Below, piece by piece: positions 1-64,000 of a DNA stretch of 64,000 nt. Below the pieces are notes generated by a model. That model saw nothing but the letters and a program-made list of their open reading frames with translations. It had not been told where the DNA came from and did no database searches. How positions within the stretch are numbered: the stretch's first letter is position 1; each line of letters opens with the position of its first letter. The translations under genes and the position numbers were made by a program. This stretch comes from Clostridiaceae bacterium (lineage in GTDB: Bacteria > Bacillota > Clostridia > DSM-8532): the NCBI GenBank assembly GCA_012521705.1, contig JAAYLX010000027.1, positions 81,582 to 145,581 of the forward strand, read 5' to 3'.

Positions 1-1
1 C

Positions 2-1471
2 ACCTCCGACACAAAGACTTCAGCAACTATTACATCCCAGTCCGCCGATTTGATATCTTCCGCCTCTTTTTCTGAAAATGAAAATTCAGAAGAAAACTCC
101 TCTTCCCGTTTGAATGAAGACGTGGCCAAAGAGCTGGGGTTTGATGGTTTTGCCGATGTCCAGTTTAACATGATGGAAGGGCATACAGGCTTTGGTGAAT
201 ATAAGTATAATGGCGTTTCAAAAGTGTCGGGCTATGCACCGGTTGAGGATCGCGGCTGGTCCATTGCAGTTTCGGTCGACAAATCAGAAATGTTGTCAGG
301 GCTCTGGCAACTGAAGGTGACAGTTTTGATTATTTCATCTTTATTCCTGATTGCAGGGTTTGTCGTAGCCTATTTAATAGGTAAAGGCATTTCCAGGCCT
401 GTAACCTATTTGTCCGATGAATGCAAGGTTATGTCCAATGGCGATTTCTCAAGGGTAATGGACGAAAAATATACAAACAGGCCTGATGAAATTGGTGAAT
501 TGGCCCGTTCCTTCAATAGTATCAATGTGAACGCATCCAAAATAATAAAAAATGTAATGGAAGAAACCTCAAGTGTGGGCAAAGCTATTGACAATGTTGA
601 TGATAACATGTCCGAACTTACTTCCCAGGTAAATCTTATGTCCGATATCATAAACAAGCTTTCGTCCAAAATGACTGTAAACTCTGCCATAGCAGAAGAA
701 ATGAACGCAACTTCAGTTGAAATAGAAGGAGCTTTGGATTCCATCGCTCAGGAGACTCAGCACAGCGCTGAAACTGCCGGCGAGGTTAGCAACAGAGCAG
801 AGAAGCTCAAAGCCACAGCCATAGAATCCAACAAACGAGCTCAGGAAATACGCTCGAACGTTGCAGTAAAGCTCAGAGAGGCTATAGAGCGTTCGAAGGC
901 TGTTGAAAAGATTGAAATATTATCCGATGCTATTTTGGATATATCAGCCAAGACTAATCTTCTCGCCCTTAACGCCTCCATTGAAGCATCCAATGCCGGA
1001 GCCGCAGGAACAGGATTTGCGGTTGTCGCAAGAGAAATCAGGAATCTGGCTGAGAATTCAAAGAAGACCGTCAACGAGATTCAGGAAGTTACAAAACTTG
1101 TGTTAGAGTCTGTACAATCCCTTTCGGGCAGTGTCGAACAGGTATTGGACTTCCTGGAGAACTATGTGGTAAAAGATTATGAAATGCTGGTTGAAACCGG
1201 GGAACAGTACAATAATGATGCCCAGCTCTTAAACGAAATGGTTACCAACCTTAGCGCTACAACCGAACAACTATACGCCTCCATAAACAGCATGTCCAAG
1301 GCTATCAATGATGTTGCTTCCGCCTCTGAAGAGGGCGCATCCGAGACAACCGAATTAGCAAATGAGGCAGAAGAAATAGCCAGGAGAACCAGAGAAGTAC
1401 TGAAACAAATTCAGGATGTCAATAAGAGTGCAGAAAAGTTGCTTGAACTTGTATCAATATTTAAAGTATAA
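2..1471 (+). CDS. Methyl-accepting chemotaxis protein, 5' end truncated by window edge
   Basis: Frame is open to the window start ([17 protein letters not shown] upstream of the listed TTG). HAMP region and signalling tip ([40 protein letters not shown]). Confidence 0.9.
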
Positions 1472-1797
1472 AAAAGGTATCTTACTGTATGTAGCTCGGT
1501 TTTCCGACTTATTTCTCCATGCTTAAAAACGGCCAAAAATCATTCGGCAATCCTTCCAATTAAGTGTATTTGCTGCTATATTAAGTATGAAGAATCTGAA
1601 TCGTTTTCATTTGACCGAAATATCTTCAACCGAAAGTTCTTACTCAAATTCTTGACTCAGCAAAACTTTACTCTTTAAGTCTTCACCCGTAGAATACTGC
1701 TCCTAAGCTTACTCATCTACACTTTACATATAAATCTTCACCCGAATGAATCATCAGAAAAAGTACTCTCGGCAAAAAACACAGGAGTTGAAGGAAT

Positions 1798-2727
1798 ATG
1801 GAAAACAAAATAAATAACACCGTTACCCTTCAGGCAAAAGACGGCCACAGGATTAATGTGTATTGTTGGGATGATGTTAAATCTCCAAAAGCCGTAGTGC
1901 AAATCTTTCATGGAATGGCCGAACATGCATTAAGATATGAAAGATTTGCCAAAGTTTTAAACTCCCACGGCATAGTTGCCTTTGCAGATGACCATCGTGG
2001 CCATGGGATAACCGGAACAACAAACGGAAAACTTGGCTCCATTGGAAAAGACGGATTCAATAAAATAGTCGAAGATGAAAATATGATTACCAATATGATA
2101 AAAGAAAAATACCCCGATATTCCGGTGTTTGTATTTGCCCACAGCTTCGGTTCCTTTATCGGTCAGGAATACATTACAAGATACTCGAAGAATATTGACG
2201 GGATAATTTTATGCGGATCTTCGGCTCAAAAAGGGATGAAGATTATTGCCGCCAAAGTATTGGCTTCAATATACCAGTTTATATTTGGTCCTGACCGGGA
2301 AGCCAAATTGCTTCAAAATTTGTCCTTTGGAAGCTATAACAGGAGAGTCCCTCCCGGTGACAATACCAACTGGCTCAGCCGCGACCCGGATGAAGTAATG
2401 AAATATAACGATGACCCTCATTGTGGCTTTATATGCTCTGCCGACTTCTATTACAGCCTTACCAACGGATTTATGGGGCTTTATAAACCTGAGAAATTGA
2501 ACAGTATATCAAAAGATTTGCCCATTTGTATTATCGCAGGAAGCGAAGACCCTGTCGGAGAATACGGCAAAAATGTAATCAAGCTGTATGATATTTACAA
2601 AAACTTAAATATTAATGATGTGGAAATAAAACTGTACGAAGGCGCACGACATGAATTATTAAATGAAACAAACCGGGACGAGGTTACACAGGATATTCTG
2701 GATTGGTTAAATGCCCGTATATGTTGA
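1798..2727 (+). CDS. Alpha/beta hydrolase, lysophospholipase/monoacylglycerol lipase-like
   Basis: DDHRGHG and nucleophile elbow FAHSFGSF; C-terminal EGARHELLNE with catalytic His. Confidence 0.85.
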   Translation: MENKINNTVTLQAKDGHRINVYCWDDVKSPKAVVQIFHGMAEHALRYERFAKVLNSHGIVAFADDHRGHGITGTTNGKLGSIGKDGFNKIVEDENMITNMIKEKYPDIPVFVFAHSFGSFIGQEYITRYSKNIDGIILCGSSAQKGMKIIAAKVLASIYQFIFGPDREAKLLQNLSFGSYNRRVPPGDNTNWLSRDPDEVMKYNDDPHCGFICSADFYYSLTNGFMGLYKPEKLNSISKDLPICIIAGSEDPVGEYGKNVIKLYDIYKNLNINDVEIKLYEGARHELLNETNRDEVTQDILDWLNARIC

Positions 2728-2836
2728 GAAGAATCAGACAGAGCTGTTTAAGAACATCCAGCCGGTAAAGGAAAGTATTAATTATCATTCCACCGGTATA
2801 AGCTGGATAAAGTTCAAGAAGCAGCTCTTTAATATA

Positions 2837-2868
2837 CATGCCCTGAAGCTGAAAAACTTCAGGGCATG
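2837..2868. repeat. 12-bp perfect inverted repeat (CATGCCCTGAAG-N8-CTTCAGGGCATG) between convergent genes
   Basis: Direct reading. Strong hairpin but no adjoining U-tract. Confidence 0.7.
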
Positions 2869-2912
2869 ACTGTAAAACATTTATATGGTTCTTTTAATTC
2901 AACTCAATAAAG

Positions 2913-4964
2913 CTATATTTTGAAATTTGCTATTAATACTCTCAATTCTTCTGCAATTGTAGTCAAATGAGCCACAGATGCGGAAATTTCCTGAATTGCT
3001 GCAGCCTGCTCTTCCATGGAGGCTGAGGCTTGCTCAGTTCCGGCAGCATTCTCTTCAGAAATTGCTGACAAAGCCTGGATTAATTCAATGATTTTGTTCC
3101 TGTGGCCTGTCATAATTAATGAAGAATTATTAAGCTTATCAATTATTGTCTTTATTACATCAATGGCCTCTGCTATTCCTTTAAACTTGTCTTCCGTCTG
3201 TTTTACGCTTTCATTTTGTGCATCAACGATCTGCTTGACTTCATTCATTGTTTCCACAGCTGACCGTGATTTGGATCTCAGCTCATTAATTACTACATTA
3301 ATATCGCTGGTAAATCTGTTTGATTGTTCCGCCAACTTCCTTATTTCATCTGCAACAACTCCGAACCCTCTGCCTGCTTCTCCCGCGCTTGCAGCTTCAA
3401 TAGCAGCATTCAAAGCAAGAAGATTGGTCTGATCTGCAATACTTTGAATCATGGAACTGGCCCTTGCAATTTTTTCTGCGCTCTCATTATTGCTTAATAT
3501 CACCCCATAAATTTCAACTGCAGCTTCGTTGCTTCTTGCGGTCTTTTCAACAAGATTTTTAAGAATCCCAAAGCCATCTTCTTTTTGTTTTTCGATTTGT
3601 TCTGCCGCCTCATTGAGTTCCTGAACATACTCTGAGTCTTTTTCCATCAGATTTCCCAACTCTTCCATGTTCCGGGCTGCACTCTCAACGTCCGTTGCCT
3701 GCTCTATTGCGCCTTTGGCAATTTCTTCCACCGTCTTTGTCACTTCTTCTGTTGAGGAAGCTACAAGCTGAGATTTTGCGGATAATTCTTCAGACATACT
3801 CGCAATGTTTTCTGTATTCGCTGAAATAGTATTAACCATATGCTTCAGCGCTTCAAGAACATTATTGTAGTATTTTCCCATCTTCCCTATCTCATCATCA
3901 GCCTTTATTTCAATAGGCTGAGTAAAGTCTCCTTTGGCAACGAATCCCAGCTTGTCGACAAATTGTTTAATACGCTTAGAAAAAGTAGCGCTGTATAAGG
4001 TTATAAAAACAAACGCCAAAATAATAATTGCCAAAGAAATAATAATTACCTTTTTTACTATGTCGTAAACAGATGAAAACAACTCTGCTGTGGGTGCCAT
4101 TACAACCAGTTTCCATCCGGTACTTTCAAGTGAAAAATAATAGGCTTTAAAATTCTTTCCTTCAAATGTGACTTCTTCTGAACCACTGTCATTGTTAAGT
4201 ATTTTCTCAGCAATTACACTCAATTCCTGGTCATCGTTAATGGTTTGCTTCATAACTTTTTCCGAATCCTTGTGTACAATGAATTGTCCCTTTGAATCCA
4301 GCAGAAAGGCAAAGCCGCTGTCCTCCAGTTTTACTTCCGAGATAATTCTTTGTATAGTTGTCAGATCATAATCGGCTGATACTACTCCCACTGTACCTTT
4401 ATCTGTATTAATGGGAACAGCTGTAGTAATCATGGTAATTCCGGATGTTTCGTCATAATATGGGTCCGTCCAGCCTGCCCTGTTTTCTGCGTTCTTTCCA
4501 ATAATATACCAGTCTGTATTTGGATAATCATATTCTTCTGTTTCATAATCTTCTGTATATACAAGTGAATCCCCGTCCTTGTAAACATATGGGCCAAAGT
4601 ACTTTGTATCACTATCATAGGTATAATACTCAAGCCATATTCCGGAACCAAGAGTGTTGGGATTCAAAGTAACCATTTTTTCAAGAACCGCTCTATAATC
4701 AGCTTTTGATAGCTCATTTCCCTTGGCTTTATACACAGAAGCTACAGCTTCCGCAATTTGCCTGTGGGAAGTAAACTCATGTTCTATGGATTCATTAATT
4801 TCTTTAAGGGAAATTGATATTCTTTCTTCAATTTGTTTCTCAAGCCCTTCTTTGGTTTCAAAAACTGAAATGATTGAAATCAACGAAGTAGCCAGTAAAA
4901 TAATGGGAATAAATACGATTAACATTTTTGTTCTGATACTCATCGAGTTTGTGATTTTTTTCAT
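2913..4964 (-). CDS. Methyl-accepting chemotaxis protein with extracellular Cache-type sensor
   Basis: N-terminal TM, dCache-like region ([21 protein letters not shown]), HAMP, tip [40 protein letters not shown]. Confidence 0.92.
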
Positions 4965-5564
4965 TTTCTTCCCCTCCCATAATTCCTTTAGAAAATATAT
5001 GTAATTTTTTTACATTTTCCGTTTAAAAAATAAGTTAACAGTGTGTGTTTATTCCAAATACTTCTTATTGAGATGCTCTGAGGCCTTTTTATAGATTTCT
5101 CAGAATATTGTTAGAATGACTGTGAATGTAGACTCTTTCCTACTGAAAAAAAGTATGAATTTATAACTTTAAAACACCCCCGGCATTTAATTGTCAAGGC
5201 TACAGCATTCTTATAATAATTTTGATGTCTTAATAATGTGGATCAAAGAGCTTACAGTATCAGATCAGAGATAGTGAAAAAACTGAAACTCTTCCGGTTA
5301 TAGGAGGTATTATTATAAGCTAATGATATTTGATATTGATATTTACCACAAAAACAAACCCTCAAATCCTGATGACATAATAATAATTTAAGTTCAGGTA
5401 ACGGTATGGTTTTTTTGTGGTTTTCATGTTAAAATTAGTTTAACTTGATATCACTTTAAATCAGTAAAGTAAAACTATAATATCATATATGCATGTTAAA
5501 TTCAATCATGCTGATTCCGTTTGTAAAACAGATGGTATAATACCTCAATAAAGGGGATGCTTTC

Positions 5565-6170
5565 ATGATAGCTGTTGTTGATTATGGTGTTGGTAATTTG
5601 TTTTCACTGATGTCGAGCCTTCGGTTTTTAGGGCTGGACTCTGTTGTTACTAATAAAAAAGAAGATTTGCTGGCTGCAGATAAAATTATTCTTCCGGGAG
5701 TTGGCGCATTTGGCGACGCTATGGCTAAGCTTGAAGAAGTGGAGCTTAAAGATACAATAATTGAGCTTGCAAAGATTAAGCCGCTTCTGGGTATTTGTCT
5801 TGGCATGCAGCTTTTGTTTGATAAAAGTTTAGAATTTGGTGAACATGAAGGATTAAAGCTCATTCCGGGATTGGTCATGCCACTTTCGGAAGATATAGAC
5901 CCGAATCTCAAGATTCCCCACATGGGATGGAACAAGCTTGAAATTGTCAGGAACGATCCCATTTTCAAATATTTCAATGACGGCGAATGGGTTTATTATG
6001 TTCACAGTTTCTATGCCAAAAACTGCTCTGATAGTATCCTCGGCATTTCGGAATATGACGTCCGGGTTACGGGCATTGTACGCTCAGGGCAGGTATACGG
6101 AATGCAGTTCCACCCTGAAAAAAGCGGTGATGCCGGACTTCGCCTGCTTAAAGCTTTTTCAGAGCTATAG
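5565..6170 (+). CDS. hisH: Imidazole glycerol phosphate synthase, glutamine amidotransferase subunit
   Basis: [20 protein letters not shown] nucleophile; MQFHPEKSG. Confidence 0.95.
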   Translation: MIAVVDYGVGNLFSLMSSLRFLGLDSVVTNKKEDLLAADKIILPGVGAFGDAMAKLEEVELKDTIIELAKIKPLLGICLGMQLLFDKSLEFGEHEGLKLIPGLVMPLSEDIDPNLKIPHMGWNKLEIVRNDPIFKYFNDGEWVYYVHSFYAKNCSDSILGISEYDVRVTGIVRSGQVYGMQFHPEKSGDAGLRLLKAFSEL

Positions 6171-6292
6171 CAAATCTGATTAAATAATTAAATTAATAAA
6201 CACAAGATTATTAATTATTTGGAATGTTTATCCTACAAACATATATAGTTGAAAATTCAATGTTGATATAAATTTTTTCGGAGGACCAATTA

Positions 6293-7048
6293 ATGATCAG
6301 TAAAAGAATAATACCCTGTCTTGATGTACGAAACGGCAGAGTGGTCAAGGGAGTAAACTTTGAAGGTATCAAGGATATGGCAGATCCCGTGGAAATGGCA
6401 CGCTACTACAATGAAACGGGCGCCGATGAGCTGGTCTTTTACGATATTACTGCAAGTTTCGAAGGCAGGAAGCTCTTTACCGATGTATTGCGCGCGGTGG
6501 CTTCCGAGATTTTTATACCCCTCACCGTTGGAGGCGGAATCAACACCCTTAATGATTTTGACATGGTCCTGAAATGCGGAGCCGACAAGGTAAGTGTCAA
6601 CAGCGGAGCCATAAAGGACCCTTCCCTAATAAGCAGCGCTGCAAAGCGCTACGGAAGCCAATGCGTTGTGCTCAGCATGGACGTTAAGCGTGTTGACGGA
6701 AAGTTCCGGGTCTTTGCCAATGGCGGCAGAATAGACACGGGCCTGGATGCCATTGAGTGGGCAAAACAGGGAGAAGCCCTTGGCGCAGGAGAAATAGTTC
6801 TAAATTCCATAGACACTGACGGCGTGCGTGGAGGTTTTGATCTTCCCATGCTTCGCGCAATAGGCGAAATTGTGTCAATACCTCTGATTGCCAGCGGAGG
6901 CGCAGGAAAAATGGAGGATTTCTCAGAGTTGTTCAAATATGAGAGAATAGATGCAGGGCTTGCAGCAGGTGTGTTCCATACAAAGAAAATAGATATAAGG
7001 GATCTTAAAAAATATCTCAGAGACTGTGGAGTAAACGTCAGATTGTGA
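6293..7048 (+). CDS. hisF: Imidazole glycerol phosphate synthase, cyclase subunit
   Basis: IIPCLDVRNGRVVKGVNF; VGGGI; SMDVKR; IASGGAG. Confidence 0.96.
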   Translation: MISKRIIPCLDVRNGRVVKGVNFEGIKDMADPVEMARYYNETGADELVFYDITASFEGRKLFTDVLRAVASEIFIPLTVGGGINTLNDFDMVLKCGADKVSVNSGAIKDPSLISSAAKRYGSQCVVLSMDVKRVDGKFRVFANGGRIDTGLDAIEWAKQGEALGAGEIVLNSIDTDGVRGGFDLPMLRAIGEIVSIPLIASGGAGKMEDFSELFKYERIDAGLAAGVFHTKKIDIRDLKKYLRDCGVNVRL

Positions 7049-7061
7049 GATGAAAATAATT

Positions 7062-7084
7062 CGGGGAGCCATTTTGGCTCCCCG
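7062..7084. repeat. 9-bp perfect inverted repeat CGGGGAGCC-ATTTT-GGCTCCCCG between convergent hisF and gdhA
   Basis: Direct reading. Possible bidirectional terminator but no clear U-tract. Confidence 0.6.
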
Positions 7085-7123
7085 TAACTATTTCTTGTGC
7101 AACTTAAATTAATGTACCCGGCA

Positions 7124-8567
<1,444 letters not shown>

Positions 8568-8624
8568 CAGGAGTTCCACGCTCTGAAAGGATTTATTCAT
8601 GAATTTTTGAATGGTTTTGGTAAC

Positions 8625-9194
8625 TTAATTTTCATATGTATTTAGTATCCGTTCGGCTACTTCCCTTTTTGTTATCCGCATGTCCATTGCCTGTTTTTCA
8701 AGATACCTGTGAGCCTCTTTTTCACTCATTCCAAGCAAGGATATCAATAAGCATTTTGCCCTGTCCACAATACGGATGTCTTCAATTTTTTGTTTCAGTT
8801 GTGTATTTTCGCTATGTACCTTTTTTATTCTGTTGTGAGCCGCCCTTGCAAGGGATAACGCAGACCAGAAAACATATTTGTTTATGGGTTTTGCAACAGT
8901 CAGAATTCCGTCCCTCTCGCATGCTGAGGCCATTTCTTCGTATAATTCTTTCTTTACAACAAGAATGACCTGAGTTATTCCATTTGAAGCCACATGGCGC
9001 GCAAAACTCTCACCTGTCTCATCCCTGAGTGGCGAATCGACAATCACAAGGTCAAAATCTCTGTCCATAAGTATTCTTCGCGCTTCACCGCAGGACTTTA
9101 CGGCGGTGATTTGACAGGCTGACATGGGGGTGAGTATATCTGAAAAGAATGTAGTTCCTTTTTCTGAACTTGAAACTATCATAATGTTTTCCAT
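8625..9194 (-). CDS. ANTAR-domain response regulator, NitR/NasT-like antiterminator (glnA-linked)
   Basis: C-terminal ANTAR domain IRIVDRAKCLLISLLGMSEKEAHRYLEKQAMDMRITKREVAERIL. Start chosen at MENIMIVSSSEKGTTF by comparison with the 15502..16071 paralog; the ORF could start at 9242. Confidence 0.88.
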   Translation of the reverse strand: MENIMIVSSSEKGTTFFSDILTPMSACQITAVKSCGEARRILMDRDFDLVIVDSPLRDETGESFARHVASNGITQVILVVKKELYEEMASACERDGILTVAKPINKYVFWSALSLARAAHNRIKKVHSENTQLKQKIEDIRIVDRAKCLLISLLGMSEKEAHRYLEKQAMDMRITKREVAERILNTYEN

Positions 9195-9238
9195 TCCCGT
9201 GCCGCCTTTCTGCCATGGGTTCAAGGAGTCGGTCATCT

Positions 9239-10558
9239 TCATACAAAGTTGAAATATCTCTTTTTATAGAACTCAGCTTTGTTGATCGCCTCTGAAAAAT
9301 CCTCGGCTTCTTTCTTTTTGAAGGAAAGGTATTTTCTAAGCAACTCTTCCCCTATCACACCTTTAACGAAACTGCTCTCTTCCGCAAGGCTGATTGCCTC
9401 ATTCATACTTGTCGGAAGCGGTGTAAGCGTTCTGGTCAGGTTTTCATCCGCAGTATATAAATCCACATTGGCGGCGGAAGGCAAAGCCAGGCCTTTTTCT
9501 ATACCCTCCAAACCTGCTGCGATAATAAGAGCATACGCAAGGTATGGATTTGTTGAAGGATCAGGGGAACGAAGTTCCATTCTTACCTTTTCCCCGAAAG
9601 CGGCGGGAATTCTTATAAGTTGTGAGCGGTTCTGGTGGGACCATGAAACGTATGCTGGAGCTTCAAACTTGCCAAGCCGCTCGTAAGAATTGGCAATCGG
9701 GTTTAAGAAGATGGTTATTTCGGGGGTTCTTGCAAGAATCCCTGCAATAAAGCTTTCAGCGACATTAGAATCGCCTTCCACTATATTTTTGAAAACGTTC
9801 AGACCGTTTTTAACAAGCGAAATATTAACGTGCATCCCGCTGCCGGGGCAGTCAAGCAAAGGTTTCGGCATAAATGAAGCAAACAGGCCATTACGTGCTG
9901 CAATTGTTTTTACAACTGTCTTGAATGACTGCAAATTATCGGCACTTGAGAGCGCATCGCTGAATTTGAAAATTATTTCATTCTGTCCCGGTCCCTGTTC
10001 ATGATGCGAGATTTCAGGTTTAATCCCCATTTCTTCAAGGGTCAGACATATCTCACGCCTAATATCACCGCCGCGGTCAAGAGGGTACATATCCAGATAT
10101 CCTCCCTTGTCAAGCGGGGTGTCTGTCGGATCTCCATCCTCGTTGGTTTTAAAGAGATAGAATTCACATTCAGCTCCGACTTTGCACACATATCCCATTT
10201 TATCGCATCTGGCTATGACCTGTCTCAGAATATTCCTGCTGTCGAGGGCATACAGGGTACCGTCAGGATTTTTTATGTCGCAGTAGAATCCGATGACTCT
10301 ACCCGGGCCCGGGCGCCATGGCATTACCATCAAAGTTGCAGGATCGGGGACCAATACCATATCGGACTGGACTATATCCCTGAATCCGCGTATGGCGTGA
10401 GCATCAAAAGTAACTCCGTTTTCAAGAGCAGATTCCAGTTCGTCAGCCATTATAGAAATTCTTTTCTGCGCTCCGAAAAGGTCACAGAAATTTAACCATA
10501 TGAACCTGACATCGTTTTCCTTTACAAAACTTAATACTTCGCTTGCAGTATAATTCAA
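9239..10558 (-). CDS. glnA: Glutamine synthetase, type I family
   Basis: ECEFYLF, EQGPGQNEI, PGSGMHVNISL, RIPAAFGEKVRMELRSPDPSTNPYLA. TTG start with AAGGGGG upstream. Confidence 0.93.
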   Translation of the reverse strand: MNYTASEVLSFVKENDVRFIWLNFCDLFGAQKRISIMADELESALENGVTFDAHAIRGFRDIVQSDMVLVPDPATLMVMPWRPGPGRVIGFYCDIKNPDGTLYALDSRNILRQVIARCDKMGYVCKVGAECEFYLFKTNEDGDPTDTPLDKGGYLDMYPLDRGGDIRREICLTLEEMGIKPEISHHEQGPGQNEIIFKFSDALSSADNLQSFKTVVKTIAARNGLFASFMPKPLLDCPGSGMHVNISLVKNGLNVFKNIVEGDSNVAESFIAGILARTPEITIFLNPIANSYERLGKFEAPAYVSWSHQNRSQLIRIPAAFGEKVRMELRSPDPSTNPYLAYALIIAAGLEGIEKGLALPSAANVDLYTADENLTRTLTPLPTSMNEAISLAEESSFVKGVIGEELLRKYLSFKKKEAEDFSEAINKAEFYKKRYFNFV

Positions 10559-10618
10559 AACAGTATTCCCCCTTATTTTGCAGTAATGCCTGTTGGTGGT
10601 TTATTAACTGTTTAGCCC

Positions 10619-10647
10619 ATTATATCATACTTAAAAAACCCCTCCAA
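10619..10647 (-). promoter_or_regulatory. Putative promoter of glnA: TTGGAG-17-TATAAT
   Basis: Minus-strand -35/-10 hexamers at 17-bp spacing in the dapL-glnA gap, overlapping a weak hairpin plus U6. Confidence 0.6.
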
Positions 10648-10658
10648 GATACGGAGAA

Positions 10659-11840
10659 TTAGATAATCATCATTTTTATTCTGTCCATAGCCTCTACAAC
10701 ATTTTTTCTGTTCCCGAAGGCAGTCAGGCGGAAATAGCCTTCGCCGTTATCACCAAAACCTGCTCCCGGGGTTCCCACTATACTGCAGTTGTTGAGAAGG
10801 AAATCAAAGAACTCCCATGAAGACATATTATTCGGGCATTTCAGCCAGATATACGGTGAATTGGTGCCCCCTGTAAACCAAATGCCAAGGTCGGTCAAAG
10901 TATCAGCTATAATGCTTGCATTTCCAAGGTAGTAATTTATCTGCTCTTTTATCTGATTCATTCCCGCTTCTGTAAATACTGCCTCTGCCCCTCTTTGCAC
11001 TATGTAGGGCACTCCGTTGAATTTGGTTGTCTGTCGTCTCAGCCACAGCTTATTCAGGGGGACTTTATCTCTTACAAGTTCATGGGGTATAACGGTATAA
11101 CCGCATCGGGTTCCGGTAAATCCGGCAGTTTTTGAGAGGGAGCAGAACTCAATGGCGCAGTTCCTGGCGCCGGGTATCTGAAAAATGCTTGTGGGGAGGC
11201 TTTCATCCTTAATAAACACTTCATAGGCGCTATCAAAGAGAATGACTGCATCCCTCTCCAGGGCCCAATCCACCCAGATTTTTAATTGTTCTTTTATATA
11301 AACAGCTCCGGTAGGATTGTTGGGTGAACAGATATAAACTATGTCCCCTTCAGTTTTCCCGTCGGGCAAAGGCAAAAAGTTATTCTCTTTATTACCGTTA
11401 ATAAATTTGATTTTCCGGCCGGCCATTATATTCGTATCCACATACACAGGATAGACCGGGTCAGGAATGATTACCGTATTGGCGGAATCAAATATGTCCA
11501 GGATGTTGCCGATATCGCTTTTTGCTCCGTCACTTATGAACACTTCACTTGTGTCAAGCTTGACGCCTTTTTTGGCATAGTAATCGCATACGGCCTGTCT
11601 TAAGAAACCGTATCCCTGCTCTTCCCCGTAGCCTTTGAAGGTATCGGCACTTCCCATCTCCGAAACAGCTTTGTGCATTGCCTCCACCACCGCCGGGACA
11701 AGAGGAAGGGTGACATCCCCTATTCCAAGCCTGATAACGTCTTTTTCAGGGTTTTGCTGTTTGTATTCATTAACTTTTTTTGCAATCAGTGAAAAAAGAT
11801 AGCTGTCTTTTAATACTAAAAAATTATAATTTATTTTCAT
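10659..11840 (-). CDS. dapL: LL-diaminopimelate aminotransferase
   Basis: IRLGIGDVTLPL, KGYGEEQGY, CSPNNPTGAVY, FCSLSKTAGFTGTRCGYTVIP. Confidence 0.93.
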   Translation of the reverse strand: MKINYNFLVLKDSYLFSLIAKKVNEYKQQNPEKDVIRLGIGDVTLPLVPAVVEAMHKAVSEMGSADTFKGYGEEQGYGFLRQAVCDYYAKKGVKLDTSEVFISDGAKSDIGNILDIFDSANTVIIPDPVYPVYVDTNIMAGRKIKFINGNKENNFLPLPDGKTEGDIVYICSPNNPTGAVYIKEQLKIWVDWALERDAVILFDSAYEVFIKDESLPTSIFQIPGARNCAIEFCSLSKTAGFTGTRCGYTVIPHELVRDKVPLNKLWLRRQTTKFNGVPYIVQRGAEAVFTEAGMNQIKEQINYYLGNASIIADTLTDLGIWFTGGTNSPYIWLKCPNNMSSWEFFDFLLNNCSIVGTPGAGFGDNGEGYFRLTAFGNRKNVVEAMDRIKMMII

Positions 11841-11869
11841 AATAAAACCCTCTTTTTAATCCCAGATTG

Positions 11870-13480
11870 TCAAACTGATTGTGAATCAGCATCCAGTGCT
11901 GCTTCTAAAAGCCCCATAAACAATGGGTGGGGCTTGTTTGGCCTGCTCTTGAATTCCGGATGATACTGGACTCCTATAAAATACTTTTTATCGGGAAGCT
12001 CAACTGCCTCAACCAGCTTGTTGTCGGGTGATGTTCCGCAAAACACCATTCCGTGTTTACTGAAAAGCTCCCTGTATGAATTGTTGAATTCATATCTGTG
12101 GCGGTGCCTCTCGCTTATCAACAACTTGCCATACAATTGCTGAAATTTTGTCCCTTCCTGTGTTTTACAGGGATAAGCCCCCAATCTCATGGTTCCGCCT
12201 TTATTGATAATTCCAAGCTGATCTTCCATCAGGTGAATAACCGGATGAGGGCCGTCCTCCTTAAACTCGGATGAATTGGCATCCTGAAGGCCACAAACAT
12301 TGCGGGCAAACTCTATTACGGCTATCTGCATACCAAGGCAGATTCCAAGATAGGGTATATTGTTTTCCCTTGCATACTTGCAGGCGGTAATTTTCCCTTC
12401 AATACCCCTGTCACCAAATCCGCCGGGTACAATAACTCCATTTATTCCACCCAGTTTCTCAGCGACATTCTCTTCTGTCACACATTCGCTGTCCACCCAT
12501 TTAATTTTTACTTTGGCGCCTGTATGATATCCTGCGTGATTTAAACTTTCAATAATTGAAAGGTATGCGTCAGGAAGCTTGACATACTTGCCCACAATGG
12601 CAATAACAACTTCTTTCTGGCGATTTTTAATTTTCATCACCATATCTTCCCATTCGGTCAGATCCGGCGCTTTGGTTTTTAAATTAAGCTCCCGGCAAAC
12701 CACCTCGTCAAGGCCGTTTTTATGAAGCATAAGGGGCGCTTCATAAAGGCAAGGCAGGGTAAGGTTCTCAATCACACAGTCGGGCTTGACATTGCAGAAC
12801 AGGGATATTTTTGCCTTGATATCATCGTCCATGGGCTCATCGGCACGGGCAATGATAATATCCGGTGAAATACCCATAGCCCTTAATTCTTTGACCGAAT
12901 GCTGGGTAGGCTTTGATTTATGTTCGTTGGAACCCTTCAGAAAAGGAACCAGTGTAACATGAATAAAAAGGCAATTTTCATTACCTTTTGCAAGAGAAAT
13001 CTGTCTTATGGCCTCCAAGAATGGCTGGCTTTCTATGTCTCCCGTGGTTCCGCCGATTTCTGTTATCAAAACGTCGCAACCGCTTTTTTCTGCGCCATTG
13101 TATATAAAATCTATTATTTCACCCGTTATATGAGGGATGACCTGAACTGTCTGCCCCAGATATCCTCCGGTTCTTTCCCGGTTAAGTACATTCCAGTAAA
13201 CCTTTCCCGAAGTCAGATTGGAGAATCTGGTTAAATCCTCATCTATAAACCTCTCATAATGTCCCAGGTCAAGATCGGTTTCAGCTCCGTCATCGGTTAC
13301 GAACACTTCACCATGCTGGAAGGGGCTCATCGTCCCGGGATCCACATTCATGTACGGATCCAGCTTCTGAGCTGCAACCTTCAACCCTCTTTGTTTCAAT
13401 AATCTCCCCAGACTTGCGGCGGTAATACCTTTTCCAAGTCCGGACACAACTCCACCCGTAATAAAAATAAATTTTGTCAT
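11870..13480 (-). CDS. pyrG: CTP synthase
   Basis: [27 protein letters not shown]; glutaminase domain [10 protein letters not shown]. Confidence 0.97.
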
Positions 13481-13558
13481 ATCATTTCATTCCTTTTCTC
13501 TTGCTAAAAAGTATATCTCTTTTGTTCATGCATAAATGAACTTTATAATTCAAAAACT

Positions 13559-14401
13559 TCATATTTCGATTACGCCCTCAAATACCTTGACGCAGCCTCC
13601 GGTCATGAGAACCCTGTCATCGGTGTAGTTTATAATAAGCTCGCCTCCGGCAAGAAGCACCCGGATGTCCTCACCCTTGTTGCAGTATCCGTTTAACACC
13701 GATGCAACTGCCGCTGCGCAGGCTCCCGTCCCACAAGCAAGTGTTTCCCCGCTTCCGCGTTCCCATACGCGCATTTTCAACGTATTTCTGTCAATCACCC
13801 TGACGAACTCAGTATTGACCCTTTCAGGGAATACTTCATGATTCTCGAAGCATGGCCCCAATTCGGTCAGATTAAGGCTGTCCACATCATCAAGGAAAAC
13901 CACGGCATGGGGATTGCCCATGGAAACGCAGGTGATTCCATAGGTTTGGTTTCTGACTTTTAATGGGGCGTTTATAACCCTGTCTCCCGGTAACAAAACC
14001 GGAATTTTTGAAGGATCGAGCTCCGCTCTTCCCATGTCCACTTTAACCGATGTTACAAAACCGTTTTCCGTGTTTACATCAAGAGTTTTAATTCCGCTTA
14101 AGGTTTCTATCTTTATCCGGTCCTTTATGCAAAGGCCGTTGTCATAGAGGTATTTGGCAACACAGCGGATTGCATTTCCGCACATTTTGCCCTCACTTCC
14201 GTCAAGGTTGAACATTCTCATTTTTGCATCAGCAATACTGCTTCTGCATATCAAAACAATTCCGTCACCACCTATTCCAAAATGACGGTCAGATAAAGTG
14301 ACGGCAAGTTTTTCAGGACTTTCTATTTCCCTTTCAAAACAATTAATGTATATATAATCATTCCCGCATCCGTGCATTTTCGTAAACTCAAGCACGTCCA
14401 C
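13559..14401 (-). CDS. dapF: Diaminopimelate epimerase
   Basis: MHGCGNDYIYI, MCGNAIRCVAKYLYD, ERGSGETLACGTGACA. GTG start at 14401, or more likely 14395 from the AGGAGG spacing. Confidence 0.95.
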   Translation of the reverse strand: MDVLEFTKMHGCGNDYIYINCFEREIESPEKLAVTLSDRHFGIGGDGIVLICRSSIADAKMRMFNLDGSEGKMCGNAIRCVAKYLYDNGLCIKDRIKIETLSGIKTLDVNTENGFVTSVKVDMGRAELDPSKIPVLLPGDRVINAPLKVRNQTYGITCVSMGNPHAVVFLDDVDSLNLTELGPCFENHEVFPERVNTEFVRVIDRNTLKMRVWERGSGETLACGTGACAAAVASVLNGYCNKGEDIRVLLAGGELIINYTDDRVLMTGGCVKVFEGVIEI

Positions 14402-14410
14402 CTACCTCCT

Positions 14411-15460
14411 TTATAAAAGCATCAAACAAATAGTCCGTATCTTTGGCCCCCCGCAACCTTCGGGATGGAACTGCACTGAGAAGGTGGGTGAATTAAGATA
14501 TTTAATTCCTTCGCAGGTATTGTCGTTCATATTTATGAATGAAAGCTGCGCAATTGACTGGTCAATGCTTTCATTGGTAACACAATATCCGTGATTCTGG
14601 CTTGTTATATAAACCCGGTCGGCTTTCAGATCCTTGACAGGCTGGTTGGAGCCCCTGTGTCCGTATTTGAGTTTTCTTGTTTCAAAACCGTGGGCAAGTG
14701 CCAATAGCTGGTGCCCGAGGCATATGCCGAAAATGGGAACCTTCTTGTTTATAAGCTGCTTTAAATTGTTAATAATCCCCGGATTATCGGCGGGATCTCC
14801 CGGTCCGTTGGACAGCATTATGCCGTCCGGATTCTCTGCAAGTATTTTTTCGGTTGTTGAATCATAGGGAAGCACGATCACCCTGCAATCTCTTTTTGCC
14901 AGCTCTCTTACGATGTTTTCTTTATACCCGAAATCTAGAAGAACAATGGTATATTTACCATTGTCGTTAGCAGTTATTTTTTCTTTTACAGAAACACTTT
15001 CCACAGCCTGTTTTACCTTATAGGCCCTTATTTCATCCAAATCCGCTTTTTCAGGGTTTCTGGTAATAAGACCGTTCATTGTACCATGTTCGCGCAATGT
15101 CTTGGTCAGTTCCCTGGTATCGATTCCGCATAACCCTGGTATATTGCGCTCTTTCAAAAAGGTATCAAGATCACCTTTGCTCCTGAAATTGGAGGGGTTT
15201 TTGCACACATCCCTGGCAATGCAGCCATATGCTGCAACAGATTTACTTTCAAAATCCTCCGGTATAACACCGTAATTTCCTATAAGCGGATAAGTATGCA
15301 TTATTATCTGCCCATAATAGCTTTTATCGGTGAGGGTCTCAAGATACCCTGTCATACCGGTTGTAAAGACGATTTCCCCCAGCACTTCGCCTTCCGCTCC
15401 GAAAGAATAACCTTCGAATATTTTTCCTGTTTCAAGTACCAAGAACGCTTTATTCTGCAT
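14411..15460 (-). CDS. carA: Carbamoyl-phosphate synthase small subunit, copy 1 (glt-operon copy); apparent frameshift near the C-terminus
   Basis: VFTTGMTGYLETLTD, GICLGHQLLALA (catalytic Cys present), VQFHPEGCGG. The listed ORF ends PKIRTICLMLL, while another frame encodes AKDTDYLFDAFIKEVGGRA. Confidence 0.88.
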   Translation of the reverse strand: MQNKAFLVLETGKIFEGYSFGAEGEVLGEIVFTTGMTGYLETLTDKSYYGQIIMHTYPLIGNYGVIPEDFESKSVAAYGCIARDVCKNPSNFRSKGDLDTFLKERNIPGLCGIDTRELTKTLREHGTMNGLITRNPEKADLDEIRAYKVKQAVESVSVKEKITANDNGKYTIVLLDFGYKENIVRELAKRDCRVIVLPYDSTTEKILAENPDGIMLSNGPGDPADNPGIINNLKQLINKKVPIFGICLGHQLLALAHGFETRKLKYGHRGSNQPVKDLKADRVYITSQNHGYCVTNESIDQSIAQLSFINMNDNTCEGIKYLNSPTFSVQFHPEGCGGPKIRTICLMLL

Positions 15461-15501
15461 TTTCCCCTCCAGCTATTAATTGAGAGCTAATTTACCCCCA
15501 A

Positions 15502-16071
15502 TTAATATTCATATATTTTCAGAATTTCCTCGGCCACCTTTCTCTTTGGCAACCTCATATCCATGGCTTGTTTTTCAATATATCTGTGGGCCTCGGCTTC
15601 AGTCATGGAAAGATTAGAAATCAAAATACACTTGGCTCTGTCCACAATTCGGATATCTTCAATTTTTTGCATCAGCTTCAGGTTTTCTTCCCTTATCGCC
15701 TTGATCTTTTTACTTGTCGCCGAAGCCAGTCTTAACGCATTCCAAAGCAAAGAATTGTTAATTGGTTTTGCTATTGTGATAACGCCGTATTCCTCAACCC
15801 GGTAGGATATCTCATCAAAGACTTCAGATTTAACCAGCAGAATTACCTGGCTCGTTTTTTTCACGGCAATGTCCCTGGCAAGATTTGCGCCGAATTCGTC
15901 CGGAAGAGGAGAATTTACGATGCACAAATCATAGTCTTTATCAATCAAAACCCGCCTCGCTTTTCCGGCGTCAGAGACAGAGTCGATATCTTTAACGGAC
16001 GCTTTCTGCAATATCTTTGTCAAATATTCAGTACTTTTATCTGAAAATGATACAATTAGCGCACTGTCCAT
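15502..16071 (-). CDS. ANTAR-domain response regulator, NitR/NasT-like (glt-operon-linked paralog)
   Basis: IRIVDRAKCILISNLSMTEAEAHRYIEKQAMDMRLPKRKVAEEIL. Clear paralog of 8625..9194. Confidence 0.9.
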   Translation of the reverse strand: MDSALIVSFSDKSTEYLTKILQKASVKDIDSVSDAGKARRVLIDKDYDLCIVNSPLPDEFGANLARDIAVKKTSQVILLVKSEVFDEISYRVEEYGVITIAKPINNSLLWNALRLASATSKKIKAIREENLKLMQKIEDIRIVDRAKCILISNLSMTEAEAHRYIEKQAMDMRLPKRKVAEEILKIYEY

Positions 16072-16145
16072 AGCATCCCATCTTTCTCATACCTCCCCTG
16101 TGGCTGTTTTTTGACTTCCCCCTGTAAAATCTTCCGGTGTTCAGG

Positions 16146-16862
16146 TCAGTTATATGTGTACATCTGCTTATACGGGTTTTTAGCATTTGGTGTAAGCTTG
16201 TAAAAAGGTCTTCCCAGGATTTCATCCATGTCAACACCGAACAATTCTGAAAATTCTGTCAGGTATTCCTTAATTGAATCAATATCAGATTCATCTGCGG
16301 TGTTCATGCAGACCTGTTTGGGAAGGTACTTAAGCTTTTTGGGGCTTCTTATAAAGATCTGGCCTCCGTGCATTCCCGTACCTGTAAAGTTACCCACAGG
16401 AACATCTTCAGAGTTCAGGCCCAATACAATGATGATTCCTCCGGCAAGGTATTCACCCAAAAAGCTTCCGGTGGTTCCTCCAACTACAATAACCGGCTTT
16501 TTGTCCTTATATTCCTTCATATGTATACCTGTGCGGTATCCGGAATCACCTTTCACATAAATCTTTCCGCCACGCATGGCGTATCCCAGAGCATCTCCGG
16601 CATTTCCGTTAATAATTATTTTTCCGTCATTCATTGTATCTCCGACGGCATCCTGGGCATTTCCGTTCACTACTATGGTGGCTCCGTCAAGATAAGCGCC
16701 CAGCGCATTTCCGGGCGTACCGTTTATAGTGATTGTCTTTCCTGAGGCGCCGCTTCCGATGAAACGTTCACCGTAACAACGGTCAATAACAACATCCTCA
16801 TCAGTGTTCCGGATTATTTCATTAAGAGATCTATATCCCAAATCATGCGCCAATAGATTCAT
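16146..16862 (-). CDS. Glutamate synthase C-terminal (GXGXG beta-helix) domain as a separate subunit
   Basis: Repeated G-x-x-G-x-x-x-G units (GTPGNALGAYLDGATIVVNGNAQDAVGDTMNDGKIIINGNAGDALGYAMRGG). Confidence 0.9.
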   Translation of the reverse strand: MNLLAHDLGYRSLNEIIRNTDEDVVIDRCYGERFIGSGASGKTITINGTPGNALGAYLDGATIVVNGNAQDAVGDTMNDGKIIINGNAGDALGYAMRGGKIYVKGDSGYRTGIHMKEYKDKKPVIVVGGTTGSFLGEYLAGGIIIVLGLNSEDVPVGNFTGTGMHGGQIFIRSPKKLKYLPKQVCMNTADESDIDSIKEYLTEFSELFGVDMDEILGRPFYKLTPNAKNPYKQMYTYN

Positions 16863-18090
16863 TTTTTATACCTCCCAGTTTTTCTGCCCGCGTCTTCCTG
16901 CTGAAGGCCATAAGTCCCGGCATCTTGCAGATAAGTTCAAAATTCAGCGTGTCAAGCGGAGTCCTTTCCCTGATGAGCGAAGTATATATTCCCGCCTTCT
17001 CAATATTTCCAATAAGAATAAATCCATTTAACCTGTTATTTGAATAAAACAGCTTCTTATAGTTTTTTTGTTCGGAATCAGAATATACTTCTCCGGTATA
17101 GGTTCCCGCAGTCATTATGTGAAGACCGAACAAGCCGATTGAGTTCATGGGGAACGCCTTGTCAAATACAAAATCAACTCCCGACATATTCATTCCCGCG
17201 CACTCTCCCTGCATGTAAGCATTTGGAAGAAGTGCCATTACCTTAGCTTCCTCTGAGGAAATATCAATACTCTCGCTGCAGTCACCCGCCGCATAGATGT
17301 CCGGGATTGAAGTTCTGCATCTTTCATCTATGATAATGCCTCTGTTTGTTTTCCCTCCTATATCCTTTATCAGGGATATATTGGGTCTCACACCGACTGC
17401 CAGCACCAGTACGTCAAACTCAATTTCCGTATTGTCGCTCAGATATGCGATATTCCCCTCGAATTTCGCTATCTGCTGTTTCAAATAAAACTTTATATTA
17501 TGCTCTTCAAGGTGCCCTTTTACTATTGCAGAGCTTTCTTCATCAAGAATACTTGAAAGAACTTTAGGGGCAAGGTCCACACAGGTAATCTCAACATTCT
17601 TTTTACTGATTCCCTCGGCACATTTGAGGCCTATGAGGCCCGCTCCCACAATAAGTACCTTCATATTCTCCTTAAGTACGTTGTCCAGGGCCCTGGCATC
17701 ATCGAGGGTGTAAAAAGTGAATTTATTTTTGACCTCGTCCAGTCCCGGCATGGGCGGAACAAATGGCGAAGATCCGGTACAAACCAAAAGTTTGTCATAA
17801 CTTACAGATGTTCCGTCATCAAGGATGACCTGCTTTTTCTCAGGCTCAATCCTTACTGCGGTTTTATTAAGCATGAGTTCGCACTTATTGTCTCTGTAAA
17901 AATTGTCACCCCTGTATTTCATTCTGTGTTCGTCGGTTTTGCCCAATAAAAGGTATGAAATAAGCGGCCTTGAATAAACATGATGACTTTCATTGCTGAT
18001 TATTACAATGCTGCCCTCTTTATCATTTCTGCGGATCGCCTCAACCGCGCCCACCGCAGCAGTAGAATTACCGATAATTACATATTGCAT
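16843..18090 (-). CDS. NAD(P)/FAD-dependent oxidoreductase, putative electron-transfer subunit of split glutamate synthase
   Basis: YVIIGNSTAAVGAVEAIRR; second dinucleotide fold VLIVGAGLIGLKCAEGI; IYAAGDCSE. Start refined to MQYVIIGN. Confidence 0.88.
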   Translation of the reverse strand: MQYVIIGNSTAAVGAVEAIRRNDKEGSIVIISNESHHVYSRPLISYLLLGKTDEHRMKYRGDNFYRDNKCELMLNKTAVRIEPEKKQVILDDGTSVSYDKLLVCTGSSPFVPPMPGLDEVKNKFTFYTLDDARALDNVLKENMKVLIVGAGLIGLKCAEGISKKNVEITCVDLAPKVLSSILDEESSAIVKGHLEEHNIKFYLKQQIAKFEGNIAYLSDNTEIEFDVLVLAVGVRPNISLIKDIGGKTNRGIIIDERCRTSIPDIYAAGDCSESIDISSEEAKVMALLPNAYMQGECAGMNMSGVDFVFDKAFPMNSIGLFGLHIMTAGTYTGEVYSDSEQKNYKKLFYSNNRLNGFILIGNIEKAGIYTSLIRERTPLDTLNFELICKMPGLMAFSRKTRAEKLGGIKNESIGA

Positions 18091-18092
18091 AC

Positions 18093-18527
18093 TTAAGCAC
18101 CCCTTTCCTCGAACACGATTGCTCCGTTGGGACAACCCAGAACACATTGGGGAACTCCCGCATGAGTCTTTATACAGAGCTCACATTTCTGAATTGCTCC
18201 GTCATCGGAGGGCTGAACTGCGCCATAGGGGCAGGATAATACACAGGTATAGCAGCCAATGCACTTTTCCTTGTCGATTGTTATGATGCCGTCGTTCTTT
18301 GAAAGTGCGCCTGTTATGCAACCCTTCACACAAAAGGGCTCATCGCAGTGGCGGCATGAGACCGCAAAACTTATACCGTCCATTTCCTCAATCCTGATTC
18401 TGGGACTGATTTCAATGTCTTTTAAGACTAAAGCCATGTCTTTTCCGCCCGTTGATGCAAATGCGCAATAATATTCACACAAGTGACAACCAAGGCACCA
18501 TTTTTCATTCACATAAACACGTTTCAT
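18093..18527 (-). CDS. 4Fe-4S ferredoxin-type electron-transfer protein
   Basis: Multiple clusters: CLGCHLCEYYC, CRHCDEPFC, CIGCYTCVLSCPYGAV, CELC. Confidence 0.9.
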   Translation of the reverse strand: MKRVYVNEKWCLGCHLCEYYCAFASTGGKDMALVLKDIEISPRIRIEEMDGISFAVSCRHCDEPFCVKGCITGALSKNDGIITIDKEKCIGCYTCVLSCPYGAVQPSDDGAIQKCELCIKTHAGVPQCVLGCPNGAIVFEERGA

Positions 18528-18556
18528 TACTTTTACACCACCAGAATGCAATTATT

Positions 18557-20062
18557 CTATTCCCCCGCATGCTTGATTCCCAATATCTCAAGCTCTTTCT
18601 CATTAAGACCCACACCTCTTAGCATGAGCCGGTTGCCCTTAAGGGCTTCTATTGAGTTAATGCCCATACCGCCCATCATTTCTTTAATTTCGTGTTTCCA
18701 GGCGGTTATGAGATTGACAAGTCTCTTATATCCCAGATTGGGGTTAAGGCGCTTTACAAGTTCCTCTTTTTGGGTTGCAATACCCCAGTTGCATTTACCG
18801 GTATGGCAGCTACGGCACAAATGGCATCCAAGGGCAATCAGAGCCGCAGTTCCTATGTAGACTGCATCAGCACCAAGAGCAACTGCCTTTACGACATCGG
18901 CACTGGAACGGATACTGCCTGCAACCACCAGGGAGACATTATTGCGGATACCCTCATCACGGAGCCGTTTGTCCACACTGGCCAGCGCCAGTTCAATGGG
19001 AAGCCCCACATGGTCACGAATACGTGTGGGAGCAGCGCCCGTTCCTCCCCTGAATCCGTCAATGGCAATTATGTCAGCACCGCTTCGTGCAATTCCGCTC
19101 GCAATGGCGGAAACATTATGCACAGCGGCAATTTTTACTATGACAGGCTTCGTATAGCCGGTTGCTTCCTTCAGGGAAAATACCAGTTGCCGCAAATCCT
19201 CTATGGAATAAATGTCATGGTGTGGCGCAGGAGATATGGCGTCGGAACCCTCGGGTATCATACGGGTTTTTGAAATATCCCCGACTATTTTTGCTCCGGG
19301 GAGATGTCCTCCGATACCGGGTTTAGCGCCCTGGCCCATTTTTATCTCAATTGCGGCGGAACTGTTAAGATACGCCTTGTGAACTCCAAAACGTCCGGAT
19401 GCTACCTGTACAATTGTGTTTTTGCCGTATTTATAGAAGTCCTCGTGGAGGCCACCCTCACCGGTGTTATAAAGAATACCGAGTTCGGAAGCAGCCCTTG
19501 CAAGGCTTTCATGTGCGTTATAGCTTATTGAGCCATAACTCATGGCGGAGAACATAACAGGGACCGAAAGCTCTACATGGGGAGGCATAACTTTCTTTAT
19601 ACGGCCGTTCTCGTCCCTTTCAATATTCTGGGCTTTGGAACCAAGCAGGACCTTGGTTTCCATAGGCTCTCTCAAAGGGTCTATTGAAGGGTTTGTGACC
19701 TGGGAAGCATTGAGCAGTATCTTGTCAAAATACACGGGATACTTTTCAGGATTTCCCATGCTTGACAGCAAAACTCCTCCACCCTCGGCCTGCTTATAAA
19801 TCTCCTGAATACTTTTTCCGGACCAGTTAGCGTTCTCCTTGAAGGTATGATCGGTTTTTACAATTTTCAGGGCCCTTGTCGGGCACAGGGACACACACCG
19901 GTGACAGTTCACGCATTTGGAATCATCTGCCACCATCTTTTTGATATCCTTCAGATATTCATGAACTTCGTTTGCGCATTGCCTCTCGCACACGCGGCAG
20001 GCGATGCAGCGGTCATAATTTCTTACCACTTCATATTCTGGATATATGTAATTAACAGCCAT
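18557..20062 (-). CDS. Glutamate synthase central/FMN-binding domain with N-terminal 4Fe-4S clusters (archaeal-type)
   Basis: CIACRVCERQC, CVNCHRCVSLCP; GQGAKPGIGGHLPGAKI; DGFRGGTGAAPTRIRDHVGLP; CHLCRSCHTGKCNWGIATQ. Confidence 0.93.
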   Translation of the reverse strand: MAVNYIYPEYEVVRNYDRCIACRVCERQCANEVHEYLKDIKKMVADDSKCVNCHRCVSLCPTRALKIVKTDHTFKENANWSGKSIQEIYKQAEGGGVLLSSMGNPEKYPVYFDKILLNASQVTNPSIDPLREPMETKVLLGSKAQNIERDENGRIKKVMPPHVELSVPVMFSAMSYGSISYNAHESLARAASELGILYNTGEGGLHEDFYKYGKNTIVQVASGRFGVHKAYLNSSAAIEIKMGQGAKPGIGGHLPGAKIVGDISKTRMIPEGSDAISPAPHHDIYSIEDLRQLVFSLKEATGYTKPVIVKIAAVHNVSAIASGIARSGADIIAIDGFRGGTGAAPTRIRDHVGLPIELALASVDKRLRDEGIRNNVSLVVAGSIRSSADVVKAVALGADAVYIGTAALIALGCHLCRSCHTGKCNWGIATQKEELVKRLNPNLGYKRLVNLITAWKHEIKEMMGGMGINSIEALKGNRLMLRGVGLNEKELEILGIKHAGE

Positions 20063-21150
20063 TACGATTTTCCTTTCTCAAGTGTGATAATTACTCCTTC
20101 GCCGCCTTTTGGTGACCAGACTCTGTCCAAGTCATTCTGAATAACTCTTATTGCAGCTTCTTCACTGGCAACGTAAAACATGTCATCTTTTTCTCCCACC
20201 ACCATACTGCGAAGCTTGAGTCTGTCATTGAGGGCCATAAGCCCGCCCTCAAAGCCTACAATTATGGAGAAGGGCCCGGTAATTAACAATGAATCGAAAG
20301 TACTTCTTAAAAATTCAAGCTCTTCCCTTTCTTCCTGCGGTTTCCTCTCTATTGTTGACCAGAAGGGAGCTGCGATAACCGAGCAGACCTCCTTTAAAGT
20401 AAGTCCTTTCTTTCTGTTAAGATAATCGATAATATAGGTAATTACTTCGGTATCTGTCTGTAAAGTGCATTTGTATCCATACATTTCAATTGAACGGCGG
20501 TTGGCATCATAGGAAGATATTTCACCGTTATGCACCACTGAATAATCAAGCAGTGCAAAGGGATGGGCGCCTCCCCACCATCCAGGAGTATTTGTAGGGT
20601 ATCTTCCATGGGCTGTAAAGCAATATCCCTCATATTCCTCCAGACGGTAGAAACGTCCCACGTCTTCGGGATATCCCATTGCCTTGAATACACCCATGTT
20701 CTTTCCGCTCGAAAAGACATACGCACCCTTTATGGACGTGTTAATCCTGAAAACACATTTAACTACAAATTCTCTCTCATCCAGCTGACTGCTGGCAAGT
20801 TTGGTCGGCAGCGGTGTGACAAAGTATCTCCATATCAAAGGTTCATCCTTAATCTGCGGTACCTTACGGGTAGGTATTTTCGAAAGGTTTATTATGTCAA
20901 AATGCCTTTCTAAAAACTCTTCACATTCCTTTTTGGCAGCAAAGTTGTCATAAAACATGTGAAAAGCGTAGAAATCCTTGTATTCCGGATAAATACCATA
21001 GCCTGCGAACCCTCCGCCAAGTCCGTTGGAACGTTCGTGCATAACAGATATGGAATCTATGATAAGCTCGCCGGAAAAGCGTTTTCCCGATTTCGAAAAG
21101 ATACCCGATACTGCACACCCTGATAAATTTCTGAACATTCCTTCTCTCAC
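20062..21150 (-). CDS. Glutamate synthase, class II glutamine amidotransferase subunit
   Basis: LSGCAVSGIF; AHGRYPTNTPGWWGGAHPFALLDYSVVHNGEISSYDANR. GTG start refined at 21150 with GGAGG upstream. Confidence 0.9.
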   Translation of the reverse strand: MREGMFRNLSGCAVSGIFSKSGKRFSGELIIDSISVMHERSNGLGGGFAGYGIYPEYKDFYAFHMFYDNFAAKKECEEFLERHFDIINLSKIPTRKVPQIKDEPLIWRYFVTPLPTKLASSQLDEREFVVKCVFRINTSIKGAYVFSSGKNMGVFKAMGYPEDVGRFYRLEEYEGYCFTAHGRYPTNTPGWWGGAHPFALLDYSVVHNGEISSYDANRRSIEMYGYKCTLQTDTEVITYIIDYLNRKKGLTLKEVCSVIAAPFWSTIERKPQEEREELEFLRSTFDSLLITGPFSIIVGFEGGLMALNDRLKLRSMVVGEKDDMFYVASEEAAIRVIQNDLDRVWSPKGGEGVIITLEKGKS

Positions 21151-21166
21151 GTTTATTTCCTCCAGC

Positions 21167-21296
21167 AAAAAAATAAGGCATTCATCACATAGTACAAATA
21201 AGGGCACACAGCCAAATAGGCTTGTTTGCCTGTAACTATCTGATGAACGCCTTTGTTCATATGGCTTATAATACTATAATCCAATATTTGTGTCAA
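21167..21296 (-). promoter_or_regulatory. Leader A: sigma-A promoter (TTGACA-17-TATTAT), 5'-end hairpin TGAAC-AAAGGC-GTTCA (21244..21259) overlapping an intrinsic terminator (21167..21253), upstream of the glutamate synthase operon
   Basis: 13-bp stem AAGGCGUUCAUCA/UGAUGAAUGCCUU followed by AU7; the hexaloop hairpin is mutually exclusive with it. Confidence 0.8.
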
Positions 21297-21431
21297 CGGG
21301 TTTTGAATAATTATATATAAAATATTGCAAAGTTTATAATGAAATAAAATCCAATCCCATAAATTTTAGTGATTTTTGCAAGTTTGAAAAATGAAAATTG
21401 CACGATTCTCAAAAAAATTTTTAAAAAAGTA

Positions 21432-21519
21432 TTGACATTGTTTTAACGCCATGCTAATCTTTTTTCATACAGCAAAGGTGCTGTGGATTTAATTTGTCCG
21501 CGGCACCTTTGCTTTTTTT
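21432..21519 (+). promoter_or_regulatory. Leader C: sigma-A promoter (TTGACA-17-TAATCT), 5'-end hairpin ACAGC-AAAGGT-GCTGT (21469..21484) overlapping an intrinsic terminator (21472..21519), upstream of asnA-glnN
   Basis: GCAAAGGTGCTGTGGA pairs fully (with G.U pairs) with TCCGCGGCACCTTTGC, followed by T7. Confidence 0.85.
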
Positions 21520-21613
21520 GTTTCCGAAGTTACAAGATTCCCGGTTCCCTGCCTGCAATCTCAGATTGCCTGGGTAGGCGGGATTCAAAATAATTCTTGA
21601 AAGGAGCGAAAGT

Positions 21614-22621
21614 ATGAGTCAATTGACAATACCAAAAGGGTACAAATCACTGTTAAGCCTGTATGATACCCAAAGTGCAATAGGAAGGATAAAGAGGATT
21701 TTTGAGGATAATCTTGGCAAAGCCCTTAATCTGAAAAGGGTCTCAGCACCATTATTCGTTCTTGCCAACACAGGAATTAATGATGACCTTAACGGTGTTG
21801 AACGTCCTGTTGAATTTGATATTAAAGAAACCAAAGGCTATGCCCAGGTTGTACATTCATTGGCAAAATGGAAACGCCTGGCACTGCATAAATACGGATT
21901 TCCTGTAGGTGAAGGTCTATATACCGACATGAACGCCATTCGCCGCGACGAAGATATGAGCAATCTCCATTCAATATACGTAGATCAATGGGATTGGGAA
22001 AAAGTTATAGACCGCGAAACAAGAAATGTTGAAACCCTGAAGGACACGGTGAGAAAAATAGTAGGTGTTATATGTGACACTCTTGAAGAACTCAAAAAGC
22101 TTTATCCGGTCATTACACTGGATCTTTCAAGGGAAGTATCATTTATAACCACACAGGAACTGGAAGATATGTACCCGGCCCTTTCACCCAAAGAACGTGA
22201 AAACGAATATTTAAGGGATCATAAAACTGCTTTTATTATGCAGATCGGAGATACATTGAAATCAGGCATCAAACATGACGGAAGGGCACCTGACTATGAC
22301 GACTGGAAACTCAATGGCGATATCCTTTTCTGGAACGACATTTTAGGATGTGCTTACGAAGTATCCTCCATGGGTATTCGTGTAGACAGGGATTCATTGG
22401 ATGAACAGCTCTCCAAGGCGGGATGCGACGACAGACGCAGTCTGGAGTTCCATAAGATGCTTCTTAATGATGAACTGCCTTTAACCATGGGCGGTGGAAT
22501 AGGACAATCAAGAGTATGCATGCTTCTGTTGCAGAAAGCCCATATAGGTGAAGTTCAGGTATCGGTTTGGGATCAGGATACCATTAAGGGCTGTAAAGAA
22601 GCAGGAATTGAATTGCTTTAA
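21614..22621 (+). CDS. asnA: Aspartate--ammonia ligase
   Basis: YDTQSAIGRIKRIFEDNL, VERPVEFDIKE, YTDMNAIRRDED, YVDQWDWEKV, MGGGIGQSR. Confidence 0.95.
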   Translation: MSQLTIPKGYKSLLSLYDTQSAIGRIKRIFEDNLGKALNLKRVSAPLFVLANTGINDDLNGVERPVEFDIKETKGYAQVVHSLAKWKRLALHKYGFPVGEGLYTDMNAIRRDEDMSNLHSIYVDQWDWEKVIDRETRNVETLKDTVRKIVGVICDTLEELKKLYPVITLDLSREVSFITTQELEDMYPALSPKERENEYLRDHKTAFIMQIGDTLKSGIKHDGRAPDYDDWKLNGDILFWNDILGCAYEVSSMGIRVDRDSLDEQLSKAGCDDRRSLEFHKMLLNDELPLTMGGGIGQSRVCMLLLQKAHIGEVQVSVWDQDTIKGCKEAGIELL

Positions 22622-22639
22622 TTTAGGGAGGGAATTCAA

Positions 22640-24751
22640 GTGTCAAATAATAATAATAGTCATAATATAACCGAAATATTTGGCAGTATGGTATTTGGGG
22701 ATGCCGTTATGAAAGAACGGCTGCCAAAAGATATCTATAAAGCTCTCAAGAAAACCATTGCCAACGGAACACATCTGGAACTTGACGTAGCCAATGTGGT
22801 TGCCACTGTTATGAAAGATTGGGCTATCGAAAAAGGAGCTACCCATTTCACCCACTGGTTCCAGCCCATGACAGGTGTTACCGCAGAAAAACATGACAGT
22901 TTCATTGTTCCCGACGGCAGCGGTAAAGCCATAATGGAGTTTTCAGGAAAAGCCCTCGTAAAAGGTGAGCCTGACGCATCAAGCTTCCCTTCCGGAGGCT
23001 TGAGAAGTACCTTTGAAGCCAGGGGTTATACAGCATGGGATCCTACCTCTTATGCTTTTGTAAAGGGCAATACTCTGTATATTCCCACAGCTTTCTGCTC
23101 ATACAGCGGAGAAGCCCTGGACAAGAAAACTCCCTTGCTCCGTTCCATGCAGGCTCTCAACAAGCAGGCGCTTCGTGTCCTTCAGTTATTTGGCGTTACT
23201 GATGCAAAACGCGTGGTGTCATCTGTAGGACCTGAACAGGAATACTTCCTGATAGACAGGGATGTATATTTGAAAAGGCCAGATCTTATGTACTGCGGAA
23301 GAACTCTGTTCGGCGCACGCCCGCCAAAAGGACAGGAAATGGAAGACCACTACTTTGGTACCATTAAACAGCGGGTTTCAGATTATATGCGCGAACTTAA
23401 CGAGGAACTCTGGAAATTGGGAGTATATGCAAAGACTGAGCATAATGAAGTTGCTCCTGCACAGCATGAGCTTGCGCCCATTTACTCAGAATCCAATATT
23501 GCAACAGATCACAACCAGTTGGTAATGGAAATGATGAAGAGTGTTGCGGCAAAACACAACCTTGCTTGTCTGTTGCATGAGAAACCTTTTGCAGGAGTAA
23601 ACGGCAGCGGAAAACACGTTAACTGGTCTGTCGCCACTGACACAGGAATAAACTTGCTTGAACCTGGTGATACGCCGTTTGAAAATGCTCAATTCCTCCT
23701 TTTCCTTGTAGCAGTAATCAAAGCTGTGGACGATTATCAGGATCTTATGCGTGTTTCTGTTGCAAGCGCTGGCAACGATCACCGCCTTGGTGCCAATGAA
23801 GCGCCTCCTGCAATAGTTTCTATCTTCCTTGGAGACGAACTTACTGAAATACTGAACGCTTTGGAAAACGACACATTATATACAGGCAAAGGCCAGACTT
23901 TAATGGAAATCGGAGCAACAGTGCTTCCTCATTTCCCGAAGGATACAACCGACCGAAACCGTACATCACCCTTTGCCTTTACAGGAAATAAATTTGAATT
24001 CCGTATGCTTGGTTCAGCCTTTTCAATAGCAGGACCCATTATCGTGCTCAACACAATAGTTGCCGAAGTGTTGTCACAATTTGCAGACGAACTTGAAAAG
24101 AGCACTGATTTCAAGGCGGATCTGAGCAAGTTAATCAAAAGGACCATTAAAAACCATAAGCGTATCATTTTCAATGGAAATGGTTATGACGCCGCCTGGG
24201 TGAAAGAAGCCGAACAGAGAGGGTTATCCAATCTGAAAACAACACCCGAAGCACTGCCGGCCCTCATTCATCCGAAAAATGTGGAAATGTTTGTCCGTCA
24301 TGGAGTATTTTCAGAGCACGAACTTCATTCACGGTATGACATTCTGCTTGAAAACTACTCAAAAACCATTAATATTGAAGCTCTTACAATGATAGACATG
24401 GTAAACAAGCATGTAATTCCAGCCGTGATTGACTACCAGAACGAACTTGCCGAACTGGTGCTTCGTAAAAAGGCAGTAAGTCCTGACATTGCAACAACTC
24501 TTGAGGAAAACCTCCTGAGTAAAATATCCAGACTGTCTGTAAGCCTTGAAAAGAGACTGAATCATCTGTCAGAACAAACCATCGCAGTCAGGGATATTAA
24601 AGACAATCTGGAACTTGCCAAAGCATACCGTGAAAAGGTTTATATGGCGATGAGCGAGCTGCGTCTTGTAGTTGATGAGCTTGAAATGTTAATCGGAAGC
24701 AAGCATTGGAAATTGCCTACATACGCTGAAATTCTGAACAGCGTAAACTAA
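22640..24751 (+). CDS. glnN: Glutamine synthetase, type III
   Basis: About 700 aa. [69 protein letters not shown]. Confidence 0.95.
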
Positions 24752-24898
24752 AACAGCTTTACTCAATGCCGGAAAATATTGGGTATTGATGAAGGGCATA
24801 GAGAACAGAAATAGAAAAAGGACATAGTAAAGGGCATAGGAAGTTGCCCACAATAAGAGGCTTACAAGAACACGGTAAGCCTCGTGGGCAAAATTTAA

Positions 24899-24945
24899 CC
24901 CACAACCGATCCTTCAACAGGCTCCCGGCTGTGGGTCTTTTTTTA
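24899..24945 (+). terminator. Intrinsic terminator after glnN
   Basis: CCCACAACCG...CGGCTGTGGG followed by TCTTTTTTTT. Confidence 0.8.
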
Positions 24946-25085
24946 TTTTTGCCAAAGATTTTATCTTCCGGAGATTATTTCTAAGCTCTGAAGATTTCAC
25001 CGATTTTAGGTTTCACTACACTCTGATAATTATTTCTTCACTCCGTAGTTATATTAACTCTCAGTAATTTTCTTCAATTCTGAGA

Positions 25086-25820
25086 TTATTTCTTCTCACC
25101 ATAGATTACCGGCATTTTGCGCTTATGGTGGCTTGCATTGTGATACCTTTCAATAATTGCCTTATCTTCTTCGCTGACTTTGCCGGTAAGCAAAAACTCG
25201 TCAATCTTCTTATATGTTATTCCCATTTCACTCTCATCGGTCTGTCCGTCAAAAAGTCCTGCGGAAGGCGCTTTGGTGATAATGGATTCAGGAGCGTTGA
25301 GGTAGCGCAGGAATTCGTAAATCTCGGTTACCGTCAAATCTGCAATGGGGTTAAAGTCATAGGCACTGTCGCCCCATTTTGTAAAGTAGCCCATGTAGCC
25401 CTCACTTCGGTTTCCCGTACCCGCTACGAGCCTGTTTTCGCTGGCAGCCACAGTATAAAGAGTTGTCATGCGCAGGCGTGGAGCAATATTTACAAGTGCC
25501 GTATCATTTACAGTGGTCGCGCCAACAACTGCGTCAAGGAATGTCGAGCGCACTTGGGTCAGATCCACAACTCGCTGTTCAATTCCAAACTGTTTTGCAA
25601 CAGCTTCGGCGTCTTTTTTGTCCTCTTCATAGTTTCTCCTTGAACCGCAGGGCATAATAATTCCAACCGTATTGTCACATGCCTTCTTGCAAAGAATACC
25701 CACCAGTGCGCTGTCTTTTCCGCCACTGTTGCCGTAAACTATGCCGCTTGCATTGGAAGAAGCAAGCACCTCCCGGATAAACTCAACCCGTTTTATTGTT
25801 TCAAGTGCATAATCTCTCAT
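25086..25820 (-). CDS. nadE: NAD synthetase, ammonia-dependent type (no glutaminase/nitrilase domain)
   Basis: YGNSGGKDSALVGILCKKA, TGNRSEGYMGYFTKWGDSAYDFNPIADLTVTEIYE. Start refined to MRDYALE with AAAGGAG. Confidence 0.92.
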   Translation of the reverse strand: MRDYALETIKRVEFIREVLASSNASGIVYGNSGGKDSALVGILCKKACDNTVGIIMPCGSRRNYEEDKKDAEAVAKQFGIEQRVVDLTQVRSTFLDAVVGATTVNDTALVNIAPRLRMTTLYTVAASENRLVAGTGNRSEGYMGYFTKWGDSAYDFNPIADLTVTEIYEFLRYLNAPESIITKAPSAGLFDGQTDESEMGITYKKIDEFLLTGKVSEEDKAIIERYHNASHHKRKMPVIYGEKK

Positions 25821-25906
25821 CTTCAGCTCTCCTTTCAATATATCCGGTATTACGGCAGAGCGCCGAAGCCGGATTTATGTTTTCGTACTTCAGGCCAGAA
25901 TCAAAC

Positions 25907-26011
25907 AAAAAGGTGCTCATCACATAACGCATTCAGCTAACCGCAATAACAGATCCGGTGTTATGGCTGATACATTATAGGATGAACACCTTTGTTCAAT
26001 TATAAATATTA
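25907..26011 (-). promoter_or_regulatory. Leader B: hairpin TGAAC-AAAGGT-GTTCA (25983..25998) overlapping a long terminator-like stem (25907..25993), upstream of nadE; possible -10 TAATAT at 26006..26011
   Basis: AAAGGUGUUCAUC pairs with GAUGAGCACCUUU(UU), and an extended inner stem AUAAUGUAUCAGC/GCUGAAUGCGUUAU. Confidence 0.72.
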
Positions 26012-26084
26012 CAAACTAAATTTTATCAGATAACAAAGCATATATCAACAGTGCATTAACTACAATACATCCATATTTCATGAC

Positions 26085-26312
26085 TTATAATGTTGAAGCA
26101 AAATGCTCCATCGCCTGTTTTAATTCGTCTTCTGCTTCAGGCTTTATGACAGCAAAAAACTCAGGCATTTTTCTCTCAAGATAAGCCTTGTCAAAAGTTC
26201 CTTCCGCCTGACGGGCAAAACTTTCCTCCAATAATTTTCTGGCCTCTTCTTTTTTATCGTCCTTTACCCGTTCCATAAAAAAGTCATAAAACATCTTTTG
26301 ACCTGGATTCAT
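26085..26312 (-). CDS. Small conserved hypothetical protein (75 aa)
   Basis: Complete ORF with RBS-like AGGAATACT; no recognised family. Confidence 0.6.
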   Translation of the reverse strand: MNPGQKMFYDFFMERVKDDKKEEARKLLEESFARQAEGTFDKAYLERKMPEFFAVIKPEAEDELKQAMEHFASTL

Positions 26313-26445
26313 AAATCAGTATTCCTTTCATTTCTTAATTATTAATATAATAACCATATTTTCATTCTCAGAAACATACAGATCAAAAAAAGGCAGCAAA
26401 TCCGGTATGGTTTTTCAAAACATCATCACTCGAAGATTCTTTGAA

Positions 26446-26892
26446 TCATTTTTTCCTTCTATCCATGAACTTTCGCCAGTTTCCGTCCGGAACCGGAATT
26501 CCTCTTTCGCGGGCATACTTCTCATCGGTGTAGATATACGTCCAACAGTTTAACTCTTTCCCGTCATCTGTGAATACTGTCTTAGGAACTCTTTTGTAAA
26601 GATTGTCGCTGCTCCTTTCATCATAATCCTCCAACCAGTCAAGAGCTTTCAGAAGCTTTTCATCAACAGGCTCCACTACTTCACCTTCAACTATTTCGTT
26701 CCCTTCCAGCATTGCAGGATACCCTTCAGGAAGATGATACAGTAATCCATAAGTTTTTGCAGGAGTTATGCGGCTGATATGGCCTTCAAGGTATCTCTTG
26801 TAGTTCCGGAACCCTTTCATCAAAGTTCCGTATACGAAAACTTTGTCAATATGTTTCTCAGAAATCTTAAGTTCATTTTTATTGGTTTCCAT
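26446..26892 (-). CDS. Gamma-glutamylcyclotransferase / AIG2-like family protein
   Basis: VFVYGTLMKGFRNYKRYL; LEGNEIVEGEVVEP; LDWLEDYDE. Confidence 0.85.
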   Translation of the reverse strand: METNKNELKISEKHIDKVFVYGTLMKGFRNYKRYLEGHISRITPAKTYGLLYHLPEGYPAMLEGNEIVEGEVVEPVDEKLLKALDWLEDYDERSSDNLYKRVPKTVFTDDGKELNCWTYIYTDEKYARERGIPVPDGNWRKFMDRRKK

Positions 26893-26910
26893 ATTAACAC
26901 CTTCACATTT

Positions 26911-27693
26911 CTACCTTTCCGAAACTGCTTTCCAACGCCAGTAAATTGCTGCTGCCACCCATGAGCGAGGTACTATTTTACCGAGCAGGGAAAGAATCCT
27001 GTTTAGTTTACCAGGAACATACAGGCTTTTTCCTGCAAGTGCACGGTCAATTGTATTTCGTGCAACAGCATCCAGAGAATTTGTGGTTGCATCTCCCCAG
27101 AAGCCTTGGGCTAATATGCTGGACATGGTCTCCTGTGTTGTCACCATTCCACCAGGGCAAAGGGTCAGCACGTTAATATGCTCTTTTTTAAGTTCCTGAC
27201 GAAGTGAAATTGCAAAATCAAGCAGGAAACGTTTTGATGCAGCGTATGTCGCTTTTATGGGCATTGGAAACATCGATGCCAGACTGGACACAAATACAAT
27301 GGTAAAGGGCTTTCCAATTCTGCGTCGCTTTATGATGGCGTGAGTGATTCTCAGTGTTGCTGCATTGTTCAGTAAAACTATTTTTACAATCTTCTCCCTG
27401 TCACGGCCCATAAATTCACCCTCATAATCAAGGCCAGCCACGTTTATGAGCATATCAAAACGAATTCCATGTTTATCTATAACATCAAGCATCTTATCCA
27501 CGCTTTCAGGGTTTGTAAGATCGCAGGCTATTGTTGCAACAGTAACATCAAATTGTCTTTCAAGGCCGCGCTTTAAACACAGCAAGCCATCCTCATTTAT
27601 ATCAGTCAAAAGAAGATTATATCCGCGGCTTGCACATTCGTTGGCAAATGCACGGCCAAGGCCTCCGGCTGCTCCGGTAATCATTACGTTCAT
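26911..27693 (-). CDS. Short-chain dehydrogenase/reductase
   Basis: MITGAAGGLGRAFANE; NVAGLDYEG; YAASKRFL. Confidence 0.88.
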   Translation of the reverse strand: MNVMITGAAGGLGRAFANECASRGYNLLLTDINEDGLLCLKRGLERQFDVTVATIACDLTNPESVDKMLDVIDKHGIRFDMLINVAGLDYEGEFMGRDREKIVKIVLLNNAATLRITHAIIKRRRIGKPFTIVFVSSLASMFPMPIKATYAASKRFLLDFAISLRQELKKEHINVLTLCPGGMVTTQETMSSILAQGFWGDATTNSLDAVARNTIDRALAGKSLYVPGKLNRILSLLGKIVPRSWVAAAIYWRWKAVSER

Positions 27694-28550
27694 AACGATT
27701 CCACCTTTCCATAATGGATACCGCAAAGGCGCTCGCTAAGTTCGAAGAGGCGGTCTGCGTTTTCGCTTGTTACCTCTCTGCTGTACTTCTTCTCCTTGCA
27801 AAGATAATAGTATAGTCCTTCAGGTGTATTTTCCCTGTCACACAAAAATGCATAGGTTTTCGCGGGAACATCGGGTGTTACGCCATATCTCTTTCTGAGC
27901 GACCAAATAAAATTGACGATGCCGCCTGTTTCCTTGTTTCCTATTTCTGTGTTTACCAGTCCCGGATCAACTACGTATGCGCGGATTCCTGAGGCATTAT
28001 ATCGGTCATTCAGCCCTTTGGCAAAGAGAATATTGCAAAGTTTTGACTGTTTGTATGCTGTGAGCGGATTATACCTTCGATACAACATTATATTGTCCCA
28101 GCGGACTTTAATACCCTTATGTGATTCGCTTCCTGTCATTATTACGCGGCCCGGAGCTTTTATCAGAGCCGGAAGAAGCTTATAGGTCAGCAAAAATCCT
28201 GCCAGGTGGTTAAGTGCAAATTGCTGTTCGTAACCTTCTTCAGTAGTCATATACCAGCTTCGGACACATCCTGCGTTGTTTATAAGAGCATATAGCTTGC
28301 CATCGCATTTATCATTTAGATAGGATGTTATTTCTTCAGAAATCCTAATAACTTCGCGTTGCTGCATCAAGTCAGCCACAAAGTATTCAATTTGGGCATC
28401 CGGGTTTTCGGACAGTATCTTCTCTTTGGCTCTTATGCAATTGGCCTCATTACGGCCAACAACAAGGAGAGTAAACCCTTGAAGTGCTAATATACGTGCA
28501 GTCTCCAGTCCAATACCTGAAGAAGCGCCGGTAATAACTATGGTATCCAT
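27690..28550 (-). CDS. Short-chain dehydrogenase/reductase
   Basis: VITGASSGIGLETARILA; INNAG; YKQSKLCNILFAKGL. Confidence 0.9.
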   Translation of the reverse strand: MDTIVITGASSGIGLETARILALQGFTLLVVGRNEANCIRAKEKILSENPDAQIEYFVADLMQQREVIRISEEITSYLNDKCDGKLYALINNAGCVRSWYMTTEEGYEQQFALNHLAGFLLTYKLLPALIKAPGRVIMTGSESHKGIKVRWDNIMLYRRYNPLTAYKQSKLCNILFAKGLNDRYNASGIRAYVVDPGLVNTEIGNKETGGIVNFIWSLRKRYGVTPDVPAKTYAFLCDRENTPEGLYYYLCKEKKYSREVTSENADRLFELSERLCGIHYGKVESL

Positions 28551-28565
28551 TTTTTACCTCCCGCA

Positions 28566-29297
28566 TCACTTGACCGCATTGTATCCAAACCAGCCCCATT
28601 CATGCCAGAACTCCAGAGAGCCGGATAGAATCATGGACAGTATCATGCCAAGGACAAAGCAAGTAGTAAAAAGAATCAATGAAATCATTGCAACCGTGCG
28701 AATACGTCTGTTGGTTTTGGCAGGCAACCGCGGATAAATGCCAAGGGAAGGGAGCACCGCATTTCCGGAAGCTGCAGCTATTGTGTTTTTATGGAACCGG
28801 CCGTATGACCGCATGAGCTGCCTGATGAATGCTGCGAAATAAATACAGCCTACGGTGGTCAGTACAAAAAGTGCCGTGAGGGATAGAGCGAACACTATCG
28901 CGGGTACGTATGGCATGGGCGGAATCAGCGACCAGGGACTTGAGCCAATGGATAAGCATACCGCAGCTACCGCGTTGCAAACAGCAAAGGCTGCCATAAT
29001 TATCTCCCAGGCAAAAAGTAAAACAAAGAAAGCGCCTGCAAATATGTCAATAAAAACGAGTCCCAATACTGTAGTTACTTTCTTTCCCCCGCTTTTTATA
29101 TTTTCAACATGACTTTCAAACTGGGACGCCAGTTCCACAGGGTTGCCAAGCCTTGCGGCAATCTCCTCTTCAGAAAAGCCATCTGCCATTTTGAAGGCAA
29201 AGTGCTGTTCGTATTCACTTATTATTTCATCAGCATCGGTGATGTTGTTCTTTTTAAGTTCGTCAGCAAGTTTTGTAAGAAATTCATTTCTGGTCAT
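28566..29297 (-). CDS. DUF1700-like membrane protein, PadR-linked
   Basis: MTRNEFLTKLADELKKNN...EIISEYEQHF...LGNPVELA plus several TM segments. Confidence 0.75.
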   Translation of the reverse strand: MTRNEFLTKLADELKKNNITDADEIISEYEQHFAFKMADGFSEEEIAARLGNPVELASQFESHVENIKSGGKKVTTVLGLVFIDIFAGAFFVLLFAWEIIMAAFAVCNAVAAVCLSIGSSPWSLIPPMPYVPAIVFALSLTALFVLTTVGCIYFAAFIRQLMRSYGRFHKNTIAAASGNAVLPSLGIYPRLPAKTNRRIRTVAMISLILFTTCFVLGMILSMILSGSLEFWHEWGWFGYNAVK

Positions 29298-29610
29298 TAT
29301 TATCACCCTCCAATATTTCTGCCACCCTTTGCGCAAAATTCAGATATTCAGCACGTTCTTTTTCGTATGTTTCCCGTCCAAGGTTGGTAATTGAATAGTA
29401 CTTTCGTGGAGGCCCTCCGCTTTCTTCCTGCATGTATGTTGTTACAAGTCCTTCACTTTTTAACTTTCGTAAAAGCGGGTAAACAGTGCCATCAGCTATG
29501 TCGATATGCCTTGACAAGTATTCGGATATCTCATATCCATACCAATCCTGTTTTTTAAGAAGCGACAGCACTAAAAGTTCCAGCACGCCTTTTTTGTATT
29601 GTATATTCAC
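29284..29610 (-). CDS. PadR family transcriptional regulator
   Basis: KGVLELLVLSLLKKQDWYGYEISEYLS, GTVYPLLRKLKSEGLV, GPPRKYYSITNLG. Confidence 0.93.
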   Translation of the reverse strand: MNIQYKKGVLELLVLSLLKKQDWYGYEISEYLSRHIDIADGTVYPLLRKLKSEGLVTTYMQEESGGPPRKYYSITNLGRETYEKERAEYLNFAQRVAEILEGDNNDQK

Positions 29611-29659
29611 AGACTCCCTCCCTTGTCGTTAATAAGTAGAATATGTTATCTACTATTGA

Positions 29660-29688
29660 ATTATATTCAGTAGTGTATAATATGTCAA
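29660..29688 (-). promoter_or_regulatory. Perfect-consensus sigma-A promoter (TTGACA-17-TATAAT) of the padR operon with overlapping CTACT/AGTAG inverted repeat
   Basis: Direct reading of the minus strand. Confidence 0.8.
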
Positions 29689-29773
29689 CCCAATTAATCA
29701 TTTTCTAATAAACAGGGAATTACACCTCCATAAACGGAAGTTTTCCTGGCGTCCTGTAAACCAATTAAGTAAA

Positions 29774-29812
29774 TAAAAAACGGATGCATCTTTTTAACAC
29801 ATCCGCTTAAAA
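29774..29812 (-). terminator. Intrinsic terminator (GCGGATG...CATCCG + T6)
   Basis: Minus strand: CGGATGTGTTAAAAAGATGCATCCGTTTTTTATTT. Confidence 0.7.
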
Positions 29813-29900
29813 CATACATTACTCATTACTTATAATAATTACTTATTATTTTATCATTGTTGTTCTTCGTTGTTCTTCAATTAATATACTTCTTAAGTCA

Positions 29901-30293
29901 TTAAAACTTTATTACCTTCGGCTCCTCGGTAAATGAATAGAAGGTTGCAGTTGCATCTTCGAAGTAAAGAACTTCTGTATTGTCATCATCAGCAGAATAC
30001 ATAGATTGAAGTTCAGGATAATTATCAAGCATATGCTTTTTTGCCTCCACCCTGTCATCCCTAATAAGCTTACCTGATACTCTGAGCCACTTTCCATCTT
30101 CATAGGCACAAATCTCTGCTTTGGGATTTGCCTGAAGCTGCTTTGAAACTTCCTTTACCTTGCCTGTCTGGATATAAAGTTTACCTTCGAAAATATCCAC
30201 GGTACCGAATGGTCTTACTCTTGGCTGATCCCCCTCTACTGTTGCCAAATAATATGTTCCGCATTTCTTTAAAAATTCATATACTTCCTTCAT
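29901..30293 (-). CDS. Pyridoxamine 5'-phosphate oxidase-like (FMN-binding split barrel) protein
   Basis: YLATVEGDQPRVRPFGTVDIFEGKLYIQTGK. Confidence 0.82.
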   Translation of the reverse strand: MKEVYEFLKKCGTYYLATVEGDQPRVRPFGTVDIFEGKLYIQTGKVKEVSKQLQANPKAEICAYEDGKWLRVSGKLIRDDRVEAKKHMLDNYPELQSMYSADDDNTEVLYFEDATATFYSFTEEPKVIKF

Positions 30294-30386
30294 ATTTATC
30301 CTCCCGTTTATCCCTTGTGCGGTGAAAAAATATCCTTCTATCCAACAGACATGATAATCAAATGCAATAATAATTTCAATCCATTC

Positions 30387-30947
30387 TTACAATTGCCAGT
30401 CGATATATGCCTGACGATTGTCATAAGGGGGGGAACCCAAACTTGCCAGCACTGAATAGTCGGGCTGGCCTACGGAATTATTTCCTGTTGTCGACATTAT
30501 TGAGGTCAGTGACCGTACTTTATGAGGATATTCTATGGCTATTGTTTGTGCAATCATTCCGCCCATTGATGCACCAACAAGGTGCACACTGTCATACCCA
30601 AGAGCTTCCATGAGGCTAACAGTGTCAGCTGCCATGTCAGACAGAGTATAAGTTACTGTGGAAAAATCACCGGATTGTATAGCCTGAAAATCCGGGACAG
30701 GTGCATCTGAAATATGAGTTGAAAGTCCGGCATCCCTGTTGTCGAATCGTATTAAATGCAAACCCCGGCTTGCCAGTTCCATGCAGAACCCTTCAGGCCA
30801 GTTAATCATTTGCGCACCAGCGCCCATAATCAGAAATACAGGCGGAAATTTCGGATCGCCGATACGCTGATAGGAAATTTTTATCCTGGAAGGGCCAACA
30901 TTTTGGACACTTTCTTCAGCATGAATTTTTACATTGTTTGTTACCAT
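30387..30947 (-). pseudogene. C-terminally truncated alpha/beta hydrolase
   Basis: DNRDAGLST and LVGASMGGMIAQ are present, but the ORF stops after YIDWQL at 186 aa with no catalytic-His region. Confidence 0.65.
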
Positions 30948-31072
30948 AAAATATCCTCCTGGTATAGTATTTTTGAAATCAGAGACCTGAAGTATATTTT
31001 ATAGATATTCTCAAAAATAAAAAGTCTATTAAATAATTATTCCCCATGATATGATTATAGTGGCAGGGGATA

Positions 31073-33061
31073 CTACACTTCGCGTATCATTTCAATAATA
31101 CTGTTCCTTTCAAGTTTTGACATTGAATGTCTCATTATAACCCAGGTTATGGCTGTCACGCCCAGCGCACATTGCAATTCAGGCATCCATGGAATCGCAT
31201 ATTCCAGTTTTACCGGTAAATCAAATGCACGATATAACAAATATGACCCGAGAATCCCAAGAGGAACCCCAATACAAAGGGATTTTATTGAGCATAACAC
31301 ACTTTCAAGATTCAGCATTCTTTTTAGTCCTTCCGGTGTTATACCCACGCTTTGCAAAACTGCAAATTCGCGGACACGGGAGCGAGTATTGGTGGATATG
31401 GTACTGATTACATTTGTAAGCCCAATAAGAGTCAACATTGTGATGAAGCCATATATAAACACCATGATAAGTCGGCTTATATCTCGGACTTCAAAAGGAA
31501 TGTCCTCCATATTTTTTACTTCTATATATTCAGAGTTGCCTTCAAAATTAATAAAATTGTGTAATATCTCATTTGCATACTCTGAAAATCCCTCCGCATC
31601 CCTTGTTTCCACAAACCATATATAGCGTGTAGCATTAAGCTCAGGAACTATTACTGTTACATTGCCCACATAAGTTGCCGCAATCTCGTTGGGCACATTA
31701 CGGATATCAAGTTCCCCGGCCATAGGCAATTCAATTATTGAATTATCGCCCGAATTGGATAAGCTCAAAGTTTCCGGTATGGCCAAAAATGGTTCAAATA
31801 TGGATTTCCCTTCACCTTTACCACCAGGTATTCGTGCGTAATTTACAAGAATATTGGAGCCGGGTGTAACTCCTGCTAACTTACATAGCTTTCCATAATT
31901 CTCTTTATCAGTTGTTAATAAGGTGACCGGTAGATAATAGCCTTTTTTATCCGGAAAATATTCGTTGGAGTTGAAAAATTCAAGCATTTCATTAGTCATT
32001 ACTTCTTCTGGTATAACTGTTTTGTATGAGTTGAAACCACCTTTTAGCACATCATCGCCCACTCCAAACACAGTCGTTCCTGGATACTCACGGAATTTCA
32101 GAGTAATTTCATCCGCAATATCGCTGCTGAGCTTAGAATACTTTTGCACATTATTCTCACTGCTTTCCCTGTCATTCTCTGATTTGTCCGGAGGTAAAAA
32201 TGTGCACACAACATTTGCGTTTTCTACTCCGGGGTAATACAATCGTGTAACTTCTTTATATTGATCGCCGAAATAGCCTGCGACAATAAACAGCGTAATG
32301 CTTGCTGCAAGTGACACAGCTGTTGCGCGGAAGTTCCGGCTGTTTCTTTTTAGTGATTTATAGGCAAGCGTACCTTCAAAGCCAAACAGTTTTCCAATCA
32401 GCCGTCCTCCCCGGATATTCTTGGCCTTTATTTTAACCTCACCTGTTCCCCGTATTGCCTCAATTGCAGACATGCCTGAAGCCTTTAGGGCAGGAATCCA
32501 TGCCGACAACCAAACTGTGAAAAACGATAAAACTATCGAAATTAATATCGCCTGCCAGGCAACAATAAAATCAAAGTTTATCTGAAAGGTATTCCTTCTG
32601 TTTGCTGCCGCCAGAAGATTATCAATAATCTGTATGCCAACATAATTAACAAATATTCCAATCACGATACCTGCGGGTATTGCAAGCATTGCAAGCAACA
32701 ATCCTTCAAATAAGATTATCTGTGCAATTTGCCTTTTTTCAGCACCAACGCTTTTCAGAATGCCGAATTGCCTGATACGCTCTCCGGCGCTGACTCGGAA
32801 TGAGTTGGAGACGACTATGATGCAAGCTGCAATGATTATGGAACCTATGACAGCACCCAGGCCAAAAAGAATCTCGTTATACATAGAGCTATAATAACGG
32901 CTCCCGCCTACCAATCCCTTGAACATGACATCAGCGCTTGTAACAAAACCCGAAACAGCAGTTATCATTGCCGTTGACAGAACTATCCCGGCAATAGTCC
33001 AGAAGGTACGGCTCCGGTTTATTCTTAATTGGCTGTACGCCAAACTTAGAGTTAACTTCAT
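31073..33061 (-). CDS. ABC transporter permease (FtsX-like, two permease domains)
   Basis: FRVSAGERIRQFGILKSVGAEKRQI; RVREFAVLQSVGITPEGLKRM; multiple TMs. Confidence 0.88.
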   Translation of the reverse strand: MKLTLSLAYSQLRINRSRTFWTIAGIVLSTAMITAVSGFVTSADVMFKGLVGGSRYYSSMYNEILFGLGAVIGSIIIAACIIVVSNSFRVSAGERIRQFGILKSVGAEKRQIAQIILFEGLLLAMLAIPAGIVIGIFVNYVGIQIIDNLLAAANRRNTFQINFDFIVAWQAILISIVLSFFTVWLSAWIPALKASGMSAIEAIRGTGEVKIKAKNIRGGRLIGKLFGFEGTLAYKSLKRNSRNFRATAVSLAASITLFIVAGYFGDQYKEVTRLYYPGVENANVVCTFLPPDKSENDRESSENNVQKYSKLSSDIADEITLKFREYPGTTVFGVGDDVLKGGFNSYKTVIPEEVMTNEMLEFFNSNEYFPDKKGYYLPVTLLTTDKENYGKLCKLAGVTPGSNILVNYARIPGGKGEGKSIFEPFLAIPETLSLSNSGDNSIIELPMAGELDIRNVPNEIAATYVGNVTVIVPELNATRYIWFVETRDAEGFSEYANEILHNFINFEGNSEYIEVKNMEDIPFEVRDISRLIMVFIYGFITMLTLIGLTNVISTISTNTRSRVREFAVLQSVGITPEGLKRMLNLESVLCSIKSLCIGVPLGILGSYLLYRAFDLPVKLEYAIPWMPELQCALGVTAITWVIMRHSMSKLERNSIIEMIREV

Positions 33062-33741
33062 TTTAAAACCACCTCATCCCTGGCGATTCGTCCATCGCTG
33101 ATTGTTATAACCCGGTCGGCCTGTTTTGCTATGTTTTCATCATGGGTGATAACAATCAATGTCTGCTTGAATGCCTTATTTGACAGTTTCAAAAGGTTTA
33201 TTATTTCTCTGCTTGCTTTACTGTCAAGGTTTCCTGTTGGTTCGTCCGCAAGAATGAGCGCGGGATTATTTATCAATGCCCTTCCTAAAGCCACACGCTG
33301 CTGCTGTCCCCCTGACAGCTCATTGGGCAAGTGATTCGCCCTGTCAGTAAGTCCGATCGTCTCAAGTATTATCTTAAGTCTTTTTATGTCCGGTTTGCGA
33401 TTATCCAAAAGACACGGTAACAGAATGTTCTCTTCCGCAGTAAGTGTCGGGATCAGGTTGTAAAACTGATAAACAATCCCTATGTGGCGGCGCCGAAAAA
33501 CCGCAAGTTCGCTTTCGTTTAGCTTAAAAATCTCGTTTCCTTCTATTTCAACGCCGCCCGACGTGGGGCGGTCAACACCGCCCATTAAGTGCATAAGCGT
33601 TGATTTCCCTGAACCCGATGCACCTATAATTGCAATAAATTCACCTCTATCCACGCTGAAACTCACACCGTCCAAAGCTGTGACGGTAGTGTTACCTTTG
33701 CCATATATCCTGGTCAAATTCCGGACTTTCAGAATTGACAT
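33058..33741 (-). CDS. ABC transporter ATP-binding protein (LolD/MacB-like)
   Basis: Walker A GASGSGKST; signature LSGGQQQRVALGRAL; Walker B LILADEP. Confidence 0.95.
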   Translation of the reverse strand: MSILKVRNLTRIYGKGNTTVTALDGVSFSVDRGEFIAIIGASGSGKSTLMHLMGGVDRPTSGGVEIEGNEIFKLNESELAVFRRRHIGIVYQFYNLIPTLTAEENILLPCLLDNRKPDIKRLKIILETIGLTDRANHLPNELSGGQQQRVALGRALINNPALILADEPTGNLDSKASREIINLLKLSNKAFKQTLIVITHDENIAKQADRVITISDGRIARDEVVLK

Positions 33742-33814
33742 ACTTTCCCCACCTCTTTTTCTTTAAATGAGTAACACTTTATTTCCTTGATGAAAAATAA
33801 CAGCAAGGCCATCT

Positions 33815-33872
33815 AAAAAAAATAAAAAGCCCGCCAGACAAGACAATTTCATCTTATCGAAATCAGGCAGGC
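33815..33872 (-). terminator. Intrinsic terminator downstream of the D-Ala-D-Ala carboxypeptidase gene
   Basis: Minus strand: GCCTGCCTGA...TCTGGCGGGCTTTTTATTTTTTT. Confidence 0.7.
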
Positions 33873-33925
33873 AATGTTTGAAATTAAACTTATCAATTTC
33901 TTAAAAAATTCTTATGATGGACTTA

Positions 33926-34894
33926 TCATTTTCTTATGCTGTTGTATACGGTTATTGCATCTGTAATATTATACTGTTCCGAATAGTGATCTCCTTTTGC
34001 GCCGGCAGTTATAAGAATGTATTCCTGCCCATCCACTTTGGCAAGACTTGCAAGGCACAGGCCGGCTTCATCGGTATATCCGGTTTTCCCTCCCAGGATT
34101 TCACCTGCAATAATATTTCTGTCACCAAGACCTTCATACATGGTACTATAGAAAGTTATCCCGATAGGGTGCTGAATGGTTGGGGGTACAAAATACCGGA
34201 ATGTAGTGAAAATTTCACGGAAAATATCATTTTTTAAAGCGTTTGTCAAAAGAACAGCCAGATCTTTGACTGTAGTGTAATGATTTTCATTATGAAGGCC
34301 TGTGCAATTTTCGAAATGAGTATCTTTCATTCCAAGGTCTTCAGCCTTTTGATTCATTAACTTTACAAAATTTCGCTCTGAACCAGCGATATAATCTGCA
34401 AGCCCAATACAGCTCTCCGCTCCACTTGGAAGCATTACACCGTATAGAAGGTCGATAGCCCTTACCTCTTCCCCCGGAAGAAAACCTGCCATTGATGCAT
34501 CTTCTTCATACAACCCCTCAAAAATCGAGCTGGTAAGTTTAATTTTTTCATCAAGATCATGTAAATTCTCTATGGCAACCAAAGTGGTCATAATTTTTGT
34601 CAACGAAGCAGGATAAATTCTATCTTCGCTGTTTTTTTCCATCAAAACAGTATTATTTTTTAACCTTATTAAAACAGCATTGGAGCTGTACAGCTTACCT
34701 GAAGATAAAGCACCTGCGATATCAAGTTCTGTTTCAGGTGGAACAGTCACTATTGAATCGTTATTTTTTTTCTCAAAAATTTTTAGTTTTAATGTAATGA
34801 GGGATTTATAAATTAAAGAAGCAATGGCAATCGTAATAAGAATTTTACCTAATATACATATTACAGACTTTTTCCTTCTTATTTTCTGCACCAT
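33926..34894 (-). CDS. Serine-type D-alanyl-D-alanine carboxypeptidase
   Basis: SxxK (PASLTKIMTT), SGA motif (LPSGAES), GGKTGYTDEAG. Start refined to MVQKIRRKK with AAGGAG. Confidence 0.9.
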   Translation of the reverse strand: MVQKIRRKKSVICILGKILITIAIASLIYKSLITLKLKIFEKKNNDSIVTVPPETELDIAGALSSGKLYSSNAVLIRLKNNTVLMEKNSEDRIYPASLTKIMTTLVAIENLHDLDEKIKLTSSIFEGLYEEDASMAGFLPGEEVRAIDLLYGVMLPSGAESCIGLADYIAGSERNFVKLMNQKAEDLGMKDTHFENCTGLHNENHYTTVKDLAVLLTNALKNDIFREIFTTFRYFVPPTIQHPIGITFYSTMYEGLGDRNIIAGEILGGKTGYTDEAGLCLASLAKVDGQEYILITAGAKGDHYSEQYNITDAITVYNSIRK

Positions 34895-35143
34895 AAAAAA
34901 CAGCTCCTTATTTCGTGATGATTTATATTCAATCACAAAACAAGGAACCATATTTAAATTCCATCTTATAAACTTCTTAAGATTTTCTTATTTCAATAAA
35001 TCACTGCATGATTTATATATTGGGGCATTTCGATCATTTAATTACCAATAATAGTAAACAAACAAAAAACAGGGCATGATACCCTGATGTGAATTATCAG
35101 TCGCATTTAACGGTAGCGAAACACCTCGTATTATTTCTTTTTT

Positions 35144-35211
35144 AGCTCCCACTCACGGTAGGGTACACCGCTTTTTTAGCTCCCACTTACGGTAGGGTAC
35201 ACCGCTTTTTG
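35144..35211. repeat. Two tandem 34-bp direct repeats AGCTCCCACTYACGGTAGGGTACACCGCTTTTTK
   Basis: Copies 35144..35177 and 35178..35211 differ at two positions; each contains an inner CGGT...ACCG inverted repeat. Confidence 0.9.
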
Positions 35212-35289
35212 AATTTATATTAATTATAACTCAGATAAAACTGCAATTGCAAGCTCAAATCAGGCGTGGCGATTTTGTAATTTTCGCGT

Positions 35290-36414
35290 TCATGCGGGAA
35301 GCTTGACAGTAAATGTTGTTTTTTCTGAGGTGCTTTCAACAAAAATCGTTCCACCATGAGCCTTGACAATTTCTTTGGCTATCGCCAAACCCAGTCCTGC
35401 TCCTCCGGTGTTTGAGGAACGGGCAGAATCCAGACGATAGAATTTTTCAAAAATGGTATCGAGCTTTTCATGCGGAATTGGATTTCCCTGATTGGTAAAG
35501 GTTATTACTATAAATTTTTCCTGCTGTTCTGCAGAAATATCTATAACGCTGTTCTCAAAGCTGTAGGCTATTGCATTTTTCAAAATGTTATTAAACACCC
35601 GGGCAAGCTTATCAGCATCTCCCCATAAAATAAGCCCCTCCGGAACATTGACCAAAACCTGTTTTTGATGTGGAGCAAGTATCGGATAAAATTCATCGGC
35701 CATCTGCTGGAGCATGAAAAGTAAATTAATCTTTTCTTTGTTCAAAAGAATAGTTTGAAGATTGAATCTTGTTATCTCAAAAAACTCATTTATTAACTGC
35801 TCCAACCGATATGCTTTTTCCAGGGTAATGCCGACATACTTTGCCCTCTGCTCGGGAGGCATATCTGGAGCCTCATCCAGAAGGCTTAAGTAGCCTATAA
35901 CCGAAGTCAGTGGGGTCTTTAAATCATGAGCCAAATAAACCACCAGATCATTTTTGCGCTGTTCGGCGTGGAGTGCAGCTTTTTTCTTCTTTTCCAAATT
36001 GTTTTTAATCTGATTTAGCTTCTTTTCCATAAAATCCAGCTCGGGTGATAATGTAATTCCATCACCGGATTCTTCTACAAGTTTATCCACTCCTGCAATG
36101 ACTTCATCAAAATATTTTGTGAACCAGGAAAGTGAAAATTTAAGCATTATTGCAAGGAACACAAAAATCACGACAAGCGTTATAGCTTCAAGATTGTTAT
36201 AAATCAAAAAGCGGGTAATGGTAATAGCAGTAATGTCAGGTATCTGGAATTTCTTCATTAAAAAATGAACAATAGCGTCTCCAAAGCTAAAGCTTTTCTG
36301 AATGATAAACCGCAGAATAATCACAGTTGTGACAGTTGCAAAAACAATAAGAAGCATTTTGATGAAGATTTTCCTTTTCAGCTTCGAATAATCGTTTTCT
36401 CTGTTACTTTTCAA
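35290..36414 (-). CDS. Sensor histidine kinase, VanS-like
   Basis: H-box VVYLAHDLKTPLTSVIGYLSLL; NILKNAIAYS; GGAGLGLAIAKEIV. Confidence 0.92.
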   Translation of the reverse strand: MKSNRENDYSKLKRKIFIKMLLIVFATVTTVIILRFIIQKSFSFGDAIVHFLMKKFQIPDITAITITRFLIYNNLEAITLVVIFVFLAIMLKFSLSWFTKYFDEVIAGVDKLVEESGDGITLSPELDFMEKKLNQIKNNLEKKKKAALHAEQRKNDLVVYLAHDLKTPLTSVIGYLSLLDEAPDMPPEQRAKYVGITLEKAYRLEQLINEFFEITRFNLQTILLNKEKINLLFMLQQMADEFYPILAPHQKQVLVNVPEGLILWGDADKLARVFNNILKNAIAYSFENSVIDISAEQQEKFIVITFTNQGNPIPHEKLDTIFEKFYRLDSARSSNTGGAGLGLAIAKEIVKAHGGTIFVESTSEKTTFTVKLPA

Positions 36415-37111
36415 TCTTGTAGCCGACCCCCCACACAGTTTTAATGTATTTTGGATGTTCTGAGCTGTCGTGCATCTTTTCTCTTAAATGCCGTATATGA
36501 ACCATTACAGTATTATTGCTGTTGGTGAAATACTTATCTCCCCATACAACACGGAACAATTCTTCAGAACTTACCACGCGTCCACGGTTGGAAGCAAGCA
36601 CCCATAGTATGGAAAACTCTGTGGGAGTAAGTGACAGAGACTTTTCATTCAATGTGCATTCGTGGGTATCCTTGTTTAAAACCAAACCCTTAAAGGCAAT
36701 AACCTTTTCCTCACGTAATGGTTCAGAAGAATTGTATCTTGTATATCTGCGAAGCTGCGCTTTGACACGGGCTACAAGCTCCAAAGGCTGAAAAGGTTTT
36801 GTCACGTAATCATCCGCGCCAATGGTAAGTCCGGTAATCTTATCAATCTCTTCTTCTTTTGCGGTCAGCATAATGACAGGGAAGGTATGCTTTTCCCGGA
36901 TTTTCTGGCAAATTGAAAAGCCATCCACATCAGGAAGCATTACATCAAGAATGGCAAGATCTATCTTCTCATTTTTTATACAATTAAGTGCATCATTGCC
37001 GTTATAAAACTTAAAGATATTATAGTTCTCATTTCTAAGGTAAACTTCAACCAAATCGGCGATAGCCTGCTCATCATCAACAATTAAGATATTCTCAGCC
37101 AAAAGCATCAT
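36404..37111 (-). CDS. OmpR/VanR-family response regulator
   Basis: ILIVDDEQAIADLVEVYL, DLAILDVMLPDVDG; winged-helix C-terminus. Confidence 0.94.
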   Translation of the reverse strand: MMLLAENILIVDDEQAIADLVEVYLRNENYNIFKFYNGNDALNCIKNEKIDLAILDVMLPDVDGFSICQKIREKHTFPVIMLTAKEEEIDKITGLTIGADDYVTKPFQPLELVARVKAQLRRYTRYNSSEPLREEKVIAFKGLVLNKDTHECTLNEKSLSLTPTEFSILWVLASNRGRVVSSEELFRVVWGDKYFTNSNNTVMVHIRHLREKMHDSSEHPKYIKTVWGVGYKIEK

Positions 37112-37300
37112 CTTCTTTCTTTTGTATATATCCCCATAATCATCATAACTGATAGCACTAATTTATTGATAATATTTTTATTATGAAAAGCTTAAGACTT
37201 TCTTAATTCAGTATTTTCTGCTTTTGAATACCAAAAAGAAAATCTGGAATATTTGAGAACTCCGGAAATTGAGTATTCAGGTTAAGATATTGATGCACTG

Positions 37301-37567
37301 TTGAATATTCATTCTACGTCACACACAAAGCAGAACTCCTTAAGAAAAGGCATACAGCCTGCAACTCTTGAAAGGATTATTTCTTACCTGAAAAACTCGG
37401 AAGAAACCAGCCATACCTGTGAATCTCTCTCCGCTGAACTTTCCCTCTCCCGGGTTTCAATAAGGCGTTATCTGAATTATCTTGTTGAGATCAACTTTCT
37501 TTCCAACTCGATTGATTACAGTACCGGAGGAAGACCTTCGATTATTTATCATATGAAAAAACAATAA
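37301..37567 (+). pseudogene. Isolated C-terminal HTH domain of a CitB/DcuR-type response regulator (receiver absent)
   Basis: LRKGIQPATLERIISYL...ESLSAELSLSRVSIRRYLNYLVEINFL...YSTGGRPSIIYH; only 88 aa, TTG start. Confidence 0.6.
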
Positions 37568-37590
37568 AAAGCTCTTAATAAAGAGCTTTT
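37565..37590 (+). terminator. Intrinsic terminator AAAAAGCTCTT-AATA-AAGAGCTTTTT
   Basis: 11-bp perfect stem ending in T5, overlapping the end of the HTH ORF. Confidence 0.75.
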
Positions 37591-37618
37591 TATCATGCAG
37601 TTCAATTCTGTATTAAAT

Positions 37619-37701
37619 TGGTGCGGACAAAGGGACTTGAACCCCCACGGTTTCCCGCCAGATCCTAAATCTGGTGCGTCTGCCAATTCCGCCATGTCCG
37701 C
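37619..37701 (-). tRNA. tRNA-Leu (anticodon UAG), CCA encoded
   Basis: Minus strand GCGGACATGGCGGAATTGGCAGACGC...CCAGA-TTTAGGA-TCTGG...GGTTCAAGTCC...TGTCCGCACCA. Confidence 0.95.
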
Positions 37702-37792
37702 ACGCCTAAAGAATGCATTTACTATATTAAAACCTTAATCTGCTTTTGTCAACCAGTTAATAATTCCGGTTTATGGCTCTCCGTGCTGTTTA

Positions 37793-38935
37793 TCAAACAT
37801 TCATCCTGTTAAGGAACCTTACCAGGTTGTTCATGGTAAGAGCAAGGTCGCTCTTGCTGCGGGTCCTGGCTACCTTAAAGTCAACGGCCACTCTGTTGAT
37901 GCTGAATATTGCTGAAACTCCCTCATTATAAGCTGGTTCAACATTATCGCCTATATCGCCTACTATTGCTACCACGGGCACATTCAGTGCTTTAGCCCTG
38001 CGTGCCACCCCGATAACTACCTTTCCTCTTATGCTCTGGCTGTCTATTTTTCCTTCTCCGGTAAAAATCATATCCGCATCATGCGCTATGGTGTCAAAAT
38101 TTACGGTATCAAGTACGGTTTCAATGCCCATCTGAAGTCGTGAGCCGAAAAACGCGACCATTCCTCCTCCCATTCCTCCGGCGGCGCCGGACCCTGGAAT
38201 TGCGGATACGTCAATACCAAGCTGAGCTTTTATTACTTCTGCCAAATGCTTAAGGCCATTGTCCAGAGAGACAACCATATCAGGGTCTGCTCCTTTCTGC
38301 GGACCGAAAACATACGCTGCGCCATTGTGGCCATAAAAAGGATTGTCTATATCACACATGGTTATAATCTCAATATCTTTGAGCTCCCTGCAGAACCCTG
38401 ATACATCAATTCTTTTAACATCTTTCAATGTACCGCCGGTCGGAACAAACTCATTATCATCCGCATTATAGAACCTGATTCCGCAGGCTGCAGCCGCACC
38501 GGCGCCCGCATCGTTGGTGCAGCTTCCTCCAAGGCCGACAATAATTCTCCTGCATCCGCTCTTTGCCGCATGCAGAATTAATTGGCCTACTCCGTATGTA
38601 CTCGTTTTTTCAGGGTTTTTATTATCCTCAACCAGTGGCAAACCTGCGCAGGCTGCCATTTCAATTACAGCAGTCCCGTTTTCCAATATGCCGTAAAATC
38701 CCTGCATGTCTTCCATAAAGGGGCCCTTAACGGTAACTTCCACCCTTTTCCCGCCGACAGCGGAAAGAAACGCGTCCACGCTTCCTTCTCCTCCATCTGC
38801 AACAGGTATGGAAACAATCTTCGCATCAGGGTAACCTGAACGCAATTCCCTTGCCATTATTTCGCATATTTCAGAAGAACTCATTGTCCCTTTGAATGAG
38901 TCAGGAATCAAAACGAATTTTCTCATTTGTTTCAT
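37793..38935 (-). CDS. Glycerate kinase (GlxK/GarK family)
   Basis: FVLIPDSFKGTMSSSEI; PVADGGEGSVDAFL; GLGGSCTNDAGAGAAAA. Confidence 0.93.
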   Translation of the reverse strand: MKQMRKFVLIPDSFKGTMSSSEICEIMARELRSGYPDAKIVSIPVADGGEGSVDAFLSAVGGKRVEVTVKGPFMEDMQGFYGILENGTAVIEMAACAGLPLVEDNKNPEKTSTYGVGQLILHAAKSGCRRIIVGLGGSCTNDAGAGAAAACGIRFYNADDNEFVPTGGTLKDVKRIDVSGFCRELKDIEIITMCDIDNPFYGHNGAAYVFGPQKGADPDMVVSLDNGLKHLAEVIKAQLGIDVSAIPGSGAAGGMGGGMVAFFGSRLQMGIETVLDTVNFDTIAHDADMIFTGEGKIDSQSIRGKVVIGVARRAKALNVPVVAIVGDIGDNVEPAYNEGVSAIFSINRVAVDFKVARTRSKSDLALTMNNLVRFLNRMNV

Positions 38936-39016
38936 CCTTTATCACTTAATCGGCTGAATTCCGTCAAAAATATCCAGCAAAGCTATTTTACAATAATTCT
39001 CAGCAAGATTCCATAA

Positions 39017-42000
39017 TCAATCTTCTTTATCGTGTTTAAATACGTCCAGGCTTACAATATCAAGCTCTTCGGGATTCTTTTTCAACAACATGCATCTGAG
39101 AACCGCATAGGCTGTATCCATACTTGTCAGGCACAAAATTGAACGCTCAACAGCCCTTCTTCTGATCTTGAAGCCGTCACGCTGTGAATCCCTTCCCCTC
39201 GTGGCGGTATTAACAATCATGTCTATTTCGCCCTGCTCCATAAGATCAAGAATGTTGGGTGATCCTTCATTAATTTTTCTGACCACATTGGTCGCGATTG
39301 CGTGCTGGTTCAGGTAAAGGGCAGTCTTACCTGTGGCATACAATTTGAATCCCAGGCGTTCAAAGCCATCGGCCAGGTCTATAAGATCCGGTTTGTCGGT
39401 ATCGCGTACGGTGAACAGGATTGAACCTTTCTCTCTGGGGAATTTAAATCCCGCTGCAATAAGCCCTTTCAGGGTCGCTTCGTGGAGGTTCTTTGCAATT
39501 CCCAGTACTTCACCGGTGGATTTCATTTCAGGGCCCAGGCTTGTATCAACATTATGCAGTTTTTCGAAGGAGAATACCGGAACCTTGACCGCCACATATT
39601 CGCCTTCCCTGTATAATCCTGTTCCATAAGGGAAATCTGACAGTTTTTTGCCCAGCATGATGCGAGTTGCAATTTTGACCATGGGTATACCGGTTACCTT
39701 GCTGATATACGGGACGGTACGGCTGGATCTCGGGTTCACTTCTATAACATAGACCTGATCGTTGAACACGACATACTGGATGTTAACTATACCTATTACG
39801 TGAAGTGCTTTGGCAAGCCTTTCGGTATAGTCTATGATGGTTTCCTTTATCTTGAAAGACAGGCTCTGGGGCGGATACATGGAAATACTGTCGCCGGAAT
39901 GCACCCCCGCTCTTTCAAGATGCTCCATTATACCGGGTATAAGTATGTTTTCCCCGTCACAGATGGCATCTACCTCGAGCTCTTTACCCATCATGTACTT
40001 GTCAATGAGTATGGGATGCTCCTGCTCCTCCATATTAATAATTTCCATGAACTCTTCGATGTCTTTGTCGTTATAGGCAATTTCCATTCCCTTTCCGCCA
40101 AGCACATAGGACGGTCTTACCAGAACCGGATAACCTATGCTGTTTGCTGCCTTAAGAGCTTCTTCAAGGGTAAATACCGTGGTACCCACAGGCCTTGGAA
40201 TATTCAGTTCTTCCAGGATCTTGTCAAATTTCTCCCTGTCTTCCGCTGCATCCACGTATTTTGCATCCGTTCCGAATATTCTTACGCCTATATCTGCCAG
40301 AGGTTTTGTAAGCTTTATGGCTGTCTGGCCGCCAAACTGGGCTATTACGCCATCGGGATTTTCCAGTTCTATTATCTCTTCAACATCCTCGGCGGTAAGC
40401 GGGTCAAAATACAGCCTGTCAGATATGTCAAAGTCTGTGGATACTGTTTCAGGGTTGTTATTAATTATAATTGCTTCATAACCCTCTTCTTTAAGCCCCC
40501 ATACCGAATGTACCGAGCAGTAATCGAACTCAATTCCCTGGCCGATACGAATAGGACCGGAACCTAAAACTATTATTTTCTTGTTTTTTGACGGAATTGA
40601 TTCGTTGTATTCATCGTAGGTTGAGTAGTAATATGGGGTCTGAGCCTCAAATTCGGCAGCACAGGTATCAACCATTTTATAAGACGGCCTGATACCATAT
40701 TCCTTGCGTTTTGCTCTGACATCCTGAGCCTTTGCTCCAACATATTTTCCTATCACCTCATCAAGGAATCCCATTTTCTTTGCCTTAAGCAGAGTCTCTT
40801 TATCAAGCCCCTCCAAGGTAAGTGTTTTTAAATGTTCTTCCATGTTGACGATGTTCTTGAATTTATATAGGAACCACTTGTCTATTTTTGTTATATCGTA
40901 TATCTCATCTATGGACACGCCTCTTCTGATAGCTTCAGCTATTACAAGAAGTCTGTTGTCATCTATATTGTGCAGTCTCTCAATAAGTGCGGGAAGATCC
41001 AGATCCTTGCACAGCGGAGTCTCCAGGGTTTTGATATTAAGCTCCAGAGAACGCAGGGCTTTCATGAGTGCGGCTTCAAAGGAATTGCTGATAGCCATTA
41101 CTTCACCCGTTGCCTTCATCTGGGTCCCCAGGGTGCGGTGGGCATTAACAAACTTGTCAAAGGGCCATTTGGGGATTTTTATTACGCAATAATCCACAGT
41201 GGGTTCAAAGCATGCATAGGTTTTTCCGGTAACGGCATTGACTATTTCATCCAGACCGTAACCTATGGAAATCTTGGTGGTTACTTTGGCTATAGGGTAT
41301 CCTGTGGCCTTTGATGCCAGCGCCGATGAACGGCTGACACGTGGGTTTACTTCAATGACCGCATATTCAAAGCTCTCGGGATGCAGCGCAAACTGAACAT
41401 TGCAGCCACCTTCGATACCCAACGCGGAGATAATATTTAACGCGGCCCTTCTAAGCATCTGGTATTCCTTGTCTGAAAGGGTCTGGGCAGGTGCGACCAC
41501 TATACTGTCCCCGGTGTGAATACCCACCGGGTCAACATTTTCCATGCTGCACACTGTTATTACATTGCCTTTGCTGTCCCTTATTACCTCAAACTCTATT
41601 TCCTTCCATCCGGAAACGCATTTCTCGATAAGAGTCTGATGCACACGGCTAAGCCTTAATCCATTGGCTCCGATTTCTCTCAATTCTTCCTCGTTATATG
41701 CTATTCCTCCTCCGGTGCCACCAAGTGTATATGCCGGACGGACAACAACCGGATAGCCTATTGAAGCTGCGAAACTCAACGCATCTTCAAGTGTGTTTAC
41801 AACTTTACTTGGAATACATGGCTCACCAATTTTCTCCATGGTGTCTTTAAAGGCCTGCCTGTCCTCAGCCATTCTGATTGTTTCAACGGCGGTACCCAGA
41901 AGTTTTATTCCCTGTTCTTCAAGAAATCCTGATTCCGCAAGTTCCATGGCCAGATTAAGGCCGGTCTGGCCTCCAAGGGTGGGCAGAATACTGTCCGGCT

Positions 42001-42244
42001 TCTCCTTAAGGATTATTTTCTTTAATACATCCGGGATAAGCGGCTCTATATACACTTTATCCGCCATGTTGGTGTCAGTCATGATAGTAGCAGGGTTGCT
42101 GTTTACCAATATGGTTTCTATACCTTCCTCTTTAAGAGCCTGGCATGCCTGGGTTCCTGCATAGTCGAACTCTGCGGCCTGGCCTATAATAATAGGTCCC
42201 GACCCTATAACCATTACACGTTTTATTTCCTGTTTCTTCGGCAT
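39017..42244 (-). CDS. carB: Carbamoyl-phosphate synthase large subunit
   Basis: [22 protein letters not shown]; duplicated ATP-grasp halves; [20 protein letters not shown]. Confidence 0.98.
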
Positions 42245-42314
42245 ATTAAACCTCCACTGTTATTACTGCGTTTGAATCTTCCTCTTAAATACATTCTTTC
42301 GGGCAGAGCCCTTT

Positions 42315-43379
42315 TTATTTATCCATCATGGAAATGAACTCGTCATAAAGATAACCAGTGTCCCCGTATCCCGAAGAGACTTCCGGATGGAACTGAACTC
42401 CGAAAGCGGGGATTTTTATGTACTTTATTCCTTCAACAGTGTTGTCGTTCATATTTATATGGGTGACAACCGCAGATTCAGTATCAAATTTGTCGGCTGA
42501 AACTACATATCCATGGTTCTGGGCTGTAATATATGTCCTGTCCTTGCCAAGATCCTTTACCGGGTGATTTCCGCCCCTGTGCCCATATTTCAGTTTTGTT
42601 GTTTCCCCGCCCATGGCCAATGCCAGTATCTGATGCCCCAGACCTATACCGAATACGGGAAGTTTGCCCAGAAGTTTTTTCACAACATCCACCTGGGATT
42701 TGCAATCCTGAGGGTTTCCAGGCCCGTTTGAAAGAAGGATTCCATCGGGTCCGACAGTCAGAATTTCTTCTGCTTCCGCATTTGCGGGGAATACATAGAC
42801 ATCGCAATTTCTTTTTGTAAGGGAATTTAATAAACTACCTTTGACGCCGTAATCCAAAACTGCCACCTTATGGCCTGTTCCCGGGATATGATACATCTTT
42901 TCGGTTGTCACATTCCCGACGAGATTTCCGGGCTTGAAGTTGCGAATCTTATTCAGGCATTCTTCATGTTCCAGTCCGGCGTCCGTGGTGATAATTCCGT
43001 TCATAGTGCCTTTTTCCCTTAAAATCCTGGTAAGTTCACGGGTATCTATTCCTTTTAATCCGATTACCCCGTTCTTCTTTAAGTAATTGTCAAGAAAGTC
43101 CACTGAACGCCAGTTGCTTGGCTCGTCGCAAAACTCTCTTGCAATTAACCCCTTTACGCAGATTTTGTCCGAAGTTACATCTTCCTCATTTACGCCGTAA
43201 TTTCCAATGAGGGGATAAGTCATTGTGACAATCTGCCCGGCGTTTGTCGGATCAGTCAGTAGTTCCTGATAACCGGTCATTGATGTATTGAAAACCACTT
43301 CTCCAATATATGTGCCTTCGGCCCCAAAGGCCTCGCCGGTGAACCGGCTTCCGTCTTCCAAGATCAGAAATGCTTTCAT
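42315..43379 (-). CDS. carA: Carbamoyl-phosphate synthase small subunit, copy 2 (pyr operon); catalytic Cys replaced by Gly
   Basis: VFNTSMTGYQELLTDPT; VFGIGLGHQILALA instead of GICLGHQ; VQFHPEVSSG. Confidence 0.93.
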   Translation of the reverse strand: MKAFLILEDGSRFTGEAFGAEGTYIGEVVFNTSMTGYQELLTDPTNAGQIVTMTYPLIGNYGVNEEDVTSDKICVKGLIAREFCDEPSNWRSVDFLDNYLKKNGVIGLKGIDTRELTRILREKGTMNGIITTDAGLEHEECLNKIRNFKPGNLVGNVTTEKMYHIPGTGHKVAVLDYGVKGSLLNSLTKRNCDVYVFPANAEAEEILTVGPDGILLSNGPGNPQDCKSQVDVVKKLLGKLPVFGIGLGHQILALAMGGETTKLKYGHRGGNHPVKDLGKDRTYITAQNHGYVVSADKFDTESAVVTHINMNDNTVEGIKYIKIPAFGVQFHPEVSSGYGDTGYLYDEFISMMDK

Positions 43380-44332
43380 CCCTTATTTTCCTTTCTATCA
43401 AAAATAAATTGTCCGATCTCCTCTTTCATTCTTACAGCCTCAGCCCTTGCCGCCTTATCAAACTCCTCAGCCGAGTACTCATTCTTCCATCTCTCACTCT
43501 TATATGCGCACATGAGGCTTCTGGATGCGTTAATTACCGCTCCCAGTCCATCCTTGTCAAAAGCGTGGGCTACATCCGATGCTTTTCCGCCCTGAGCTCC
43601 GTACCCCGGTACTAAAATCCAGCTTTCAGGCATCCTCTTTCTTAAAAGTTTGAGCTGCTCCGGATATGTAGCACCCACAACCGCACCTACTGAGGAATAT
43701 CCGCATTGGCCTTTTGTAGTCCTGCCCCATTCATTTACCATGTCCGCCATGGCTTCATAGACCTTGCGCCCGTCATCCAGTGTCAGGTCCTGAAGTTCCC
43801 CTGATGAGAGGTTTGAGGTTTTTACCAGGACAAATATACCTTTTCCGTATTTTTCACAGGCTTCAACAAAAGGTTTTATTCCGTCACTTCCCAGGTATCC
43901 GTTGACTGTAAGGGCATCGGCGTCGAATATCTCTTTATTTTCGCCATTTATATCTGTTTTGCCGAGGTATGCAGATGCATAAGCCTCACTGGTTGACCCG
44001 ATGTCATTCCTTTTACCGTCGGCAATCACAATTAAATCCTTGCTCTTTGCATATTTCACAGTTTCATTGAAAACCCAAATTCCGTGGATTCCATACATTT
44101 CGTAATATGCAAGCTGCGGCTTGACTGCCGGGATAATATCACAGACTGCGTCTATAAGTCTTTTGTTGAACTCTGCGATACTGTGGGCGGCAGCCTGCTC
44201 AAAACATGAATATTCATCAAATGCCTTTCTTTTGATTGAGTCCGGTATATATTCAAGCTTAGGGTCCAGACCCAATACCGATGGATTTTGTTTTTCAATT
44301 ATTTTCCGGGCAAGTTTGTCGGAGAAATTCAT
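43376..44332 (-). CDS. pyrF: Orotidine 5'-phosphate decarboxylase (long type)
   Basis: VLGLDPKLEYIP, KPQLAYYEMYG, IADGKRNDIGSTSEAYA, VPGYGAQGG. Start refined to MNFSDKL. Confidence 0.94.
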   Translation of the reverse strand: MNFSDKLARKIIEKQNPSVLGLDPKLEYIPDSIKRKAFDEYSCFEQAAAHSIAEFNKRLIDAVCDIIPAVKPQLAYYEMYGIHGIWVFNETVKYAKSKDLIVIADGKRNDIGSTSEAYASAYLGKTDINGENKEIFDADALTVNGYLGSDGIKPFVEACEKYGKGIFVLVKTSNLSSGELQDLTLDDGRKVYEAMADMVNEWGRTTKGQCGYSSVGAVVGATYPEQLKLLRKRMPESWILVPGYGAQGGKASDVAHAFDKDGLGAVINASRSLMCAYKSERWKNEYSAEEFDKAARAEAVRMKEEIGQFIFDRKENKG

Positions 44333-44452
44333 ATTATTACACTCCTGTTCGCGATCGTACTTATTTATAATCAGCGCTGCTGAAGACCGTTTTCGCCATA
44401 TTTTGTTCTGAATAATTATACGCATAATATTCTATTTATGAATAATTATACA

Positions 44453-45733
44453 TCATTTTGGCGAGGCTTCAAATACTATTTTTCCATTAACGATAGTCAT
44501 AATTATTTTTCCTTTAACCTTCCACCCGTCAAAGGGAGAGTTTTTACTTTTTGAGGCAAACTCCGAAACATTTATTGTAAACTCAGTATCCAGATCAACC
44601 ATAGTTAAGTCCGCATCCTTGCCGCAGGCAATTATCCCTTTATCAAGGTTAAGAATACTGGCAGGTTTTGTGGAAAGCTTTTCTGCAAGCTGGGTCAGTG
44701 AAAGGATGCCCGGCTCAACCAGGTATGTGTATGCAAGAGGGAACGCGGTCTCAAAACCTACAATTCCATTTGGCGCGCAGTCAAACTCCACATTCTTTTC
44801 ATCAAAATGGTGGGGTGCGTGGTCAGTCGCAATAATATCGATGGTTCCGTCCCTTAATCCCTCTTTGATTGCCAGAACATCATCCTCTGTCTGGAGAGGG
44901 GGATTCATCTTGGCATTGGTATTATAGTTCTCACATGCTTTATCAGTAAGGGTAAAGTAATGTGGGCAGGTTTCACAGGTCACTTTTACGCCCCGCTTTT
45001 TGGCCTGGCGGATAAGTTCCACCGAATATCTGTTGGAAACATGGGCTATGTGCATGGGCACATTATTGTACTCAGCAAGCAGAATATCCCTTGACACCAT
45101 TACCGATTCTGCAATGCTCGGAATTCCCCGTAAGCCAAGTTTGGTAGACATGGCTCCCTCGTTCATACTCCCCTCCTCAGCCAGGTCCAGGTCTTCACAG
45201 TGGGAGATGACCGGAAGATTAAACTGTTGGGCATATACCATCGCTTTTTTCATGACTGATGAATTCATGACAGGTCTTCCATCGTCCGAAACAGCAACTA
45301 TTCCCGCTTCCTTCATGCTTCCCATCTCAGAAAGCTCTTCACCCTTGAGCCCCTTGGTAATGGCTCCTATGGGATATACATTTACAACAGCTTCGCTTTT
45401 CGCTTTTTCCGTTATATAACTTACGACGGCTGAATTATCAACCACGGGATTGGTATTGGGCATGCACGCGACAGATGTAAAACCGCCTCTTGCCGCGCTT
45501 TTAGAACCGCTTATTATATCTTCCTTGTATTCATATCCGGGATCTCTTAAATGGCAGTGGGCATCCACAAGCCCCGGGAAGACCCAGAGATTTTCCGCAT
45601 TAATTTTTCTGCCAGCTTCAATTGTAAGATGCTCCCCTATTGCTGCTATTTTGCCGTTTTCTATGAGAATATCGCTTCCCATTTTTATTCCGTCATGATT
45701 TACAATATTGGCTTTGGATATCAGAATTTTCAT
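44453..45733 (-). CDS. pyrC: Dihydroorotase
   Basis: VDAHCHLRDPGYEYKEDI; ATDHAPHHFDEK. Confidence 0.96.
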   Translation of the reverse strand: MKILISKANIVNHDGIKMGSDILIENGKIAAIGEHLTIEAGRKINAENLWVFPGLVDAHCHLRDPGYEYKEDIISGSKSAARGGFTSVACMPNTNPVVDNSAVVSYITEKAKSEAVVNVYPIGAITKGLKGEELSEMGSMKEAGIVAVSDDGRPVMNSSVMKKAMVYAQQFNLPVISHCEDLDLAEEGSMNEGAMSTKLGLRGIPSIAESVMVSRDILLAEYNNVPMHIAHVSNRYSVELIRQAKKRGVKVTCETCPHYFTLTDKACENYNTNAKMNPPLQTEDDVLAIKEGLRDGTIDIIATDHAPHHFDEKNVEFDCAPNGIVGFETAFPLAYTYLVEPGILSLTQLAEKLSTKPASILNLDKGIIACGKDADLTMVDLDTEFTINVSEFASKSKNSPFDGWKVKGKIIMTIVNGKIVFEASPK

Positions 45734-46659
45734 ATATCTTCCCTCCCGGTCAATAAATATAGCAGGGCCATACGCACGGCAACTCCGTTCGTCACCTGCA
45801 GGTTAATGACTGACTGGTCGCTGTCTATGATATTTGAGGTCATTTCAAGCCCCCTGTTCACAGGTCCCGGATGCATGAAGAGTACATCGCTTCCCAGGTC
45901 TTTGACATTTTCATTATTCAGCCCAAAGAAGCGGGAGTATTCATAAGCAGAGGGAAACAACGCCTTTTTCTGCCTTTCAAGCTGGATTCTAAGTCCCATT
46001 ACCACATCACAGCCTTCCAAAGCCTCCTCCATGGTATTGCAAACTTTGACGGAACCAAGCTCCTCCATTCCCACGGGAAGCAAAGTGGAAGGGGCAAAAA
46101 CCTTGACATGGGCTCCCATTGTAGTAAGACCTATAATATTGCTTCTTGCAACACGGCTATGATAAATATCTCCCACAATTGCCACTTTCAGTCCTTCCAG
46201 CTTTCCAAAGTGTTCTCTCATGGTGAACATATCCAGAAGTGCCTGGGTCGGGTGCTCATGCATTCCATCCCCCGCGTTAATAACTGAGGCGTTTATGTTC
46301 TTTGCAAGCAGATGCGGGGCTCCCGCCCTGTTATGGCGTATTACAACAATATCCGCACCCATCGCGTCCAGAGTCCTTCCGGTATCAATCAGTGTCTCGC
46401 CCTTCTGGACACTGCTGCTTCCTACAGATACATTTACCGCATGGGCTCCCATGTATTTTGCCGCCAGTTCAAAGGACACCCTGGTACGGGTACTGTTTTC
46501 ATAAAACAGGGTTACAACCGTTCTTCCCTGAAGGTAATTAACCCTTTTCTTGTTGCTGTCCAAAATTGTTTTCATTTCTTTGGCCGTGTCAAGAATAAGC
46601 TCTATTTCTCCGGAGCTTACGCCCTCAAGACCCAAAACATCCTTTTGCCGCAGTTTCAT
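45730..46659 (-). CDS. pyrB: Aspartate carbamoyltransferase catalytic subunit
   Basis: LFYENSTRTRVSFELAAK; GDGMHEHPTQALLD; FMHPGPVNRG. Confidence 0.97.
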   Translation of the reverse strand: MKLRQKDVLGLEGVSSGEIELILDTAKEMKTILDSNKKRVNYLQGRTVVTLFYENSTRTRVSFELAAKYMGAHAVNVSVGSSSVQKGETLIDTGRTLDAMGADIVVIRHNRAGAPHLLAKNINASVINAGDGMHEHPTQALLDMFTMREHFGKLEGLKVAIVGDIYHSRVARSNIIGLTTMGAHVKVFAPSTLLPVGMEELGSVKVCNTMEEALEGCDVVMGLRIQLERQKKALFPSAYEYSRFFGLNNENVKDLGSDVLFMHPGPVNRGLEMTSNIIDSDQSVINLQVTNGVAVRMALLYLLTGREDI

Positions 46660-46733
46660 CCTGACCCTCCCTAAACGGACTAATATAATTCCTTTGTTTC
46701 ACACTTAGCTTGGCCTTATGGCTAAAAAATTAC

Positions 46734-46764
46734 AAAAAAAATAGTAAGACAATTGTCTTACTAT
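46734..46764 (-). terminator. Leader terminator in the pyrB 5' UTR: 24-nt perfect palindrome + U7
   Basis: Minus strand ATAGTAAGACAATTGTCTTACTATTTTTTT. Confidence 0.85.
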
Positions 46765-46891
46765 CCTATCAATATTAATAAAGGGAAAAGGGAAGTAAAC
46801 CCTTTTTTCCGTCTTTGCCCGTTCAATTTGCACTTGTCCTGTACAATGAAACCAGACATAAAAAACCCCTTTGGTTTAAATTATTTTGATT

Positions 46892-46920
46892 ATAATATCA
46901 TATCAGTTTTTGCTTGTCCA
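46892..46920 (-). promoter_or_regulatory. Putative sigma-A promoter of the pyr operon: TGGACA-17-TATTAT
   Basis: Minus-strand hexamers, giving a leader of about 225 nt before pyrB. Confidence 0.65.
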
Positions 46921-47020
46921 GTGTAAATTATGACTATAATAATGAAAAATTTCACGTCATGATTTGTAAAACTGAATGATATTTAAACCTGGCCCAGCTT
47001 TTCATAAAATACACAGAAAT

Positions 47021-47644
47021 TTATTTGTTGCGAACCCTGTATCTTAAAACTGTTTTTAATTTGGACGGTTCGGTTTTTCTGACATCCGAGATATAAATCT
47101 CCCTGTGAACAAGTGTGGTTATCTCAAGATTATTTTCTTCAATAAACTTTTTCATCATTTCAAAACTGCGCGGCTCATCGTCATAGGGGCCGACATGCAT
47201 CATCTGTACCGACAATCCGTCTTCCATGGTGTCAAATTCAACATTCTCAAGAAGAGGGTGTGGTTTTTTCTTTCTGACATGCTCAAAAGCTCGTTTAACT
47301 ACATCTTCTGTTACAAAATCGGGCTGTCTTATCATGATGGTATATACAAGTTCATCCTTGTTCAGGGTTTCAAGCTTTCTTCCTTTCTCTGTCAAATCCC
47401 ACAAACCTTCAAGGGGATAAACAGTATATTCAAAATAGCCTTCAGGAGTATAACCCTGTTTAGGCATCATTCTGACTGCATAAGCCAAAGAATACAAAAC
47501 ACCCACTCTTTCAGCAAAATCTTCACCGTTGGGATTGCCCTGACCGCTTAACATAAAAAATTTCTGCTTGGGAACTGTTACAAGCACGGGTTTTTCTTCA
47601 GGCAAATACAGATCTTTCTCCTGCTTTTTCCATTCGTACTTCAT
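47021..47644 (-). CDS. GyrI-like small-molecule-binding domain protein
   Basis: KYEWKKQEKDLYLPEEKPVLVTVPKQKFFMLSGQGNPNGEDFAE; VQMMHVGPYDDEPRSFEMMKKF. Confidence 0.8.
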   Translation of the reverse strand: MKYEWKKQEKDLYLPEEKPVLVTVPKQKFFMLSGQGNPNGEDFAERVGVLYSLAYAVRMMPKQGYTPEGYFEYTVYPLEGLWDLTEKGRKLETLNKDELVYTIMIRQPDFVTEDVVKRAFEHVRKKKPHPLLENVEFDTMEDGLSVQMMHVGPYDDEPRSFEMMKKFIEENNLEITTLVHREIYISDVRKTEPSKLKTVLRYRVRNK

Positions 47645-47698
47645 AATTCAGCCCTCTCCTTCTTCCATGGTATATATTAATTTTAACATAACTGTGAA

Positions 47699-48544
47699 TT
47701 ATCTTGCATAACAATACAGACACCCATGTCCGCAGAATTGTGCCCTGTACGCTCCAATATCCTTTGACTTTGTACAACCGCATTCCTTTCTTTGCCCCGG
47801 ATCTTTGGCGTGGGATGCTCTTTTCCCGAAGAGAGACTCAAGAAATGCGCCATCAATGCAGCGGCCCTTTTTTACGCCTGGGACGTTCTCTATAAGCGGG
47901 CTGGAGCAAGTATATATTTCAACTCCATATTTATTTGCAATTTCTACTAATTGACTTGTAAACTCAATCTGCTCCTTTTGTGAAGGAAGTGAATAATCAA
48001 TATCCGCATTTTTTAATCTTTGTTCCGCTTTTTTGTACGGAGAAAGAAAACTTATGGTACAGCGGCTGACCCCGAAGGAAGAAATATCCCTGCATAGTCT
48101 TTCAAAAACTTTGAGCCTTGCTTCTTTTAAATCACCGGTCAGGTTCTGAGTTTCCCCAATACTACTGAAAATGACAGGATCAAATCTCCAGTTGATCTGC
48201 TGAGTGGAATACTTATTGGCTAACTTCTCCATCTGCTTTACCGCTTCATGCGTATCAACCACATTGGGTTCAAGGGCTTTTGAGTATCCTGTAATTGTAA
48301 ACTGGAAAAACAGGTCATACAAAGAAAGGTATCCCGGATCTTTGATAACATTTTTGAAAGACTTTGACCAAAGGCATATTGAATGCACATTTTCAGGGTT
48401 TAAATCCACCATGTATGAACTGCCATTGTAAGGGTTTTTAACCATGACATATTTATTTTTAAGACAGTCCTGAAGCCAGTCATAATGAAAGGCCGGAATA
48501 TCGGTTCTTCTGCTACAGCTTATTACCTCTTTCAATTGGGACAA
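47699..48544 (-). CDS. DUF1848 family protein with C-terminal Cys cluster
   Basis: VISCSRRTDIPAFHYDWL; C-terminal CGCTKSKDIGAYRAQFCGHGCLYCYA. Confidence 0.82.
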   Translation of the reverse strand: MSQLKEVISCSRRTDIPAFHYDWLQDCLKNKYVMVKNPYNGSSYMVDLNPENVHSICLWSKSFKNVIKDPGYLSLYDLFFQFTITGYSKALEPNVVDTHEAVKQMEKLANKYSTQQINWRFDPVIFSSIGETQNLTGDLKEARLKVFERLCRDISSFGVSRCTISFLSPYKKAEQRLKNADIDYSLPSQKEQIEFTSQLVEIANKYGVEIYTCSSPLIENVPGVKKGRCIDGAFLESLFGKRASHAKDPGQRKECGCTKSKDIGAYRAQFCGHGCLYCYAR

Positions 48545-48750
48545 ATCCTCCTGTAATACGAAACAATTCTATTTTAATTTCCTCTGTTTCTCTTTCCTCA
48601 ATTTTACGTACATCAGTACTCAATAAAAAGAAAAAGTTTGATGAATATTCATGTCATCAGCCGGCTGCCGCCTACAGTATTACAGAGTCCAACAAAAGTC
48701 TGGCAGATGAAATCTTCGTATTGTAAACGTTTACATTGGCAATAAAATTA

Positions 48751-49485
48751 TTATAAAACCAACCTGTGCCCGCTATTTTTCAGCCATCTTCGGTTATCCT
48801 TGAAGGACGGAAGCATTGACTCCACAAGTGCCCAAAAGGTTTTTGAATGGTTCATGACTTTAAGGTGGCACAGTTCGTGGATAACCACATAGTCAATTAT
48901 CTCAACGGGAGCCATGACAAGCCGCCAGTTAAAATTGACATTCCCTTTTACGCTGCAGCTTCCCCATCTGGTCTTCTGGTCTTTGATGAACACTTTGCGC
49001 GGAGTAACATTAAGCTTTACCGAATACTGCTCAGTTTTTTCATTTACGATTTCCGAAAAGCGCTTTCTGTACCATTTCTCCAGTATCTTTTTTATTGTTT
49101 GCTTTCTTTGTTCTCCCAACAATCCATGGGTTATGTAAACAATAATTTTATCATCCTGCATGCTGACTTCAGCTCTATTTGAGCTTCTTTCCACAACTTC
49201 AAGGGTGTATTCTTTTCCCAGGTACAACAGCTTTTCGCCGTTTACATATTCCCTTTGTACAATATTTGAGTTTTTCTTTTTTACTTCATCCACTTTCTTA
49301 ATAATCCAGCCGGCTTTTTCCCTTATTACGTCTTCAATATGTTTTCTTCCAAGCTTTATTGGGGCTGATACCCTTACTTCGCCGTTCTTTTCTATTCTGA
49401 TTCCTATTGTTTTTCGTCTGCTTTTTACAAGAGTATAAAAAATCTTGTTATCCTTATGTACAATAAAATATTTATCTGTTTCCAT
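48751..49485 (-). CDS. YgjP/SprT-like M48-type metal-dependent hydrolase
   Basis: TRWGSCSVKGNVNFNWRLVMAP; YVVIHELCHLKVMNHSKTFW. Start refined to METDKYF. Confidence 0.9.
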   Translation of the reverse strand: METDKYFIVHKDNKIFYTLVKSRRKTIGIRIEKNGEVRVSAPIKLGRKHIEDVIREKAGWIIKKVDEVKKKNSNIVQREYVNGEKLLYLGKEYTLEVVERSSNRAEVSMQDDKIIVYITHGLLGEQRKQTIKKILEKWYRKRFSEIVNEKTEQYSVKLNVTPRKVFIKDQKTRWGSCSVKGNVNFNWRLVMAPVEIIDYVVIHELCHLKVMNHSKTFWALVESMLPSFKDNRRWLKNSGHRLVL

Positions 49486-49489
49486 ATTC

Positions 49490-50141
49490 TCACTCGCTGG
49501 CTTTGAAGTTATAGAGGGGTTTGATAACATCAATTATATCAACGGTATCCTGTATGTTCCCGATGATTTCATCCATGGGTTTGTAAGCCAGGGCGCACTC
49601 GTCCAGTGTTGCCCTGCTTACAGTTGTGGTATATATGCCTTCCATTGTTTTTTCAAACTCTTCAAGACTTATGGTCTTTCTGGCCATTGTCCTGCTCATG
49701 AGCCGTCCGGCCCCATGGGGAGCAGAAAAATTCCAGTTCTTATTCCCTTTCCCTATACAAATAAGACTTCCGTCCCTCATGTTAATGGGGATCAATACTC
49801 TTTCGCCTTTTCGGGCAGAAATGGCGCCTTTTCTTAAAATCATGCTCTCAAGATCAATATAGTTATGTATGGTGGTAAACTGGTCCAGGATTTCAAATCC
49901 CATTCTGTTTATTATCTCGTCAACAATAGCCTTGCGATTATAGACAGCATACTGCTGGACCAGTTTCATATCATGAAGGTATTCCCTGAAGCTTTCCCCA
50001 TGCAAATAGGCTAAAGCCTTGCTTATTTTGACAGGAGCAATTTTCCTGATTGCATAAGTCCAGAATCTGTGCCTTTGCTTCACTTTCCAAATTGTCGGTA
50101 AAAACAATAGCGGTATTGTATTTGCCCTTAACCTCAATCAT
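49490..50141 (-). pseudogene. rtcB: rtcB (RNA ligase RtcB family) with internal deletion and frameshift
   Basis: N-terminus MIEVKGKYNTAIVFTDNLESEAKAQILDLCNQEN from ATG at 50141 in one frame; C-terminus KALAYLHGESFREYLHDMKLVQQYAVYNRKAIVDEII...GKGNKNWNFSAPHGAGRLMSR in another; the catalytic core between is missing. Confidence 0.8.
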
Positions 50142-50298
50142 GCTCCAGCCGGAACTTCTCCCCTTAATTAAAAATAAAACTTACTATATTCATTCATAAT
50201 ACGTGTATACTTGAAATTATATGGTTGGAATAACTGCTTCTAATAAAAAACAGTTCTTTTAATTATTAATCAAAAACCATTATAAAATTAAGCTCAAA

Positions 50299-50922
50299 TT
50301 AATCGTAATACTCCCATTTCGAAAGGGTTATTTCCTCAACTTTTGAGTCGGGTTTAACATCGGCGTTTACTGATGAATCATCAGATTTGTCAAAATCCAA
50401 TATCACCACTGTTCCGTTCTCTGTAAGGAACCAGCCTGCAAGGGTTTCATTATTCTGGCGGCTTTTAGCCTCCTCAAATTTGTCCCTGTAAGTTTTCAAG
50501 GCTGTTTCGGCATCATCTCCGACCTTTACTCCAAGATCGGTTTTATAATCGGGACTTGTTGCTACAACCCTCAGCACTTTTCCGGAAGTCTTTCCTATAC
50601 TTACGCTTATACCATCATTGTAATTCCAGACTGTGATATCCTCACCGAAAGCACCCAAGGCATCAGATTCCTCAGTTTCGGAATATTTGTCGCCCAGAGC
50701 TGACTTTACTTTCTCAGAGGTATCACCCAGGGATATTCCACCCAGAGTCGGGTTTGATTCAACATTCTGCCCGGGTTTATCTTTCTGTCCGGGAGTCTCG
50801 GTAGCTTCAATTATATCTTTGCCGTCTTTATCATTTATTTTCCCTTTGTTATTGGCACCTGTACAGCCAGATGTCATTAAAAGCATTACAGCAAGAAAAA
50901 TAATTACTGTCTTTTTTATCAT
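50299..50922 (-). CDS. Putative lipoprotein, function unknown
   Basis: Signal peptide with lipobox LLMTSGC; Asp/Lys-rich linker. Confidence 0.75.
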   Translation of the reverse strand: MIKKTVIIFLAVMLLMTSGCTGANNKGKINDKDGKDIIEATETPGQKDKPGQNVESNPTLGGISLGDTSEKVKSALGDKYSETEESDALGAFGEDITVWNYNDGISVSIGKTSGKVLRVVATSPDYKTDLGVKVGDDAETALKTYRDKFEEAKSRQNNETLAGWFLTENGTVVILDFDKSDDSSVNADVKPDSKVEEITLSKWEYYD

Positions 50923-51063
50923 GGTTATGCATCCTTTCTGTAATCATGTTGTCAATAACCGGTTGTCAAAAGTTTAATACGCTAATTTTTACCTGTAAAG
51001 CTTCCGGTATTCAATAAGACGATGCAGACCAGGTCAGGGTTCACGGATGTAAAGCTGTATTTA

Positions 51064-51477
51064 TCAAAGGATCAAAATAAAGGTGCCGATTGTAATAAAA
51101 AGCCCGCCCAAAATTGTCTTGGTTGTGGGTACTTCATGGAGCACTATAAAAGCGAGAACCATTGTTATTACAACACTGAATTTATCCACCGGAACCACCT
51201 TGGAAGCTTCCCCTATTTGCAATGCTTTATAATAACAAATCCAGGACAGGCCGGTTGCAAGTCCTGACAGGACTAAAAATATCCAGCTTTTCCTTCCAAT
51301 ATCCGCAATCTGGTTCTGAGTGCCTGTGAGAAAAACAATACCCCAGGCCATAACCAATACCACCGCGGTACGTATTGCCGTTGCAAGATTTGAGTTAATG
51401 CCTTCTATTCCTATCTTGGCAAGAATGGATGTGAGCGCCGCAAATACAGCAGACAACAAAGCGAAAATAAACCACAT
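51064..51477 (-). CDS. EamA/DMT-type small transporter (single EamA repeat)
   Basis: MWFIFALLSAVFAALTSILAKIGIEGINSNLATAIRT...; four or more TM segments. Confidence 0.85.
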   Translation of the reverse strand: MWFIFALLSAVFAALTSILAKIGIEGINSNLATAIRTAVVLVMAWGIVFLTGTQNQIADIGRKSWIFLVLSGLATGLSWICYYKALQIGEASKVVPVDKFSVVITMVLAFIVLHEVPTTKTILGGLFITIGTFILIL

Positions 51478-51554
51478 TTGTATCTTCCCCTTTAATATTT
51501 TCTTTGGGCATACATATCATAATTCACTTTTCCAATTTATTCAACAATGGCAGA

Positions 51555-51605
51555 AAAAAACGAAAATAAAATGCCATCTTAGTTTTAAGATGGCATCTTT
51601 TTTTA
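51555..51605. terminator. Bidirectional-looking terminator ATGCCATCTT-AGTTTT-AAGATGGCAT flanked by A- and T-rich tracts
   Basis: 10-bp perfect stem downstream of the MCP gene (minus). Confidence 0.75.
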
Positions 51606-51622
51606 TAATATATAAATCCCCT

Positions 51623-53611
51623 TTATACTTTAAATTTCATAATTATATTCTGCAGATTCTCTGCTAACCGGGACAATCCCTCACAGGCCCTCGCAATTTC
51701 CTCAATCGATACAGTCTGCTCCTGCATGGCCGCTGCCATTTCTTCAGTTGCGGAAGAATATGCTTCCGCTATTGCTGAAAGACTCTGCAAGGAAGATATT
51801 ATTTCTTCCTTATAATTCTCCATTTCATGACCCGAAGAATTCAGAAGCTCAACCACTTTTAGAGTATCGTTCATTGCCTGTTCTATCAAAAGATATTTTT
51901 CCCTGCTTTTTGTTACGCTGTCAGCATGTTCTCTGGCAATAGCCGATACCCTGTCCATCGCCTTAACTGCATGCCCGGCATTGTTTTGCAATTCATTAAC
52001 CACGGCATCAATTTCTTTGATGGATTGGGAGGATTGCTCAGCCAGTTTTTTAATTTCTTCAGCGACTACCGCAAAGCCTCTTCCGGATTCTCCTGCTCTC
52101 GCCGCTTCGATTGCAGCATTTAAGGATAACAGATTGGTTTGTTCGGCGATTGATGCGATAACATGGCTTGCCTGTCCGATTTTTTCCGAATTATCGTGGT
52201 TTTTGACTATGACTTCATAAATTTCTTGTATCGCATCATTGCTTTCTTTGGTAATCCTTAAAAGATTATCGATTTCACTTAAACCATGTTCAACAACCTC
52301 CTTTACTTTCATTGAAGCAGTATTTAAACTGTTCAAATGTTCCTGGTCTTTTTCAATGCTCATGCCCAATAATAAAGCCTTGGAAGAACCATTCTGGATA
52401 TTCTGTGCCTGCTCAGAAGCCCCACTGGCTATTTCCTCAACAGCCTTTGATACATCTTCTGCAGTATTGGCTGATTGCTTCGTAGATGCAGTCAGATCTT
52501 TTGAAGCTTTAGCAACCTGTTCCGAAGAAAGATTAATCTGGCCAATAATCTGTTTAAGACTGTCGGTAATAGTTTGCATTGCTGCTGACAGTTTCCCGGT
52601 TTCATCCTTTTTCTTCAGATATTTCTCCGGAACATCCTCTGTAATATCCAGAGCAGCAATTTTCTCAGAATGCCTTACTACCTCAATAATTGGCTTTGTT
52701 ATTGAAACACTGAGCGGATATACAACGGCGATGCTCACCAAAAGTATCAGAGCCACGAACAATATCAAAGTATTTTGAAGCTTGGGAATGGAAGATAAAA
52801 CTTCACTTTTATTTGCTGTAACCACTACTGTCCATTCGGTTCCGTCAATAGGTTCATAAGCGGCATATAAATCATTTCCATCAAAGGAATAACTGTTTAC
52901 TCCTGTTTTCTCCCGAAGAATCTTTTCAAAGTGCTGAGCCACAGATTTATAGGACTCATCGTTTTTTGCTTCTTCAATGGGATTCCATTGATTTAACACT
53001 TTTTCCCTATCCGGATGGGCAACAACAGTACCTTTGCTGTTAATCATGTAGGCATAGCCGCTTTTACCAAATCCGGAATCTTGTATTATATTATTTAATG
53101 CTTCAGAGTCTCTGCGGCCTATTAACGCTCCTGCCACTTTACCGTTCCTGACTATCGGAACCGCATACATAAACACAAGCTCGTTTGTCACCCGGCAAGT
53201 AAGCAGATCAGATATAACAACTTCACCATTCAAAGCCTTTTGGACATATTCCCTGTCCTCCAATTGGGTGATTGTCCCGTCTGAATAATATGCTTTACCG
53301 TCCGGCAGTACAATTCCGATGTCTGAAAAGTTAGTTTTTCCTATTTGGCTTTTCAGTTCCGGCTGTTGAACAGACCAGTCCATACTTTTGATTTCATCGC
53401 TTGCAGCTATTATTTCCAGTGTCTTTACCTGCGTTTCTATTCTGCTCTCTGTCAGCTTTGCCGCATCCAAAGCCAGTGAATATATTGCCTTTTCAGCCTC
53501 CTCGGTAAGGGCTCCGCCTGCCATACTAATGGTAACAACACCCAGAGTTACAGAGGATAATATTATTAAAATTGAAAAATAAATTACAAGCTTTGTTTTG
53601 ATACTTTTCAT
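51623..53611 (-). CDS. Methyl-accepting chemotaxis protein with Cache-type sensor
   Basis: Tip [40 protein letters not shown]; two TMs and a HAMP domain. Confidence 0.94.
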
Positions 53612-53929
53612 AAATTTCTCTCCCTTTATGCCTTCACTTGCGCTGCTTGTCCGTGCTCTGGGTTTCAGGAATATGAAGAACTTTCCATGCCGCCGGTAAA
53701 ACAGGTTGCAAGTGAAATATTGCCGGCCTCCTTCTCCACGACAGTCAAATTTTAAGCAAACGGAATATGGGAATATAACTGACTAATAAGATTCCGCACT
53801 TCAAAATCCGATTAATTAATTAACATTGTCAAAGGCAATAATGGTAAAGTCAGATTTACTGGTTCAAAAACTTTACCGTTTAAATAAATCTGATGGTTAA
53901 CAGATTGCTGTTTTTTAATGAAAATAGCT

Positions 53930-54526
53930 TTACTGTTTCAATAAATTGCTGTTCCAGAAACTGAACCAAAGACTGTATATTTCATTGCTGCTTATTTTAA
54001 TGTTGGAGATTATCATTTCTGTTATATGGAAATTGATAAATTTGATATAGTCCTTTATGTAGTCAGTAGTACTTCTTGAGCACCTCAATACCTTTTTATC
54101 GACGCATTCCTGTATAATATCTGAAACAATGCCGCTTTCCTTATCCGTCCAGAATTTGTATTTTTCACGAAGTATTTTGATTATCTCCTGGGGTGGAAAC
54201 AGATGGTACCGGAGTAAGAATTTCTGCTTTGCTAAATCATTGGAGCAGTATTCGACAGTCTTCTTGAACAAAGTGATTAATTTAATATCCGGAGAGATGT
54301 CTTGTCTTAGTTCTTCAATGCTTTCCAGGAACCTTATCTTGTCGTTCCAAACCTCATCATAAATGCTGAAAAACAACTCCTGCTTGGACTGGTAGTAAAA
54401 ATACAGAGAGGATGCTTTAATTCCTACTTCCTTGCATATATCCCTGACATTGGTTGCTTCATATCCCTTTTCAAGGAATAATTTGAATGCAACATATCTG
54501 ATTTTGTCGTTGGTTCCGCTTATCAC
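53930..54526 (-). CDS. TetR family transcriptional regulator
   Basis: KIRYVAFKLFLEKGYEATNVRDICKEVGIKASSLYFYYQSKQELF. Confidence 0.92.
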   Translation of the reverse strand: MISGTNDKIRYVAFKLFLEKGYEATNVRDICKEVGIKASSLYFYYQSKQELFFSIYDEVWNDKIRFLESIEELRQDISPDIKLITLFKKTVEYCSNDLAKQKFLLRYHLFPPQEIIKILREKYKFWTDKESGIVSDIIQECVDKKVLRCSRSTTDYIKDYIKFINFHITEMIISNIKISSNEIYSLWFSFWNSNLLKQ

Positions 54527-54612
54527 TGCTTAAACACCCCAATCGACGCAAAACTGTAAGATAAAAATTGAGCCGAATAATGTAAAACTATTTGCCTTGT
54601 TTGTTATTAACC

Positions 54613-54630
54613 TACCTAACATTCGTTAGG
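54613..54630. promoter_or_regulatory. Putative TetR-family operator ACCTAAC-ATTC-GTTAGGT, directly downstream of a minus-strand TTGTTA-17-TATAAT promoter
   Basis: 7-bp perfect arms; -10 on + coordinates 54633..54638. Confidence 0.7.
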
Positions 54631-54725
54631 TAAATTATATCACTTTGAAAAAAAATTAACAATACTAACAAAGGAAAAAATTTCCGTAAAAATGCAGAAA
54701 AATGCAATGTGATGTTGTTTTTTAG

Positions 54726-56801
54726 TTATTTGCCCAAATAGGAATCCAGAATTGCATAAAGTTGATCTATATCAAAGGGTTTTGCGATATAGTCGTCCAT
54801 TCCAGCCTGAATACATTTATCCCTGTCCTCATGCATCGCATATGCCGTCATGGCAATTACGGGTACATTTTTATACCGGTTATCCATGTCCCGTATGATC
54901 CTGGTCAATTCATATCCGTTCATTCCGGGCATTTGAATATCCATGAGAATAAGATCTACTTTTTTCTCTCTTAGTTTTTCCAGAGCTTCATTGCCGTCAT
55001 AGGCAGCAAGATAGTTATATCCGCCTTTTAAAATTATGCTTTCCATAATCTCCTGGTTAAGAAGATTATCTTCTACGCATAAAATTGTCTTTCTCTTTTC
55101 CAATTGATTATTAGCATCTATTTGCTCAGAAATGCTTTTTTCAGAACCAGTAAGATTTCGTTCTTTCTTAAGAGGGCATGTAAAGTAAAAAGTGCTTCCC
55201 TTCCCTACTTCGCTTTCAAAAAGTATATCACCGTTCATAAGCTCTGCAAGCTGTTTTGCAATTGCAAGGCCTAAGCCGGCACCCATATATTTCTTCTTTC
55301 TTGACAAATCACCCTGGCTGAATATCTGGAATATCTTCGGTTTATAATCTTCATCTATTCCAATTCCGGTATCCTTGACGCTGAATTCTATCTTCTGCTC
55401 TTCATGGTTAGACTCTATAAGCCTTGCCCTTAAAGAAATATAGCCGTTATCGGTAAACTTGACCGCGTTGCTGAGGAGGTTTGTCAAGATCTGCCTTATT
55501 CTTAATTCATCTCCGATAACCTCATGATCAATGTCGGGGTCTATGTAACAGCCTGCTTCCAGGCCCTTGGTATTTGCAGATATAAGGAAATTCTCAAAAA
55601 TGCTGTTAATGGTCTCCCTAAGATTGAAAGGTTCATTATGAAGCTCAATTTTCCCGGATTCCAGCCTTGAGATGTCCAGGATACTGTCTATAATAGCAAC
55701 AAGATTCTCTGATGAATTTTTTAATATATCCACATATCTTTTCTGCTCATCAGAAAGAGCGCCCAGACTGAGTAATTGTATCGCAGAAATCACAGCATTC
55801 ATCGGAGTTCTTATCTCATGGCTCATATTGGCCAGAAACAGTGATTTGGCATTGTTGGCACTATCCGCTTCCTGCTTTAAGAGTTCCAGTTGCTCATAGC
55901 GCTCTTTTAATTCCTGCTGAATCAACCTTTCCTTTGTTATGTCTTCATTTGTCCCGATCATCCTTATGGGTTCACCATTGGGTCCAAATTCACTGACCCT
56001 CCCTTTGGACCTTATCCATTTATACGCATTGTTCTTGCACCTTATCCGGTACTCCGCAACATATTCTTCTTTACTTTCCAAATGATTGTTGAACTTTCTG
56101 GCCACTTCCGGAAGATCGTCAGGATGGATCAAGGAAACCCATGATTCAAGCCTGTCGTCCATATCTTCATAACCAAGAGTATTTTCAAAGTTGTTAAAAT
56201 GGAAAATCTTTTTATTTAAAATATCAAGATCCCATATCCCGAATTGGCCTCCCTCAAGGGCATCCCTGCATTTTTTTTCGTATTCACGGAGCTTGTTGGA
56301 AAGCTCTTTCTTTTCGGAAACGTCTTCATATATTGCAATTGCTCCGTTAAATGTCCTATTCGGACAATAAAGGGGAGCTATGGATATGGACACATCAATC
56401 GGCTTTCCGCTTTTATGTAATCTTACTGTTTCATAACCTTCAAGAACACCGCCGGCGCTTACTTTTTCTATTTCGCATTTCAGCTCGCTTAATCTGTCTT
56501 CAGGGAACAATATTTCAGCGCTTTTATCAATTATTTCACTCTTTGTATAGCCAAATTTATTCTCCGCGCCTTTACTCCAGAAAGCAATCCTGAAATCTTC
56601 CGTCAATCCGATAATTGCATCATGGGATAACTCCATGACCCTTGAAATTATCTCCGCCAAATTTACGGTTTTATTGGCAGCCTTTTTATTGGTGGCTGTT
56701 TTGTCTGCATTTGTTTTTTTATTTCTGCTTATGGAATCAGGCATTGGATTTCCTCCCATTAACAAAAAGCTGGAGTACCGAAGATTGTTTACTTTCGACA
56801 C
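54726..56801 (-). CDS. PAS-domain hybrid histidine kinase/response regulator
   Basis: PAS/PAC repeats; FLANMSHEIRTPMNAVISAIQLL; GAGLGLAIAKQLAELM; receiver DLILMDIQMPGMNGYELTR. Confidence 0.94.
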   Translation of the reverse strand: MSKVNNLRYSSFLLMGGNPMPDSISRNKKTNADKTATNKKAANKTVNLAEIISRVMELSHDAIIGLTEDFRIAFWSKGAENKFGYTKSEIIDKSAEILFPEDRLSELKCEIEKVSAGGVLEGYETVRLHKSGKPIDVSISIAPLYCPNRTFNGAIAIYEDVSEKKELSNKLREYEKKCRDALEGGQFGIWDLDILNKKIFHFNNFENTLGYEDMDDRLESWVSLIHPDDLPEVARKFNNHLESKEEYVAEYRIRCKNNAYKWIRSKGRVSEFGPNGEPIRMIGTNEDITKERLIQQELKERYEQLELLKQEADSANNAKSLFLANMSHEIRTPMNAVISAIQLLSLGALSDEQKRYVDILKNSSENLVAIIDSILDISRLESGKIELHNEPFNLRETINSIFENFLISANTKGLEAGCYIDPDIDHEVIGDELRIRQILTNLLSNAVKFTDNGYISLRARLIESNHEEQKIEFSVKDTGIGIDEDYKPKIFQIFSQGDLSRKKKYMGAGLGLAIAKQLAELMNGDILFESEVGKGSTFYFTCPLKKERNLTGSEKSISEQIDANNQLEKRKTILCVEDNLLNQEIMESIILKGGYNYLAAYDGNEALEKLREKKVDLILMDIQMPGMNGYELTRIIRDMDNRYKNVPVIAMTAYAMHEDRDKCIQAGMDDYIAKPFDIDQLYAILDSYLGK

Positions 56802-56830
56802 TCCAACATTTATTACAGAAATATATTCTA

Positions 56831-57847
56831 TTACTTGTCCAGTTTACGGGACACATTTCTGGTAGTTTTTCTTATCTTCAGCTTCGGCTCAAGTATCATC
56901 CGTATTACCTCACTGTCCTCTTCCGCCTTCAGAACTCTTACCAAAAGCTCTATGGCACGCTTGCCCATCTGGTACTTGGGCTGTTCTATGGTAGTGAGCT
57001 GAATCTGCGGCAGGCTTGCATAAGGTATATCGTCAAAACCTATTATCCCGAAATCCTCCGGAATCCTTAAGCCATGTTCCTGTGCGCAATGGAGCACGCC
57101 CAACGCAATAACGTCGTTTCCTCCGAATACAGCATCAGGTGTGTTACCTGAGTCAATCAGCTTTTTAAGACTTTCATATCCGCTTTCACTCTTGAATTTT
57201 CCGTTAATTATCAGGCTTTCATCAATGGGTATGTTATATTTCTTAAGTGCAAGCTTGTATCCTTCTTTTCTCTCCGCATTTGAAGGAGAGCTTTCAGTTC
57301 CGCCTATGAACGCAATTTTCTTGTAACCTGCTTCAATAAGATGCTTGGTCGCAATGAAGCCTCCTCTTACGTTGTCTATTTCAATACTGCTGTACTCAGC
57401 AATACCTGGAATTTTGTTCAGGAGAATCATTGGTATCTGGAAATCATATAAATGGGTTTCTCCATCATTATGTGCCGGGTGAAGGATAATGCCGTCCACT
57501 CTTTTTTCCTGAAGAGTCTTTAAGTACAGCTTTTCCTTATCGGTATCCCAGTTGGTATTGCAGAGAAATATACTGTAGCCCAAAAGGCTGGCAGCATCTT
57601 CAGCACCTCTCGCGATTTCAGGAAAGAATGGGTTTGTAATATCCGGAATGACAAGTGCCAGTGTGTGGGTATGCTTAAGTACCAGTCCCCTGGCGATTGC
57701 ATTCGGTTGATATCCCATTTTTTTTGCAACTTCCAGTATTAGTTCTTTGGTTTCTTCCTTGACACCGCTTCTTCCGTTCAGGGCCCTTGACACAGTTGCG
57801 TAAGAAACTCCGGCCTTTTTTGCTATGTCTTTGATTGTTACTTGCAT
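56831..57847 (-). CDS. LacI family transcriptional regulator
   Basis: VTIKDIAKKAGVSYATVSRALNGRSGVKEETK; periplasmic-binding-like domain. Confidence 0.95.
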   Translation of the reverse strand: MQVTIKDIAKKAGVSYATVSRALNGRSGVKEETKELILEVAKKMGYQPNAIARGLVLKHTHTLALVIPDITNPFFPEIARGAEDAASLLGYSIFLCNTNWDTDKEKLYLKTLQEKRVDGIILHPAHNDGETHLYDFQIPMILLNKIPGIAEYSSIEIDNVRGGFIATKHLIEAGYKKIAFIGGTESSPSNAERKEGYKLALKKYNIPIDESLIINGKFKSESGYESLKKLIDSGNTPDAVFGGNDVIALGVLHCAQEHGLRIPEDFGIIGFDDIPYASLPQIQLTTIEQPKYQMGKRAIELLVRVLKAEEDSEVIRMILEPKLKIRKTTRNVSRKLDK

Positions 57848-57967
57848 AATCCTCTCCGAATCCAAGCTATTCTCATTGTTTGAAAACGATTACAATATAT
57901 ATAATATCCTTGTATATCATATCAGACAACTGTTTTTTTGCAAAACAAATACGTTATTTAATATTTT

Positions 57968-59668
57968 TTACAGCTTAAAGTCGGAGAGCAGTCCGTCAAG
58001 GTTTTCAGCAAGATCCGACAGTTCATGGGCTGAGGCTGTAACTTCCTCAGCGCTTGCGGTCTGTTCCTCTATTACAGCGGATATGTTCTGGCTTGCATTT
58101 GCATTATTGTTTGCTATTGAAGCAATTTCCGCCATGCTTCTGTTGATTTCCTCAATCTTGGAAATAAGCTCTGACAAATCCTTTGAAATCTGTTCGATGT
58201 CCTTGTTAACAACAACATTCTTGTCTTTTATGCTGTTGAAGAATTCCATTGCCTTATGTGCGTTGGTATTCCCCTGAACTATCAGCTTCTTACTGTCATC
58301 AAAGCGCTCAGTTACTATGCCTGATTGCTTCTGAACCTCGACAATCAACTCACCGATTTCCAATGCAGATGCGGTTGTCTCGTCCGCCAGGCTCTTAATT
58401 TCACTTGCCACCACAGCGAATCCTCTTCCGGCTTCTCCGGCTCTTGCAGCCTCAATTGAAGCATTCAGGGCAAGAAGATTTGTTTGGGCAGATATTGCTT
58501 TTACAGCATTCAGTATTTCATTCATCTTGCCGGTATTTTCGTTCAACTGCTGCATCGAAGCAGCTGCTTCTTCTATTTGAGCTATAGTCAGCTCCAACTG
58601 TTTCAGGAAGCTGCTTATGTATTCGCTGCCCTCACCGGCAAGCTTCACTGAATCATTGGCTTTCTGAAGAATCTGCATTGAACTGTGCCGTATTCCTTCA
58701 GAAGTGTGATACATGGCATCAACTTCTGTGACGATTTTTGTGGTTTCATTATACTGTGTTGAAATATCCGAAGCCATTTCCACCATTGTTGCAGAAATTT
58801 CCTGATTGGCACTGCTGTTCTGCACCGTTATTTCAGACAGTTGGGATGAAGCTCTGCGCATTTTCCTGCTGGCCTCGGCAACCTGAGCGATGACCTTTTT
58901 AAGGTTATTGGTCATGGCGTTAAACATTCTTGCCATTTCACCAATTTCGTCATTGGTGGCAATCGCCAGTGCTTCCCCGTCCAGCCTGCCCTGAGCTATT
59001 TCAACTGCCCGATCTCTGATACTGTTTATAGGCCCGGCAATATTTTTAATAACTTTTCTGAGGTACAGTAAGCAGAAGACCAGTATGCCGGCAAAAGCTC
59101 CCAAACTGATTGTTATAGCCAGCCTGAATCCAACTTCAATTTTTTCCTTGAGAGCCTCACTCTGCTTTACCTCAAAAAGTATGAATTCCTGTGTGCTTTC
59201 CTTGAGGAATTCCTCAATTTTTCTAACCTGATTAACGCTGTCAGCGGATTCGGACAGCTTGTTTACAGCAAAGCCCGCCTCCGCCTCTTCAGCGTTCTTA
59301 AGCAGTGACTCAGCCTGCTTTTGAATAACCTCAAACAGCGACCTGCTTTCCTCAGTCTGCAGTCTACCGGAAATATATTCAATTGTTTCCGCTATCCTGC
59401 TTTGAGCTTCCTTATGAGTGGACTCCTCAGGCTTCAGCTTCCCGACCAGAATGTCCCTGAGCTGGATCCCGATGTTTCCGGCATGCTCATTGATATTGTT
59501 CGCGGCAATAATAGTGTTCAGAATGTCGTTGTACTGATTGTTATAGTCAACAGACACTTTAATCATGTAAAAGTTTAAGCCGCTAAAAAGCAAGAGCATG
59601 ATAATAAAAGGAAGCAATATTTTAGTTTTAAATGAAGATCGTTGATTATTGCCTTTACGTTTCGACAT
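57968..59668 (-). CDS. Methyl-accepting chemotaxis protein
   Basis: Tip [40 protein letters not shown]. Confidence 0.93.
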
Positions 59669-59713
59669 AAACCTCTCCTCCAAATTGCTGGTTTGGAGTA
59701 TCTTCAGGTCGCA

Positions 59714-60688
59714 TCATGATGTCTTCTTTCTATGCAGCGCCTTTTGCACTTTCTCTACGATATTGTCTGCAGTCAGTCCGAACCTTTCCCTCAGGTAATT
59801 CTCAGGTCCAACTTCTCCGAATAAATCTTGCACGCCGACTCTTTCAAGGGGTGCAGGACAGTTCTCAGAAAGCACTTCCGCCACAGCTGAACCCAAACCA
59901 TTGATAATATTGTGATTCTCAGCGGTAACAATTGCACCGGTTTCTTTTGCTGCAGCTATTATTGCTTCCTTGTCTATTGGCTTAAGTGTAAACATATTAA
60001 GAACTCTGACTGAAATACCCTGATCCTGAAGTTTTTTGGCAGCCTTCAGAGCCTCCTCAACCATAATTCCAGTAGCTATAATTGTTGCATCATTTCCGTC
60101 TCTGAGCTTAACAGCTTTTCCAATTTCAAAGCTGGAGCCCTCTTCATATATTTTAACGGCATTTTTCCTTAACAACCTTATATAGAATATACCATACATA
60201 CCTGCGGTCTGTCTGACCAAATCCTTGAGCATTACAGTATCTACAGGTTCAAGTATTGTAATCTCAGGTATGTTTCTCATAATACCCATATCCTCAAAAG
60301 GCATGTGGGTACCGCCGTTATAGGCTGCTGTAACTCCAGGGTCACTTCCAATAATTCTTACATTCAGCTTTGCGTAAGCGCAGGACATGAATACCTGGTC
60401 AAAGCATCTCCTGGTTGCGAAAGGACCAAAGGAATGAGCAAAAGGAATCTTTCCAGTTGCGGAAAGTCCGGCAGCTATACCCATCATATTGGCTTCCTGT
60501 ATACCTACGTTGAAAGTACGTTCAGGATATGCCTTCCAGAAGGGTACCATGCCCATGGAACTCATAAGGTCTGCATCAAGCGCAACGATATTGCTGTTTT
60601 TCTCAGCCAGTTCCATTAAGGTCTGACAGTATGCATCCCTCATGGCTGTTGTTTCTTTTACATTTTCAGTTGCCAATATTACCTTCAT
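59714..60688 (-). CDS. Transketolase, C-terminal half
   Basis: ATRDAYCQTLMELAEKNSNIVALDADL-type Pyr domain; FNVGIQEANMMGIAAGLS. Confidence 0.93.
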   Translation of the reverse strand: MKVILATENVKETTAMRDAYCQTLMELAEKNSNIVALDADLMSSMGMVPFWKAYPERTFNVGIQEANMMGIAAGLSATGKIPFAHSFGPFATRRCFDQVFMSCAYAKLNVRIIGSDPGVTAAYNGGTHMPFEDMGIMRNIPEITILEPVDTVMLKDLVRQTAGMYGIFYIRLLRKNAVKIYEEGSSFEIGKAVKLRDGNDATIIATGIMVEEALKAAKKLQDQGISVRVLNMFTLKPIDKEAIIAAAKETGAIVTAENHNIINGLGSAVAEVLSENCPAPLERVGVQDLFGEVGPENYLRERFGLTADNIVEKVQKALHRKKTS

Positions 60689-61521
60689 AGTTCCATCACC
60701 TTCCGCTCTAACTCTTTAATCACCATGTCAGCCTTTTCAGGATCAACAACCATATGGTGATTTGACGCTGCATTCTCTGCGAAGCTGCAGCCTTTACCCT
60801 TAACAGTATCCAGTACTATCATGGAAGGCTTTCCTTTTACCTCTTTTGCAGCCATAATTGCATTGTAAACCTGCTCTACGTCTGCTCCGTCGACTCTTAC
60901 CGCGTGCCAGCCGAAGCTCTTGAATTTTTCAACCAGATCGCCAAGGTCATTGACATCCCTGGTATATCCGTCCAGCTGCTTCTTGTTGTCATCTACAAAA
61001 GCGATAAGATTATCCAGCTTCTGATGGGCGGCATACAAAGCGCCTTCCCATACCTGGCCTTCATCACATTCTCCGTCGCCGATTATAAGGTAAACATAGT
61101 TGTTTCTCTTGTCCAAACGGTTTCCGAGAGCAACACCTATGGCAGTGGACACACCCTGTCCCAGTGAACCGGTTGTCATATCTATACCAGGTGTCTTGTT
61201 TCTGTCACAGTGGCTTGGAAGGTTTGTTCCGGGCTTGTTAAGCGTTAAAAGCTGCTCCTTTGGGAAGAAGCCTTTCAGGGCAAGGGTCGCATAAACTGCA
61301 GGACCTGCGTGACCCTTGGACACTACAAGCCAGTCCCTGTCCTCCCAGCGAGGGTTGCTCGGATCAACGTTCATTACGGCGCCATACAGAACAGCAAGGG
61401 TGTCAGCTATTGACATAGCACCGCCCACATGTCCGAAGCCCAATTCCTTGAACTCCTTCATGGTTTCAAGCCTTATCTCGGCCGCAAACCTTTCCAGATC
61501 TTTTCTCATTTTTTCGTTCAT
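60685..61521 (-). CDS. Transketolase, N-terminal half
   Basis: GHVGGAMSIADTLAVLYG; GSLGQGVSTAIGVALG; GDGECDEGQVWEGALYAA. Confidence 0.94.
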   Translation of the reverse strand: MNEKMRKDLERFAAEIRLETMKEFKELGFGHVGGAMSIADTLAVLYGAVMNVDPSNPRWEDRDWLVVSKGHAGPAVYATLALKGFFPKEQLLTLNKPGTNLPSHCDRNKTPGIDMTTGSLGQGVSTAIGVALGNRLDKRNNYVYLIIGDGECDEGQVWEGALYAAHQKLDNLIAFVDDNKKQLDGYTRDVNDLGDLVEKFKSFGWHAVRVDGADVEQVYNAIMAAKEVKGKPSMIVLDTVKGKGCSFAENAASNHHMVVDPEKADMVIKELERKVMEL

Positions 61522-61541
61522 AATATCACTTCACTCTACTT

Positions 61542-62810
61542 CTACTTTGTAATGTTTTTGGTATAAGCTTTCTCCATGGCCTCTATCAACGGCAGTTTCT
61601 TTCCTGAGAGGAATCTTACCATTGCACCACCGGCTGTACATACATAGCTGATTTTGCTGAGGTCTATGAAACGGGATGCAGCGCTGACTGTATCTCCGCC
61701 ACCGATTACAGAATATCCGGGAGCTTCTGCGATTGCATTCCAGATTTCTTTGGTTCCCTTTTCAAACAGCTTGTTTTCATATACACCGGCGGGGCCGTTT
61801 ACAAAAATGGTTCCTGCATTTAAGAGTATCTCTCTGTATTTGGCAATAGTCTTTTCACCAATATCCATATACATTTCTTCTGCGGGGAGCTGATCCGCTG
61901 AAATCTCCACTCTTTCCCCGACCTTCTCATAGGCCAGATCCAGAGGCACTTCAATCTTATCGGGATAGTCCCTCAGATATTCCTTTGCAGGCTCAACAAA
62001 CAGATGGAGCTCCCTGTCTGTCAGGAACTTTTCCTTTTTGCTTCCCAACTTCTTGCCCATAGCCCACAGCATAATCTCTCCGGTTATACCGCATGCCAGA
62101 ATCTTGTCGGCAGTGCCGTTTTCCAGTACCTGCTTCATCATTCCGAATGCATCGGATATTTTTGCGCCTCCAAGAACAAATACTGACGGTTTCACAGGCG
62201 CCTTCATAACCTTTGTCAATGCGCTGTATTCCTCCATGAGCTGTCTTCCGCCGGCAGTGGGCAGAAGTTCCTGGAAGGCTACCATTGATGGGGCATTCCT
62301 GTGGGCAGCCGCAAAGGCATCATTTACATAGTAGTCAAATAGTGGCGCAAGACTTCTTATTAGGTAGGTATTTAACATTTCTTCGGCTTTCAGCTTAACG
62401 GCATTTTCAAATGTCGATATCTCCTCACAAAGATATCGTAAATTTCCTAAGAGGATTGCTTCTCCGGGCCGGAGGGCTTTGACAGCCTCCTGAGCAGCCG
62501 GCCCGCAAACATCGTCAATATACTTAACTTCCCTGCCCAGATATTGAGACAGCTTTTCAGCATGCTCATTCATGGGAATGAGGTTTTGATAATCAAGGGT
62601 ATCTCCTTGGTGGGCAATAATTGCGAGTCTTGCGCCTTTATCAAGAATATCCCTTATAGTAGGGATAGTTGCTTTTATTCTGTTATCATTGACGATTTTC
62701 TTTGTCACCGGATCAATGGGTGAGTTAATATCCGGTCTTAACAGCACCCATTTTCCGGAAAAATCAAATTCGTCAATTGAGCGTATTTTTACAGCATTGT
62801 TTACTTCCAT
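61542..62810 (-). CDS. pgk: Divergent (archaeal-like) phosphoglycerate kinase family protein
   Basis: VLLRPDINSPIDP, YVNDAFAAAHRNAPS, VLGGAKISDAFGM, VNGPAGVYE, GGGDTVSAASRF, TAGGAMVRFLSGKKLPLIEAM. Confidence 0.87.
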   Translation of the reverse strand: MEVNNAVKIRSIDEFDFSGKWVLLRPDINSPIDPVTKKIVNDNRIKATIPTIRDILDKGARLAIIAHQGDTLDYQNLIPMNEHAEKLSQYLGREVKYIDDVCGPAAQEAVKALRPGEAILLGNLRYLCEEISTFENAVKLKAEEMLNTYLIRSLAPLFDYYVNDAFAAAHRNAPSMVAFQELLPTAGGRQLMEEYSALTKVMKAPVKPSVFVLGGAKISDAFGMMKQVLENGTADKILACGITGEIMLWAMGKKLGSKKEKFLTDRELHLFVEPAKEYLRDYPDKIEVPLDLAYEKVGERVEISADQLPAEEMYMDIGEKTIAKYREILLNAGTIFVNGPAGVYENKLFEKGTKEIWNAIAEAPGYSVIGGGDTVSAASRFIDLSKISYVCTAGGAMVRFLSGKKLPLIEAMEKAYTKNITK

Positions 62811-63823
62811 TTTCCCAACCCCAAGTATTTATTGGTTTCTGCAACAGCCTTGAGTCTGTCAGTTTCCATTTCCATACATGCTCTTACAGCGTCCATTGTT
62901 TCAGGAATGGTTACTGCTTCCTGGGGTATATTAATTGCGTACATGATGTCGTCGCCGGACTCAACTATTGATTCTTCCCAAACAGCGATTTCATACATGT
63001 CTCCTCTCGGATTTCCGAGATCTCTTGCATATCTGAACAGTGAAGCATTGCCAAGGAATCCGTCTGCCAGTCTAACAACTCTGATTCTGTCATGGGATTT
63101 GAATGCTTCAAGAGCCATTTCCTTTGTAATCTTCTTCTTACCTTTAGCTACAACGGTGATAATGTGGCCATGTGTAACAGGTGTGTGAATTAATATTCCG
63201 GTAGCTTCTATATGAGGCATAATTGTCATAAGGTCAACTGCCTGATGACTGGGAGCCTTGTCAACCTGGAGAGCGTTTGTAAGACCTCTGTGATAATCGC
63301 CAGGGTCAGCAACACGTCTTACGATTGTTATAGCAACCTTTTCGATTCCATACAGTCTGTCAAGGCAGTCAACTGATCTGATAAGACCTGTTGTGTTACA
63401 TGATGTAAGTTTTAAGAACTGCTTGCCAAGACCTTTTTCATAGTTTGCATATCCATGGAAGAATACGTCAGCAACGCTGTTCTTTTCTCCGCCCTGGAAT
63501 ATAGCCTTCTTGTTGTATTTTGCGTAAAGCTCTTTGTTTTTAGCACCTACGCCGGCACTGGTAGCATCCAGAATAACATCGCACTTCTGGATCATGTCTT
63601 CAAGAGTACCTGATACGGGAATGTTGAGTTCTTCAAAAGCCTTCGCATTATCAGGATTTGCAAGGTACAAATTGTAGGGCATCCCTTTTTCTTTGAGAGC
63701 TCTTATAGCTAAAGTGGGAGCTACGTCAGCAACACCTACAAGCTCCATATCCTTCTGTTTTGCAACACCATCAGCAAGACGCTGACCTATTACGCCGTAA
63801 CCGGCAACACCAACTTTAATCAT
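62801..63823 (-). CDS. Type II (archaeal-type) glyceraldehyde-3-phosphate dehydrogenase family protein
   Basis: VGVAGYGVIGQRLADGVAKQKDMELVGVADV; active-site LTSCNTTGLIR; GGEKNSVADVFF. Confidence 0.88.
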   Translation of the reverse strand: MIKVGVAGYGVIGQRLADGVAKQKDMELVGVADVAPTLAIRALKEKGMPYNLYLANPDNAKAFEELNIPVSGTLEDMIQKCDVILDATSAGVGAKNKELYAKYNKKAIFQGGEKNSVADVFFHGYANYEKGLGKQFLKLTSCNTTGLIRSVDCLDRLYGIEKVAITIVRRVADPGDYHRGLTNALQVDKAPSHQAVDLMTIMPHIEATGILIHTPVTHGHIITVVAKGKKKITKEMALEAFKSHDRIRVVRLADGFLGNASLFRYARDLGNPRGDMYEIAVWEESIVESGDDIMYAINIPQEAVTIPETMDAVRACMEMETDRLKAVAETNKYLGLGKWK

Positions 63824-63845
63824 TTTTCATTCCTCCTCCGAATTG

Positions 63846-64000
63846 TTATTCTTCCAAACAAGGCAAAGTTGAACCCCCGTAGGGCATCACAATAATTTTT
63901 GCATTGTTTCCGGCTGCTTTTATTGCTTCATCAATTGCTTGTTTAATATCTTTGTAAGGTTCCAGGAAAATACTCCTTACAAAGTCATCATCAAGGTCGG
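63846..64000 (-). CDS. LarA-like (DUF2088/nickel-dependent lactate racemase family) protein, C-terminal fragment; gene continues past the window
   Basis: Frame reads ...DLDDDFVRSIFLEPYKDIKQAIDEAIKAAGNNAKIIVMPYGGSTLPCLEE*. Confidence 0.6.
   Translation of the reverse strand, partial: DLDDDFVRSIFLEPYKDIKQAIDEAIKAAGNNAKIIVMPYGGSTLPCLEE

Follow-up and report, generated by a model that had tools for sequence, protein, structure and literature searches.

The window analyzed here is a 64,000-nucleotide stretch of genomic DNA from an uncultured member of the Clostridiaceae, and it contains nadE (positions 25086..25820, minus strand), which encodes a short, ammonia-type NAD synthetase of 244 aa. The gene has an ATG start at 25820 with an AGGAG site, and its product matches the Pfam family NAD_synthase at 6.7e-68. 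The first-pass annotation described this enzyme as lacking a glutaminase domain, and the Pfam results agree, in that the protein is a stand-alone synthetase domain with no CN_hydrolase match. A second NadE encoded by the same genome possesses both synthetase and CN_hydrolase glutaminase domains. Three features, all on the minus strand, are recognized in the leader of the short nadE: the best sigma-A-type promoter candidate, predicted as TTGATA-17-TAAAAT (26020..26048); a hairpin with a six-base loop, TGAAC[AAAGGT]GTTCA (25983..25998), identified by folding and a shared sequence block and regarded as a putative, P2-like antiterminator; and a long intrinsic terminator (25903..25993), whose 5′ arm, AAAGGTGTTCATC, lies within the hexaloop and the 3′ side of the hairpin stem, and whose 3′ arm is GATGAGCACCTTTTTGTTT. 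Directly upstream of the leader is a small ORF of 75 aa (26085-26312, minus strand) without a Pfam match.

The leader of nadE had been reported in the first-pass annotation to share a 5′ block and a 3′ block with the leader of the glutamate synthase gene gltS, and to form an even longer inner stem. These observations hold. The 5′ block, TGAACAAAGGYGTTCATC, occurs exactly twice in the 64 kb, at 25998-25981 (minus strand) before nadE and at 21259-21242 (minus strand) before gltS, against a chance expectation for the window of 0.16 even when three mismatches are allowed. The 3′ block is exact in gltS and carries one mismatch in nadE, and the inner stem of nadE folds as claimed, with a minimum free energy of about -43 kcal/mol. 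The two blocks are not independent, since they pair with each other as the arms of a single terminator; in both leaders the 5′ block can also close on itself to form a hairpin of 5–6 bp with the loop AAAGGY. This hexaloop was not named in the first-pass annotation. In nadE it consists of AAAGGU on a stem of 5 bp, and has A as its first and G as its fourth base (A1/G4), the signature of ANTAR targets; such targets need A1/G4 loops that overlap a terminator (PMC3369931). The hexaloop and 3′ arm of the nadE hairpin double as the 5′ arm of the long terminator, and the two structures are mutually exclusive. Folding favors the terminator over a hairpin-enforced fold by 17–20 kcal/mol (~18 in nadE), so that something must hold the hairpin if nadE is to be transcribed efficiently. 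No Rfam family was found at the leaders at strict or lax thresholds, and no match exceeded a gathering score.

A scan of the window for hexaloop hairpins whose loop or 3′ side serves as the 5′ arm of a terminator yields three sites with AAxGGx loops, before nadE, gltS and asnA (21474, plus strand), while shuffled windows average 0.27. The gltS element, ATGAAC[AAAGGC]GTTCAT with a terminator ending in TGATGAATGCCTTATTTTTTT, occupies 21167..21260 (minus strand) and is supported by the block match, folding and the scan; its predicted promoter, TTGACA-17-TATTAT (21268..21296, minus strand), has a -10 box that ends 13 nt before the hexaloop. The gene itself (20062..21150, minus strand) encodes a glutaminase-type subunit and is the first of a gltS-glnA-ANTAR cluster that extends to 7124. 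With the listed start, 21207, the gene would overlap its own leader; a GTG at 21150 is the likely start, and the gltS proteins of relatives begin at the same MREGMFRN. The third element, missed in the first-pass annotation, is TACAGC[AAAGGT]GCTGTG with a terminator ending in CCGCGGCACCTTTGCTTTTTTT (21468..21519, plus strand), and was found by the scan ahead of asnA and glnN. Its stem, CAGC/GCTG, differs in bases from the GAAC/GTTC of the other two and is equally paired. It is divergent from the gltS element, and the same element in the same divergent layout is seen in loci L340 and L350, and also in L138 and L197. A predicted promoter with an extended TG, TTGACA-17-TAATCT, precedes it (21432..21460, plus strand). 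The genes that follow on the plus strand are asnA (21614..22621; Pfam AsnA, 1.4e-104), for ammonia-dependent asparagine synthetase, and a glnN-type gene for glutamine synthetase III (22640..24751; Pfam GSIII_N, 1.2e-80).

Elsewhere in the same genome, asnB is also preceded by an element (G000:C54:6064), whereas none was found upstream of the glutamine-dependent nadE. The genome-wide pattern scan returned many sites with two or three mismatches, of the same order as a reversed-pattern control, and only sites with a terminator were retained. The regulon list for this genome represents a lower bound. Upstream of gdhA in the window (8522-8624, minus strand), a promoter-like TTGACA site is accompanied by a small hairpin but no hexaloop; gdhA at other loci (L117, L119, L272) does carry the element.

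ANTAR domains were matched three times in this genome, and the two matches above the curated cut-off both lie inside the window. One receiver-ANTAR regulator (8625..9242, minus strand), in which the receiver Asp is present, directly follows glnA (9239..10558, minus strand), the type I glutamine synthetase gene that is its partner; this glnA-ANTAR pair recurs throughout the class. The other regulator (15502..16071, minus strand) lies between the gene for the gltS GXGXG subunit and carA, and its phospho-acceptor Asp is replaced by Asn. Both proteins match the solved structures of a mycobacterial antiterminator, AmiR and EutV. An alignment of 32 regulators, from related loci (L132-L302) and the window, shows Asn at the phospho-acceptor position in 27, Asp in three and His in two, and most of them are therefore probably not phosphorylated in the usual way. 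The sequences suggest that the Asn-bearing regulators constitute a pseudo-receiver family.

The element is distributed well beyond the window. When 32 genomes of the family were searched for exact copies of GAACAAAGGNGTTC, 24 leaders with an overlapping terminator emerged, preceding gltS, glnA, asnB, glmS, guaA, purF and nadE. Pattern matches within reading frames (L025, L026, L032, L034, L041) were discarded as chance, and so was L035, which showed no convincing terminator. With a covariance model built on the terminator (R1), variants with changed yet paired stems were added before gdhA, glnN, amtB, gatC, asnB and other genes. Across the class Clostridia, a second model (R2) was run against 392 genomes and matched 47 of them at E <= 1e-4. 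ANTAR proteins are encoded in 43 of these 47 genomes, compared with 161 of the 345 others (p = 1.2e-9), and outside the window's own family in 34 of 36 genomes with the element; a search for ANTAR genes gave no match in four element-bearing genomes (G009, G010, G238, G266). Most of 40 class-wide loci follow a common order, namely a TTGACA-17-TATAAT-type promoter, the hexaloop, the terminator, gltS-A, gltS-B, gltS-C, glnA and the ANTAR gene, which indicates that the regulator is usually clustered with its own element. Other class-wide elements head glnA-ANTAR-pyrG, gdhA, guaA with purine genes, pyrG or glmS. Leader elements ahead of glnA and glt genes, and receiver-ANTAR proteins encoded with those genes, are thus found in the window and across the class. 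Altogether, the genes under the element include gltS, glnA, glnN, gdhA, asnA/B, carAB, pyrG, purF, guaA, glmS, gatC, amtB and nadE. The names of the reference proteins for purQ, purL, purF, guaA, glmS, asnB, carB and gatA were checked against NCBIfam, and other names derive from recognizable N-termini or phmmer matches to proteins of the window. A tandem pair of hexaloop-terminator modules lies ahead of an ammonium transporter gene in L125 (1645-1762, minus strand), and in two genera (L120, L122) an element with a TTAAC/GTTAA stem precedes the gene for a protein of ~510 aa that is probably membrane-bound.

The experimentally studied antitermination targets of ANTAR proteins use two hexaloops (PMC3369931, PMC8934654), and one might suppose that the Clostridia elements are canonical targets of this type whose first hairpin is degenerate or has gone unrecognized. 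The predicted promoters argue against this. A promoter with no more than three mismatches in both boxes combined is recognizable at 58 of 63 elements, and in 36 of them the -10 box ends 13–14 nt before the loop, which would place the transcript start at the base of the hairpin stem. Assuming a start 7 nt after the -10 box, 54 of the 58 have no more than 17 transcribed nucleotides ahead of the loop, which is too little room for a first hairpin and a linker. The predicted promoter of nadE is one of the less clear cases: it is weaker than that of gltS, and its predicted start falls about 14–15 nt before the hairpin. Folding of the nadE and gltS leaders disclosed no first hairpin, and a second A1/G4 hexaloop is not enriched inside the leader (1 of 16, versus 1.2 expected). 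As far as predicted starts can tell, then, the pair of hexaloops joined by a short linker is missing, and a hidden canonical target is improbable.

Comparison of the element in its relatives reveals where sequence is free to change. The loop AAxGGx is invariant in 49 of 49 hairpins, a count to be read with the fact that every search favored such a loop, and the closing pair is always C-G. Four of the five stem pairs vary on both sides, with 98.9% of cells paired and 30 two-sided changes, and the covariation score of the stem was reached by none of 500 shuffles. Those hairpins that came from the family set were collected with a GAAC/GTTC pattern, so the variation in this part is reduced. In the terminator, 9 of 18 pairs are altered on both sides, and the sixth base of the loop changes in step with its partner in the terminator arm (C-G, U-A, A-U). 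Conservation is confined to the hexaloop and the terminator stem, while the inner region of the leader varies in length and sequence, which leaves no aptamer-like core. That last feature bears on the idea of a constitutive attenuator or insulating terminator that operates without an ANTAR protein, or of a riboswitch for a small molecule such as glutamine. The great stability of the terminator and the four genomes with no detected ANTAR gene would fit such a device, but the strong co-occurrence with ANTAR genes, the lack of an Rfam match and the variable inner region leave it very little probability. The reading in which TGAAC-N6-GTTCA at the transcript start would be the DNA operator of an ordinary repressor or activator of nitrogen genes, with an incidental terminator, is rejected as highly improbable: a perfect DNA palindrome at a fixed distance from the -10 box would suit it, but the half-sites undergo compensated change (pair 4 is G-C, A-T, T-A or C-G) around a fixed asymmetric spacer, AAxGGx, which is the reverse of what an operator would do, these same bases also vary in concert with the terminator arm, and the regulator linked to the element, an ANTAR protein, is of an RNA-binding type. 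Compensated changes in both hairpin and terminator, together with a fixed loop, point to an RNA with two alternative folds.

The first-pass annotation also proposed a search for the motif upstream of nadE in relatives. Among the 32 family genomes, the short NadE is confined to that of the window; in 30 of them, the window's included, NadE is matched in a long frame, mostly of about 650 aa, and in the window's genome this long copy is the one with the glutaminase domain and without the element. In 80 loci of the short nadE from other bacteria, the neighbors include pyrG (25), guaA (15), glnN-like genes (12), carB (10), glnA (8), ANTAR (7), purF (7) and glmS (7). Several of these loci are contiguous, same-strand clusters that begin with the element and end with nadE: element-gltS-glnA-ANTAR-carA-carB-guaA-nadE (L338), element-gltS-glnA-ANTAR-carA-carB::dapF-nadE (L340), element-glnA-ANTAR-purF-nadE (L159, L207), element-pyrG-glmS-nadE (L142), element-pyrG-aminotransferase-nadE (L195) and, with a weaker element, gltS-glnA-ANTAR-guaA-pyrG-nadE (L337). 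The carB::dapF gene (L133, 2013-5945, and L340) encodes a 1310-aa fusion of the carbamoyl-phosphate synthase large subunit to diaminopimelate epimerase, and is located within a gltS-glnA-ANTAR-nadE cluster. A model match at E <= 0.01 is present in 16 of 20 chosen nadE-bearing genomes, although a few of the weakest lack a fitting hexaloop or lie beside unrelated genes. The search thus bears out the link in that element-led clusters elsewhere close with the short nadE, so membership is not peculiar to the window's genome; a nadE standing apart with a private element is, however, seen only in the window among the nadE loci compared. Elsewhere, judging from gene order, transcription would reach nadE by reading through a longer element-led cluster.

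Taken together, the nadE leader is very probably an ANTAR-controlled transcription attenuator, and nadE part of a Clostridia-wide regulon for enzymes that use glutamine or ammonia. This agrees with the proposal in the first-pass annotation that nadE belongs to the nitrogen antitermination regulon, which gains support at the sequence level from the A1/G4 hexaloop, the two ANTAR genes in the neighboring operon, the covariation, the co-occurrence and the clusters ending in nadE. In the mechanism envisaged, RNA polymerase would start close to the hexaloop hairpin. Without a regulator, the downstream complement would capture the loop and 3′ arm, and the long terminator would form and stop transcription before nadE. 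An active NitR-like ANTAR regulator, encoded at the same locus, would bind the single A1/G4 hexaloop, hold the hairpin and block the terminator, so that nadE would be made in step with gltS-glnA, asnA-glnN and asnB; it is this joint control that would make nadE a member of the regulon. That a protein binds the loop and prevents termination is inferred, as are the signal and the direction of control; by analogy with NitR, the regulon genes would be switched on under nitrogen limitation. Points against are the single hexaloop, the four genomes without an ANTAR match, the private nadE element restricted to the window and the weak nadE promoter.

The nearest known system is NitR of Clostridium saccharobutylicum, an ANTAR antiterminator for which Stutz et al. 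(2007), as cited in PMC6316151, reported induction of GS/GOGAT genes when nitrogen is limiting. The likeness, an ANTAR protein of Clostridia inducing GS/GOGAT genes by antitermination, is drawn from the description of NitR targets in that account, which does not name nadE, carAB, pyrG, guaA, purF, glmS, asnB or gatC. Ramesh et al. (2012) likewise described ANTAR targets ahead of glutamate and glutamine synthase genes (glutamate synthase in Desulfotomaculum, among others); their search demanded two hairpins, and their main text does not mention NAD synthetase, GMP synthase, or the asparagine and glucosamine enzymes. In Clostridium thermocellum, ANTAR and glutamate synthase genes occur together (Clo1313_2030-2036) and are similarly expressed, but neither a leader element nor nadE was described (PMC4676874). 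The targets of EutV, AmiR and NasR share with the present element the A1/G4 hexaloop, a conserved closing pair, and a loop and 3′ arm that overlap an intrinsic terminator (PMC3369931, PMC8934654). They differ in having two hexaloops instead of one at the 5′ end of the RNA, and the receivers of the element-linked regulators mostly lack the phosphorylated Asp. EutV antitermination required two hexaloops (PMC3369931), and the EutV-RNA structure showed a dimer contacting one loop, so that the minimal target was redefined as a single hexaloop; how widely single ANTAR sites are used was left open by its authors (PMC8934654).

The setting is broader than first described, as a class-wide, single-hexaloop variant of ANTAR antitermination is predicted from the sequences, and this set would offer a natural collection for testing the reach of single ANTAR sites. 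With less assurance, but still as the likelier case, Clostridia would possess a minimal ANTAR switch, with one hexaloop at the transcript start, a mostly unphosphorylatable regulator encoded beside glutamine synthetase, and a broad regulon that includes nadE. Since glnA is the constant neighbor of the regulator gene, and most of the receivers probably cannot be phosphorylated in the usual way, it is conceivable, speculatively, that the signal might pass through glutamine synthetase itself.

Coupling of NAD synthesis to nitrogen status had been called unexpected in the first-pass annotation. That judgment is softened by the company of short nadE genes among glutamine- or ammonia-dependent synthetases in many Clostridia, and by published work in which PII controls a glutamine-dependent NadE and ties NAD synthesis to nitrogen status (PMC7196632). 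The coupling is therefore not new; PII acts on enzyme activity through protein contact, whereas the route here would act on transcription through an RNA element, and such a route to an ammonia-type NadE appears to be new. If this reading is correct, the nitrogen-assimilation regulon extends to the synthesis of nucleotides, amino sugars and NAD and to tRNA amidation, under a simple logic whereby enzymes that spend the nitrogen of glutamine or ammonia are tuned together, and the ammonia-type NadE would be nitrogen-tuned beside a glutamine-type enzyme that lacks the element in the same genome.
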